A stretch of 45,822 nt of DNA from Chitinophagaceae bacterium. Lineage in GTDB: Bacteria > Bacteroidota > Bacteroidia > Chitinophagales > Chitinophagaceae. Location of the stretch: contig JAQBNK010000020.1 of the NCBI GenBank assembly GCA_028288595.1, positions 1 to 45,822 of the forward strand. The letters are read 5' to 3'. The stretch's first letter is position 1. Each line of letters begins with the position of its first letter. The translations under genes were made by a program, and so were the position numbers. Under the pieces are notes generated by a model that was given only the letters and a program-made list of their open reading frames with translations, ran no database searches and had not been told where the DNA came from. Shown here piece by piece: positions 1-45,822 of this stretch.

Positions 1-561
1 CAGGTTGTTTACCAGGTTCCCGGAACACGCAGCCAGGCTTATCGCACTTATGATAATTTAGGAAGCAACAAAGAAACTTATTTCAGAATCCTTGGCGCTA
101 TTCCGCCGGGAAAGAAATATTTTATAGTGGCGGGTGCACAGTATAATCACAATGCATATAATGGTATATATGAGAATAAGCCGCTCCTTTTTACCAAGGG
201 AAGCTGGAGCATTTTTACTTATCAAACACTGAAACTTTCACCGGGCACACAGTTAACATTGAATGGGTTTGCGAGATTTAACGGGCAGTTACAGTTTTAT
301 GAACTGGGTTCGTTCGGGGCTTTAAATATGAGTCTTACACAGCAGTTCCTGAAAAAGAAACTGATCGTTACTTTAAGCGGAAGCGATATTTTATTTACGA
401 ACAAAGCCGGGTTCACACTAAACCAGGGCACGGTGAATGCTTCCGGTATCCGTATTAATGATACAAGAAGAATTGGTTTGAACCTCCGCTATAATTTTGG
501 TTTCAGGAGAAAGGAGGAAAATAATTTCTTTAATATCGACTCCCCGGAACGTTCCAATTAG
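1..561 (+). CDS. C-terminal part of an outer-membrane beta-barrel (TonB-receptor-like) protein, 5' end outside window
   Basis: The frame is open from base 1 to the TAG at 559-561, giving 186 residues with no start in view, so the gene begins upstream. The sequence alternates short hydrophobic/aromatic strands with polar turns, for example SIFTYQTLKLSPGTQL and QLQFYELGSFGALNMSL, and finishes near RIGLNLRYNFGF, a typical last beta-strand. A short charged tail rich in Asn, Glu and Arg follows. This resembles the C-terminal barrel of Bacteroidota TonB-dependent receptors of the 'outer membrane beta-barrel family' type, which take up ligands or peptides across the outer membrane. The plug domain is not visible, so the substrate and the exact family are inferences. 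Confidence 0.75.
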   Translation, partial: QVVYQVPGTRSQAYRTYDNLGSNKETYFRILGAIPPGKKYFIVAGAQYNHNAYNGIYENKPLLFTKGSWSIFTYQTLKLSPGTQLTLNGFARFNGQLQFYELGSFGALNMSLTQQFLKKKLIVTLSGSDILFTNKAGFTLNQGTVNASGIRINDTRRIGLNLRYNFGFRRKEENNFFNIDSPERSN

Positions 562-629
562 TTATTTCTCTATTTACAGGAATGACGTTCCTATCAAACT
601 GTTGCACTTGTGAGTTTGCGGAAAAAAAA

Positions 630-657
630 TTGACAAATCTTTCTTGCCATCCTGTCA
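630..657 (+). promoter_or_regulatory. TTGACA...TGTCA inverted element upstream of htpG
   Basis: TTGACA lies at 630-635 and TGTCA at 653-657. TGACA/TGTCA form an inverted pair separated by 17 nt, about 50 nt before the htpG start. A TTGACA also lies 26 nt before the grpE start (15828-15833). It could be a chaperone control element or a chance -35-like match; no consensus is claimed. Confidence 0.25.
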
Positions 658-708
658 GGCTGAATAGGTATGGTACTTTCTTTGATTACCTTCCGCAAAA
701 AAACTCTT

Positions 709-2541
709 ATGCAGAAAGGCCAGATCCGGGTACAGACAGAGAATATTTTCCCGATCATTAAAAAATTCCTGTACAGTGAGCATGAAATATTTCTTCGTGA
801 GCTGGTTAGCAACGCAGTAGATGCCACGCAGAAATTAAAAACACTTTCATCTATCGGCGAGGCTAAAGGTGAACTGGGTGAATTGAGGATTGATGTTAGC
901 ATTGATGCGAAAGAAAAAACCCTTACGATTGAAGATAAAGGGGTGGGCATGACGCAGGAAGAAGTAGATAAATACATTAACCAGGTGGCGTTTAGCGGGG
1001 CGGAAGAGTTTTTGGAAAAATATAAAGATGCGAATATTATCGGCCACTTCGGCTTGGGGTTCTATAGCGCATTTATGGTGAGTGATAAGGTTGAAATCTT
1101 TACAAAAAGTTTTAAAGATGAGCCTGCTGTTTACTGGAGTTGCGATGGCAGCCCGGAATATGAATTATATACAATTGATAAACAGGAGCGCGGGACAAAG
1201 ATCGTTTTGCATATCAACGACGAGAGTAAAGAATTTTTAGAGACGAGCCGTATTCAAAATATTCTCAACAGGTTCTGTAAGTTTTTACCTGTTCCCATTT
1301 TCTTCGAGGATAAACAGGTAAATAATACCAACCCGATCTGGACAAAAAAACCGGCTGAATTAACAGCTGAAAATTACCAGGACTTTTATAAAGAGTTATA
1401 TCCTTTTGGTGAAACACCCCTGTTCTGGATACATTTAAATGTAGACTATCCTTTTAACCTTACCGGCATTTTATACTTCCCCAAAATTAAACAGAGCTAT
1501 GAGATTCAGAAAGATAAAATCCAGTTATACAGTAACCAGGTTTTTGTTACTGATGAAGTGAAAGATATTGTTCCTGAATTTTTAATGTTATTACACGGTG
1601 TGATAGACAGCCCGGATATTCCTTTGAATGTTAGCCGCAGTTATTTGCAGGGTGATCCCAACGTAAAAAAGATAAATGCGCATATCACGAAAAAGGTAGC
1701 GGATAAACTGGATGAGATTTTCAGGAATGATCGTAAGTCATTAGAAGAAAAATGGGAGAGCCTTGGATTATTTGTGAAGTATGGAATGATGACTGATGAA
1801 AAATTCGCTGAGAAAGCAAACAGTTTTTTATTAATGCAGTCGGCTGATAAAAGCAGGTTCTATACTTTGGAAGAATACAAGCTGGAAACAGAAACGCTGC
1901 AAAAGAATAAAGAAAGTAAACAGGTAATTCTTTACACCACCGATCCTGTGCAGCAGGATGCCTATGTGCAGGCAGCGCACAAGAAAGAATATAAAGTGGT
2001 GCTGATGGAAACGATTGTTGATTCGGCCTTTATCAACAATATGGAGATGAAATGGGAGAACGTAACTTTTACAAGAGTGGATTCTGATATTGCAGATAAC
2101 CTTATCGATAAACAAGAAGATACAAAGAGCGTTTTATCTAATGATGAAGAAACAAAACTGAAAGAATTATTTACCATGCAGCTATCTGAGGTGCATGTAA
2201 AAGTAGAGGTAAAGGGATTGAGCCAGGACGCAGCGCCGGTGATTGCAACAAGGCCGGAATTTATGCGCCGGATGAAAGATATGGCGAACCTGGGTGGTGG
2301 CATGTCTTTCTATGGAGCAATGCCAGATGAAGTAACATTAACTGTGAATGGGAATCACCCGATCTACCAGGGTTTATTAAAAGATAGTGATCAGAACAAG
2401 CAGGAAAAGCAGGTAAGGAATTTGGCTGATCTTGCTTTGCTTTCGCAGGGGTTATTGAAAGGAAATGATCTAACGAAGTTTATTAGCCGGAGTGTTGAGC
2501 TGATGCAGGAAGAGAAAGCATCACCTATAATTAGCCTGTAA
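709..2541 (+). CDS. htpG: Molecular chaperone HtpG (Hsp90)
   Basis: This is the ATP-dependent Hsp90 chaperone of the cytosol, which helps client proteins fold and recover from stress. The N-terminal GHKL ATPase is clear: ELVSNAVDAT at residues 31-40 (catalytic Glu31, Mg-binding Asn35, Asp38), DKGVGMT at 76-82 and the lid region GHFGLGFYSAF at 112-122. The middle domain follows, with NVSRSYLQGD carrying the conserved Arg that senses ATP, then a dimerisation domain. It is 610 residues, normal for the family. I place the start at the ATG at 709, because MQKGQIRVQTENIFPI is the conserved beginning. An in-frame ATG at 670 would add 13 unrelated residues. The gene stands alone and converges on recJ across a heptad-repeat hairpin. 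Confidence 0.97.
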   Translation: MQKGQIRVQTENIFPIIKKFLYSEHEIFLRELVSNAVDATQKLKTLSSIGEAKGELGELRIDVSIDAKEKTLTIEDKGVGMTQEEVDKYINQVAFSGAEEFLEKYKDANIIGHFGLGFYSAFMVSDKVEIFTKSFKDEPAVYWSCDGSPEYELYTIDKQERGTKIVLHINDESKEFLETSRIQNILNRFCKFLPVPIFFEDKQVNNTNPIWTKKPAELTAENYQDFYKELYPFGETPLFWIHLNVDYPFNLTGILYFPKIKQSYEIQKDKIQLYSNQVFVTDEVKDIVPEFLMLLHGVIDSPDIPLNVSRSYLQGDPNVKKINAHITKKVADKLDEIFRNDRKSLEEKWESLGLFVKYGMMTDEKFAEKANSFLLMQSADKSRFYTLEEYKLETETLQKNKESKQVILYTTDPVQQDAYVQAAHKKEYKVVLMETIVDSAFINNMEMKWENVTFTRVDSDIADNLIDKQEDTKSVLSNDEETKLKELFTMQLSEVHVKVEVKGLSQDAAPVIATRPEFMRRMKDMANLGGGMSFYGAMPDEVTLTVNGNHPIYQGLLKDSDQNKQEKQVRNLADLALLSQGLLKGNDLTKFISRSVELMQEEKASPIISL

Positions 2542-2547
2542 ACTTTT

Positions 2548-2642
2548 TTGAATGTTGAATTTTAAATGTTGAATGCTGAATTAAGAGGGTGTACATTTTC
2601 GGGATACTTTTTTTCATTCGACATTTAAAATTCAACATTCAA
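2548..2642. repeat. Heptad-repeat inverted repeat between convergent htpG and recJ
   Basis: The left arm (2548-2575) reads as heptamers TTGAATG, TTGAATT, TTAAATG, TTGAATG. The right arm (2615-2642) is its reverse complement with one mismatch, again in heptamers (CATTCGA, CATTTAA, AATTCAA, CATTCAA). The 28-bp stem has a 39-nt loop. Its place between convergent gene ends suggests a two-way terminator or 3'-end stabiliser. There is no G/C-rich stem with a T-run, so it is not a standard intrinsic terminator. Confidence 0.85.
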
Positions 2643-2647
2643 CATAA

Positions 2648-4345
2648 TTATTCACTCAACCTGATGTCACAAACTTTCAATTGCAGGTTCTTTTCACCGT
2701 TCCATTCATTGATGTCTAAAGTAAAAGCAATATCAAGGGGATGATTCAATTGTAATAAATGATATTTCGCAGCCATGTTAAAACCAATACCGGTATAACT
2801 GCAATTATCCTGTTTCAAATGAAACTTGATGTGCTGATCTTTAATAAGCCGGCTGTGGCCTGATTCTTTTACATTTTTTGCGACAAAAACGGGGCGCATG
2901 TTTTCGGGACCGAATGGTTCCATTTGATTAATGATATTATAAAACGGGAGCGTTAATTCCTTAAAACTGATAACGGCATCGATCACTAATTCCGGGATCA
3001 GCAATTCACTGGTAATTTGTGCGTTCACTACTTCTTCAAAACGCTGGCTGAAGGCCTCTACATTCTCGGGTAATAAAGTCATACCTGCAGCAGCGAAGTG
3101 CCCGCCATAACCCAGTAAATGTTCCCGGCACGCATGCACCGCTTCATACAAATTAAATCCTGATACACTTCTTGCGCTTCCTGCAACAACATCACCGCTT
3201 TTAGTAAGCACGATCGTGGGACGATAATAAGTTTCAATTAACCTTGATGCAACAATTCCGACAACGCCTTTATGCCAATGTTCCTGGTAAAGCACGGTCG
3301 TTTTCCGGTTCACTAATCGCTCATCCGCGGAGATCAATGCAAGCGCTTCAACCGTAATGTTGCTGTCGGCCTCCCTTCTGTCGGTGTTATCGCTATGCAG
3401 CATTTCAGCAAATTCCATGGCTTTATCGCAATCCTGTTCTATAAAAAGCTGTACTGCTTTTTTAGCGTCATCCATTCTTCCGGCAGCATTTATTCTTGGG
3501 GCGATAATGAAGACAAGATTGCTGACAAACATTTCTTTTTGCACGGCCGCCAGTTCCATTAAAGCCTTAATGCCTGCGCACGGATTTGTATTTACTTTTT
3601 TCAAACCATAATATGCAAGTACCCGGTTTTCACCAGTCATCGGAACAATATCTGCAGCAATTGCTGTAGCGACGAGATCAAGAAATTGTAAATATGATTC
3701 TGGCGGTAATTGTAATTTTTCAGCAAGTGCGGTCATCAATTTAAAACCGACCCCGCACCCGCAAAGCTCTTTATAAGGATAGTTACATCCGGGTTGTTTT
3801 GGATTTAAGATGGCTATAGCTGCAGGTAATTGCGCATCAGGAAGATGATGATCACAAATAATAAAATCTATTCCAAGTTCTTTGGCATAAGCAATAAGTT
3901 CAACCGACTTAATACCACAGTCAAGCGAAATAATCAGGCCGCAGTTTGTTTGAGATGCAAAATCAATTCCGGCTTTTGAAACGCCATACCCTTCCCTGTA
4001 ACGATGAGGAATATAAAAGTCTACGTTTTTATGAACAGCAAAAAGAAACTGGAACATGGATGCAACTGACGTGGTGCCGTCTACATCATAATCGCCGTAT
4101 ACAAGGATTCTTTCATTCGAATTTATGGCTTTGAGAATACGGGTTGTTGCTTTATCCATATCCTTCATCAGCCATGGATGATGAAGATGTTCAAGGGCAG
4201 GACGAAAGTAATTTTTAGCTTTATCGTAAGAATCAATTCCGCGGTTAACTAATATGCTGCATAAATTTTTGTTGATATGCAGGTCCTGGAAAACTTCTTC
4301 CGTTTTCTCTTTATTAATCGTAGCAATGTTCCATCGCTTTTGCAT
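2648..4345 (-). CDS. recJ: Single-stranded-DNA-specific exonuclease RecJ
   Basis: RecJ degrades single-stranded DNA 5' to 3' in recombination repair, mismatch repair and base-excision repair. The DHH phosphoesterase core is visible: DYDVDG at residues 85-90, LDCG at 141-144 and CDHH at 164-167 supply the metal-binding aspartates and histidines. The DHHA1 part contains GGHFAAAGMTL around residue 415, and an OB-like C-terminal part follows. At 565 residues it is normal for the family. Its start is 9 nt downstream of the polyprenyl synthase stop on the same strand, so the two are probably cotranscribed. The start MQKRWNIATIN is typical of Bacteroidota RecJ. Confidence 0.95.
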   Translation of the reverse strand: MQKRWNIATINKEKTEEVFQDLHINKNLCSILVNRGIDSYDKAKNYFRPALEHLHHPWLMKDMDKATTRILKAINSNERILVYGDYDVDGTTSVASMFQFLFAVHKNVDFYIPHRYREGYGVSKAGIDFASQTNCGLIISLDCGIKSVELIAYAKELGIDFIICDHHLPDAQLPAAIAILNPKQPGCNYPYKELCGCGVGFKLMTALAEKLQLPPESYLQFLDLVATAIAADIVPMTGENRVLAYYGLKKVNTNPCAGIKALMELAAVQKEMFVSNLVFIIAPRINAAGRMDDAKKAVQLFIEQDCDKAMEFAEMLHSDNTDRREADSNITVEALALISADERLVNRKTTVLYQEHWHKGVVGIVASRLIETYYRPTIVLTKSGDVVAGSARSVSGFNLYEAVHACREHLLGYGGHFAAAGMTLLPENVEAFSQRFEEVVNAQITSELLIPELVIDAVISFKELTLPFYNIINQMEPFGPENMRPVFVAKNVKESGHSRLIKDQHIKFHLKQDNCSYTGIGFNMAAKYHLLQLNHPLDIAFTLDINEWNGEKNLQLKVCDIRLSE

Positions 4346-4354
4346 AGGGTTGAA

Positions 4355-5317
4355 TTAGAAATTTCTATCTGTAGTAAACCGAACGAGATCTTCGAGCGCC
4401 TGGCGGGAGTCCGAATGCGGAAATTCAAATAGAATATCTAAAGCTTCATCTCTGAATTGCAACATTTTATTGTTAGCATAATTAATGCCACCTGATTGCT
4501 GAACAGCATCAATTACAAAACGAACCTTAGCGGGGTCGTTGTTGTTATTTTTCACAATATAAATGATCTTTCTTTTCAGATCATTCGAACAGTTATTAAG
4601 TGTGTATATAAGCGGCAGGGTTAATTTTTTTTCTTTAATATCATTCCCGGTTGGTTTTCCAATATCGGCAGTGCCATAATCGAAAAGGTCATCTTTTACC
4701 TGGAAAGCCATCCCCACTTTTTGTCCAAAAAGCTTTAATTTATTAATATCCTCCACATTTTGGAAGGTTGTTGCGGCACCCACACCACAGGCTGAGGATA
4801 AAAGGGAGGCGGTTTTCCCATTAATAATTTCATAATATATGCTTTCATCGAGGTTAAGATTCCTTGACTTTTCAATTTGTAAAAGTTCTCCCTCACTCAT
4901 TTGACGGACCGCATCAGATAAAATTTCCAGTTGAGTGAAATCTTTATTCTGAAGTGAGAGTAAAAGGCCTTTTGAAAGTAAATAGTCACCGACTAAAACG
5001 GCTATCTTGTTTTTCCAAAGGGCATTTATGGAGAAAAATCCACGACGTTGCATGGCATCATCCACAACATCATCATGAACCAAAGTCGCTGTGTGTAACA
5101 ATTCTACCAGTGAAGCCGCCCTGTAGGTTGCATCGTTTACCGGTCCTCCTAACTTAGCACTCAGTAAAACGAACATTGGCCGTAATTGCTTCCCTTTGCG
5201 CTTTACTATATACTGCATAATGCGGTCGAGCAGCGCAACGCGGCTCTTAACTGCTGCTCTGAAATGTGATTCAAAAAGTGCTAATTCCGCTTCTATAGCT
5301 TTCCTCGCAGAGTCCAT
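4355..5317 (-). CDS. Long-chain trans-polyprenyl diphosphate synthase
   Basis: The enzyme condenses isopentenyl diphosphate units into a long all-trans chain. In Bacteroidota this is probably the side chain of menaquinone. Both aspartate-rich motifs are present: DDVVDD at residues 82-87 (within HDDVVDDAMQRRG) and DDLFD at 209-213 (within FQVKDDLFDYG), each binding Mg-diphosphate. KGKQLRP at 41-47 is the conserved basic motif that binds isopentenyl diphosphate. At 320 residues it has the usual length of IspB/octaprenyl-type synthases. It is the first gene of an apparent operon with recJ. The product chain length cannot be read reliably from the sequence, so I give no symbol. Confidence 0.92.
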   Translation of the reverse strand: MDSARKAIEAELALFESHFRAAVKSRVALLDRIMQYIVKRKGKQLRPMFVLLSAKLGGPVNDATYRAASLVELLHTATLVHDDVVDDAMQRRGFFSINALWKNKIAVLVGDYLLSKGLLLSLQNKDFTQLEILSDAVRQMSEGELLQIEKSRNLNLDESIYYEIINGKTASLLSSACGVGAATTFQNVEDINKLKLFGQKVGMAFQVKDDLFDYGTADIGKPTGNDIKEKKLTLPLIYTLNNCSNDLKRKIIYIVKNNNNDPAKVRFVIDAVQQSGGINYANNKMLQFRDEALDILFEFPHSDSRQALEDLVRFTTDRNF

Positions 5318-5430
5318 TTTATAAAGATTGATGCAATATATGAGATAAAAATATTAACGTTTACGCAACGTTGGCATTGCAATTGCTGTCTACACACGCT
5401 GTAGGTCAATGGCAAAATAAATAGTAAAAA

Positions 5431-5461
5431 TTTGGTATTTCTTAAGCATTACTTAATTTTG
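5431..5461 (+). promoter_or_regulatory. Consensus Bacteroidota promoter for the OmpA-family gene
   Basis: TTTG at 5431-5434 (-33) and TAATTTTG at 5454-5461 (-7, TAnnTTTG) are separated by 19 nt, within the 17-23 nt known for the Bacteroidota primary sigma factor. Transcription should start near 5468, giving a leader of about 43 nt before the ATG at 5511. Confidence 0.75.
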
Positions 5462-5510
5462 TCTCGTTTAAGGGCCTATAGAATTTTACAAAACAATTTA
5501 AATTATACCT

Positions 5511-7181
5511 ATGGCAAGCAAAAAGTACATGCTGATTTTAGGCTTTCTAAGCCTGTTTGGAAGAGCATCGTTTGGTCAGACCACGACCACGACGACAACA
5601 ACAACAACTAACTGGGGTGACACCCGGACTTACTGGGATGACTCTGCTCGGATAGCAGCAGCAGACATGGCTCAGTACAGTGCATTCAGAAGTAATCAAT
5701 ATCCTTATCCCGCTAAACCAAGGAGCCAGTGGGAATTCGGATTGTCTGCAGGCCCTTCCTTCGTTTTAGGCGATGTTCATGCAAGATGGGGTCTTGGTGG
5801 TGGAATCACACTAAGGCATGCTATCAGTCATGTATTTTCTTACAGGCTTGGTTACTTTGGTTCTCTGAACCATGGTGAGCCCAATGCTTATGGAGTAGCT
5901 CAAATACCTGCTCAAAGAGAATATCATAACAAAACGCATATGGGTGCGATTGACTTCATCGCATCACTCAATACAGCGAGTCATTACAGAGGTAACCCCA
6001 AAACAAATATTTATGTTTTGGCAGGATTAGACCTGTTGATGACCCAGGTGATGTACAAATACCCTGGTGCACCCAGTAATTCAGGACAGTACATCTGGTA
6101 TGGATATTACGGTAATGGTCAGCTTGTCCCTCAATCTCAGTCTGGTACAATCACCACGCTTTTTGGAACGGAACACAATGGCAGAAAGGGCTGGACTGTC
6201 TTGGGTGCAGTGAGCCCAGGTGCTGGCGTTGCATTTAAAGTAAGCGATAAAGTAAACCTTGGAATCGAACAGCGATTTACTGTTCCTGTTCCCGGATACG
6301 ATCAGTTAGATGCTTACAAAGCAGGCAAATCAAATGATATTTATAGCTATACCAGTGCAAGGTTAAATATCAATATTGGTAACCCTGCTACACATGTTCA
6401 GCCTTTATGGTGGATCAACCCATATAACTACATTTATGATGAGTTAAACAATCCACGTCACATGAGATTACCAAACCCGATTCTGCCTGATGCAGATGGT
6501 GATGGTGTGACAGATCAGTTTGACCTTGAGCCAAACACTCCAAGAGGCTGTCCTGTTGATACACATGGTGTTTCAAGAGATACTGATGGTGATGGCGTTC
6601 CAGACTGCCGCGACAAAGAATTGCTGACACCGCAAAAATGCTTCCCAGTGAATGCTGATGGTGTTGGTAACTGCCCAGAGCCTGCATGTTGCGCTGAATT
6701 ACGCCAGTTAATGCAAAATCGTCCAGCTGTGGATAATGCATGTAACATTGGAAGCTTACCAAGCATACAGTTCAGAAGCGGTAGTGCCACTTTAAGCAAC
6801 GACGCTAAGAGCATGCTGAATTCTGCAGCTTCTCAAATCAAGAGCAATCCAAACTGCCGTATTAAAGTGGTTGGTTATGGTGCAGCAGATAAGAGAGCAC
6901 AACAACTAAGCTACGACAGAGTGAATTCTGTAATCCGCTACCTCGTTGAACAACAAGGTATTTCTGAGAACAGGTTGATCTTCAACTATGGCCAGGATGG
7001 TGATTCTAATACTGTTGATCTGCAGGGTACACTGGAAGAAGGACCAAGCACAGTGCCTGCTCCTCATCCAAATATGACTACAACAACAGAAAGAACAACA
7101 ACCGGTGGTACAAGAGATACCAAAACCAAGGTTAAAGTAAAAGATGGTAAATCAAAAACAAAGACTAAGACAACTCCATAA
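5511..7181 (+). CDS. OmpA-family outer-membrane protein with TSP3-type calcium repeats
   Basis: A secreted, probably outer-membrane protein of 556 residues. It has a signal peptide (residues 1-22, ending SFGQ) and a run of ten threonines at 24-33. A region of about 280 residues with beta-barrel-like strands and many aromatics follows. Two calcium-binding thrombospondin-3-like repeats come next, DADGDGVTDQFD and DTDGDGVPDCRD (about residues 325-370). A C-terminal OmpA-like peptidoglycan-associated domain spans about 415-505, with LSYDRVNSVIRYL as the helix expected near the diaminopimelate site. Several cysteines cluster at 378-405 (CFPVN...CPEPACC), which suggests disulfides. The C-terminus is an unusual Thr/Lys-rich basic tail. 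It probably links the outer membrane to the peptidoglycan. It is a single-gene unit with its own promoter and terminator. Confidence 0.88.
   Translation: MASKKYMLILGFLSLFGRASFGQTTTTTTTTTTNWGDTRTYWDDSARIAAADMAQYSAFRSNQYPYPAKPRSQWEFGLSAGPSFVLGDVHARWGLGGGITLRHAISHVFSYRLGYFGSLNHGEPNAYGVAQIPAQREYHNKTHMGAIDFIASLNTASHYRGNPKTNIYVLAGLDLLMTQVMYKYPGAPSNSGQYIWYGYYGNGQLVPQSQSGTITTLFGTEHNGRKGWTVLGAVSPGAGVAFKVSDKVNLGIEQRFTVPVPGYDQLDAYKAGKSNDIYSYTSARLNINIGNPATHVQPLWWINPYNYIYDELNNPRHMRLPNPILPDADGDGVTDQFDLEPNTPRGCPVDTHGVSRDTDGDGVPDCRDKELLTPQKCFPVNADGVGNCPEPACCAELRQLMQNRPAVDNACNIGSLPSIQFRSGSATLSNDAKSMLNSAASQIKSNPNCRIKVVGYGAADKRAQQLSYDRVNSVIRYLVEQQGISENRLIFNYGQDGDSNTVDLQGTLEEGPSTVPAPHPNMTTTTERTTTGGTRDTKTKVKVKDGKSKTKTKTTP
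5579..5609 (+). repeat. ACN codon run encoding ten threonines
   Basis: Ten consecutive threonine codons (ACC, ACG, ACA, ACT mixed) directly follow the signal peptide of the OmpA-family protein. The synonymous codons are mixed, so this is a selected protein tract rather than pure slippage, although the ACA stretch could vary in length. Confidence 0.7.
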
Positions 7182-7208
7182 TCTTTGATACTTTTTGCGA
7201 TAAAAACC

Positions 7209-7237
7209 AACCTCCGGCTTTTGCCGGAGGTTTTTTT
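7209..7237 (+). terminator. Rho-independent terminator after the OmpA-family gene
   Basis: The perfect stem CCTCCGGC/GCCGGAGG (7211-7218 and 7223-7230) has a 4-nt loop (TTTT) and is followed by TTTTTTT. It lies 27 nt after the stop codon. Confidence 0.95.
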
Positions 7238-7302
7238 ATGGGTTAATTAACGATTCTAACTTCTTACAGGTCAATAAAGCCATTTATTTTGCAGCGTTCA
7301 CT

Positions 7303-7310
7303 TATCTTTG
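7303..7310 (+). promoter_or_regulatory. -7 box upstream of bamD
   Basis: TATCTTTG fits TAnnTTTG. A TTTG lies at 7288-7291 but the spacing (11 nt) is short, so the -33 element is uncertain. The leader to the GTG at 7396 would be about 80 nt. Confidence 0.5.
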
Positions 7311-7395
7311 CACGCTTCTATAAAAAGGCTTCAGGTTTTCTTTTATAGATAAAGAGGTAAATACCACGTGCCTTTATTCAGACAAAAACATTCAC

Positions 7396-8217
7396 GTGAA
7401 AAAAATTTTATTGATTCTTATTGCTTTCCTTTCCATACTTACTTCCTGCAATAACCAGTTTGCTAAAGTGATGAAGAGCAAGGATAATGAGTACCGGTAC
7501 AAAATGGCCGAGCAATATTATGCAGCAAAAAAATACAGGTTAGCACAACAGTTATACGAAGATCTTTTTGCCTATAAGAAAGGAACTCCAGACTTCGAGA
7601 ACATGTATTACAAATATGCCTATTGTGCCTATTACCTGGAGGATTATGCAAACGCTGAAAATCTATTCAAAACATACATCGAAAGTTTTCCGAATAGCCC
7701 TAAGACAGAAGAATGCGAATATATGCGTGCCTATTGCTATTATAAGCAATCGCCAAAAATAGAATTGGATCAAACCAATACAACAAAAACAATAGGGCAG
7801 ATGCAGGCCTTTATAAACACTCATCCAAATTCGCTGCGGGTTAAAGATGCTACTGAAATAATTGATAAGTCACGTGCAAAGCTTGAAGGAAAAGAATATA
7901 AATCCGCCGAGCTTTATTATAATCTTGGATATTATAAGGCTGCGGCGATTGCTTATGCTACGTTGATGGAAGATTTTCCTGATTCAGAAAAGGGTGATGA
8001 ATATAAATTGAAAGTGATCCAGGCATATTATAAATATGCTGAAATGAGTATTGAAGAGAAACAATCAGAACGGTATGGAAAAGTGATTTCAGAAATTACA
8101 GATTTTAAAGAACGTTTTCCCCAGAGTAAATATGCAGACGAAGTTGAACGCTTCAGAAGTCTTTCAAATAACTATTTAAACAAAAATAAAAATGAGCAAG
8201 TTAAGAAGGCAGCTTAG
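7396..8217 (+). CDS. bamD: Outer-membrane protein assembly factor BamD
   Basis: An essential lipoprotein of the BAM complex that inserts beta-barrel proteins into the outer membrane. The N-terminus is a lipoprotein signal, MKKILLILIAFLSILTSC, with the lipidated Cys at residue 18. It is followed by TPR-like repeats, such as YKMAEQYYAAKKYRLAQQLYE and the segment around residues 75-90, typical of BamD/YfiO. The protein is 273 residues. The start codon is GTG (7396-7398). The gene overlaps rpoZ by 26 nt, so the two are translated from one message. Downstream come coaBC and DUF4835, an order that recurs in Bacteroidota. Confidence 0.93.
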   Translation: MKKILLILIAFLSILTSCNNQFAKVMKSKDNEYRYKMAEQYYAAKKYRLAQQLYEDLFAYKKGTPDFENMYYKYAYCAYYLEDYANAENLFKTYIESFPNSPKTEECEYMRAYCYYKQSPKIELDQTNTTKTIGQMQAFINTHPNSLRVKDATEIIDKSRAKLEGKEYKSAELYYNLGYYKAAAIAYATLMEDFPDSEKGDEYKLKVIQAYYKYAEMSIEEKQSERYGKVISEITDFKERFPQSKYADEVERFRSLSNNYLNKNKNEQVKKAA

Positions 8218-8533
8218 TTCTAACACTCCAAATGTTGTGGAGACAAAAAGCCTGATCGATATAAAAGAGGCTACAGGAAATTTGTATGAGTCTATAACGA
8301 TCATTGCAAAAAGAGCTAATCAAATAAACATTGCACTTAAAGAAGAGTTGCATAACAAACTGGAAGAGTTTGCAAGCCATACAGACAGCCTGGAAGAGAT
8401 CCATGAAAATAAAGAGCAGATTGAAATTTCCCGGGCCTATGAAAAAATGCCAAACCCCGCAATTTTAGCGACGCATGAATTCGCTGAAAACAAAATCTAT
8501 TATCGCAAGAATGATGAAGATCTGTTTCGTTAA
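8192..8533 (+). CDS. rpoZ: DNA-directed RNA polymerase subunit omega
   Basis: The small subunit that stabilises the beta' subunit in the RNA polymerase core. It is 113 residues, and TGNLYESITIIAKRANQI at about 30-47 matches the conserved omega core (compare 'aRRArqi' in other phyla). The C-terminal part carries the Bacteroidota-type ending with NPAILATHEFAENKIYY. The ATG lies inside the last 26 nt of bamD in another frame, which implies translational coupling. A strong terminator follows 21 nt after the stop codon, so omega is the last gene of its main transcript. Confidence 0.9.
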   Translation: MSKLRRQLSSNTPNVVETKSLIDIKEATGNLYESITIIAKRANQINIALKEELHNKLEEFASHTDSLEEIHENKEQIEISRAYEKMPNPAILATHEFAENKIYYRKNDEDLFR

Positions 8534-8554
8534 CAGGTTTCTGATATTATAAGC

Positions 8555-8588
8555 AAAACGACAGTGACAAATTCACTGTCGTTTTTTG
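8555..8588 (+). terminator. Intrinsic terminator between rpoZ and coaBC
   Basis: AAAACGACAGTGA (8555-8567) pairs perfectly with TCACTGTCGTTTT (8573-8585) around a 5-nt loop, ending in a T-run. It lies only about 17 nt before the coaBC start, so coaBC needs read-through or a promoter inside this short gap. Confidence 0.9.
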
Positions 8589-8604
8589 TATCTTAAAGGA
8601 TCGT

Positions 8605-9801
8605 ATGCTTGAAGGAAAAAAAATATTACTGGGGATAACCGCTAGCATTGCAGCTTACAAAAGCATATTATTATTGCGATTACTGGTGAAATCCGGGGCC
8701 GAGGTTAAAGTTATAATGACACCCGGGGCAAAAGATTTTGTTTCTCCATTGGTCTTAGCCACATTATCCGGTAATGAAGTGGTGATAGATATTCAAAACG
8801 ATAACCAGTGGGCCAATCATGTAATGCTCGGGAGATGGGCTGATATTTTTGTGATTGCCCCTTTAAGTTGTAATACCCTCGCCAAAATGGCATCCGGTCT
8901 TTGTGATAATTTATTGCTGGCCGTTTATTTATCTGCAACCTGCCCTGTTATAGCCGCTCCCGCAATGGATGAAGATATGTGGAGACACGCTACTACTAAA
9001 CGAAATCTTACCTTATTACAGAAAGATGGGATCGATATATTACCGGTAAATAAGGGTGAATTAGGAAGTGGACTAACAGGAGAGGGACGAATGCAGGAAC
9101 CCGAACAGATCATGAAAAAAATAATTCAGATCATTGGCGGGTTTAAGCTACTTAGCGGAAAAAAAGTTCTAATTACAGCCGGTCCTACACATGAACATAT
9201 TGATCCCGTTCGTTTTATCAGTAATCATTCAACAGGAAAAATGGGTTTAGCCTTAGCAGAACAATTTAACAATGCAGGAGCAGAAGTCCTTGTAATCGCT
9301 GGTCCGGGCGTAAGTTCATCTTTAAACATTTCAACCATCAATGTACTTTCTGCAGAACAGATGTATAACGAGGTGATGAGTAAAGCTAGTGAGCAGGATG
9401 TGATCATAATGGCGGCGGCAGTAGCCGATTACACATTTTTGCATCCCGGTAATAAAAAAATAAAAAAGAAAGATAGTTCGCTAACGCTTGAACTTACCAA
9501 AACAAAAGATATTTTAAAAGCATTGGGGACATCAAAAAAGAAGGGCCAGTTATTGATAGGGTTTGCATTGGAAACCAATAATGGAGAAGCTAATGCGAAA
9601 GAAAAATTGAAATCGAAAAATGCGGATTGCATTATCCTGAATTCGCTCGAAGATACTTCCTCAGGATTTGGATATGATACTAACAAAATAACAGCTTTTT
9701 TAAAAAATGGAACGATCGTTCCATTTGAATTGAAATCGAAAATGGAAGTGGCAAACGACATCGTGAACCTCACAATAGAAATGATCAATGAAAAAAATTA
9801 A
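8605..9801 (+). CDS. coaBC: Bifunctional phosphopantothenoylcysteine decarboxylase / phosphopantothenate-cysteine ligase
   Basis: Two steps of coenzyme A synthesis: CoaB joins phosphopantothenate to cysteine, and CoaC decarboxylates the product with FMN. The CoaC flavoprotein domain is residues 1-175: TASIAAYKS at 12-20, active-site His72 (in WANHVML), PAMDEDMW at 119-126 and GRM at 161-163. The CoaB domain starts near 184 with KKVLITAGPTHEHIDPVR and holds SNHSTGKMG. At 398 residues the length is normal. Where E. coli has catalytic Cys158 (QACGDIGPGRM), this protein has Ser155 (LGSGLTGEGRM). I believe Ser is common here in Bacteroidota, but did not verify it. The 3' end overlaps DUF4835 by 14 nt. 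Confidence 0.95.
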   Translation: MLEGKKILLGITASIAAYKSILLLRLLVKSGAEVKVIMTPGAKDFVSPLVLATLSGNEVVIDIQNDNQWANHVMLGRWADIFVIAPLSCNTLAKMASGLCDNLLLAVYLSATCPVIAAPAMDEDMWRHATTKRNLTLLQKDGIDILPVNKGELGSGLTGEGRMQEPEQIMKKIIQIIGGFKLLSGKKVLITAGPTHEHIDPVRFISNHSTGKMGLALAEQFNNAGAEVLVIAGPGVSSSLNISTINVLSAEQMYNEVMSKASEQDVIIMAAAVADYTFLHPGNKKIKKKDSSLTLELTKTKDILKALGTSKKKGQLLIGFALETNNGEANAKEKLKSKNADCIILNSLEDTSSGFGYDTNKITAFLKNGTIVPFELKSKMEVANDIVNLTIEMINEKN

Positions 9802-10708
9802 TTCTTTTTTATTCGCATGTATTATATACGCATTGCCTGCTCACGCACAGGAACTCGAAGCACGGGTAACAGTTAATGCTCAAAAAATAAATACTACGGT
9901 TGATAAAAAAATATTCAATACCCTTCAAACGCAACTGAATAATTTTTTAAATAACCGCAAATGGACAAATGATAATTTTCACTCAAATGAAAAAATAGAA
10001 TGTCATTTTTTACTTAGTATAGACAATACTTCTGAGGCGAATGTATACGAAGGAAAACTTACTGTTCAGGCTGCAAGACCCGTTTATAATTCTGATTATA
10101 AAAGCCCTTTGGTAAATTACCAGGACGGTGATATTACTTTCAAATATGTGGAATTTCAACCTATAGAATTTAATGAGAACAGGATACAGGGCACAGATGC
10201 TTATTCGTCTAACCTTACAGCGATCCTGGCCTACTATGCTTATATCATTCTCGGGCTTGATTATGATTCTTTTTCTCCAAAAGGAGGTACCCCGTATTTT
10301 CAGAAAGCCTTGAACATAGTAAATAATGCACCTGAAGCCAGGAATATAAGCGGATGGAAGGCTTTTGATGGCTTAAGGAACCGTTATTGGCTCGCAGAGA
10401 ACCTGGTAAATAGCAAATACAATTTAATGCACGATGGGATTTATACTTACTTCCGCAGCAGCCTGGATAAAATGTATAATGATGAAGGGGATGCAAGAAA
10501 AAATATTCTTGATGCATTGAACAGGTTGCAGACAATGAATAAGGATAATCCCAATTCAATGATCCTCCAGTTTTTCGTTTCTAACCGCGCTACAGAAATG
10601 ATCGGTATCATGAAGAAAGGGACGCCCCAGGAAAAAAGACAGGCTGTAGATATATTAAGCCAGCTTGACATTGCCAATATCGCACGTTATAAACAGGAAT
10701 TAAAATGA
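9788..10708 (+). CDS. DUF4835 family exported protein
   Basis: A Bacteroidota-specific family of unknown function, recognised from the start (signal peptide, then QELEARVTVNAQKI), the central YYAYIILGLDYDSFSPKGG motif (about residues 150-168) and its place just after coaBC. The signal peptide is residues 1-20 (ending PAHAQ), so the mature protein is probably periplasmic. It is 306 residues. The gene overlaps coaBC at its start by 14 nt and the next gene by 4 nt, which indicates one transcription unit. No catalytic motif is evident. Confidence 0.88.
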   Translation: MKKINSFLFACIIYALPAHAQELEARVTVNAQKINTTVDKKIFNTLQTQLNNFLNNRKWTNDNFHSNEKIECHFLLSIDNTSEANVYEGKLTVQAARPVYNSDYKSPLVNYQDGDITFKYVEFQPIEFNENRIQGTDAYSSNLTAILAYYAYIILGLDYDSFSPKGGTPYFQKALNIVNNAPEARNISGWKAFDGLRNRYWLAENLVNSKYNLMHDGIYTYFRSSLDKMYNDEGDARKNILDALNRLQTMNKDNPNSMILQFFVSNRATEMIGIMKKGTPQEKRQAVDILSQLDIANIARYKQELK

Positions 10709-11067
10709 AATGGCTGTATGTATTTCTCTTTATATTGTTTGCTTCATGCTCAAGACATTCCGCTGTTCCTGAAAAGTATATTGGCTTCGATAGTATGAGA
10801 TCCATTGTTTGGGACCTGGCAAGGGCTGATCAGTATGCTGTTGGTTACCTTGTAAGAGATACTACCCGCACGTTAAGACAGCATACGGATTCGATCTACC
10901 AGCTGGTCTTTAAATTGCATCATATTAACCGGAATCGTTTTTACGAGAGCCTTGATTACTACCAGTCGAATCCCAAATTAAATAAAGAACTGATGGACTC
11001 TGTTTATGCTATTGGTGACAGGGAAAGATCGAAATCGAGTCCGGGGAAACCTTCATACGTTAAATAG
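10705..11067 (+). CDS. DUF4296 family lipoprotein
   Basis: A 120-residue protein with a lipoprotein signal, [16 protein letters not shown], with Cys at residue 15. The body is helical and includes [15 protein letters not shown] and [17 protein letters not shown], the pattern I associate with Bacteroidota DUF4296, whose function is unknown. It is probably anchored in the outer membrane or periplasm. It overlaps DUF4835 by 4 nt (ATGA) and ends 4 nt before scoA, so it belongs to the same operon. The C-terminal tail is basic and Ser/Lys-rich. Confidence 0.8.
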
Positions 11068-11071
11068 TTTT

Positions 11072-11767
11072 ATGAACAAAGTTTACAACAGCGCTGATGA
11101 AGCTTTAAATGATATTACCGATGGTGCTACATTAATGCTTGGAGGTTTTGGTTTATGTGGTATTCCTGAAAATTCAATTGCGACGCTTGTAAAAAAGCAA
11201 ATTAAAAATCTTACGTGTATTTCTAATAATGCGGGTGTTGATAATTTCGGCCTCGGACAATTATTACATACTCACCAGGTAAAAAAAATGATGAGCAGTT
11301 ATGTGGGAGAGAATGCAGAGTTTGAACGGCAGTTGCTTTCAGGAGAGCTTGAAGTGGATTTGATCCCGCAGGGTACTTTAGCTACCCGCATACAAATGGC
11401 TGGTATGGGGATTCCTGCTTTTTATACTCCCGCAGGTTACGGAACAGAAATAGCAAATGGAAAAGAAGTAAAAGAATTTAATGGCAAGATGTATCTCATG
11501 GAGCATGCGCTTCATGCAGATTTCGCTATAGTAAAAGCATGGAAAGGCGATACAATGGGAAATCTTGTTTTTAGAAAAGCTACAAGAAATTTTTCTACAT
11601 CAATGGCCAAGGCAGGAACAATTACCATTGCTGAAGTAGAACATATAGTGCAGCCGGGGGAATTAGATCCCGATCAAATTCATGTTGCAGGCGTGTATGT
11701 GCATAGAATATTTGAGGGGAAAGATTATGAGAAAAGAATTGAAAGAAGAACGACGGCGATTAATTAA
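11072..11767 (+). CDS. scoA: CoA transferase subunit A (3-oxoacid / acetoacetyl-CoA type)
   Basis: The alpha subunit of a class I CoA transferase that moves CoA between succinate (or acetate) and 3-keto acids. [14 protein letters not shown] (about residues 20-33) is the conserved glycine-rich start, and [14 protein letters not shown] plus [12 protein letters not shown] are family hallmarks. It is 231 residues. I use the ATG at 11072. An in-frame start at 11006 would add 22 residues lying inside the DUF4296 gene that do not look like this family. The subunit B gene follows only after a 135-nt gap holding a heptad-repeat hairpin, a wider separation than usual for this pair. The exact acyl donor is not visible. 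Confidence 0.92.
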
Positions 11768-11777
11768 TTAAGAATTA

Positions 11778-11812
11778 AAAAGTCAAAAGTCAAAATTTTT
11801 ACTTTTGACTTT
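11778..11812. repeat. Heptad-repeat hairpin between scoA and scoB
   Basis: AAAAGTC, AAAAGTC (11778-11791) forms the left arm. The right arm ACTTTTGACTTT (11801-11812) is the exact reverse complement of 11779-11790. The 12-bp stem has a 10-nt A/T loop. It lies inside a two-subunit operon, so it may partly terminate the message or protect the scoA 3' end. Confidence 0.85.
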
Positions 11813-11902
11813 GAAAAGTTCAATAAAGAACAGAACCCTCAATGGTGCGACGCAACAATGTTCAATTGAAATACTAAAGCCGGGCTCATAAAATAAAATA
11901 TT

Positions 11903-12562
11903 ATGGCATTAGATAAATACGGTATTGCAAAACGAATTGCCCAGGAATTAAGAGATGGCATGTATGTGAATTTGGGAATTGGTATTCCTACTCTTGTATC
12001 CAACTTTATTCCGGAGAATATGACCGTTATCCTGCAAAGTGAAAATGGAATTTTGGGTACCGGGCCATATCCTGCTGAAGATGAAATAGACGCCGACTTA
12101 ATTAATGCCGGAAAAGAAACCGTAACTGTTTTACCCGGAGGTGCATTCTTTGATAGCGCAGAAAGTTTTGGGATGATCAGGGCCGGAAAAATAGACCTGA
12201 CAGTTTTAGGAGCAATGGAAGTAAGTGAGAAAGGAGATATTGCTAACTGGAAAATTCCCGGGAAGATGGTAAAAGGAATGGGTGGCGCTATGGATCTTGT
12301 TGCAAGTGCAAGAAATATAATTGTTGCCATGCAGCATACAAATCCAAAAGGTGAAAGCAAATTATTGCCTGCCTGCACCTTACCGCTTACCGGTGTGGGA
12401 TGTGTAAAGAAAATTGTAACGGAACTTGCCGTGATTGATGTAACGCCGGAAGGATTTGTTTTACTTGAAAGAGCGCCGGGGGTTACAGTGGAAGAAATAG
12501 TTTCGAAAACTGCGGGGAAATTAATTATCCGGGGTGAAATTGCTGAAATGCAGCTTAACTAG
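11903..12562 (+). CDS. scoB: CoA transferase subunit B (3-oxoacid / acetoacetyl-CoA type)
   Basis: The beta subunit, carrying the catalytic glutamate that forms the glutamyl-CoA thioester. SENGILG at residues 46-52 places the active-site Glu at 47, and [26 protein letters not shown] and [10 protein letters not shown] are family signatures. It is 219 residues, normal length. The partner is scoA, 135 nt upstream. The M32 peptidase starts 4 nt after the stop. Together the pair probably serves ketone-body, branched-chain amino acid or short-chain fatty-acid metabolism; the substrate is an inference. Confidence 0.92.
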
Positions 12563-12566
12563 TTTT

Positions 12567-14060
12567 ATGGGAAACAATTCTGCATCCTTATACAACCGAT
12601 ATAAAGATAAACTTCAGCGCATAGCAGATATTAAATATGCTGCTGCGGTTTTACAATGGGACCAGGAAACTTATCTTCCTTCAAAAGGAAATGAGGCACG
12701 GGCAAGGCAGCTTGCTACGCTAAATGAAACTGCTCACCAATTATTTTCCGAAGATGAATTTGGTAAGTTACTGGATGAACTCTCCGTAGCAGATAATCTT
12801 GATACAAAGCAAAAAAGAAATGTGGAGCTAACGTTCGAAGATTATCACAAGCAAAAAAAATACACAGGAGCGTTTGTAAGAAAGATGTCTGAAACTGTTT
12901 CCAGATCTTTTTATAGCTGGATTGATGCGAGAAAACAAAATGACTTTAAAATTTTTGAACCTGCTCTTGATGAATTAATACAATTGAAGAAGCAGGAATC
13001 CGATCTTCTCGGCTATGAAGACCATTCTTACAATGCACATTTAAAAGAATATGAGAAATCCACTTCGGTAAAGCAACTTGACCAGTTATTTGAAAATTTA
13101 CAGGCACCGCTAAAAAAATTGATAAGCGAATTTTCATCAAAAGAAACAAACACAGATTTCTTAAAAAGATTTTATCCTAAGGACCAGCAATGGAAATGGG
13201 CCATGTACCTCGTTAAGGAATTAGGTTTTGATCTGGAAGCAGGACGACAGGATATTTCTGAACATCCTTTCACAACCAATTTTAGTGCAAGAGATGTGAG
13301 GATAACGACACGTATAGATGAACATGATTTTGCAAACATGACATGGAGCTGTATTCATGAAGTGGGCCATGGATTATATGAACAGGGTTTGCCAGACGAG
13401 GAATATGGATTGCCTTCAGGAGAATATGCAAGCCTTAGTATTCATGAATCTCAAAGCCGTTTATGGGAAAATTGTATTGGAAGAGGGCCGCACTTCTGGC
13501 AATTCTATTTTCTTAAACTGCAATCTTTTTTTCCTGATCAGTTGCATGACGTGAACCTTGAACAGTTCCTGGGGGCTATCAATAAAGTTCAGCCTTCCCT
13601 TATCAGAACAGAGGCAGATCAGCTCAGCTACCATTTTCATGTTTATGTGCGATATATAATAGAAAAAGAAATTATTGGCGGCAATTTAAAGACTACTGAT
13701 ATTCCGGCCCGCTGGAATGATTTATATGAACAGTTTTTAGGGATAAAAGTGCCTGATGATAAAAAGGGATGCCTGCAGGACGTACATTGGAGTCATGGCA
13801 GCTTTGGATACTTCCCTACATACAGCCTCGGCAGTTTGTATGCCGCACAATTTTGGTTTCAACTGCAAAAAGATGAGCCCGGTGTGAAGGAAGAGATCGT
13901 AAACGGCAATTTGTATACTGTTCATCAATGGCTTGCGAACAGCGTTTACCAGCATGGCCGCATCTATACCTCAGGAGATCTTTGTAAGCGGATCACCGGC
14001 GAAACGTTAAATACCCATTTTTTCACCGATTATATTGCCGACACCTATAAACATTTTTAA
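12567..14060 (+). CDS. M32 family carboxypeptidase (thermostable carboxypeptidase 1 type)
   Basis: A cytosolic zinc metallo-carboxypeptidase that removes C-terminal residues. The M32 motifs are present: HPF at 233-235, the zinc site HEVGH at 264-268, and HESQSRLWEN near residue 293, whose Glu is the third ligand. LQWDQETYLP near residue 29 is also typical. It is 497 residues, the usual size. I choose the ATG at 12567, because upstream codons from 12534 lie inside scoB. It sits 4 nt after scoB, so it is likely cotranscribed. There is no signal peptide. Confidence 0.94.
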   Translation: MGNNSASLYNRYKDKLQRIADIKYAAAVLQWDQETYLPSKGNEARARQLATLNETAHQLFSEDEFGKLLDELSVADNLDTKQKRNVELTFEDYHKQKKYTGAFVRKMSETVSRSFYSWIDARKQNDFKIFEPALDELIQLKKQESDLLGYEDHSYNAHLKEYEKSTSVKQLDQLFENLQAPLKKLISEFSSKETNTDFLKRFYPKDQQWKWAMYLVKELGFDLEAGRQDISEHPFTTNFSARDVRITTRIDEHDFANMTWSCIHEVGHGLYEQGLPDEEYGLPSGEYASLSIHESQSRLWENCIGRGPHFWQFYFLKLQSFFPDQLHDVNLEQFLGAINKVQPSLIRTEADQLSYHFHVYVRYIIEKEIIGGNLKTTDIPARWNDLYEQFLGIKVPDDKKGCLQDVHWSHGSFGYFPTYSLGSLYAAQFWFQLQKDEPGVKEEIVNGNLYTVHQWLANSVYQHGRIYTSGDLCKRITGETLNTHFFTDYIADTYKHF

Positions 14061-14139
14061 CAAACAAAAGTCTTACTGGCCACAATAAGGTATTGGACAG
14101 GTACCAAACTTGTATTATTTTTAGATAGTAAACACAGAT

Positions 14140-14523
14140 ATGGTTCAAACTTTACGCAGACATCTTACCCATTACAGAGCAGCAATTTTACCAGTTATAC
14201 TGGCAATAGTTGCCTGTTTTTCCCTGTCTGCTACTGCTGTTCCGGCGCCTGTTGAGCCTTCTGATAAAATAAAGATCGTAGACCGGTATTATCCTAACCC
14301 CGCAACTTCTGTTATTAATTTTGAGTTTGTGAAAGAAGCAGATCGCAGTTACGTTTTGCAGATCTACAGTTTTATGGGAAAAAAGGTTTATGAATCTGCC
14401 ATCAGCTCAGAAAAACTACAGGTTACCGTAACAGATTATTTCCGCGGTATGTATTTCTACCAGGTAAAAGATAAAACCGGGGCTGTAAAAGAAACTGGCA
14501 AATTTGCTGTTATCCACTTGTAG
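14140..14523 (+). CDS. Small exported protein consisting almost only of a T9SS type A sorting domain
   Basis: It is 127 residues. A hydrophobic export signal spans about residues 14-38 (AAILPVILAIVACFSL...). The rest fits the type A C-terminal domain that directs proteins through the type IX secretion system: YPNPATSVINFEF at about 50, LQIYSFMGKKVYES at about 72, YFRGMYFYQVKD at about 103, and GKFAV near the end. A normal T9SS substrate has a large cargo between signal and tail; here only about 15 residues separate them. It may be a tiny secreted protein, a decoy or carrier, or a stripped remnant that kept an intact frame. It is flanked by unrelated genes. Confidence 0.82.
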   Translation: MVQTLRRHLTHYRAAILPVILAIVACFSLSATAVPAPVEPSDKIKIVDRYYPNPATSVINFEFVKEADRSYVLQIYSFMGKKVYESAISSEKLQVTVTDYFRGMYFYQVKDKTGAVKETGKFAVIHL

Positions 14524-14539
14524 TTTATTTCAATTCAAT

Positions 14540-15715
14540 TTATTTATCCCTTACTTCAACAATCAAAAACTTTAGATAGTTTGTGTTTTCCATGCCCCAT
14601 ATGATCGGATGATCACTTGCCTGCGCCTTGAATGTTACCTGCCTCAATTGTTTTCTTGCATCTTTGGCTGCCATTTCTATTGTTTGTAAAAATAACTCAG
14701 GTGAAACCAGGTTTGTGCAGCTGCTGGTAACTAAAAAACCTCCATTTTTCAACAGCCGCATTCCTCTTAAATTAATTTCCTTGTAACCTGTAACTGCTTT
14801 TTGAATGTTTTCCCGGCTCTTTGTGAAGGCAGGCGGATCCAGCATTACAACATCATATTGTCTTGCCTCTTTCACCCATTGTTTTAAAACATCAAAGGCA
14901 TTCATCATTTCAAACCTGCAAATATGATCCAGCCCATTCAGCTTTGCGTTTATATTAGCCTGGTCAACTGCATTTTGTGAAATATCAATTCCAAGGACCG
15001 ACTTTGCGCCATAATGTGCAGCGTGTATTTCGAAGGTCCCCGTATAGGTGAAAGCGCCGAGTACATCCGCATCTTTTACTATGTTTTTTATTGCTCTTCG
15101 GTTATCCTGCTGATCTAAAAAATATCCTGTTTTCTGTCCATTTTCCAGATCCACATTGAACTTTAATCCGTTCTCAGTAATAACCATATTGGGATTAAAA
15201 GGTGCAGATAAAAATCCTTTTTGTAAGGGCAGTCCTTCCAGCTCTCTTACGGGAACATCATTTCTTTCGAAAATTCCTTTGGGATGAAAAATGGCTTCAA
15301 GCGCTTTTACGATCGCTGGCTTCCACACATCCATACCATAAGAAAGAGTTTGCACAGAAAAATAATCGTTGAATTTATCGATGATGAGGGAAGGAAGAAA
15401 ATCCGCCTCGCCAAACACCAGCCTGCAATTCTCTGTATATCCTGTTTTTTGCCTGTATTGCCATGCCTGCTGAATTCGGTTGAAGAAAAACGCTTCATTG
15501 ATCTCTTCTTTTTTCCGCGTCAGTAAACGAATAATTATTTGTGATTTAGTATTGATATAACCTCTCCCGCAATATTTACCGTCCGCATAATCAACTTCAA
15601 CAATATCACCCGGTTGAACCTCGCCATTTATTTTTTCAACTTCATTTGCGAAAATCCAGGGATGTCCGTTTGCAATTCGTTGATGTATTCTTCTTTTTAA
15701 GGTCACTTTTACCAT
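14540..15715 (-). CDS. Class I SAM-dependent rRNA methyltransferase (RlmI/PUA family)
   Basis: It probably makes 5-methylcytosine in 23S rRNA, as RlmI does. The N-terminal PUA RNA-binding domain (residues 1-75) contains HPWIFANEVEKINGEVQPGD. The methyltransferase domain has GQKTGYFLDQQDNR near 192, the SAM-binding motif DVLGAFTYTGTFEIHAA near 215, MLDPPAFTKSR near 289 and SSCTN near 331, where Cys is the usual catalytic residue. It is 391 residues, close to E. coli RlmI. The SAM loop is AFTYTGTF, where many relatives have a Phe-Cys/Ser-Tyr-Thr-Gly-Gly form. RlmI is the best guess, but the modified base is not certain. It is divergent from grpE. Confidence 0.88.
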   Translation of the reverse strand: MVKVTLKRRIHQRIANGHPWIFANEVEKINGEVQPGDIVEVDYADGKYCGRGYINTKSQIIIRLLTRKKEEINEAFFFNRIQQAWQYRQKTGYTENCRLVFGEADFLPSLIIDKFNDYFSVQTLSYGMDVWKPAIVKALEAIFHPKGIFERNDVPVRELEGLPLQKGFLSAPFNPNMVITENGLKFNVDLENGQKTGYFLDQQDNRRAIKNIVKDADVLGAFTYTGTFEIHAAHYGAKSVLGIDISQNAVDQANINAKLNGLDHICRFEMMNAFDVLKQWVKEARQYDVVMLDPPAFTKSRENIQKAVTGYKEINLRGMRLLKNGGFLVTSSCTNLVSPELFLQTIEMAAKDARKQLRQVTFKAQASDHPIIWGMENTNYLKFLIVEVRDK

Positions 15716-15719
15716 CCGG

Positions 15720-15727
15720 CAAAGCTA
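15720..15727 (-). promoter_or_regulatory. -7 box 4 nt from the methyltransferase start codon
   Basis: On the minus strand TAGCTTTG fits TAnnTTTG and ends 4 nt before the ATG (15713-15715). Transcription would start at or just inside the start codon, giving a leaderless message. A TTG lies 26 nt upstream of the box, slightly far for a -33 element. Confidence 0.45.
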
Positions 15728-15827
15728 ACACAGTTGAAATAATTCCTATGTTTCAATGTGCCTGTCGGGGTCAATATTCTCTAATGCCTCTGCCATAATT
15801 TCACTTTCTTTGCGGCTGGCAAAAATT

Positions 15828-15833
15828 TTGACA
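15828..15833 (+). promoter_or_regulatory. TTGACA upstream of grpE
   Basis: The TTGACA 26 nt before the grpE ATG is preceded by an A/T-rich run, like the one before htpG. The TAATAC that follows is only 11 nt away, too close for a sigma-70-type pair. It is listed because both chaperone genes share the word. Confidence 0.25.
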
Positions 15834-15859
15834 CGTAAGCCTGTTAATACAATTGAACA

Positions 15860-16432
15860 ATGCAAGAGAATGAAATGAACCACCCGGAGCAGCAAACTGC
15901 AGAAAATGGCGAGGATTACAATATCAATGCTGACGAAAATGCAGCCGGCAGTACACATTTAAACCAACCTGTAACGGACGGAGATGAATTAGAAAAGCTG
16001 CAGGCTGAGCTCCAGGAGCAGAAAGACAAATACCTGAGGCTATACGCTGATTTTGATAATTTTCGCAGGCGTTCTGCTAAAGAACGCATGGACCTGATAC
16101 AAACTGCCGGCAAAGATGTGATTGCTTCCTTGCTGGATGCTGTGGATGATTGCGACAGAGCTGAAAAACAATTGCAATCTGCCGAAAATATAAACACCGT
16201 GAAAGAGGGAATTTTACTGGTTTTTAATAAGCTAAGAAATACGTTACAATCCAAAGGCTTGAAACCGATGGAAAGTATAGGAGCTGATTTTGATGTTGAA
16301 AAACATGAAGCAATAACCGAGATACCTGCACCAACAGATGAAATGAAAGGAAAAGTAATAGATGAAGTGCAAAAGGGATATTATCTGAATGATAAGATCA
16401 TCCGGTTTGCAAAAGTGGTGGTGGGAAAGTAG
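15860..16432 (+). CDS. grpE: Nucleotide exchange factor GrpE
   Basis: A cochaperone that releases ADP from DnaK. The N-terminal 45 residues are acidic and disordered. A coiled coil follows (LEKLQAELQEQKDKYLRLYADFDNF, split here only for reading), then the conserved FRRRSAKERMDLIQTAGKDVI and the C-terminal beta-wing with KHEAITEIPAP, GKVIDEVQKGYYLNDKIIRFAKVVV. It is 190 residues, normal for the family. The ATG at 15860 is used; a second ATG at 15875 (MNHPEQQ) is equally plausible. It is followed by dnaJ after 54 nt containing a heptad-repeat hairpin. dnaK is not in the window. Confidence 0.95.
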   Translation: MQENEMNHPEQQTAENGEDYNINADENAAGSTHLNQPVTDGDELEKLQAELQEQKDKYLRLYADFDNFRRRSAKERMDLIQTAGKDVIASLLDAVDDCDRAEKQLQSAENINTVKEGILLVFNKLRNTLQSKGLKPMESIGADFDVEKHEAITEIPAPTDEMKGKVIDEVQKGYYLNDKIIRFAKVVVGK

Positions 16433-16437
16433 TGAAC

Positions 16438-16467
16438 GACTAAAGATTAAATCATTAATCATTAGTC
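16438..16467. repeat. Heptad-repeat hairpin between grpE and dnaJ
   Basis: The heptamers GACTAAA, GATTAAA, TCATTAA, TCATTAG run in register. GACTAAAGATTAA (16438-16450) pairs with TTAATCATTAGTC (16455-16467) with one mismatch and a 4-nt loop. It starts 5 nt after the grpE stop and ends 19 nt before dnaJ, so it may tune expression between the two cochaperones. Confidence 0.85.
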
Positions 16468-16486
16468 ACAACCCTTAAATTAATGT

Positions 16487-17653
16487 ATGGCAAAGAGAGA
16501 TTATTACGAAATTCTGGGTGTGTCTAAATCGGCCACTGCTGAGGAAATCAAAAAAGCATACCGCAAGGTTGCGATGCAATTTCACCCTGATCGTAATCCA
16601 GGTGATAAAGACGCAGAAGAAAGATTTAAGGAAGCTGCTGAGGCCTACGAGGTGTTAAGCGACGTGGATAAAAAGGCTAAGTACGATCGCTATGGTCATG
16701 CTGCATTTGGCCCGGGAACAGGTGGTGGCAACTATGGGGGCGGCATGAACATGGATGATATTTTCAGCCAGTTCGGCGATATTTTCGGGGATGATATTTT
16801 TGGTAATTTTTTCGGAGGCGGTGGCGGAAGAGGCGGAGCGAGAACAGGAAGACCGCGTGGAGCAAGAGGAAGTAATCTGAGGGTAAAATTAAAATTGACT
16901 TTTGAAGAAATTGCGAAGGGCGTTAATAAAAATATCAAAGTAAAAAAATACGTTAGCTGTAATGTTTGTACGGGAACCGGTGCAAAAGATAAGAATGGTA
17001 TACAAACCTGTGGAACATGCGGTGGTAACGGGCAGGTGAGAAAAGTAACGAACACTTTTCTTGGCCAAATGCAAACTGTTACTACCTGTCCCAATTGTAA
17101 TGGTGAAGGATCAGTCGTTACAGCTAAATGCGGAAATTGTAAAGGCGAAGGAAGAGTGTTTGGAGAGGAAACAGTTTCGATCGATATACCTGCGGGTGTT
17201 CAGGAAGGAATGCAACTGAGCCTGGGCGCAAGAGGTAATGCGGGAGAAAGAGGAGGAGCCAGTGGCGACCTGATTATTCTGATTGAAGAAGAACCAAATA
17301 AAGATTTACAACGCGATGGGTTGAATGTTGCTTTCGAGCTTCATTTAACTTTCCCCGAAGCGGTATTCGGCACACAGATAGAAGTGCCTACAATTGATGG
17401 CCGTGCCAAAATAAAAATACCTCCCGGTACGCAGAGCGGAAAAATATTCAGGCTTAAAGGAAAAGGTTTTCCTGAAGTGAATGGATATAATAAAGGAGAT
17501 CAGCTGATCCATGTAAATGTATGGACGCCGCAGGCTGTATCGGATGAAGAACATGCAATGCTTGAGAAATTGGGCCAAAGTCCAAATTTTCAGCCGCAGC
17601 CCGGTAAAAACGAAAAGAGCTTTTTTGATAAGGTGAAGGAAGTGTTCAGTTAA
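16487..17653 (+). CDS. dnaJ: Molecular chaperone DnaJ (Hsp40, type I)
   Basis: It delivers unfolded substrates to DnaK and stimulates its ATPase. The J domain (residues 1-70) has the HPD motif in [17 protein letters not shown] Gly/Phe-rich linker follows (about 75-125, with [16 protein letters not shown]). The zinc domain has four CxxCxGxG motifs: [24 protein letters not shown] and CGNCKGEG (about 158-220). The two C-terminal beta domains complete the protein. At 388 residues it is a full type I DnaJ. The stop overlaps the end of the opposing vWA gene by 4 nt, with TTAA serving both stop codons. Confidence 0.97.
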
Positions 17654-19407
17654 TCTTTTTTCTTTTTCCTGTAGATCTTTTTAGCCTTATCAATCAATCC
17701 TAAAAATTCTTTGTGTAAAGGATTTTGAATATCTCCTGCAGACACTGCAATCTTTGTCAGATCATCCCAATTATATTCTTTTGCATTGGGGGATTGTTTT
17801 ACAAGGTTGCCAAACATGCAAATAGTTGCCGCAAGCCGGAGAAAGGATTTTGCCTGGCTGAGCTGCTGCAAATTATTGACTGCGGGAAAATTTGAAATGA
17901 CAGGAGTATCTTTGCCATGTGGTTTATATTGAAGCCTGACTGTTGCCAATGGAATCCTTTCTTTATTTTCTGTGGCTTTTATATTTTTCTCTGTTGGAAC
18001 AATTTCAAACACAGCTATTAGTGCATGACCCGTTCCTATTTCACCCCCTTCAATTTTACTGCTGCTATCATTTAATGCATCTTCTTTATTATCAAAACCC
18101 ACCAGCCTGTATTCTTTTACATAATCAGGATCGAACTCAACATTAGCAAAGGCGTCATCGGCAACGGCGTACATAGTTTTAGAAAATTCTGTTATCAACA
18201 CTTTCCCGGCTTCGTTTATATTATCGAGATAGGCGAAATTGCCATTTCCTTTTTTTGCGAGCACTTCCAGTTTGCTGTCTTTATAATTCCCCATTCCTAC
18301 TCCAAGACAGGTTAGATAAATGCCACTTTGCCGATGCAGGATAATTAAATCTTCCAATTCTTTTTCCGATGATTGCCCTACATTAAAATCACCATCTGTC
18401 GCCAGAATGATCCTGTTATTCGCCAGTGGATTATAACAATTCTCTGCCAGTGTATAGGCAGATCTTATTGCAGCTTCTCCCGGTGTATCTCCCTCAGCAT
18501 TTAATTTATCGATTGCGTCATTTATCTTTTTTTTCTCTCCGCCGGAAGTGGGCGGAAGCAACACGCCTACTACACCCCCATACATTACGATCGCAACTGT
18601 GTCTTTATCTCTCAGGTTTTTTACCAGTAGCTTAAAAGCGGATTTTAATAAGGGTAAACGATTTGGTTTATCCATCGAGCCGGACACATCAATTAAAAAA
18701 GTAAGATTATTGGGGGGGAGATGACTAAAATCAATAAGTGGGGCTTTAATATTCACGAAGAATAATTGTTTTGTTGTTGTCCACGGCGCTGTCGTTAAAT
18801 AAGTGCTGATATTAAACTGGTCTTTATTTGTTACCAGGCTTTCATCTTCGAGGTTAAAATAATTCAGCATTTCTTCCAGTCGCACAGCATCCGGCGGTAC
18901 TATGCTACCCATATTGATAAACCTCCGGATGTTGCTGTAAGATGCACGGTCTATATTTAATGCAAAACCTGTTTCAGGATATTTGCCTGTATTAACAAAA
19001 GCGTTCTCAACATTATTACTATAGCTTTCATTGGAATGATAAACCTGCGCAACCTTATCTTTTAAAAGATCTTTAGTAACAGACGTTAGATGATGATGAG
19101 AAAGGGAAATATTCTGCGGCGAGGGCTTCAAACAAAAAGATTGAAATTTAGCTGCATCTACCCGCTGTTGCATGATCTCGTAGCCTTCCAGCGAAAGCAT
19201 AATAGAATCTGTTTGCCGTGATAACGGAATCCCAAATGCACCGGCACTGCCTGAATAAAATGGTGAACTGCCCTTAGATTGTAAAAGAATTTTTACGTTA
19301 TATAAAGGATTTCCTTTATCGTCTTTCACTTCGCCGCGCAGGTAATACTGGGCGGTAGCGTTAAGGGTAAGGAGCAGCAGTAATATGGCAAGGCACAGGA
19401 TACGCAA
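17650..19407 (-). CDS. Exported von Willebrand factor A domain protein (YfbK-like)
   Basis: A 585-residue protein of unknown role. The signal peptide is residues 1-19 (ending NATAQ). A carboxypeptidase-regulatory-like beta-sandwich spans about 22-95 ([19 protein letters not shown]). A region with [18 protein letters not shown] typical of the vWF_A/YfbK N-terminus is at about 148-165. The vWA domain has the metal site DVSGSM near 240 and ATDGDFNVG near 335, and a DUF3520-like C-terminal region follows. The intact MIDAS motif suggests metal-dependent protein binding in the periplasm or on the outer membrane. The gene ends the minus-strand run symporter, OMT, glucosaminidase, hpt. The C-terminus is a strongly basic IYRKKKKD. 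Confidence 0.87.
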
Positions 19408-19448
19408 TCGCCTCTTTCTTTTGCTACTGCTAATTTACTCTAAATTAT

Positions 19449-19985
19449 TCAGTCTTTCAATTGGTAAAGTTCTCTGAGGTTTCTTCCAAGACCATCGTAA
19501 TCAAGACCATATCCCAAAACAAACTTATTCGGAATGGAAAAACAGCAATAATCTATCTTGACAGGAAAAACCGAAGCGTCGGGTTTATGTAACAGCACGG
19601 CGATCTTTAGCGTAGCAGGATGCTGGTTATTCAGTTGCGGCAAAAATTCATTGATGGTTTTACCGGTATCAATAATATCTTCTAAAATGACTACGTCGCG
19701 ACCTGTAATATCTGTATCCAGGCCTATAGCTGTAATAACATGTCCGGTTGATTTGGTGCCTTTGTATGAAGCGAGTTTAATAAAGCAGATCTCGGCTTCA
19801 ATAGTCAATTCTTTAAAAAGATCGGATGAAAACATGAACGATCCGTTCAGTATAGCGATAAACAGCGGCCTCTTTCCCTTATAGTCCTTATCCAGTTGCC
19901 GGGCAAGCTCTTTGATCTTGCCGAGAATTTCGGCTTCCGTTAAATAAGGAACAAAAGTTTTATCATGAATGCTTACCGTCTGCAT
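19449..19985 (-). CDS. hpt: Hypoxanthine phosphoribosyltransferase
   Basis: A purine salvage enzyme that converts hypoxanthine (and guanine) plus PRPP to IMP (GMP) in the cytosol. The PRPP-binding signature VVILEDIIDTGKT lies at about residues 96-108. ILNGSFMFSSDL near 44 and KLASYKGTKSTG near 70 are the usual loops, and VLGYGLDYDGLGRNL near 157 contains the base-binding aspartate. It is 178 residues, normal for the family. It is 37 nt downstream of the glucosaminidase gene and 41 nt upstream of the vWA gene on the same strand, so cotranscription is likely, without obvious functional linkage. Confidence 0.95.
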   Translation of the reverse strand: MQTVSIHDKTFVPYLTEAEILGKIKELARQLDKDYKGKRPLFIAILNGSFMFSSDLFKELTIEAEICFIKLASYKGTKSTGHVITAIGLDTDITGRDVVILEDIIDTGKTINEFLPQLNNQHPATLKIAVLLHKPDASVFPVKIDYCCFSIPNKFVLGYGLDYDGLGRNLRELYQLKD

Positions 19986-20022
19986 ACAGGAAAAGGTTTG
20001 CGCAATATTACAGCATTCACTA

Positions 20023-21129
20023 TTAATTGCGAACCGTTTGTGTGCTAAGCTTTGGTGTAACGGGTGAATTTGAACGCAGGTAGATCATTTCTCCCCTGGC
20101 AGCTTCCATACCTTTTGGAATGCGATTGTAGGATAGAATGCTTTCCATTCTTATGCCTTCTTTCTGGGCAATATCATAAAGGGTTTCATTATTGCTTACA
20201 ACATGAAAATCCGTGGCACCTCTTTTCGACTTTTTCTCAAGGTAAATCAGCTGGTCTTTTTGTAAGATGTCCTGCTCGTCCATATCATTGAAGTCTATTA
20301 ATTTCTGGTAAGAAACTTCATGCAGATTGGCTAATGATAATAGCGAGGTTCCGGCTGTAGCATATACAACCTTACAACCATTGATATTGAAAATACCAGG
20401 AGGATAATATTTGGTACCTGTTTTTAAAATGGTGTTTTTAACATCAGCGGCACTGGTATTATTAGGTACCGGTGCAGCAGGTTCACCCGCATTTTTGGTT
20501 TCAAAAAACCTTGGTGCTTCATCTTTTTTTAAAGGAGCAGTAGTTTGGGTTGCGGCACTGTTACCTCCTGGAGTTGGTTCTTCATTTTTTGCTAAAGCAT
20601 CATCATTTTTATTCATCCTGCTTAAAGCTGTGAGTGAATATTCCTGCAGGTTATTTTCAACAATTGTTTTGATGAGAACCTGGGCGTAAGCAGGGTTGGT
20701 AGCATAACCGGCTTTCTTTAGTCCTTTTGCCCAGCCTTCGTAATCCGTAGGATCCAGTTTAAAAAGGAAAGCGTAGGGGGAGCGTGTTTTTAAAAAGTCA
20801 GAATGATCACGAAAAGATTCTTCTGCAGACAAATATCCCCGGAAGCATTCACCCCTGGCATCATCATCATGATAAACTTTATTGCCGGTCCAGTTTTCTT
20901 TACACTTGATGCCGAAATGATTATTTGATTGTTTTACCAGGTCGCTTTGCCCGGCCTGTGATTCCAGTAAACCTTGCGCCAGTGTGATAGCTGCAGGTAC
21001 ACCGCTGCGCATCATCTCATCCATAGCAATCTCTTTATATTTGGCTATGTACTCTTTTACAGCAGGAGATTGGGCCCTCACAGCCAGGGTTGATAGGATA
21101 GCAAGGAAAAGGAAAAGGGTATTCTTCAT
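20023..21129 (-). CDS. Exported glucosaminidase (GH73-like) with two C-terminal LysM repeats
   Basis: Probably a peptidoglycan N-acetylglucosaminidase acting on the cell wall. The signal peptide is residues 1-19 (ending AVRAQ). The glucosaminidase domain spans about 22-175: ITLAQGLLESQAGQSDL with a candidate catalytic Glu near 55, SNNHFGIKCKENWTG near 68, and the C-terminal GWAKGLKKAGYATNPAYA. A low-complexity Ala/Thr/Pro linker (about 185-245) leads to two LysM-like units (about 262-305 and 313-355; the second contains FHVVSNNETLYDIAQKEGI). Its start is 6 nt after the O-methyltransferase stop. The architecture is standard for Bacteroidota. Confidence 0.92.
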   Translation of the reverse strand: MKNTLFLFLAILSTLAVRAQSPAVKEYIAKYKEIAMDEMMRSGVPAAITLAQGLLESQAGQSDLVKQSNNHFGIKCKENWTGNKVYHDDDARGECFRGYLSAEESFRDHSDFLKTRSPYAFLFKLDPTDYEGWAKGLKKAGYATNPAYAQVLIKTIVENNLQEYSLTALSRMNKNDDALAKNEEPTPGGNSAATQTTAPLKKDEAPRFFETKNAGEPAAPVPNNTSAADVKNTILKTGTKYYPPGIFNINGCKVVYATAGTSLLSLANLHEVSYQKLIDFNDMDEQDILQKDQLIYLEKKSKRGATDFHVVSNNETLYDIAQKEGIRMESILSYNRIPKGMEAARGEMIYLRSNSPVTPKLSTQTVRN

Positions 21130-21135
21130 GGTTTT

Positions 21136-21774
21136 TCATTTCTTTTTAATCAGCAACAATCCGTCGCGTATCGTTAAGAAAACCTGTTCTGTCCGTTGAT
21201 CATTCAGAACATGTTGATTAAAATTATTTATTGCAATGGCATTCTTTCCTTTCACATTTTCGTCGAGCACCTGGCCATGAAAAAGTACATTGTCAGCTAT
21301 GATAAGTCCGTTATCCCTTAAACGTGGAACCACCAGTTCATAGTATTGGGTATAACTAACTTTGTCTGCATCTATAAAAACAATGTCCCAGTCGAAATGT
21401 AAATCGGGTATGATCTCCAGCGCATTGCCGGAATGCAAATGTATTTGATTGTATTTTTCACTTCGTTTAAAAAAACCTTTAGCAATGGCAGCATCCTCTT
21501 CTCTTAGTTCGATCGTATGTAAATTACCATTTTTTTGCAAACCTGTTGCCAGGCAAAGTGCAGAATAACCGGTGAAAGTACCAATCTCTAAAACATTGAG
21601 GGGCCGCATCATAGAACTGATAAACTGCAAAAACTGCCCCTGTACCGGGCCACTTATCATGTGCGCCTGCGGATGATGCTGAACCGTGTAATTATAAATT
21701 TCACTTAGCAGGTAACTGGTTTTGGTAGTGTGCACAAGCGCATAACTTTCAGCAGCAGGATTGATAAGGTCCAT
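21136..21774 (-). CDS. O-methyltransferase (class I, COMT-like family 3)
   Basis: A SAM-dependent methyltransferase of the cation-dependent type that methylates hydroxyl groups of small molecules. VLEIGTFTGYSALCLA near residue 61 is the SAM-binding loop. WDIVFIDADKVSYTQYYE near 130 gives the metal/SAM aspartates, and GLIIADNVLFHG near 154 holds the further Asp-Asn pair. It is 212 residues with no signal peptide. It is the first gene before the glucosaminidase, separated by 6 nt. The substrate cannot be deduced. Confidence 0.92.
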   Translation of the reverse strand: MDLINPAAESYALVHTTKTSYLLSEIYNYTVQHHPQAHMISGPVQGQFLQFISSMMRPLNVLEIGTFTGYSALCLATGLQKNGNLHTIELREEDAAIAKGFFKRSEKYNQIHLHSGNALEIIPDLHFDWDIVFIDADKVSYTQYYELVVPRLRDNGLIIADNVLFHGQVLDENVKGKNAIAINNFNQHVLNDQRTEQVFLTIRDGLLLIKKK

Positions 21775-21804
21775 TTTTTTAAAGGATTTTTAAGCTGATG
21801 TATT

Positions 21805-21877
21805 AATTCAAAATTCAAAAGTAAAAATTAAAAAAAATAAACATTCCAGTTTTGAATTCAGTTTTGAGTTTTGAATT
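21805..21877. repeat. Heptad-repeat inverted repeat between the symporter and O-methyltransferase genes
   Basis: The left arm AATTCAA, AATTCAA, AA (21805-21820) and the right arm TTTTGAG, TTTTGAA, TT (21862-21877) match as reverse complements with one mismatch, around a 41-nt A-rich loop. It lies just after the symporter stop codon (minus strand), where a transcript end would be expected. Confidence 0.8.
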
Positions 21878-21878
21878 A

Positions 21879-23372
21879 TTACCTCGGGTGTTCGCTATCG
21901 GCAATCTCATTTGCAGCTGCATCATACCTTTGCGATGAGGATACCGCCAGCAAACCAAGATAAGTAAGCAAACCATTTAATATCAGTAATTCGATGCCTA
22001 TCTGGTAACCATTAAACCATTGGGCTGAATTCGTTTTCAGAATGTAACAAAGTATGGGTGATAAGATACAGATCACCGGAACCAGGCTGTGATTTCTTAC
22101 AGTTCGCCTGGATATAATACCAAAAGCAAATAATCCAAGCAATGGTCCGTAAGTATATCCTGCTACATCTAATATAATTCCAATGATGGATTTATTATTG
22201 ATGACCTTGAATATCATCACACAAACAAAAAAGATAAAAGTAAAAACAAGGTGTACTGTTCTCCTGGTCTTCTTTCTTTTCGCTTCTGTTAATTCTGCAT
22301 TTCGTTTAATACCTAAAATATCAATGCAGAAAGACGATGTTAATGCAGTGATAGCGCCATCAGCGCTGGGAAACAGTGCGGATATCAATCCAATAATAAA
22401 TATGATCGATACGGCAGTAGGCAAATAATTCAATGCGATAGTGGGAAAGAGATCATCACCTTTTGTTGTTATTCCTTTACTGGTTGCATACAGGTAAAGA
22501 AGTCCGCCCATCACTAAAAACATAAATACCACAATGGCCTGCAGGAAGCTTAAAGTGATCATGTTCTTTTGCGAACCCTTCAAAGTTTTAACGCTGATAT
22601 TTTTCTGCATCATTTCCTGGTCCAGCCCCGTCATTGCAATAGTAATGAATGCGCCGCCAAGTATTTGTTTCATCCAAAAGCCCCCGCTTTTCACATCTTC
22701 ATTAAATATCCTGGTATAACCTTTAGCATTTAAAGATTGTATCGTGTCGCTGAAAGAAAGATGCATTCCGTTCATGATGTAAACAATGCAGATCACCAGT
22801 CCCAGCAGCATAAAGGTTGTTTGCAAAGTATCAGTAAAGACAATTGTTTTAACGCCGCCTTCGAATGTATATAACAGTATCATCAGCAGTATCACCGCAG
22901 TTGTAACTGCGAAAGGAACACCCATTTTATTCAGTATGAAAATTTGAAGCACATTGATAACAAGATAAAGCCTCGCCGTTGCACCGATCGTTCTCGAAAT
23001 AATAAAAAACAGCGCACCCGTTTTATAAGAAGTATATCCAAATCGTCTTTGCAGGTAATTATAAATAGAGGTGAGATTTAAACGATAATAAAGGGGCAGC
23101 AAAACATAGGCTACAATGAAGTATCCTATCACGTAACCTATCACCACCTGGAAATAAGCGAATCCTCCTGCGCCTACCGTACCCGGAACACTCACGAAGG
23201 TTACACCACTTAAAGAGGTTCCCACCATTCCGAATGCTACCAGCATCCAGTTGCTGTTGCGGTTGCCGATAAAGAAAGAATCGTTATTGGCATTTCGGCT
23301 GGTGTACCATGCTACCACGAGCAGTATAGCGAAATATGCAATCACAAAGGAGAACAATATTAGTGGTGTCAT
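21879..23372 (-). CDS. Sodium:solute symporter family protein
   Basis: An inner-membrane transporter of the SSS family, 497 residues with about 13 hydrophobic segments spread over the whole length. The start MTPLILFSFVIAYFAILLVVAWYTS is a first membrane helix. FGMVGTSLSGVTFVSVPG near residue 48 is the conserved helix around the sodium site, and SALFPSADGAITALTSSFCIDI near 337 matches the second signature region. The C-terminal tail is short and hydrophilic. The solute is unknown; sugars, amino acids and carboxylates are all possible. It is divergent from the LOG-type gene across a 193-nt region with paired repeats. Confidence 0.92.
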   Translation of the reverse strand: MTPLILFSFVIAYFAILLVVAWYTSRNANNDSFFIGNRNSNWMLVAFGMVGTSLSGVTFVSVPGTVGAGGFAYFQVVIGYVIGYFIVAYVLLPLYYRLNLTSIYNYLQRRFGYTSYKTGALFFIISRTIGATARLYLVINVLQIFILNKMGVPFAVTTAVILLMILLYTFEGGVKTIVFTDTLQTTFMLLGLVICIVYIMNGMHLSFSDTIQSLNAKGYTRIFNEDVKSGGFWMKQILGGAFITIAMTGLDQEMMQKNISVKTLKGSQKNMITLSFLQAIVVFMFLVMGGLLYLYATSKGITTKGDDLFPTIALNYLPTAVSIIFIIGLISALFPSADGAITALTSSFCIDILGIKRNAELTEAKRKKTRRTVHLVFTFIFFVCVMIFKVINNKSIIGIILDVAGYTYGPLLGLFAFGIISRRTVRNHSLVPVICILSPILCYILKTNSAQWFNGYQIGIELLILNGLLTYLGLLAVSSSQRYDAAANEIADSEHPR

Positions 23373-23430
23373 ATGGCCAGGTTATGGTTAAAAAATATAG
23401 GCTGAAATAAAGCAATTTTTATTACATGGC

Positions 23431-23530
23431 TGAAGCGAATTATACGAATTTACTATATCATCAGTCATCACGTGGAATCAGGTGTTGTCGCCACTTGAGC
23501 ATTTCGTTGATTCGCTTCAATTCGTATAAT
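23431..23530. repeat. Two crossing inverted-repeat pairs between divergent genes
   Basis: L1 TGAAGCGAAT (23431-23440) pairs exactly with R1 ATTCGCTTCA (23510-23519). L2 ATTATACGAAT (23439-23449) pairs exactly with R2 ATTCGTATAAT (23520-23530). The order L1, L2, R1, R2 is crossing, not nested. L1 and L2 share 2 nt, so both stems could form fully only with difficulty. They may be alternative structures or protein sites. Confidence 0.7.
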
Positions 23531-23565
23531 AAATAAAGATTTACTTTGCTGCGATTTCAACCCAC

Positions 23566-24096
23566 ATGCAATATAAATCAATCGCTGTTTTTTGTGGCTC
23601 CAAGGCCGGTAATGATCCTGTTTTTGCAGCACATGCTTCAGAAGTGGGTAAACTGATGGCCTTGCAAAACATTACACTTGTCTATGGTGGTGGCAATAAA
23701 GGATTGATGGCGGCGGTTGCAAACAGTGTATTGGACAATAAAGGAAAAGTAATCGGAGTTATACCTGAAGTTCTGGTTGAGTGGGAACACCAGCACGAAG
23801 GGCTCACTGAATTATTCGTGGTGAAGGATATGCATACCCGGAAGAGAAAGATTTATGATCTGTGTGATGCTGCTATCATTCTGCCGGGCGGCTTTGGCAC
23901 CCTGGATGAACTTTTCGAAATGCTTACATGGAACACGCTAAACATCCACAATAAAAAAATATTCCTGCTAAACTCAAATGGATTTTACCAGCATCTGTTG
24001 CTGCATATAAATGAAATGGAGAAACAAGGATTTTTGTACAACGACTGGATAGAACGTCTTGTTTTTGTTGAGGAGCCTTCAGCTATCTTCTCTTAG
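23566..24096 (+). CDS. LOG family protein (cytokinin riboside 5'-monophosphate phosphoribohydrolase type, TIGR00730)
   Basis: A Rossmann-fold enzyme that in this family cleaves nucleoside 5'-monophosphates to free base and ribose 5-phosphate. The lysine-decarboxylase-like motif PGGFGTLDE is at residues 107-115, preceded by MHTRKRKIYDLCDA (90-102), which holds the family's conserved Arg. LVYGGGNKGLMAA at 38-50 is the nucleotide loop. It is 176 residues. It converges with the small barrel gene and overlaps it by 14 nt. The biological substrate in this bacterium is unknown. Confidence 0.92.
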   Translation: MQYKSIAVFCGSKAGNDPVFAAHASEVGKLMALQNITLVYGGGNKGLMAAVANSVLDNKGKVIGVIPEVLVEWEHQHEGLTELFVVKDMHTRKRKIYDLCDAAIILPGGFGTLDELFEMLTWNTLNIHNKKIFLLNSNGFYQHLLLHINEMEKQGFLYNDWIERLVFVEEPSAIFS

Positions 24097-24679
24097 AAGG
24101 ATGCAGGTAAAAATTAAAACCTGTTCTGATAACAGGTGTTGCCTGGTTTACATTATCACGGTAGGGGGAATTAATATCGGTCATCAGATCGAGCATTAGT
24201 AAAACATAAAAATTACTCTGACCAATAACGCGGTTTGCATAACCAATGCCAGCTAAAAGACTGTTCGACTGCTGGTGAAAAGTTTCATTTGTTCCACCAT
24301 TATAAACATCTTTTATTTTAATCACGTTCCAGTTATGCTCCGGTTGTAACTGAACAAAAATAAAATTCAGCGGGTATAATCTTACAAAAGCGCCAGCGCC
24401 ATAATTAAAATTTCTTTGCCTGTAACCATTAAAGTAACGGGCACTCATCGTCTGGTAAGAAAGATTGGTTTGTACACCGGCATCAAACCAGGGAGTAACT
24501 GAATATCCTATTTCAGGAATGGCGCCTATCAGAAATGTACCTGAAGATGCGCCGAGTGTAATCATCCCCCCGGCAAATACATTCTCTTTCTTAAATCCAC
24601 GTTCAGCCGGTAATTGTTCTTGCTGTGCGTTTACCGCTGAACAAATGATAAGTAATAATGCGGCCAGTAGTTTTTTCAT
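24083..24679 (-). CDS. Hypothetical exported beta-barrel-like protein
   Basis: It is 198 residues with a signal peptide (1-19, MKKLLAALLLIICSAVNAQ). The mature part alternates short beta-like strands ending at aromatic residues, such as WFDAGVQTNLSYQTM, FNYGAGAFVRLYPLNFIFVQL and TPVIRTGFNFYLHP. The last strand lies near the C-terminus, as in small outer-membrane barrels. I do not recognise a named family. Its start is 7 nt after the stop of the GlcD-like gene, so it is probably in that operon. The 3' end overlaps the LOG-type gene by 14 nt in the opposite direction. Confidence 0.75.
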   Translation of the reverse strand: MKKLLAALLLIICSAVNAQQEQLPAERGFKKENVFAGGMITLGASSGTFLIGAIPEIGYSVTPWFDAGVQTNLSYQTMSARYFNGYRQRNFNYGAGAFVRLYPLNFIFVQLQPEHNWNVIKIKDVYNGGTNETFHQQSNSLLAGIGYANRVIGQSNFYVLLMLDLMTDINSPYRDNVNQATPVIRTGFNFYLHPSKRR

Positions 24680-24686
24680 CTCTTAG

Positions 24687-26105
24687 TTATTTCATGTCGA
24701 AGATCTTCCCCGCATTCAAGATATTATTAGGGTCGAAAGCTTTTTTAATAGAACGCATCAATGTAAGGTTTTCTTGCGCAAACACAATATCCATATAGCT
24801 TTTCTGTATCAATCCTATCCCGTGTTCACCGCTTATTGTTCCGCCAAGCTGGTATACGAGCTTAAATAATGCACGTAAACTTTCTATCATATCCGCATCT
24901 TCCAGACTATTAGCAGTCCCTTCTTTTTTTATGCGAACATGCAGGTTGCCATCTCCGGCATGCCCGTAACATACCGCATGAAAATTATGTTCCTTCCCCA
25001 GCTTTTTCACGCCGCGTATCAGTGCGGGTAGTTCTGCTCTTGGTACAACCGTATCTTCTTCTATGGTATAGCCAGCCAGCTTTACGGCTTCAGCAACACG
25101 CCGTCTTAATTTCCACAGCTCGGCTTTTTGTTGTGCATCATCAGCAAATAAAATTTCCCCTGCGTCAAATTGTTGTAATAAAGTAGCAATCGCTTCTATT
25201 TCCTGCATCAGCACATCAGGATTATTTCCATCCACCTCGATTAACAGATGTGCCTCTATATCATCACTAACAGCAACAACATGGCTATCCACCATTTCAC
25301 TTACTATTTTTAAAGCATCTATTTCTACCAGTTCCAAACCGCTTGGAATAAATCCTGCCCTGAAAATGGCACTCACGGCTTCTCCTGCTTTTTCTAAAGA
25401 TTTAAAAGGAACCAGCATCAGCAGGTCGTGTGCAGGTAAAGGGATTAATTTCAAAACTATTTTTGTTACAATGCCCAGTGTTCCTTCGCTTCCTACTATT
25501 AATTGCGTAAGATTATATCCCGTAGAATTTTTTAAAACATTGGCCCCGGTCCAGATAATTTCCCCATTCGGAAGTACTACCTCAAGATTCAGTACATAAT
25601 CTTTCACAACGCCATATTTCACCGCTTTGGGACCGCCGCTGTTTTCTGCAATGTTGCCGCCAATAAAACAACTGCCGCGGCTGCTTGGGTCGGGCGGATA
25701 AAATAATCCTTTGGCTTTTACAGCATTTTGTAAAACTTCTGTAATTACGCCGGGTTCCGTAGTTACCTGCAGGTTGCGCTCATCGATATTTAAAATGGTA
25801 TTTAATCTTTCGGTTGATAAAAGAACTCCGCCTAAATGCGGTAATGCACCACCACTTAAACCGGTACCTGCACCACGTGGCGTAACAGGAATCCTGTGCT
25901 CATTGCAGATCTTCATAATAGCACTAATCTCTGCAGCGGTTCGTGGCTTTATTACTACATCGGGCAGGTAAAGCAATTGTTCTGTTTCATCGTGGCCATA
26001 GTGATTGCGGCTCTCATCGTCTGCCAAAACATAGGATTCCCCAACAATCTGTTTGAACCTGCCTGCCATTTCAACGGCGGTATTTTGCCCGGATACAGTT
26101 ACCAT
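24687..26105 (-). CDS. FAD-binding oxidoreductase, GlcD / D-lactate dehydrogenase-like
   Basis: An FAD enzyme that oxidises a 2-hydroxy acid such as glycolate or D-lactate and passes electrons to the respiratory chain. The FAD_binding_4 domain (residues about 30-215) has TPRGAGTGLSGGALP and PDPSSRGSCFIGGNIAEN. The FAD-oxidase C-terminal domain has CYGHAGDGNLHVRI near 385 and GGTISGEHGIGLIQKSYM near 428, with the catalytic histidines. It is 472 residues, typical for GlcD. No iron-sulfur partner (GlcF) is adjacent. The substrate cannot be separated between glycolate, lactate and related acids. Confidence 0.92.
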   Translation of the reverse strand: MVTVSGQNTAVEMAGRFKQIVGESYVLADDESRNHYGHDETEQLLYLPDVVIKPRTAAEISAIMKICNEHRIPVTPRGAGTGLSGGALPHLGGVLLSTERLNTILNIDERNLQVTTEPGVITEVLQNAVKAKGLFYPPDPSSRGSCFIGGNIAENSGGPKAVKYGVVKDYVLNLEVVLPNGEIIWTGANVLKNSTGYNLTQLIVGSEGTLGIVTKIVLKLIPLPAHDLLMLVPFKSLEKAGEAVSAIFRAGFIPSGLELVEIDALKIVSEMVDSHVVAVSDDIEAHLLIEVDGNNPDVLMQEIEAIATLLQQFDAGEILFADDAQQKAELWKLRRRVAEAVKLAGYTIEEDTVVPRAELPALIRGVKKLGKEHNFHAVCYGHAGDGNLHVRIKKEGTANSLEDADMIESLRALFKLVYQLGGTISGEHGIGLIQKSYMDIVFAQENLTLMRSIKKAFDPNNILNAGKIFDMK

Positions 26106-26227
26106 TTATGCTGAATTTGTGCAGTAAAGTTAAATCCATAGTGGCAAATAACCCTGCATGCAATGTCTTTTGATCCTATTGGTTGTCAACAGGTAGTTAA
26201 AAGCCTTCCTTTTTAAGGTTAAAACAA

Positions 26228-26235
26228 TAGTTTTG
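26228..26235 (+). promoter_or_regulatory. -7 box 9 nt before the HYC_CC_PP gene
   Basis: TAGTTTTG fits TAnnTTTG and ends 9 nt before the ATG at 26245, so the leader would be only a few nt. No TTG lies at the right distance for a -33 element. CCTTTTTAAGG (26208-26218), an imperfect dyad, lies in that space. Confidence 0.4.
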
Positions 26236-26244
26236 CATAAGACA

Positions 26245-26622
26245 ATGAAAAAGGTCACCGCCATCATATTGTTAGTGCTTTATGGCGCTGCTTCCAGCGG
26301 AGCAACGATCCATTTTCATTACTGTATGGATAAGCTGCGGGGCATTAATTTACTCAGCAGTACAAAAGACAGGTGTGATAACTGCGGAATGGTAAAGGCG
26401 AAAAATGCCTGTTGCAAAGACGTTCACAAAACATTCAGGACCGAAAAAAATCACCAGGGTGTAACCCTGTCATTCGTTCCTCCTGTGTTTTTTAACACCC
26501 CGCATGAGTATGTCATAAATAATTCTTCTTACCCGGTGCAGGAAAAGCCTGCGCAAATACAGAGCCGGCCACCGCCTCTTCTTGTTTCCTTATTTACCTT
26601 ATTCGGCAATTACCGCATTTGA
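26245..26622 (+). CDS. HYC_CC_PP family exported protein
   Basis: A small Bacteroidota protein of 125 residues named for three motifs, all present: HYC at residues 25-27 (in IHFHYCMDKL), CC at 56-57 (NACCKDVHK) and PP in QSRPPPLL near the C-terminus. A CDNC pair at 44-47 adds two cysteines. The N-terminus is a signal peptide (MKKVTAIILLVLYGAASSGA). Cys and His richness and the neighbouring HMA proteins suggest metal binding in the periplasm; no function is proven. I choose the ATG at 26245 over the TTG at 26233, because MKK begins a standard signal peptide. Confidence 0.85.
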   Translation: MKKVTAIILLVLYGAASSGATIHFHYCMDKLRGINLLSSTKDRCDNCGMVKAKNACCKDVHKTFRTEKNHQGVTLSFVPPVFFNTPHEYVINNSSYPVQEKPAQIQSRPPPLLVSLFTLFGNYRI

Positions 26623-26636
26623 TTTTTGTTTCTTTT

Positions 26637-26681
26637 GAACACGTAACCGTGTTCATGATGCTAAGCTTGTTCTTTGAGCTT
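26637..26681. promoter_or_regulatory. Two short inverted repeats before the first HMA gene
   Basis: GAACACG (26637-26643) and CGTGTTC (26648-26654) form a perfect 7-bp dyad with a 4-nt spacer, and AAGCT (26663-26667) mirrors AGCTT (26677-26681). Together they could be an operator, an RNA hairpin or a weak attenuator inside the metal cluster. Confidence 0.4.
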
Positions 26682-26720
26682 GGTGAATTCAATCATTCAT
26701 CATCAAAAAATATTTTTACA

Positions 26721-27071
26721 ATGAAAACTTTCTTATTGATAGCGGCAACTTTTGTATGCGCAACAGTATTCGCACAAAAATCAACGACTTCCTTTAAAGT
26801 CAGCGGCAATTGCAGTATGTGCAAAAAGCATATTGAGAAAGCCGCAACAACAGGCGGTGTAACAAAAGCCATCTGGAGCCAGGACACGAAGAAATTAACA
26901 CTCACTTATAATGCAGCTAAAATTTCTTCTGACCAGGTACAGCAAAAGATAGCAGCAGCCGGGTATGATACGGAAAAATATCGTGGCGATGATAAAGCCT
27001 ATAGCGCTCTGGATGAATGTTGCCAGTACGACAGGAAGAAAACAAATACAAAAACTTCAAATCACCAGTAA
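26721..27071 (+). CDS. Exported heavy-metal-associated (HMA) domain protein
   Basis: A 116-residue metallochaperone-like protein. The signal peptide is residues 1-19 (ending TVFAQ). The HMA fold has its metal site CSMC at 31-34 (SGNCSMCKKHIEKAA), and the GYD turn and beta strands follow. The C-terminal ECCQYDRKK adds a cysteine pair typical of Bacteroidota versions. The export signal places it in the periplasm, unlike the cytosolic CopZ chaperones. I use the ATG at 26721; the upstream frame from 26619 adds 34 residues that lack a plausible domain. The stop TAA and the next ATG share one base (27071), giving tight coupling to the next HMA gene. Confidence 0.9.
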   Translation: MKTFLLIAATFVCATVFAQKSTTSFKVSGNCSMCKKHIEKAATTGGVTKAIWSQDTKKLTLTYNAAKISSDQVQQKIAAAGYDTEKYRGDDKAYSALDECCQYDRKKTNTKTSNHQ

Positions 27072-27565
27072 TGAAAACTTTAATAATAATGTTCGCATCG
27101 CTGCTTATTGGCGGTGTTTCTTTCGGACAAATAAAATCGGTTTCACTGCAGGCCAGTGGTCTTACCTGCAGCATGTGCAGCAATGCCATCAACAAAGCAT
27201 TAAAAACACTTGACTTTGTAGAGAATGTTAATCCTAATATTAAAACATCAACATTTGAAATCACCTTCAAACCAAACAGTAGTGTTGATTTTGATAAACT
27301 AAAAGACAAGGTTGAAGATGCCGGTTTCTTCGTGTCAAAATTTCTTGCAACGATTCGTTTTGATAATGTGCAGGTAAAAAGCAATTCGCCTGTAACCATT
27401 GGTGATAAAACTTTTAAGTTTTTAAATGCTGATAACATTGCACTGAATGGAGACAAACAGGTCCGTTTGCTTGATAAAGGGTTTGTACCAGCGAAAGAAT
27501 ATAAGAGAAACAGTTTCGGGATTTCAACTGGTAATAATGAACGGGTTTATCATGCAACGATTTAA
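27071..27565 (+). CDS. Exported HMA domain protein with C-terminal extension
   Basis: It is 164 residues. The signal peptide ends near residue 20 (GGVSFGQ). The HMA domain carries CSMC at 33-36 (SGLTCSMCSNAINKAL). After the HMA fold (to about residue 95) comes an extension of about 70 residues with no recognised motif (KFLATIRFDNVQVKSNSPV onward). The start ATG at 27071 overlaps the preceding stop by one base. The end overlaps the barrel gene by 14 nt. Two exported HMA proteins in series may hand over a metal ion, probably copper; that is an inference from family and position. Confidence 0.88.
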   Translation: MKTLIIMFASLLIGGVSFGQIKSVSLQASGLTCSMCSNAINKALKTLDFVENVNPNIKTSTFEITFKPNSSVDFDKLKDKVEDAGFFVSKFLATIRFDNVQVKSNSPVTIGDKTFKFLNADNIALNGDKQVRLLDKGFVPAKEYKRNSFGISTGNNERVYHATI

Positions 27566-28370
27566 ATCTTTGCTGGCAGGTCTCGCGGTATTATTATCTC
27601 TTACTGCTACGGCGCAGGAATTATATGTATTTACCGAGCCTGCCAGTAACATGGCCGCAAGAAGCATAGGTTTGCGCCTCAACAACTCGCTGATGCGGGA
27701 AAGTGATGGTTCAAAGATCAACTATCATCTTATTCCTGAAATAATGGTTGGTGTTTCAAGGAAGACCATGCTGCATGGCGATATTTTTTTTAGTAACCGC
27801 ACTAATAGTTTTAGTGCGGAGGGTGCAAGTATCTATGGTAAATACCGTTTTCTGAGTAATGATGAAGTGCAGCGTCATTTCAGGATGGCCGCATTCTCCA
27901 GGATAAGTTTTAATAACAGTGATATACACCAGGAAGAAATAAATCTCTACGGACATAATACCGGTTATGAAGCGGGTGTTGTTGCAACACAGCTATTATA
28001 TAAAGTTGCCCTGTCATCCGGATTATCTTTTGTAAAAGCACTGAACAACGGGAACGGAAATAAATTTCCATATAAACTTAACGATAGTAAGGCCATCAAC
28101 TACACGTTTTCTGTTGGAAAATTAATGCTACCAAAAGAATACACCGATTATAAGCAAACGAACCTGAACCTGATGCTGGAATTCCTAAGTCAGTTCAATA
28201 CAGGATCCGGCAAGTACTATATTGATGCGGCGCCGGCAGTACAATTTATTTTTAACAGCCAGGGGAGAATAGATGTGGGTTATCGGGAACAATTAAGATC
28301 AACGTTGTTAAGAACTGCACCTGGAGGATTATTTGTAAGATTAGAATACAATCTTTTTAATGTGTATTAA
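27552..28370 (+). CDS. Hypothetical outer-membrane beta-barrel protein of the metal cluster
   Basis: It is 272 residues. The signal peptide is residues 1-21 (MQRFKSLLAGLAVLLSLTATAQ). The mature part looks like a barrel, with alternating strands such as INYHLIPEIMVGVSRKTMLHGDIFF, GRIDVGYREQL and GLFVRLEYNLFNVY, the last ending in a terminal aromatic residue as outer-membrane proteins do. I choose the ATG at 27552 because its signal peptide begins with MQRFKS; the in-frame ATG at 27537 would add five residues. It overlaps the second HMA gene by 14 nt, so it belongs to the same operon. Its partners suggest a role in outer-membrane metal handling, not demonstrated. Confidence 0.78.
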   Translation: MQRFKSLLAGLAVLLSLTATAQELYVFTEPASNMAARSIGLRLNNSLMRESDGSKINYHLIPEIMVGVSRKTMLHGDIFFSNRTNSFSAEGASIYGKYRFLSNDEVQRHFRMAAFSRISFNNSDIHQEEINLYGHNTGYEAGVVATQLLYKVALSSGLSFVKALNNGNGNKFPYKLNDSKAINYTFSVGKLMLPKEYTDYKQTNLNLMLEFLSQFNTGSGKYYIDAAPAVQFIFNSQGRIDVGYREQLRSTLLRTAPGGLFVRLEYNLFNVY

Positions 28371-28406
28371 AATGGGCGGTATGAGCTAATATTTTTATGC
28401 AGGCTA

Positions 28407-28991
28407 TTAACGCACTGTGCGTTCTGAAATTATAATTGTATTGGCAATCGAATCAATAACATGGTCCCTGGTATACTGTTTATAAATTTTCGCAATAGAA
28501 ATAGCGATCTTATGCTGAATGGAAGTCAGGTTCAAAAATCCCTGGTCAATGATCGGCTTTGAAGAAACAACCACAGATTGCTTCCTTATAGCATTTAAAA
28601 TATTTAACGATTTGATATAAAAAGAATCGTTGTTATAATCTGGTTCATGATTGCTGATGTAATGAACAAAAATGCTATCCTGCTGTTGCAGGCGCTCTGT
28701 TAATCTTTTCGTTCTTGCCTTAATCAGGGTATCCCTCGTTCGCATATTTACAAGATTAGCCATCTCCATCACACGCTCATGATGCAATAACATCATCCGG
28801 GAAAAGTCAATGTCAGGATCACCAGTTACTTCCATATTTTGTTTTATATCAGTAACCATATCCTGAACCATATTGTTAAGGCGAGCGGTATCTTCTTTTG
28901 CGATAATTGCCTGCAACTCCTGGTTTTGGGTTGTATAGTTGCAGGAACAAACCACAGAGTAAGCCAGGAGTAAGAATATTTGCTTCCGCAC
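28407..28991 (-). CDS. DUF305-like lipoprotein
   Basis: It is 194 residues with a GTG start (28989-28991). The N-terminus MRKQIFLLLAYSVVCSCN is a lipoprotein signal with the lipid Cys at 17 (or 15). IDFSRMMLLHHERVMEMANLV (in two parts: residues 61-70 and 71-81) matches the DUF305 signature, an aspartate-rich start and a paired His at 70-71. LTERLQQQDSIFVHYIS fits the second helix of that domain. DUF305 proteins often occur with copper resistance genes, and this one converges on the HMA/barrel operon, separated by only 36 nt. The metal ligand set is incomplete in a simple reading, so 'DUF305-like' is the safest label. Confidence 0.72.
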   Translation of the reverse strand: MRKQIFLLLAYSVVCSCNYTTQNQELQAIIAKEDTARLNNMVQDMVTDIKQNMEVTGDPDIDFSRMMLLHHERVMEMANLVNMRTRDTLIKARTKRLTERLQQQDSIFVHYISNHEPDYNNDSFYIKSLNILNAIRKQSVVVSSKPIIDQGFLNLTSIQHKIAISIAKIYKQYTRDHVIDSIANTIIISERTVR

Positions 28992-29053
28992 TTTATTTGT
29001 TGTTTTATAGTGGACAATTTACACAACATTCATATACCGTATTTCCCATTTAT

Positions 29054-29077
29054 AAAAGCGCCTGTTAAAACGCTTTT
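29054..29077. repeat. Inverted repeat in the DUF305 / kinase divergent region
   Basis: AAAAGCG (29054-29060) and CGCTTTT (29071-29077) form a perfect 7-bp pair around a 10-nt loop. It lies between divergent genes, so a terminator role for either neighbour is unlikely; a regulator site is possible. Confidence 0.45.
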
Positions 29078-29148
29078 GATTGCTTGACTGAGCAGTAATG
29101 GCCGGCAAAAACCGCGATTGTTATTAGCCTGGGAATTTCAGAAAGTTT

Positions 29149-29156
29149 ATATTTGT
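29149..29156 (+). promoter_or_regulatory. -7 box for the histidine kinase gene
   Basis: TATATTTG fits TAnnTTTG and ends 44 nt before the ATG at 29201. A TTG at 29119-29121 is 27 nt upstream, slightly far for a -33 element. Confidence 0.5.
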
Positions 29157-29200
29157 GTATCAACCCCTGGACCCTGTTCATCATAAGCTAACCCCGCTGA

Positions 29201-30811
29201 ATGCAACAGGAGATTCTTCAACTGGAAATAGATATTTTAAATCATGCTCCCTGTGGCCTGCATGCGCTGGACGGAGACGGTAAGTTTATTTATATCAATC
29301 AAACGGAACTCGACTGGCTGGGTTATGAAGCACATGAACTGGTGGGAGTAAAGGGACTTTACGACTTACTCACAGAAGAAAGCAAAAACCGGTTTCATCA
29401 ACTATTCGAAACTTTTAAAAGAGAGGGGAAGGTATCGGGAATTAGTTTCGATATTATTAACCGCGAAGGCAAGATTTTTCCAATTCAAATTAATTCGAAT
29501 GCAAATTATGATGAGGCTGGAAATTTTATCAGTTCACTTACTTATGTCGTCAACTTAACCGAGCATACAGAAAAAGAAAGATCCCTTAAGCAAAAAACCA
29601 AAACGCTGGATGCGATTTTTGCAATTGGTCAGACCATCCTTGAAGAAAGATCACTCGACAGTATTCTGCAAAAAGTAACGGATGCCACTACAGAACTTAC
29701 CGGCGCCCAGTTCGGTGCATTTTTTTATAATTCCGTGAATGAAGAAGGAGAAATTTATCAACTGTTTACACTTTCCGGTGCTCCGCGGGCGGCCTTCGAA
29801 AAATTTGGAATGCCAAGAAATACTGCGGTGTTTGAACATACTTTCATGGGGAGGGGAATAGTACGGGTCGATGATATCACAAAGGATCCGAGATACGGAA
29901 AAAATGCACCACATTTTGGAATGCCGAAAGGACATCTGCCTGTTGTAAGTTATCTCGCAGTACCGGTTGTGGCTAAATCCGGAACGGTTATAGGCGGATT
30001 ATTTTTCGGACATCCTGAACCGGGAGTCTTTACTTCTGAGGCAGAAAAAATGGTTGAGGCGATTGCTTGGCAAGCTGCAATTGCAATAGAAAATGCGAAA
30101 CTTTTTGAAGCACTTAAAGAGGCAAATAAAAAGAAAGACGATTTTATTTCCATCGCCAGTCACGAACTTAAAACACCATTAACGAGCATCAGCCTTTACA
30201 TACAACTGCTGGAACGTACGTTCAAAGAAATGGCAGGACCCGGTAAAGCTTTTCAATACCTGCATAAAACCAAGGCATTCATAAAAAAATTAAGAAGCCT
30301 GATTGAAGATCTGTTAGACGTGTCCCGCATCCAGGCAGGAAAACTGGAGCTAAGAAAAGAAGACTTTGATCTTAATCCGTTTATAAAAGAGACACTTGAA
30401 GATATTCAGAACACTAATAAATCGCATACCATTTTAATCAGGGGCAGTACTTCCTGCAGCGTTTCTGCAGATAAATTCAGAATAGAACAAGTGATGGTTA
30501 ACCTGGTTGGAAACAGCATTAAATATTCCCCCCTCGCAAGGGAAATACTGGTAGAGATAAAAGAGGAAAATAATTTTGCGATAGTAGCAGTAACCGATTA
30601 TGGAATTGGCATAAATGAAAATGAAAAAAGTAAAATCTTCGATCGCTATCACCGCGAAGTAAATGAGAATCGTTTTAGTGGTTTGGGCCTCGGGCTTTTT
30701 ATTTCAAAGGTGATAATAGAAATGCATGAAGGAAAACTTTGGTTCACGTCATCATTAGGGAAAGGAAGTAGTTTTTACTTTTCCCTTCCTTGTATAAATT
30801 TAAAAAAATAA
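29201..30811 (+). CDS. Soluble PAS-GAF sensor histidine kinase
   Basis: A 536-residue cytosolic two-component kinase without a membrane segment. Domains in order: PAS (residues about 5-120; HALDGDGKFIYINQTELDW), a short coiled linker, GAF (about 135-300; VSYLAVPVVAKSGTVIGGLFFG), HisKA with phospho-acceptor His321 in SIASHELKTPLTSI, and HATPase_c with the N box MVNLVGNSIKYS (about 440), DYGIGI (about 470), the F box IFDRYHR and GLGLGLFISK (about 500). All catalytic motifs are intact. No response regulator gene lies beside it. A single-domain GAF protein follows 12 nt later and may act with it. The sensed signal is unknown. Confidence 0.93.
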   Translation: MQQEILQLEIDILNHAPCGLHALDGDGKFIYINQTELDWLGYEAHELVGVKGLYDLLTEESKNRFHQLFETFKREGKVSGISFDIINREGKIFPIQINSNANYDEAGNFISSLTYVVNLTEHTEKERSLKQKTKTLDAIFAIGQTILEERSLDSILQKVTDATTELTGAQFGAFFYNSVNEEGEIYQLFTLSGAPRAAFEKFGMPRNTAVFEHTFMGRGIVRVDDITKDPRYGKNAPHFGMPKGHLPVVSYLAVPVVAKSGTVIGGLFFGHPEPGVFTSEAEKMVEAIAWQAAIAIENAKLFEALKEANKKKDDFISIASHELKTPLTSISLYIQLLERTFKEMAGPGKAFQYLHKTKAFIKKLRSLIEDLLDVSRIQAGKLELRKEDFDLNPFIKETLEDIQNTNKSHTILIRGSTSCSVSADKFRIEQVMVNLVGNSIKYSPLAREILVEIKEENNFAIVAVTDYGIGINENEKSKIFDRYHREVNENRFSGLGLGLFISKVIIEMHEGKLWFTSSLGKGSSFYFSLPCINLKK

Positions 30812-30823
30812 AAAACAATTACC

Positions 30824-31336
30824 ATGGAAGCACTTGAATTAGAAAGACTGCAAACGCTTATGCGTTATGACGTACTCGATACGCCGGCCGATGGCAGCTT
30901 CGACCGCGTAACTAAAATGGCCGCAAAAATTTTTAATGTGCCCATAGCTTTGATCACATTGGTAGATGAAGATCGTATCTGGTTTAAATCAAAATACGGT
31001 CTTGATGTTGAACAAATTGGTAAGGATCCCGGGCTTTGCAGCAGCGCTATTTTATCAGATGAGGTTTATCTTATTGAAGATGCCAGGAATGATCCCCGTT
31101 GTTTAACCAATCCCCTTGTTCGCGGCGAATTCGGATTGCAGTTTTATGCCGCCGCTCCCTTAGTTACAACAGATGGTTACAGGCTGGGAAATCTTTGTAT
31201 TATCGATAAAGAAAAACGTACACTTACTACTGAGCAGCAGGAAATATTACAAATGATGGCTGGTATTGTAATGGATGAACTCGAATTGAGACTGCAGGCA
31301 AGAAAAAGGTTTAGCGAAATGGGTAAGAATAACTGA
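30824..31336 (+). CDS. Single GAF domain protein
   Basis: It is 170 residues, nearly all one GAF domain: MEALELERLQTLMRYDVLDT leads into IALITLVDEDRIWFKSKYGL, and then GKDPGLCSSAILSDEVYLIEDARNDPR and AAPLVTTDGYRLGNLCIID. This is the pattern of stand-alone GAF sensors that bind small ligands or chromophores. GLCSSAI holds a cysteine at the position sometimes used for chromophore attachment, but the tetrapyrrole-binding context is not clear. The gene starts 12 nt after the kinase stop, so it is cotranscribed with it and may modulate the kinase. Confidence 0.88.
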   Translation: MEALELERLQTLMRYDVLDTPADGSFDRVTKMAAKIFNVPIALITLVDEDRIWFKSKYGLDVEQIGKDPGLCSSAILSDEVYLIEDARNDPRCLTNPLVRGEFGLQFYAAAPLVTTDGYRLGNLCIIDKEKRTLTTEQQEILQMMAGIVMDELELRLQARKRFSEMGKNN

Positions 31337-31557
31337 GACGAATGTTGTAAACCAGGGAGACACAAGAAGCATATTTGCAGGTAATCAAAAATTAAATTGC
31401 TTCGAATAAAACTATGTGCGGATTGCGGTTATACAGAAAGGGTGCGACCCACTGATATAAAGCATAAAATGATTTTACAAGGTTGTATTGAATAGTTCAT
31501 AAAAATGGGTAGCTTGTATTCAGTTATCTGCCAGTTGATTTAGTTTAAGACACTCCA

Positions 31558-31584
31558 TACCGGTTCATAGCATTAAAACCGGTA
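31558..31584 (+). promoter_or_regulatory. Perfect 8-bp inverted repeat just before the 90-residue ORF
   Basis: TACCGGTT (31558-31565) and AACCGGTA (31577-31584) pair exactly around an 11-nt loop and end 2 nt before the ATG at 31587. An RNA hairpin here would touch the ribosome-binding region, and the ACCGGT halves could bind a dimeric regulator. Confidence 0.5.
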
Positions 31585-31586
31585 CA

Positions 31587-31859
31587 ATGATTCAACTCCC
31601 GTTTACTTATTCTGGTAAAATTTATGAAGCAAGCTTAAAAGTACAGGAAATTGGTGAAATTACCTGGTACCGTATTTCTTTCTCTGATGAAGAGGTTATA
31701 AAAGCTATCGGACATGAACTCAGGTTCGTAAAAAGAAACGATTACCTGTCATGCATTACTGAAGGAACAAGTAGCAATTCATTTCTTATTAATCATTTTC
31801 ATGATCAGATACTGTTGCATTTGCTTAAGGATAAGCAGGCAAGCGGGAAAGAATCATAA
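31587..31859 (+). CDS. Hypothetical small protein
   Basis: It is 90 residues with no signal peptide or membrane segment. It begins MIQLPFTYSGKIYEASLKVQEIG, continues with beta-like segments (ITWYRISFSDEEVIKAIG) and ends in a charged helix (LLHLLKDKQASGKES). No family is recognised. The amino-acid use, with few rare residues and a plausible fold, favours a true gene over a chance frame. It stands apart from its neighbours, behind the 31558-31584 inverted repeat. Confidence 0.65.
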   Translation: MIQLPFTYSGKIYEASLKVQEIGEITWYRISFSDEEVIKAIGHELRFVKRNDYLSCITEGTSSNSFLINHFHDQILLHLLKDKQASGKES

Positions 31860-31920
31860 GTAAATACACATACGCTTTTCAGCATACGGTAAACACCAGA
31901 TGAATTTAATTATTTTTTTA

Positions 31921-31951
31921 TTGTGCACCGAAACAGTGTGTAGTAATTTTG
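31921..31951 (+). promoter_or_regulatory. Consensus promoter 6 nt before a 58-residue ORF
   Basis: TTG at 31921-31923 (preceded by A, so ATTG) and TAATTTTG at 31944-31951 are 20 nt apart, fitting the Bacteroidota -33/-7 pair. The box ends 6 nt before the ATG at 31958, so the transcript would begin at about the start codon. Confidence 0.65.
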
Positions 31952-31957
31952 CGATCT

Positions 31958-32134
31958 ATGATCAACCCTAAAGAAGAATTCCGGGTTCTTGAACAAAAGT
32001 TTGCTTCACTCAATGAAAGATACACAGAGATGTTGCGATCAAGTGCCAAACCAAAAGAACTTGAAAAACTAAGGCTTGAAATAAAAAAAGTTTCGCAACA
32101 ATTGGCTGGCCTCAGGCAGAATAAACAATCCTAA
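31958..32134 (+). CDS. Hypothetical small coiled-coil protein
   Basis: It is 58 residues from the ATG at 31958. The reading starts MINPKEEFRVLEQKFASLNERYTEMLR and continues KPKELEKLRLEIKKVSQQLAGLRQ, two helices with a heptad pattern of Leu/Phe that would form a coiled coil. There is no signal peptide. A near-consensus promoter lies directly upstream, which supports expression. A TTG at 31949 would add three residues but falls inside the -7 box, so the ATG is preferred. The role is unknown. Confidence 0.6.
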   Translation: MINPKEEFRVLEQKFASLNERYTEMLRSSAKPKELEKLRLEIKKVSQQLAGLRQNKQS

Positions 32135-32232
32135 TTTTTTTTATTCACCTAACAGTTCGTAAAAGTGGTCAGCTGCTAAAAAGATCAGGGAAGCACACCG
32201 CATTTATCTTTGGTTGAAGCAATATCCAAATC

Positions 32233-32361
32233 TTATATTAAAGCTGATATATCCATCCCTGTTTTTAGTTCCTCCTGGACCGGTCTGCCGGTTATTTCCC
32301 GGATGATTCCGGCACGCCTGATATAGCGTTTTTCTGCCAGGGCGGCTTGCTCAGGAGACAA
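32233..32361 (-). CDS. Possible 42-codon ORF or gene remnant
   Basis: The minus-strand frame from TTG at 32359-32361 to the stop at 32233-32235 gives a mixed, protein-like sequence beginning SPEQAALAEKRYIRRAGII and ending with KTGMDISALI. A TAG directly precedes it in frame. Forty-two codons without a stop can arise by chance, and the start is TTG, so it could be noise, a micro-protein or the tail of a decayed gene. No family was recognised. Confidence 0.25.
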   Translation of the reverse strand: MSPEQAALAEKRYIRRAGIIREITGRPVQEELKTGMDISALI

Positions 32362-32474
32362 CTATTTTTTATACAGGGATGTAGTAGTTCGTGCTTCACT
32401 CACATCATCCATTTCATATATCTGAAAAAAACTTGCTGCCAGGCTTGGCATCTACGATTAAATTCGTATGTTTG

Positions 32475-32492
32475 TTACGAAATAGTTCGTAA
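32475..32492. promoter_or_regulatory. Operator-like dyad TTACGAA-4-TTCGTAA
   Basis: Perfect 7-bp arms with an ATAG spacer lie 27 nt before the ATG at 32520. The same half-site TTCGTA recurs at 32156 and 32463. The layout suits a dimeric repressor; the regulator is not identified. Confidence 0.5.
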
Positions 32493-32519
32493 ATCATTTA
32501 TCGCTTGAATATTAAACTC

Positions 32520-33302
32520 ATGAAACATGTATTCAAAATTGCAAAACCCCTTCTATTGGTGCTTTTGCTTATTTCCGCTGTTGCTGCTTTTGCATGGCAA
32601 TCCTCACAATCCTCCAAAAGCAAAAAAGATAAACGGGATTTCAGCCCCAATGGAGATACTTCCAGGCCCGGTAAATCCATTCGTGGTGAAGATGATTATA
32701 GGGTAGGCGACCTGGATAAAGCACTAAAAGAATTGGATGAAGGAATGCGAAAAATGAAGATTCAGTTAAAGGAAATAGATTTCGAAAATATAAACAGGCA
32801 AGTAAAGGAATCAATGGCTAAAATTGATTTTGACAAAATTACACGTGATGCAGACGATGCGATCAACAAAGTTGATTGGAAAAAGATAGACGCAGAAATA
32901 AAGACAGCGATGAAAGAAGCGCAATCGGAAATTGCCAGGGTTGATATGGTGAAATTAAAAAAAGATATGGAAGGCCTTAAGGAAAAAATGAAAAGCGAGC
33001 AATTTAAAATGGCACTGGATACGGTGAGATTAAATAAAACTATCCGGGAGAGTATGGACAAAGCAAGGGTAAGTCTTGATCGGGCAAAAGAAGAAATAAA
33101 ACATTTGAAATCTCTTGTAGATGTCCTGGATAAGGATGGATTGATCAATAAAAAGAAAGCATTTAAACTGGAATTGAAAGAAGGTGATCTTTATATAAAC
33201 GATGTAAAACAATCTAAGGAAACTACAAGTAAGTATAAAGAATATTACTGGAAAGATCATTTCAGTATCAGAAGTGATGGGCAAGATAGTATGTACTTAT
33301 GA
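32520..33302 (+). CDS. Hypothetical envelope protein with long coiled coil
   Basis: It is 260 residues from the ATG at 32520; a TTG at 32505 would add five. A hydrophobic N-terminal segment (about residues 8-25, IAKPLLLVLLLISAVAAFAW) acts as a signal peptide or anchor. A basic Ser/Lys linker follows. Residues about 60-215 are highly charged helix, with phrases such as VDWKKIDAEIKTAMKEA and LKKDMEGLKEKMKSEQF, consistent with coiled coil. The last 45 residues contain KAFKLELKEGDLYINDVKQS. It resembles the extracytoplasmic tails that accompany BlaR1-like M56 peptidases in this group, but no BlaI/M56 gene is adjacent. The assignment stays hypothetical. Confidence 0.7.
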   Translation: MKHVFKIAKPLLLVLLLISAVAAFAWQSSQSSKSKKDKRDFSPNGDTSRPGKSIRGEDDYRVGDLDKALKELDEGMRKMKIQLKEIDFENINRQVKESMAKIDFDKITRDADDAINKVDWKKIDAEIKTAMKEAQSEIARVDMVKLKKDMEGLKEKMKSEQFKMALDTVRLNKTIRESMDKARVSLDRAKEEIKHLKSLVDVLDKDGLINKKKAFKLELKEGDLYINDVKQSKETTSKYKEYYWKDHFSIRSDGQDSMYL

Positions 33303-33306
33303 GGGA

Positions 33307-33428
33307 ATGAGTAATGAGAAATGAGTGATGAGAAATAGTAATCAGTAATGAAAATGAATAATGGAGGATGATGATAGATATAGGCCCCACTCATTACTCA
33401 TTACTCATTACTCATCACTCATTGTTCA
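33307..33428. repeat. Heptad-repeat inverted repeat between convergent genes
   Basis: The left arm (33307-33334) has heptamers ATGAGTA, ATGAGAA, ATGAGTG, ATGAGAA, and a degenerate tail runs to about 33348. The right arm (33391-33425) has TCATTAC three times, then TCATCAC and TCATTGT. The arms are largely complementary around a loop of about 50 nt. It fills the space between the coiled-coil gene and the PorP/SprF gene, both ending here. Confidence 0.85.
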
Positions 33429-34442
33429 TTAAAATTTCACCGCGGGACATTTTATATTTTTAGTTGTACCAAAAATGCCGCTTTTTATAACAGACAATTC
33501 GTAACCGCCTTGCCTGCCATTATAGTGCCCGAGTGAAGACATTGTCGCATCATAATTTACAGTCAATTTAAAGTCACTCCATTGGTAACCTACGGTCGGT
33601 ATTATCGCATCACCACTGCGGTAATAAAGTCCGCCAATTAATTGTGTTGACCCATCGCCGCTTAGATTATAATTCGCATTAAAACCAACAACGAGTTCGT
33701 TCACATTGCCCATCTTACTATAATACGCGTTCGCATTAACGATCCAGTAATCATTTAGTTTTTTCGCACCGTTTAGAAAAATAGTATAGCGAATGTTTAG
33801 CCTGTTATCAGAAACGGAACTTGAAAAAAATGATTCTCGTGGATTATTAACATGCATGGCGCTAAATCCAATATTATAATACGCATCATCATTGGCGAAG
33901 TATGCATAATTTATTCCTGCCTGTAAATCAAAATAAGCGACGCTATTTGTTGCAAATGCTTCATTGCTTGGTATAGACGCATCGAAGAAGTTGCCATTCC
34001 ACTGGTTATCAAATGTGAGTTTGGTAAAGTCTACCCTTTTATTAATGTAACCAATATTAAATCCAGCACTTAATAAACTCGCATAACCTAGTAACTGGTG
34101 ATATGCTACAGATCCGAAAGCACGGGTAGCACTTAAATTACCACTGCCTGCCTGGTCTTTTAATAATGCTCCGCCGATTCCAACCCACCCGTTTTCGAAA
34201 CGATCGTTGAATAATTGTACATCGCCCCAGGCGCTCATAGTTTTATATGGATTATTTAAATTATTTGCCCACTGATTCCGGTAATTAATACCTACCCTGT
34301 AATCGTAATTTGGTTCGAAGCCTGTATTTGCGGGGTTTATCAGTAAAGGTGCATTGAAGTATTGTGAAAAGTGAAGATCCTGTGCATGCGCATAATTCAT
34401 GCAACAGGCTATAACAATACAATAGATAAATTTCAATCTCAT
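33429..34442 (-). CDS. PorP/SprF family type IX secretion membrane protein
   Basis: It is 337 residues. The signal peptide is residues 1-20 (MRLKFIYCIVIACCMNYAHA). The mature start QDLHFSQYFNAPLLINPANTG is the family hallmark, and the rest shows beta strands up to KNIKCPAVKF. PorP/SprF proteins are outer-membrane partners that help surface attachment or secretion of adjacent T9SS substrates. It follows the giant PKD/CHU_C gene by 14 nt, the classic pairing. I use the ATG at 34440-34442; the longer frame up to 34577 runs into the upstream gene. Confidence 0.93.
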   Translation of the reverse strand: MRLKFIYCIVIACCMNYAHAQDLHFSQYFNAPLLINPANTGFEPNYDYRVGINYRNQWANNLNNPYKTMSAWGDVQLFNDRFENGWVGIGGALLKDQAGSGNLSATRAFGSVAYHQLLGYASLLSAGFNIGYINKRVDFTKLTFDNQWNGNFFDASIPSNEAFATNSVAYFDLQAGINYAYFANDDAYYNIGFSAMHVNNPRESFFSSSVSDNRLNIRYTIFLNGAKKLNDYWIVNANAYYSKMGNVNELVVGFNANYNLSGDGSTQLIGGLYYRSGDAIIPTVGYQWSDFKLTVNYDATMSSLGHYNGRQGGYELSVIKSGIFGTTKNIKCPAVKF

Positions 34443-34456
34443 ACCAACCTCTCTTT

Positions 34457-37400
34457 TTATCGTAATAAAGTAATGTCTCCCTTCTTCACATATTTTTCTC
34501 CATTCACAAATTCCACATCCAATATATAAGCATAAACATCCTGGGGCTGTAATTGTCCCTGGTACTTTCCGTCCCAACCCTGTTTAAAATTGTTACTTTG
34601 GAAAACAAGCGTTCCCCAGCGATTATATATTTTCCATGCAACATTTTTAATACCAAATCCCTTAACATGCACCTGGTCATTTATACCATCTCCGTTTGGT
34701 GTAAAAGCATTCGGAACATCAACGTTGGGGATAATTTTATAATCGATTGAGCGGCATACTGAATCAGCGCAGCCAAAACTATTTACTACAACAAGGCAGG
34801 CATTATAGATCTTAGTTTCATTATAGCTATGTGTTATAGCCGGGTCATGTTGCGTGGTAATTAATGAGTCACCATCTCCAAAATACCATTTATAAACAGT
34901 GCCATTAAAAGAGTTATTGGTAAAAGTGATCTGCACATTAGTGATCGGCGGATTAGGGCTATATGTAAAACCTGCAGTTGGTGAACCGCTTACGGTTATA
35001 GTAACAAAAGCGCTATCAGAAATATTACAGGTGGCCGGATCGGTGGCTATTAATTTAACCCTGTAAATGCCCGGAATATTATAGGTATGCGACGGGTTGG
35101 ATTGAGCGGATGAAGTTCCATCTCCAAAGTCCCATATAAAGCCTGAACCCCCTGCTGAAGTATTCTCAAAGAAAGCGGTATAAGGAGCGCATCCAGATGG
35201 TGGTGTTCGGAAATCTGCTTTAACATTGGTCGCGATTCTAAGCGTATCTATCAGCACAACAGGAGCATTACAATAATTGGTATCAACCAGTTTTAATTTT
35301 ACAATGTATGTGCCCGCAGCTGCGTAAGTGTGGGTAGCATTAAAACCGGTGGCGGTGGTATTATCTCCAAAGTCCCAGGTGAAAGACTGGTTCGTAAATG
35401 GTTTGTTTGCGGGCGCTATGGAAGTATTGGTAAACTGGTAGGAGAGCGACTGACAGGGAGGCACTTTAGTAATAGTATAGCTCACTAAGGCTTTATCATT
35501 TCTTACCCTGATGTGCGTATAGGAAGTGTCAGTAATGTTACAGGTAGTTGAATCTATTCCAACAAGCATCACGGTATAATTACCAACCTGCGTAAATACA
35601 TGCGAATCATTGGGCCCGGTGGTAGTATCCTTTTTTGTTCCGTCACCAAAATCCCAGATATAAGTCTTTGCATCTGCTATAGTATCTGTGAAGTCCACTT
35701 TTAACGGAAGGCAGCCCGAAGTGTCGCCAACATTGCCATTAATGGATGATTTAACTGCTGTACCAACCCCGGCAAAATTAAATGCGATCTTTATCGCGGC
35801 AAGGTTACATCCAGATGCCGATGAAGCAAGGTTATCTTCATAGGCAGCTCCCGGCGTTGTAGGAAACCTGGGTTTAGGATTGGCACCGCAATTGGCACAA
35901 ATGGCCTGGTAGATCACTCCTCTTTTATCAAAACGGCTGGTACCGCCATCCACATGCTCACTTACCGGCCCGCCTCTCTGGCCATAAAAACTTCCGTATA
36001 AAAGTTTCTTCGCGTCTTTTTCCATTACGAAAAAATAAAAGTCTGCACCGTCTGTGGTTCCTTGTATCGCATCAGGAGTTACGGGCAAACCCGCAACACT
36101 TTGGTTGGGTACATATGCATCATTCAATGTACCGCCACCCCATCCTGAAACATATACATTTTCACAACGGTCAACTAAAAAAGCAGTAGGTGAAATGGAC
36201 GGCTGAGATGCGCTTTTACCAAAAACAGTTGAATATACCCAGTCGGATAAATCAGGTAGCAACTTCGAAATGAATTGCTTTGAACCTGGATTTGAATAAG
36301 CTGCATTTTTCAGCGGCCACGTTCCGGTAGTGGTACCCATAATATAAGGAAATCCAAATTTGTCGAACTGTATCCCATAAATTCCATCTGCACCATTTGT
36401 ACCTATATAAGTGCTTCTTACAAAGTTTCCCAAACTGCTAAACTCAGCGATAAATCCATCGCAGACACCGCCCTGGCTGGACGGAAAAATAGTACCCGCA
36501 TGGTTCCCGGGAAAATCAGTGCTTGCTGTTATCCCGGCAACATATAAGTCATTGGTCAGCGGGTTTACCGCCAGTACGAATGCAGCGTCATCATCTTTGC
36601 CCCCAAGATAAGTGCTCAATAAGGGTGTTTGAAGATCCGGGGTTATTTTAAAGACTACCGCGTCCTGACCGTGGGGCCCGCCGTTATTCCCCAGTTGTAC
36701 TGGATTTACCAAGGGAAAATCTGTTGATTGTGTCGCAGCTGCCAGGCAGATGTTACCCGCATTATCAAGAATCACTTCACTCCTGGCATCATCGCCATAA
36801 TTTCGCCTTAGTGTGACGGTATTGTCAGTCGATTCTTTATTTACTGTTATGTTAGCACCATCTACTCCCTTGCCCCCGATTTTACGGGAAGCCAGCATTT
36901 TTTTTCCATCGCTGCTAAGTTTAGAAAGAATAATATCATAATTACCGCCGGGCCCTACAGGAGACTGAGTCGTTGGATAATTATCTGATGATGTTCGTCC
37001 TGCTATAATAAGATTACCGGCCGCATCCGTAACTAAACTATGCGGAGACTCGTTGCCGTTTCCACCGATATAAGTAGCATAAATTACTGACTGGCCATTG
37101 GGATTAAATTTAGTGATACCAATATCATAGGATAAACTTGGTTCCTGGCCGTTACCGCCGCCCTGGTAAGCTGTTTGAAATGCACCATTTGTTACAGGAT
37201 AACCATCACCAAAAACAATTCCTCCGGCATAAAAATTTCCGGCTCCGTCGTAAGTGGCAGTAAATCCCCAGTTGTCTGCGGAGCTTCCCGTGAAAGAAGA
37301 AAACACAACAGAGGGATCTATTACAAGTAAATTATTCTTATCGTAATTATCCAGTTTTAGTTTTACCGTATTTCCTTCAAGCACATAACTTGTTGTTACT

Positions 37401-38074
37401 TCTTTTTTTTGACCATTCACCAACTGGTAAGAATAGGGCTGCATTTCTTTCACCTCATCAAATGCGAGTTTAAGTATCAGGTTTCCGTTTTTCAGGGATA
37501 ATTTATCGGGACCGGCAAATTGAATCGCGAGTTGAGACAGATCTGCCCCCGGGTGAACAATCAAATCGTATTTTAAATTACCATTATCGGAATAGTAATG
37601 AATATCAATATTGGGATACAAATTCTGAACAGTTAAGGATTGATAAGGATTACAACCCGATGCCCATTTGGAAGGATCATTCCCAATAAAATAATTATAA
37701 TATTGTTTCGATTGTTTTTCGGCTTTAAACGAACCGGGCTTTGAAGTATTTAGAAATTTTACTTCATAAGCATGGGAGTGAAGCACTACCTGGCCTGCAT
37801 TCTGTAAAGAATCAAAATATCTTTTTGGATGAAGTGTATCTTTTGAATGTGGATGAATGAGGCTGGCAATTGCTGTAACATCATCCGGGTTATTTAATAA
37901 AACCTTGTAGCCGGTATTTTGAATAAAAAGAGCCCCGCCATTCATATTGGCTCTGAACCTTACATTATCGTTCCACTGTCCCTTGTTTTCAACAAATTCA
38001 AGGTACTGTGCATGGGCCTGGGAAAGAATAAGAATGCAGGAAATTACAAGCCTGATCTGTTTGGTAAAGTTCAA
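34457..38074 (-). CDS. Giant secreted PKD protein with type B T9SS (CHU_C) sorting domain
   Basis: It is 1205 residues. The signal peptide is 1-22 (ending QAHAQ). The N-terminal region (about 23-260), starting YLEFVENKGQWNDNVRFRANM, fits the DUF7948-type head. Beta-propeller-like SBBP repeats follow (about 260-780, with phrases like AGNLIIAGRTSSDNYP). Four PKD domains follow (about 790-1112), each with a WDFGDGT-like motif, the fourth as WYFGDGD. The last 90 residues are the CHU_C gliding-motility/T9SS type B tail: VPNAFTPNGDGINDQ, KIYNRWGTLVFQ, GWDGKYQGQ and DVYAYIL. It is probably displayed on the surface or secreted, for adhesion or gliding. It is paired with the PorP/SprF gene downstream. 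Confidence 0.93.
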   Translation of the reverse strand: MNFTKQIRLVISCILILSQAHAQYLEFVENKGQWNDNVRFRANMNGGALFIQNTGYKVLLNNPDDVTAIASLIHPHSKDTLHPKRYFDSLQNAGQVVLHSHAYEVKFLNTSKPGSFKAEKQSKQYYNYFIGNDPSKWASGCNPYQSLTVQNLYPNIDIHYYSDNGNLKYDLIVHPGADLSQLAIQFAGPDKLSLKNGNLILKLAFDEVKEMQPYSYQLVNGQKKEVTTSYVLEGNTVKLKLDNYDKNNLLVIDPSVVFSSFTGSSADNWGFTATYDGAGNFYAGGIVFGDGYPVTNGAFQTAYQGGGNGQEPSLSYDIGITKFNPNGQSVIYATYIGGNGNESPHSLVTDAAGNLIIAGRTSSDNYPTTQSPVGPGGNYDIILSKLSSDGKKMLASRKIGGKGVDGANITVNKESTDNTVTLRRNYGDDARSEVILDNAGNICLAAATQSTDFPLVNPVQLGNNGGPHGQDAVVFKITPDLQTPLLSTYLGGKDDDAAFVLAVNPLTNDLYVAGITASTDFPGNHAGTIFPSSQGGVCDGFIAEFSSLGNFVRSTYIGTNGADGIYGIQFDKFGFPYIMGTTTGTWPLKNAAYSNPGSKQFISKLLPDLSDWVYSTVFGKSASQPSISPTAFLVDRCENVYVSGWGGGTLNDAYVPNQSVAGLPVTPDAIQGTTDGADFYFFVMEKDAKKLLYGSFYGQRGGPVSEHVDGGTSRFDKRGVIYQAICANCGANPKPRFPTTPGAAYEDNLASSASGCNLAAIKIAFNFAGVGTAVKSSINGNVGDTSGCLPLKVDFTDTIADAKTYIWDFGDGTKKDTTTGPNDSHVFTQVGNYTVMLVGIDSTTCNITDTSYTHIRVRNDKALVSYTITKVPPCQSLSYQFTNTSIAPANKPFTNQSFTWDFGDNTTATGFNATHTYAAAGTYIVKLKLVDTNYCNAPVVLIDTLRIATNVKADFRTPPSGCAPYTAFFENTSAGGSGFIWDFGDGTSSAQSNPSHTYNIPGIYRVKLIATDPATCNISDSAFVTITVSGSPTAGFTYSPNPPITNVQITFTNNSFNGTVYKWYFGDGDSLITTQHDPAITHSYNETKIYNACLVVVNSFGCADSVCRSIDYKIIPNVDVPNAFTPNGDGINDQVHVKGFGIKNVAWKIYNRWGTLVFQSNNFKQGWDGKYQGQLQPQDVYAYILDVEFVNGEKYVKKGDITLLR

Positions 38075-38115
38075 TTGAAAAAATTTCTTTTAAGTTACTG
38101 AAACTAAGCCTGGTA

Positions 38116-40281
38116 TCACGAAATTTTGCTCCACACGGTCTTTCCTTTAACAGATATCAGGAAACTTTTTAAAGGCAAATTCTGAGCCGAAGTAAGCTGA
38201 GGATCGCTGCTGACAATGTGTTCTGCAAAAGCTTTCGCGTTTTCCAGTAATCCTTTATCATTTACGATAGATGCCAGTTTAAAGTTCATCAACCCACTTT
38301 GTCTTGTTCCTCCAATATCTCCGGGGCCTCTTAATTCTAAATCCTTTTCTGCTATTTTAAATCCGTCGTTGGTGGCGCACATTATATTGATACGTTCACG
38401 GGCGTCTGCGCTGACCCGGCTGCCGGTTAAAAGAATGCAAAAACTTTTTTCGGCTCCCCGTCCTACACGACCACGTAACTGGTGCAATTGTGATAGTCCG
38501 AATTTTTCGGCGCTTTCAATTACCATCACACTTGCATTCGGCACGTTAACGCCCACCTCTATAACGGTTGTACTAACCATTATATGCGTATCATACGACA
38601 CAAATCTTTGCATATTCACTTCTTTTTCCTCCGACTTTTGGCGCCCATGAACCATGCTGATGCTGTAGCGTGGTTCGGGGAAAAAACTTTTCACCTGCTG
38701 GTAACCCTGCATTAAATCTTCATATGATAATTTTTCACTTTCCTCGATGAGCGGGTAGATAAAATAGGCCTGCCTCCCTTTTTCAATTTCCGTTTTTACA
38801 AAATCCATCACACTGGCTCTTGCCATTTCATTCCTGTGGACGGTTGTTACAGGAATTCTCCCGGGTGGTAATTCATCCATTACACTATAATCCAGGTCGC
38901 CATAGGCGGTCATGGCGAGTGTTCGCGGAATAGGAGTGGCAGTCATAACAAGAACGTGCGGAGGTATGCTTGCTTTGCTCCATAATTTGGCTCGTTGCGC
39001 CACTCCAAAACGATGTTGCTCATCAACAATGGCGAAGCCCAGGTTTTTGAACTGAACCACATCTTCTATTACCGCATGCGTTCCCACAACAATATGAACG
39101 CTTCCATCGGCCAGTGCGGCTAAAACTTTTTTTCTCTGGGCTGATTTTGTACTTCCTGTTAATAATTTTATTTCAAGCGGCAATTCTTTAATTAATTCGG
39201 TTAAGCTGTTATAATGCTGCTGCGCTAAGATTTCTGTCGGCGCCATTAAACAACTTTGATAGCCATTATCGGCGGCAAGTAACATGCTTAATAATGCCAC
39301 TATTGTTTTACCGCTTCCCACATCACCCTGTAATAAGCGATTCATCTGGTGACCACGGGCCGTATCTGTCCGGATTTCCTTTAAAACTCTTTTCTGGGCA
39401 TTCGTTAATGAAAAAGGCAAATGATGATTATAAAAATTATTGAATAAGTTACCCACTTTTTCAAACACTACCCCTTTGCTTTGGTGTTGCCTTTCTAATT
39501 TGATAAGTTGTAACCTGATCTGCGCTAAAAAAAATTCTTCAAATTTTAATCTTTCAATTGATCTATCATATTGTACAATAGCGGAAGGAAAATGTGCCTG
39601 TATCAAACTTTGATAACGGGAAGGAAAATTAAATTTTTGTATGATGTTACCCGGCAAGTTTTCAGGTAAGTCTTTTTCTGATAGCTGGCTTATTAAAGTG
39701 TAAGTAAGTTTCGCAATTTGCCTGCCGGTTAATCCTCTTGCTTTTAGTTTTTCGGTTGAAGGATATATAGGTTCCAAAAAGTTTTTCCCCCCGGTCTGTG
39801 CTGCCTGAACTATTTCTATTTCGGGATGAACCATTTGTGGTTTCCCGTTAAAGAAACCTGTTCTTCCAAAGACAAGATATTGCTCATCCTCTTTTAATGT
39901 TTTTTCTACCCAGCTAATTCCCTGGAACCATGCCAGCTCCAGTGTTCCTGAAGAATCTGTTAATTGGGCGACTAATCTTTTTGTTCTCTTATCACCGATC
40001 AGGCGAATATCATTTAACCTCCCGGTTACCTGGATATATTCTGTTTGATAATTGATCTCTTCAATGAGAGATACTTTTGTTTTATCGATATGCCGCAGTG
40101 GAAAATGCTCGAGCAGATCGCGGTAACAATGAATATTTAATTCTTTACGCAGCAGGTCGCCTTTTAAAGGTCCGATACCTTTCAGATATTCTATAGGGCT
40201 GTCTAATATGGAAGGCTGACGGGAGATAAATGGTTTTGAACAAATGTAAAGATATAGGAAACGTGAATCGGCAATCGTCAA
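38116..40281 (-). CDS. recG: ATP-dependent DNA helicase RecG (start uncertain)
   Basis: RecG remodels stalled replication forks and branched DNA. The N-terminal wedge/OB region (to about 260) is followed by the helicase core: LLQGDVGSGKTIVA (Walker A), VDEQHRFG (DEQH box), MTATPIPRTLAM, and in the second lobe VSTTVIEVGVNVPNAS, QLRGRVGRG. It is 721 residues from TTG at 40279-40281. The expected beginning is close to ILDSPIEYLKGIGP, about residue 25, yet no ATG, GTG or TTG lies there. A promoter-like -7 box lies inside the extension at 40241-40248, so the true start may be a rare codon (ATC at 40227 or ATA at 40209). Confidence 0.93.
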   Translation of the reverse strand: MTIADSRFLYLYICSKPFISRQPSILDSPIEYLKGIGPLKGDLLRKELNIHCYRDLLEHFPLRHIDKTKVSLIEEINYQTEYIQVTGRLNDIRLIGDKRTKRLVAQLTDSSGTLELAWFQGISWVEKTLKEDEQYLVFGRTGFFNGKPQMVHPEIEIVQAAQTGGKNFLEPIYPSTEKLKARGLTGRQIAKLTYTLISQLSEKDLPENLPGNIIQKFNFPSRYQSLIQAHFPSAIVQYDRSIERLKFEEFFLAQIRLQLIKLERQHQSKGVVFEKVGNLFNNFYNHHLPFSLTNAQKRVLKEIRTDTARGHQMNRLLQGDVGSGKTIVALLSMLLAADNGYQSCLMAPTEILAQQHYNSLTELIKELPLEIKLLTGSTKSAQRKKVLAALADGSVHIVVGTHAVIEDVVQFKNLGFAIVDEQHRFGVAQRAKLWSKASIPPHVLVMTATPIPRTLAMTAYGDLDYSVMDELPPGRIPVTTVHRNEMARASVMDFVKTEIEKGRQAYFIYPLIEESEKLSYEDLMQGYQQVKSFFPEPRYSISMVHGRQKSEEKEVNMQRFVSYDTHIMVSTTVIEVGVNVPNASVMVIESAEKFGLSQLHQLRGRVGRGAEKSFCILLTGSRVSADARERINIMCATNDGFKIAEKDLELRGPGDIGGTRQSGLMNFKLASIVNDKGLLENAKAFAEHIVSSDPQLTSAQNLPLKSFLISVKGKTVWSKIS
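40241..40274 (-). promoter_or_regulatory. Promoter-like element inside the apparent recG N-terminal extension
   Basis: On the minus strand TTG (40272-40274) and TACATTTG (40241-40248) are 23 nt apart, within the family range. Transcription would start near 40234, downstream of the only ordinary start codon of the frame (TTG at 40281). The two readings conflict. Confidence 0.5.
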
Positions 40282-40305
40282 TGTGAAAGAATTATCATCA
40301 AAAAA

Positions 40306-40359
40306 AATCGTGAATCACGAATGGATATTGCATTCACGATTCACGACTAGCGATTCACA
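40306..40359. repeat. Heptad-repeat inverted repeat between aconitase and recG
   Basis: The left side has AATCGTG, AATCACG; the right side has ATTCACG, ATTCACG, ACTAGCG, ATTCACA. TCGTGAATCACGAATG (40308-40323) pairs with CATTCACGATTCACGA (40331-40346) apart from two positions. Degenerate heptads (GTGAATC, GGCAATC, GTCAATG) continue at 40263-40283, beneath the presumed recG start. Confidence 0.8.
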
Positions 40360-40367
40360 AAATTTCT

Positions 40368-42638
40368 CTACTGCATATTAAATTTCATCCTGATAATATT
40401 CAATGCGCCACCGGCTTTAAACCATTCGATCTGCTGATCATTATAGGTATGGTTAAGCGGGAACTCATCAGTAGCGCCATCTTCATGATGAAGTACCATT
40501 GTTAATTGAGAGCCGGGTGCGAAATGCGTAAGACCAACAATATCGAATGTATCATTCTCACAAATTTTATCGTAGTCTTCTTTATTCGTAAAAGTCAGCG
40601 CCAGCATTCCCTGCTTTTTTAAATTCGTTTCATGGATACGGGCGAAACTTTTTACCACGATCGCTCTTACACCTAAATGCCTTGGCTCCATAGCAGCGTG
40701 TTCCCGGCTGCTGCCTTCTCCATAATTTTCATCACCTACAACAACAGTTCCCACACCGGCCGCTTTATATGCTCTTTGGGTTGCAGGTACGGTTCCATAA
40801 TCGCCCGTTATCTGGTTCTTAACAAAATCGGTTTTATCATTAAAATAATTGACTGCACCTATCAGCAGGTTGTTAGAAATATTATCAAGGTGTCCGCGAA
40901 ATTTCAACCAGGGTCCGGCCATAGAAATATGATCGGTTGTACATTTTCCTTTTGCTTTGATCAGCAATCTTAAATTTTTAAGATCTGTTCCTTCCCATGC
41001 AGAAAAAGGAGCTAATATTTGTAAACGCTGGCTCTCGGGATGAACGAGTACTTCAACACCACTGCCATCTTTTGCAGGTGGCTGGTAACCCGGATCGTCA
41101 ACTGCATAACCATTCGGGGGCATTTCAAAACCTGTCGGTTCTTCCAATAAAATATCCTCGCCATTTTCATTTTTCAATGTATCTGTCAGCGGGTTAAAAG
41201 TTAGATCCCCTGCAATGGCAAATGCGGTTACTATTTCAGGCGATGCAACAAATGCATGCGTGCCTGAATAACCGTCATTTCTTTTTGCAAAGTTCCTGTT
41301 GAAAGAAGTGATGATAGAATTTTTACGGTTAGGATCGTCTATGTGCCTGCTCCACTGGCCAATACACGGGCCGCAGGCATTTGCTAAAACAACGCCTCCC
41401 ATTTTATCAAATGTGTCTAACAGGCCATCTCTTTCAACAGTAAATCTTACGAGTTCACTGCCTGGAGTAATGGTAAATTCAGAACGGGTTTTTAATTTTT
41501 TCTCTATCGCTTGTTTTGCAACGGAAGCAGAACGGGTAATATCTTCATAAGAAGAATTAGTGCAGGAGCCGATCAGCGCTACTTCTAATGTTTGCGGCCA
41601 GTCATTCGCTCTTACAGCATCTGCAAATTTGCTGATGGGCCATGCAAGATCCGGAGTGAAGGGCCCGTTGATATGAGGTTCCAGTTCATCAAGATTAATT
41701 TCAATTAGCTGGTCATAATATTTTGCGGGATCCGCATATACTTCTTCATCGGGGCGTAAATGCGCTTTTATTTTATCAGCCAGCTCAGCAATTTCTTCCC
41801 GGTTGGTTCCTTTTAAATAGGTTACCATTTTATCATCAAAAGCAAACAAAGAACAGGTTGCGCCAATCTCGGCACCCATGTTACAGATTGTTGCTTTACC
41901 AGTGGCGCTGATGCTGTCTGCGCCATCACCAAAATATTCTACGATAGCGCCGGTTCCGCCTTTAACAGTTAAAATGCCGGCCACCTTCAGGATAATATCT
42001 TTAGCGGCGGTCCATCCACTCATCTTCCCGGTTAATTTAATACCGATAAGCTTGGGCCATTTCAATTCCCAGGGTAAACCCGCCATCACATCACATGCGT
42101 CTGCACCCCCTACGCCAATGGCGATCATACCTAATCCACCCGCATTAGGCGTATGAGAATCCGTACCTATCATCATTCCACCAGGGAAAGCATAATTTTC
42201 CAGTACTACCTGGTGGATAATGCCGGCACCGGGTTTCCAGAAACCGATTCCATATTTGTTTGAAACAGAAGCCAGGAAATCATACACTTCTTTATTGGCA
42301 CTAATGGCAGTATCAAGGTCTATTTTCGCCCCGTTTTTGGCCTGGATCAGGTGATCGCAGTGAACTGTTGAAGGAACAGCTACTTTAGGACGGCCAGCCT
42401 GCATAAATTGTAAAAGTGCCATTTGAGCCGTAGCATCCTGCATGGCTACGCGGTCCGGTGCAAAATCCACATAATGCTGTCCTCTTTCAAATTTGCGGAC
42501 TTGCATATCTGCATGAAGATGAGAGAAAAGTATTTTTTCTGCCTGGGTTAAAGGCCGGCCAACGGTGTTTCTTGCTTTTTCAATTTTTGCGGGTAATTCG
42601 TCATACACCTTTTTGATCATTTCAATATCAAATGCCAT
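40368..42638 (-). CDS. Aconitate hydratase
   Basis: It converts citrate to isocitrate in the citric-acid cycle, using a 4Fe-4S cluster. SCTNSSYED near residue 355 and [11 protein letters not shown] near 420 give the three cluster cysteines. [24 protein letters not shown] near 155 (broken here as [11 protein letters not shown], then [13 protein letters not shown]) is the conserved substrate loop, and [18 protein letters not shown] near 640 is the swivel domain motif. It is 756 residues, which matches the mitochondrial-type aconitase of Bacteroidota. It has its own -7 box. I leave the symbol open between acnA and acnB-style naming, as the family here is the acn/Aco2 type. Confidence 0.96.
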
Positions 42639-42672
42639 CGTAAGAAAGTGTTTTTATGATAGAAAAGTGGTG

Positions 42673-42680
42673 CAAAGTTA
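42673..42680 (-). promoter_or_regulatory. -7 box for the aconitase gene
   Basis: On the minus strand TAACTTTG fits TAnnTTTG and ends 34 nt before the ATG at 42636-42638. No TTG lies at 17-23 nt; the nearest are at 11 and 26 nt, so the -33 element is unclear. Confidence 0.55.
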
Positions 42681-42749
42681 CACCATCGCTGCAATTAAAA
42701 TGTCAGCAATAAAAATGTTAATGTGCCGGGATATTTTTAAATTGCAAAT

Positions 42750-42971
42750 ATGAACAGGCTTAAGCAATTTATAGAATGGAAAGCCTTCGGGGTATGCACG
42801 GCCATCGGTGAGAAGATGGGAATTGCAACTTCCCGAATTCGTATGTGGTTCATTTATATCAGTTTCGTAACGATGGGCTCTCCATTAATAATTTATATGA
42901 TACTGGCTTTCTGGTTAAATATCAGGAATTACATACTTTCAGCACGCAGAAATCCAGTAAAATATCTCTAA
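42750..42971 (+). CDS. PspC domain protein
   Basis: It is 73 residues. The region MGIATSRIRMWFIYISFVTMGSPLIIYMILAFWLNI (in two halves) matches the PspC domain: a short amphipathic start, then two hydrophobic segments that sit in the inner membrane. The family takes part in envelope stress signalling. Its ATG at 42750 is followed by AraC-type genes after 14 nt, so the small protein may be cotranscribed with the two regulators. It is divergent from aconitase. The domain is shorter than in E. coli PspC (119 residues), but small PspC proteins are common in Bacteroidota. Confidence 0.82.
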   Translation: MNRLKQFIEWKAFGVCTAIGEKMGIATSRIRMWFIYISFVTMGSPLIIYMILAFWLNIRNYILSARRNPVKYL

Positions 42972-42985
42972 CCAATATCCTCTGA

Positions 42986-43933
42986 GTGATAAAAATCGAA
43001 TATAATCAAACCGATTACATGGAAGTGCTGCGCCATATGGGCAGGCAGCTGGATGTAAAAATGAACGGCAGCAAAATCAGCATGCCGGCAGATGTTGCAG
43101 AAGGAACTGTTTCGCTGGTTGAGTTCCCGAATAATTTACAGGTGATGATATCCGACTACATTGTAAAACAGGATGTATTACTTCACCGCAAAAAAAATAA
43201 TAAAGAACATTTCTCCTTACGCTTCGATGAATTAACTGATCCATCAGGGGTCAGAAAAAATTCGATCTTTTTATACAACACCAAATACGAGTCGTTTCAC
43301 CTGCATAATAATGATACCACTGTAAAAAGCGTAACGGTAGGACTTGAAAAAAAATGGCTGGAACAATTCTTAAGCGCAGACGCAGCAGGAGATGAAATAT
43401 TTAAATACATCCTGCTTAAAGTAACTGCCTTTCATTTTGATATTATGGATAATGAAATAAGGCAGGTGTTTAAAGAATTACTCGAAACTGATACGTCTTT
43501 TCCCGGTGTAAAAATTATACAGTATAACAGGGTAATGTTATTGATAGAAAGTTTTTTTTCGAAGATATATAAGAAGATCAGCGATACTCATTTTGAAGCA
43601 AGGCTCACCAAAGATGAAATAGCCCGTTTAAAAGTAGTTGAGTCGGGCCTGATGCAGGATTTTAGTATGCCACCGCCACCGATTAATAAATTATCGCAGA
43701 TGGCAGCTATGAGTCCGTCGAAATTTAAAAATGTGTTTAAAGACATGTATGGGCTTCCTGTATACCAGTATTACCAGAAACACCGGATGCAAAAAGCAAA
43801 AGCCATGCTGCTGTCGGGAAAATATTCAGTGAAAGAAGTAGGATATGAACTGGGTTATGCGAATATTAATAATTTCAGTAAGGCATTTCGTAAGGCATTC
43901 GACCAGTTACCAGTTCAATTGATCAGGCAATGA
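42986..43933 (+). CDS. AraC family transcriptional regulator (tandem copy 1)
   Basis: It is 315 residues with a GTG start (42986-42988). The N-terminal two thirds (about 1-210) match no ligand-binding domain I recognise. The C-terminal DNA-binding part has two helix-turn-helix units: INKLSQMAAMSPSKFKNVFKD (about 228-248), then the linker LPVYQYYQKHRMQKAKAML and YSVKEVGYELGYANINNFSKAF (about 283-304), ending FDQLPVQL. It is paralogous to the next gene: both share MSPxKxK, YGLPxYxYxQKxRM and SGxYSxKxVG. It overlaps that gene by 4 nt (ATGA). The ligand and targets are unknown. Confidence 0.88.
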   Translation: MIKIEYNQTDYMEVLRHMGRQLDVKMNGSKISMPADVAEGTVSLVEFPNNLQVMISDYIVKQDVLLHRKKNNKEHFSLRFDELTDPSGVRKNSIFLYNTKYESFHLHNNDTTVKSVTVGLEKKWLEQFLSADAAGDEIFKYILLKVTAFHFDIMDNEIRQVFKELLETDTSFPGVKIIQYNRVMLLIESFFSKIYKKISDTHFEARLTKDEIARLKVVESGLMQDFSMPPPPINKLSQMAAMSPSKFKNVFKDMYGLPVYQYYQKHRMQKAKAMLLSGKYSVKEVGYELGYANINNFSKAFRKAFDQLPVQLIRQ

Positions 43934-44886
43934 TTAAAATCAGCTACGATACCGACAGTTTTAACGATCTCTTGCCTGCTGTTGCAAGGGCCTTCAAAAC
44001 GAAGAATGAACTTAATAATCTTACAATAGATAACGAACTCGCTAAAGGTTATTGCTGGACCTTCACTACAACTGATAATATAAACCTGGTGGTATTTGAA
44101 TGTTTGGTTAAGGAAGAAATGGACGTTGATCACTTTGCAAGTCATGGCAGCACTTATATACTGAGTTTTATCGAAGCCAGCAGTACTGATGCGCAAAGGC
44201 AACCGGTTAAAAAAGTAAATCTATACAATGGCTCAGCAGATATCCATCGCCATATACCTGCCAATACTTCCGTAAGACTTCTGATGATATTTATTGAAAG
44301 AAAGCATTTGCTTCAATTGATGGACGAGGAAGCGGTAGACGCATTATTGAGTAATTATTTCGAGCGATTATTAAAGAATGGTAAGGCATCATTTCCCGAT
44401 ACAGATTACCGCGGACTTTTAGAAGAATTGATTGCACCTGAAATCAAACATCCATTAAAACATCATTTCATTGCGAACAGGATAATGCTGCTGGTTGAAA
44501 AGTTTGTTACAAAAAATCTTCAGAAAAGAGAACACCAGGAAACATCTTTCAGCGATAGTGAAATTAGCCGGTTAATGAAAGTTGAAGGGATACTCGTTAA
44601 AGATTTTTCTTTGCAGCCGCCGACTATAGATGAATTGTCAAAAATATCGGCGATGAGTCCGACCAAGCTGAAAAAAGATTTTAAATGTTTGTATGGTCTT
44701 CCTATTTATGAATATTTTCAAAAGAACAGGATGATAAAAGCACGGATGATGATATCATCAGGAGAATATTCAATTAAACAGGTAGGAAGAATGGTTGGGT
44801 ATACGAACCTGAGTCATTTTGCATCCAGCTTTAAAAAAGAATTTGGAATTCTTCCGAGCGAACTTTCAATTCATGCTGAAGGATAA
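43930..44886 (+). CDS. AraC family transcriptional regulator (tandem copy 2)
   Basis: It is 318 residues. The ATG at 43930 overlaps the previous stop (ATGA), which indicates translational coupling. Like copy 1 it has an unassigned N-terminal half and a C-terminal AraC double helix-turn-helix: IDELSKISAMSPTKLKKDFK and YSIKQVGRMVGYTNLSHFAS, with LPIYEYFQKNRMIKAR between. The two proteins clearly share an ancestor, with strongest similarity in the DNA-binding half; the N-terminal halves differ more. This fits duplication followed by divergence of ligand response. The C-terminus has a short extra tail (HAEG). Confidence 0.88.
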   Translation: MIKISYDTDSFNDLLPAVARAFKTKNELNNLTIDNELAKGYCWTFTTTDNINLVVFECLVKEEMDVDHFASHGSTYILSFIEASSTDAQRQPVKKVNLYNGSADIHRHIPANTSVRLLMIFIERKHLLQLMDEEAVDALLSNYFERLLKNGKASFPDTDYRGLLEELIAPEIKHPLKHHFIANRIMLLVEKFVTKNLQKREHQETSFSDSEISRLMKVEGILVKDFSLQPPTIDELSKISAMSPTKLKKDFKCLYGLPIYEYFQKNRMIKARMMISSGEYSIKQVGRMVGYTNLSHFASSFKKEFGILPSELSIHAEG

Positions 44887-44936
44887 TTAATTACTCACAT
44901 TGCAAATTATTTTTAAAGGGTGTTCATGAATGCTTC

Positions 44937-44966
44937 GCATTTAGCAGATGAGCTGATTAGCAAATG
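44937..44966. repeat. Weak heptad-like repeat between AraC copy 2 and kdsA
   Basis: GCATTTA, GCAGATG, then AGCTGATTA (9 nt) and GCAAATG share a GCA-based pattern, and the ends CATTT/AAATG are complementary. The pairing is imperfect. It is listed as a possible degenerate member of the heptad-hairpin class because it lies between convergent genes. Confidence 0.4.
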
Positions 44967-44972
44967 AAAACT

Positions 44973-45797
44973 TTACTTCACTGCCATTCTAACTCTTACC
45001 AATTGTTCCAGTAAACGTTCCAGCAGTTCAAGTTTCAGCATATTGGCTCCGTCGCTTTTTGCTTTAGAGGGATCAGGATGAGTTTCAATAAAAAGCCCGT
45101 CTGCACCAGAAGCTATAGCTGCTTTCGAAATAGTTCCTATCAGCTGAGGGTTGCCCCCGGTAACTCCGCTTGTTTGGTTGGGTTGCTGTAAAGAATGTGT
45201 GCAATCCATGATCACTGGTACGTTATGCGCCTGCATAATGGGGATGTTCCGGTAATCAACAACAAGATCCTGGTAGCCAAAAGTAGTTCCGCGTTCTGTT
45301 AGCATTACCTTATTATTTCCTGCCTTCTGAATTTTTTCAACAGCAAATTTCATCGCTTCCCCGCTAATGAATTGACCTTTTTTTACATTAACGATTTTGT
45401 TAGTTTCTGCTGCTGCCAGCAACATATCGGTTTGCCTGCATAAAAAAGCAGGTATCTGCAAAATGTCGACATGTTGTGCTGCAATCTTTGCTTCTTCGGC
45501 AGTATGTATATCGCTTGTAACAGGAAGGTGAAATTTATCTTTTATTTTTTGAAGAATTTGCAGAGCAGTTTCATCACCAATGCCGGTAAAAGACGAGCTG
45601 CTGGTACGATTGGCCTTACGATAACTTGCCTTGAATACATAAGGGATTTCGAGCCTTTTACAAATTGTATAAACCTTATCGGCAATAGTCATAACCATGT
45701 CCTCATTTTCAACAACGCAAGGGCCAGCTATCAGAAAGAAATTACCGGGGTCATATGATTGTTCACTAACCAGCTCCTGCAAATAGGAAGGGATCAT
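44973..45797 (-). CDS. kdsA: 3-deoxy-8-phosphooctulonate synthase (KDO-8-phosphate synthase), metal-dependent class
   Basis: It condenses phosphoenolpyruvate with arabinose 5-phosphate for the Kdo sugar of lipopolysaccharide. IAGPCVVE at 23-30 carries Cys27, the metal ligand that marks the class II metal-dependent enzymes (E. coli has Asn there). DCTHSLQQPN near 196, IETHPDPSKAKSDGANML near 240 supply His, Glu and Asp ligands. KASYRKANRTS near 57 is the substrate loop. It is 274 residues, full length. The ATG lies 25 nt before the window edge, so the upstream context is not visible. It converges with the AraC pair. Confidence 0.95.
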   Translation of the reverse strand: MIPSYLQELVSEQSYDPGNFFLIAGPCVVENEDMVMTIADKVYTICKRLEIPYVFKASYRKANRTSSSSFTGIGDETALQILQKIKDKFHLPVTSDIHTAEEAKIAAQHVDILQIPAFLCRQTDMLLAAAETNKIVNVKKGQFISGEAMKFAVEKIQKAGNNKVMLTERGTTFGYQDLVVDYRNIPIMQAHNVPVIMDCTHSLQQPNQTSGVTGGNPQLIGTISKAAIASGADGLFIETHPDPSKAKSDGANMLKLELLERLLEQLVRVRMAVK

Positions 45798-45822
45798 AAA
45801 GTATATTGAAATGCGAACTTAG

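Follow-up and report, generated by a model that had tools for sequence, protein, structure and literature searches.

The conserved core of the gene cluster described here is a pair of genes, one encoding an HMA-domain protein (HMA2) and the other an outer-membrane beta-barrel, which are encoded together almost without exception. We give roughly even chances to this core being a two-protein envelope device, made up of a periplasmic HMA2 metallochaperone and a dedicated 12-stranded outer-membrane metal barrel. Among the metals such a device might handle, copper is the best supported, and the pair is perhaps best read as Pco-like in logic with no relation by sequence.

The cluster lies in a 45,822-nucleotide stretch of DNA from a Chitinophagaceae bacterium (assembly GCA_028288595.1, contig JAQBNK010000020.1), the whole of which is referred to as the window. 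Its features are as follows.

26245 to 26622, + strand: HYC_CC_PP family protein, 125 aa, Cys/His-containing and apparently exported; member of NF047658 by curated cut-off (38.2 against 28 bits)
26623 to 26720, no strand: gap of 98 nt with a perfect 8-nt dyad, arms 26636-26643 and 26648-26655
26721 to 27071, + strand: HMA1, an HMA domain (GNCSMC) between a presumed signal peptide and a CCQY tail; PF00403 23.6 bits, cut-off 24.8
27071 to 27565, + strand: HMA2, an HMA domain (GLTCSMCS) behind a presumed signal peptide, followed by about 75 aa of uncharacterized C-terminal domain; PF00403 48.1 bits, alignment, model pLDDT 88.5
27552 to 28370, + strand: predicted outer-membrane beta-barrel with 12 strands, family unnamed, mature N-terminus QELYVFTEPASN highly conserved; model pLDDT 90.4, alignment
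28407 to 28991, - strand: DUF305-domain protein, probable lipoprotein, GTG start, convergent; member of PF03713 by gathering cut-off (31.6 against 27 bits)

The order and spacing that a sequence-only reading of the window had given for HYC_CC_PP, HMA1, HMA2 and the barrel were confirmed from the coordinates, with all four on the + strand; HMA1 and HMA2 overlap by 1 nt (TAATG), and HMA2 and the barrel by 14 nt. The DUF305-like lipoprotein converges on the cluster, as that reading had it; it is on the - strand, with 36 nt between it and the stop codon of the barrel gene. Export signals, like the lipobox, were assigned by visual inspection. The same reading had treated these genes as a coupled unit, which holds for HMA2 and the barrel as a conserved core; the HYC, HMA1-type and DUF305 genes fall outside it.

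Across 294 genomes of the family, HMA2 was found in 140 and the barrel in 139, with both in 137, HMA2 only in three, the barrel only in two and neither in 152. A same-strand HMA2 gene precedes the barrel by no more than 800 nt at 140 of the 145 barrel places among the matches listed, a count that takes in those matches only and for which split matches of five genomes were merged by hand. Eight HMA2 places were without a listed barrel; four are in barrel-positive genomes, and one (G055) has a barrel alongside in locus L150. The genomes with HMA2 and no barrel are G017, G063 and G036, one of which has an early-ending HMA2 frame and a neighborhood read in part. In a partly overlapping set of 110 loci, yielding 95 distinct barrels told apart by their last 150 residues, an HMA gene adjoins 90. 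The five exceptions comprise three loci starting at or near a contig edge (L050, L060, L102), one with HMA2 2.6 kb upstream of the barrel (L084) and one with a barrel and no HMA gene (L055); a barrel without HMA also occurs in G559 (L126/L154). A Bacteroidota-wide sample gave an HMA-domain gene within 500 nt of the barrel in 21 of 22 barrel-positive genomes, our own included. The gene order thus extends far beyond this strain, to other Chitinophagaceae, Pedobacter and Flavobacterium. Laboratory strains with the pair include Segetibacter koreensis (L041) and Pedobacter antarcticus (L096). The sequence-only reading had named restriction to one strain, or barrels mainly in unrelated contexts, as grounds for abandoning it; since the order is widely conserved and clear barrel homologues occur almost solely beside HMA genes, neither ground was found.

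The flanking genes are less constant. Among the best 80 of 166 related loci, HYC profile matches occur in 45, making HYC a frequent upstream partner, and the count rises to 64 when a Cys-rich look-alike of flavobacteria is added. HMA1-type proteins occur in 33 of the same 80. Relatives of the DUF305 protein were not detected by phmmer in any of the other 109 loci (29 of which span only about 1.5 kb per side), and its score against the CopM model NF049983, 37.7 bits, is below the curated cut-off of 90. The DUF305 gene is a local neighbor outside the conserved unit, and the five genes as one unit were rejected on the phmmer result.

The gap before HMA1 has the 98 nt reported earlier; the dyads reported in it come down to one perfect dyad, TGAACACG-TAAC-CGTGTTCA, a possible operator or hairpin. 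A pattern derived post hoc from it occurs once in the window at up to 2 mismatches (0.04 expected) and in 4 of 144 loci. All four are copies of this very place, so the dyad does not belong to the conserved parts of the cluster; a conserved operator was rejected, as no other genome's locus among the 144 carries the pattern.

HMA2 exceeds the gathering cut-off of PF00403 (24.8 bits) and has the CxxC metal site, with C33, M35 and C36 invariant across 48 aligned sequences (47 of 48 selected relatives, L084 being omitted, plus the window protein). Its domain is best matched by Cu ATPase domains, CopZ and Atx1, with MerP weaker; against MerP (TIGR02052) it scores 27.1 bits, short of the curated 92.55. 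Fold-search lists for the HMA2 model were filled by HMA domains. HMA1, also with CxxC, falls just under the PF00403 cut-off alone and reaches 24.9 bits with its frame neighbors. HMA1-type sequences chosen by motif carry CCxY in 42 of 42 cases, window HMA1 included.

The barrel matches no family in Pfam or NCBIfam at E <= 1, and its profile gave three matches among the sequences of solved structures, the best at E 0.064. The predicted 12-stranded model resembles the FapF, COG4313 and KdgM folds. Strand residues assigned to the lumen are more conserved than the rest (3.25 against 2.52 bits). M73 and H109 never vary, while M65 is present in 41 of 51 sequences and H75 in 36 of 51; all four are assigned to the inner face, close to the periplasmic end. 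Of the non-strand segments compared, the N-terminus shows the strongest conservation; about 16 residues, with one Met and no His, separate the presumed cleavage site from strand 1.

FapF, a plugged 12-stranded barrel, heads the fold list (Z 21.2, rmsd 2.7, 217 aligned) and is tied within about 1 Z with COG4313 (Z 20.2, rmsd 2.7, 217 aligned). The barrel might, by this likeness, secrete a peptide or metallophore as FapF does amyloid, with HMA2 merely co-regulated. We regard this as very improbable: no gene for such a substrate was recognized among the scanned cluster representatives, which cover a minority of unlabelled neighbors, and both genes occur in 137 of the 142 genomes with either one, a link tighter than co-regulation requires. 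The window barrel shares 8% identity with FapF and lacks the periplasmic coiled-coil domain that precedes the FapF plug, its N-terminus holding nothing more than the presumed signal peptide and about 16 residues; no fap-like gene was recognized near it. KdgM/NanC porins (KdgM Z 19.7, rmsd 1.8, 170 aligned) and autotransporter barrels (about Z 16-18) also have 12 strands and share only the fold with the window barrel; the 12-strand architecture is therefore general.

The COG4313 family (Phenol_MetA_deg, PF13557; solved member 4rl8) is similar in its 12 strands and short N-terminal segment before strand 1, but no sequence-profile relation to it was found (hhalign probability 1 against ten members); with no Pfam match either, membership in PF13557 was rejected. 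COG4313 proteins are implicated in hydrophobic-molecule uptake and have an N-terminal segment inserted into the lumen (PMC4493636). The highly conserved segment of our barrel has a comparable place by sequence, as it does relative to the FapF plug (PMC5557850). Metal-loaded HMA2 could accordingly close or open a general small-molecule pore under metal stress, altering outer-membrane permeability with no metal transfer to the barrel. The predicted balance of lumen-assigned charges (9 Arg/Lys vs 8 Asp/Glu) would fit such gating, which would suit copper and mercury contexts equally; we nevertheless consider it improbable.

Pfam contains a CopB family; the window barrel is without a Pfam match of any kind at E <= 1. 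PcoB is described as a 12-stranded outer-membrane barrel encoded beside a periplasmic copper protein (PMC9210255; PMC12509749). The window pair likewise sets a predicted 12-stranded barrel beside a periplasmic HMA protein, as in PcoA-PcoB (CopA-CopB), although its partner is an HMA chaperone and the Pco partner an oxidase. The fold match to PcoB (7pge) was 40th in the list (Z 12.5, rmsd 3.9, 183 aligned). Most PcoB/CopB homologues are said to carry a His/Met-rich disordered N-terminal domain (PMC12509749), which the window barrel lacks, and the PcoB pore is reported as electronegative (PMC9210255), whereas the lumen-assigned charges of the window barrel are balanced.

The pair often sits in copper-resistance clusters, and copper, the most likely metal in the earlier reading, is the best supported. 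Context was counted in the best 80 of 166 loci, some sharing contigs with loci of the family-genome search, and classes were assigned by cluster with one representative scanned for each. A CPC-type ATPase was found in 17 of these 80, a multicopper oxidase in 15 (representative 400.1 bits, curated cut-off 478.95) and a CusA/RND gene in 12 (representative 620.1 bits, cut-off 701.45, partial frame), and any of the three in 33. AraC regulators whose N-terminus looks HMA-like, a judgment by eye where Pfam gave HTH only, occur in 25, bringing loci with any of the four classes to 44; a TlpA-like gene occurs in 28. In 47 of these best 80 the scan turned up none of the ATPase, oxidase and CusA-like classes, and in 36 the AraC regulator was missing as well; 21 of the 80 are shorter than 12 kb.

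The cluster had been described as lacking a pump. Locally this stands: profile search gave no heavy-metal ATPase or CusA-type match on the window's contig, and no MerR/CsoR regulator was seen near the cluster on reading the ORF list. Genome-wide it does not, as a CPC-type heavy-metal P-type ATPase is encoded elsewhere, apparently split by a contig break between two other contigs; a genome without a copper-type pump was thus rejected. This genome also encodes an AraC regulator whose N-terminus is HMA-like, and relatives often carry such ATPase and regulator genes in the same cluster. The best CusA match of the genome, 478.7 bits, is under the cut-off of 701.45, and multicopper oxidase TIGR01480 has no match at E <= 1e-60.

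CusCFBA is like our pair in that its copper chaperone, CusF, works in the periplasm and supplies an exit in the outer membrane; here, however, HMA would replace CusF, no CusA exceeds its cut-off in the genome, and the barrel is not a TolC-type channel. CusCFBA is named in PMC12509749.

Two associations across the 294 genomes are less accommodating. Firstly, the pair showed none with multicopper oxidase (57/80/54/103, p = 0.23), in a survey where 0 of 294 genomes exceeded the oxidase cut-off and an E-value limit was applied instead. Secondly, its association with NosZ was negative (62/75/103/54). Tracking of either enzyme by the pair was rejected on these counts.

TonB-dependent receptors are usually importers. 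Receptor genes of this kind, all from a single cluster, were seen in 7 of the best 80 of 166 loci, and HMA domains are fused to TonB-dependent receptor domains in three related clusters (L101, L109, L147). These argue for uptake, in which the barrel would admit copper or a copper complex and HMA2 capture it for copper enzymes on the periplasmic side, as does the import argued for PcoB itself in PMC9210255. Yet the clusters contain exporters and oxidases, a distant branch is accompanied by MerTP/MerA, NosZ is negatively associated with the pair, and NosZ has no match at E <= 1e-60 in our genome. Uptake is, on balance, unlikely, if less so than gating.

The two-protein device might operate as follows. 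In the periplasm HMA2 would gather a soft metal, for the most part Cu(I), supplied by P-type ATPase delivery or leak-in, and would dock at the barrel's periplasmic mouth, which would comprise the N-terminus and the turns at 68-71 and 194-203. There, the conserved N-terminal plug and Met/His residues may take the metal, or may allow HMA2 to act as a gate on the pore, and copper would thereby exit the periplasm through the barrel. Upstream, HMA1, HYC and, where present, the TlpA-like thioredoxin could provide buffering and keep the Cys pair reduced. The scheme would resemble PcoA-PcoB in logic, a chaperone substituting for the oxidase. The relay from HMA2 to barrel, the passage of metal and its direction are what we infer here, and outward flow is weakly preferred to uptake. 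The case for it is weakened by an objection raised in PMC9210255 to outward flow through an outer-membrane barrel without an energy source. We also counted against the scheme the TonB-receptor/HMA fusions, the null oxidase and negative NosZ associations, the balanced lumen charges, the loci without ATPase, oxidase or CusA-like gene and the mer contexts.

Distant barrels are homologous to the window barrel (hhalign probability 96, E 2e-9) and adjoin HMA genes, some with a copper ATPase and some with MerTP/MerA; two MerTP/MerA clusters contain them. A further alignment (A3) took in 10 of 36 places among the matches listed. Copper is thus not the sole possible metal, because mer contexts exist. 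The mer operon resembles the cluster in its HMA proteins at the envelope, but the window has no recognized mer genes. More tentatively, and with less than even odds, outer-membrane metal channels coupled to chaperones may form a class not described before. Its barrels would make up a single superfamily across several Bacteroidota lineages, each with a periplasmic HMA partner that loads or gates it, for copper in most lineages and for mercury where the barrel has entered mer operons. A mer operon of Tenacibaculum discolor has reportedly been described and may bear on the distant branch.

How copper passes the outer membrane is unsettled: PMC9210255 argues that PcoB takes copper up, PMC12509749 that it serves efflux. 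A flavobacterium copper-gene study assigned uptake, as a proposal, to a TonB-dependent receptor and saw no route of the porin type (PMC11213822). Searches of the open-access literature with narrow terms, for the HMA2-barrel pair or for its components in copper handling, mostly returned nothing, which is weak evidence of absence. The side-by-side placement of HMA2 and barrel, often near copper-resistance genes, suggests a new copper route across the outer membrane. A genetically near-obligate chaperone and barrel, two small proteins in one operon, make the copper-crossing question testable and, if the reading is true, a barrel family absent from Pfam and NCBIfam matches gains a function.

Weak profile matches in G329, G440, G473, G547 and G573 (L215-L219), with no HMA gene within the stretch fetched, may be other barrels. 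Plasmid carriage was rejected, as the window barrel and one distant barrel had no plasmid match; HMA2 matched a single plasmid, in an ATPase and across the HMA domain only. The pair was found in a group of environmental bacteria.

The five genes and the couplings claimed for them by the sequence-only reading were borne out in both coordinates and spacing. The window is one entire contig of a 4.14 Mb genome that is 98.6% complete. HYC_CC_PP, HMA and DUF305 were named by NCBIfam and Pfam models, the HMA match being clear for HMA2 and borderline for HMA1, and the barrel returned no Pfam or NCBIfam match at E ≤ 1. Export signals of the cluster proteins were judged by eye, as was the AraC-type assignment of a tandem pair of adjacent similar regulators on the + strand at 42986-44886.

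The genetic pairing of HMA2 with the barrel is near-obligate. Across 294 genomes of the same family, HMA2 was found in 140 and the barrel in 139; both genes were present in 137, HMA2 alone in three, the barrel alone in two (weak matches) and neither in 152. This tight co-occurrence differs from the distributions of the multicopper oxidase (57/80/54/103 against the pair, p = 0.23) and of NosZ (62/75/103/54, a negative association) in the same genomes, for which p-values are not independent tests because the genomes share ancestry. Within each of four genera (g7, g15, g33 and g34) some genomes have the two genes and others lack both, a patchiness which implies that HMA2 and the barrel come and go together. 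At 140 of 145 listed barrel places HMA2 shares the strand of the barrel and lies at most 800 nt upstream of it, in 84 cases at most 150 nt; three further places have it at a greater distance, and at one of the two lacking a listed HMA2 (genome G029) the gene in fact adjoins the barrel. A second collection, comprising the best 80 of 166 loci, contained many metagenome-assembled records, and most record titles named Chitinophagaceae, Pedobacter or Flavobacterium. When it was pooled with 30 same-family loci, with which it overlaps in part, an HMA gene was located less than 800 nt upstream of 90 of 95 distinct barrels. A Bacteroidota-wide sample yielded the barrel in 22 of 296 genomes, five of the 22 belonging to the same family, our own genome included. 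In 21 of these, an HMA-domain gene of the same orientation lay no more than 500 nt from the barrel, as a MerT-HMA fusion in genome G392; genome G559 had none.

The sequence-only reading had treated all five genes as one unit. The order HYC, sometimes HMA1, then HMA2 and barrel does recur in the gene maps, while the DUF305 protein drops out, no relative being detected in the other 109 loci. HYC was present in 45 of the 80 loci, HMA1-type proteins in 33 and a TlpA-like thioredoxin in 28; in several loci its gene immediately precedes HMA2, separates HMA2 from the barrel, or follows the barrel. In flavobacteria, a short, Cys-rich and apparently exported protein takes the place of HYC (locus L077, 4532-4927, and 18 other loci), and HYC or this protein was found in 64 of 80 loci. 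Its representative had no Pfam or NCBIfam match at E ≤ 0.01; perhaps it is a functional replacement of HYC_CC_PP. In locus L170 (genome G004), a PF13557-type barrel directly adjoins the HMA2-barrel pair in convergent orientation.

A copper context of the pair is frequent. Scans of cluster representatives pointed to a copper P-type ATPase, which passed the TIGR01511 cut-off with 575.5 bits, to a copper_res_A-like oxidase and a partial CusA, neither of which reached its cut-off, and to AraC regulators, DUF3347 and TonB-dependent receptors. Among the 80 loci, an ATPase with CPC and DKTGT occurred in 17, the oxidase in 15 and CusA/RND in 12 (any of the three in 33); AraC regulators with an HMA-like N-terminus occurred in 25, and any of the four in 44. 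The signs on the direction of metal flow conflict. Removal of metal from the periplasm is favoured by these nearby exporters and oxidases and by the negative link with NosZ, while uptake through the barrel is favoured by fusions of HMA and TonB-dependent receptor domains in three related clusters:

L101, 2790-5477, inside the cluster: HMA, TonB-dependent receptor and carboxypeptidase-like domain in one frame
L109, 6851-9430, inside the cluster: the same three domains in one frame
L147, 4924-7506, inside the cluster: the same three domains in one frame, the HMA match below cut-off

The source genome of L147 has HMA2 and lacks the barrel. For PcoB, the nearest analogue, the direction of transport is likewise disputed between two reports (PMC9210255; PMC12509749).

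The proposed absence of a pump holds for the window contig, where profile searches found no heavy-metal ATPase or CusA-type match, but not for the genome. On contig C49, a P-type ATPase frame that contains an HMA domain, CPC and DKTGT is truncated by the contig end, and the fitting C-terminal part is found at the start of contig C20. Their TIGR01525 matches span model positions 1-348 (328 bits) and 378-560 (199 bits), neither reaching the cut-off of 346. We infer one gene, apparently cut by a contig break, so that a draft annotation would show this CPC-type ATPase as fragments only; its motifs suggest a copper-type enzyme. Contig C101 encodes an AraC-type regulator whose N-terminus is HMA-like, scoring 23.0 bits with PF00403, short of the cut-off. 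No CusA in the genome reached its family cut-off, and the multicopper oxidase model and NosZ gave no match at E ≤ 1e-60.

The barrel is predicted to have 12 strands (pLDDT 90.4). Its model most closely matched FapF (Z 21.2) and the COG4313 channel 4rl8 (Z 20.2), both with an rmsd of 2.7 over 217 aligned positions, and KdgM (Z 19.7, with an rmsd of 1.8 over 170), followed by autotransporter barrels, with PcoB at Z 12.5. Given this spread, the fold alone says little on function. A lumen-plugging segment is described for both COG4313 (PMC4493636) and FapF (PMC5557850). Across the present barrel family, the mature N-terminus (residues 22-37) averages 3.65 bits, above all turns and loops compared. 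Inward-assigned strand residues average 3.25 bits against 2.52 for others, a contrast to be read as an estimate, as polarity gave a clear assignment in most strands but a weak one in two. Among 51 sequences M73 and H109 are invariant, and M65 (41) and H75 (36) common. HMA2 (pLDDT 88.5) combines an HMA domain resembling CopZ, Atx1 and copper ATPase domains, with MerP matching too, and a small predicted C-terminal beta-domain with a recurring DKGFV..KEFKK motif. By analogy with these families, HMA2 would bind Cu(I) via C33 and C36 and dock at the periplasmic mouth of the barrel, whose N-terminal segment and Met/His residues may accept the metal or react to its presence.

By logic the closest known system is PcoA-PcoB; by the sequence tests made, the barrel is none of PcoB, COG4313 or FapF. 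Narrow search terms retrieved no description of the pair from the open-access literature, a weak absence. A Bizionia study (PMC11213822) catalogues CopZ-like periplasmic proteins of a flavobacterium and names no such barrel in the portion of its text covered. There is a real chance that the pair is a class of its own.

Weak barrel-profile matches in more distant genomes (loci L155-L157 and L160) also adjoin HMA genes. A profile of three of these distant barrels aligned to that of the barrel with an hhalign probability of 96 (E 2e-9), and in reverse weakly found copper-branch barrels of 10 genomes (E 7e-5 to 6e-7). Five of its weak matches (L215-L219) had no HMA neighbour; that in L219 (genome G329) is divergent from a set which, by eye, is TolC-CusB-CusA-like. 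L213 and L214 share the gene order HYC, barrel, HMA protein, lipoprotein-like gene and a large HMA-containing frame, the last being a copper ATPase in L213 (TIGR01511, 589 bits against a cut-off of 397). In L220 and L221 a distant relative of the barrel occurs with MerTP, which scores 182 and 241 bits against a cut-off of 180, and MerA, which scores 511 and 543 bits against 454; the barrel match in L220 is split across two reading frames. The mer cluster of L221 includes MerR, and that of L220 a CsoR-family repressor.
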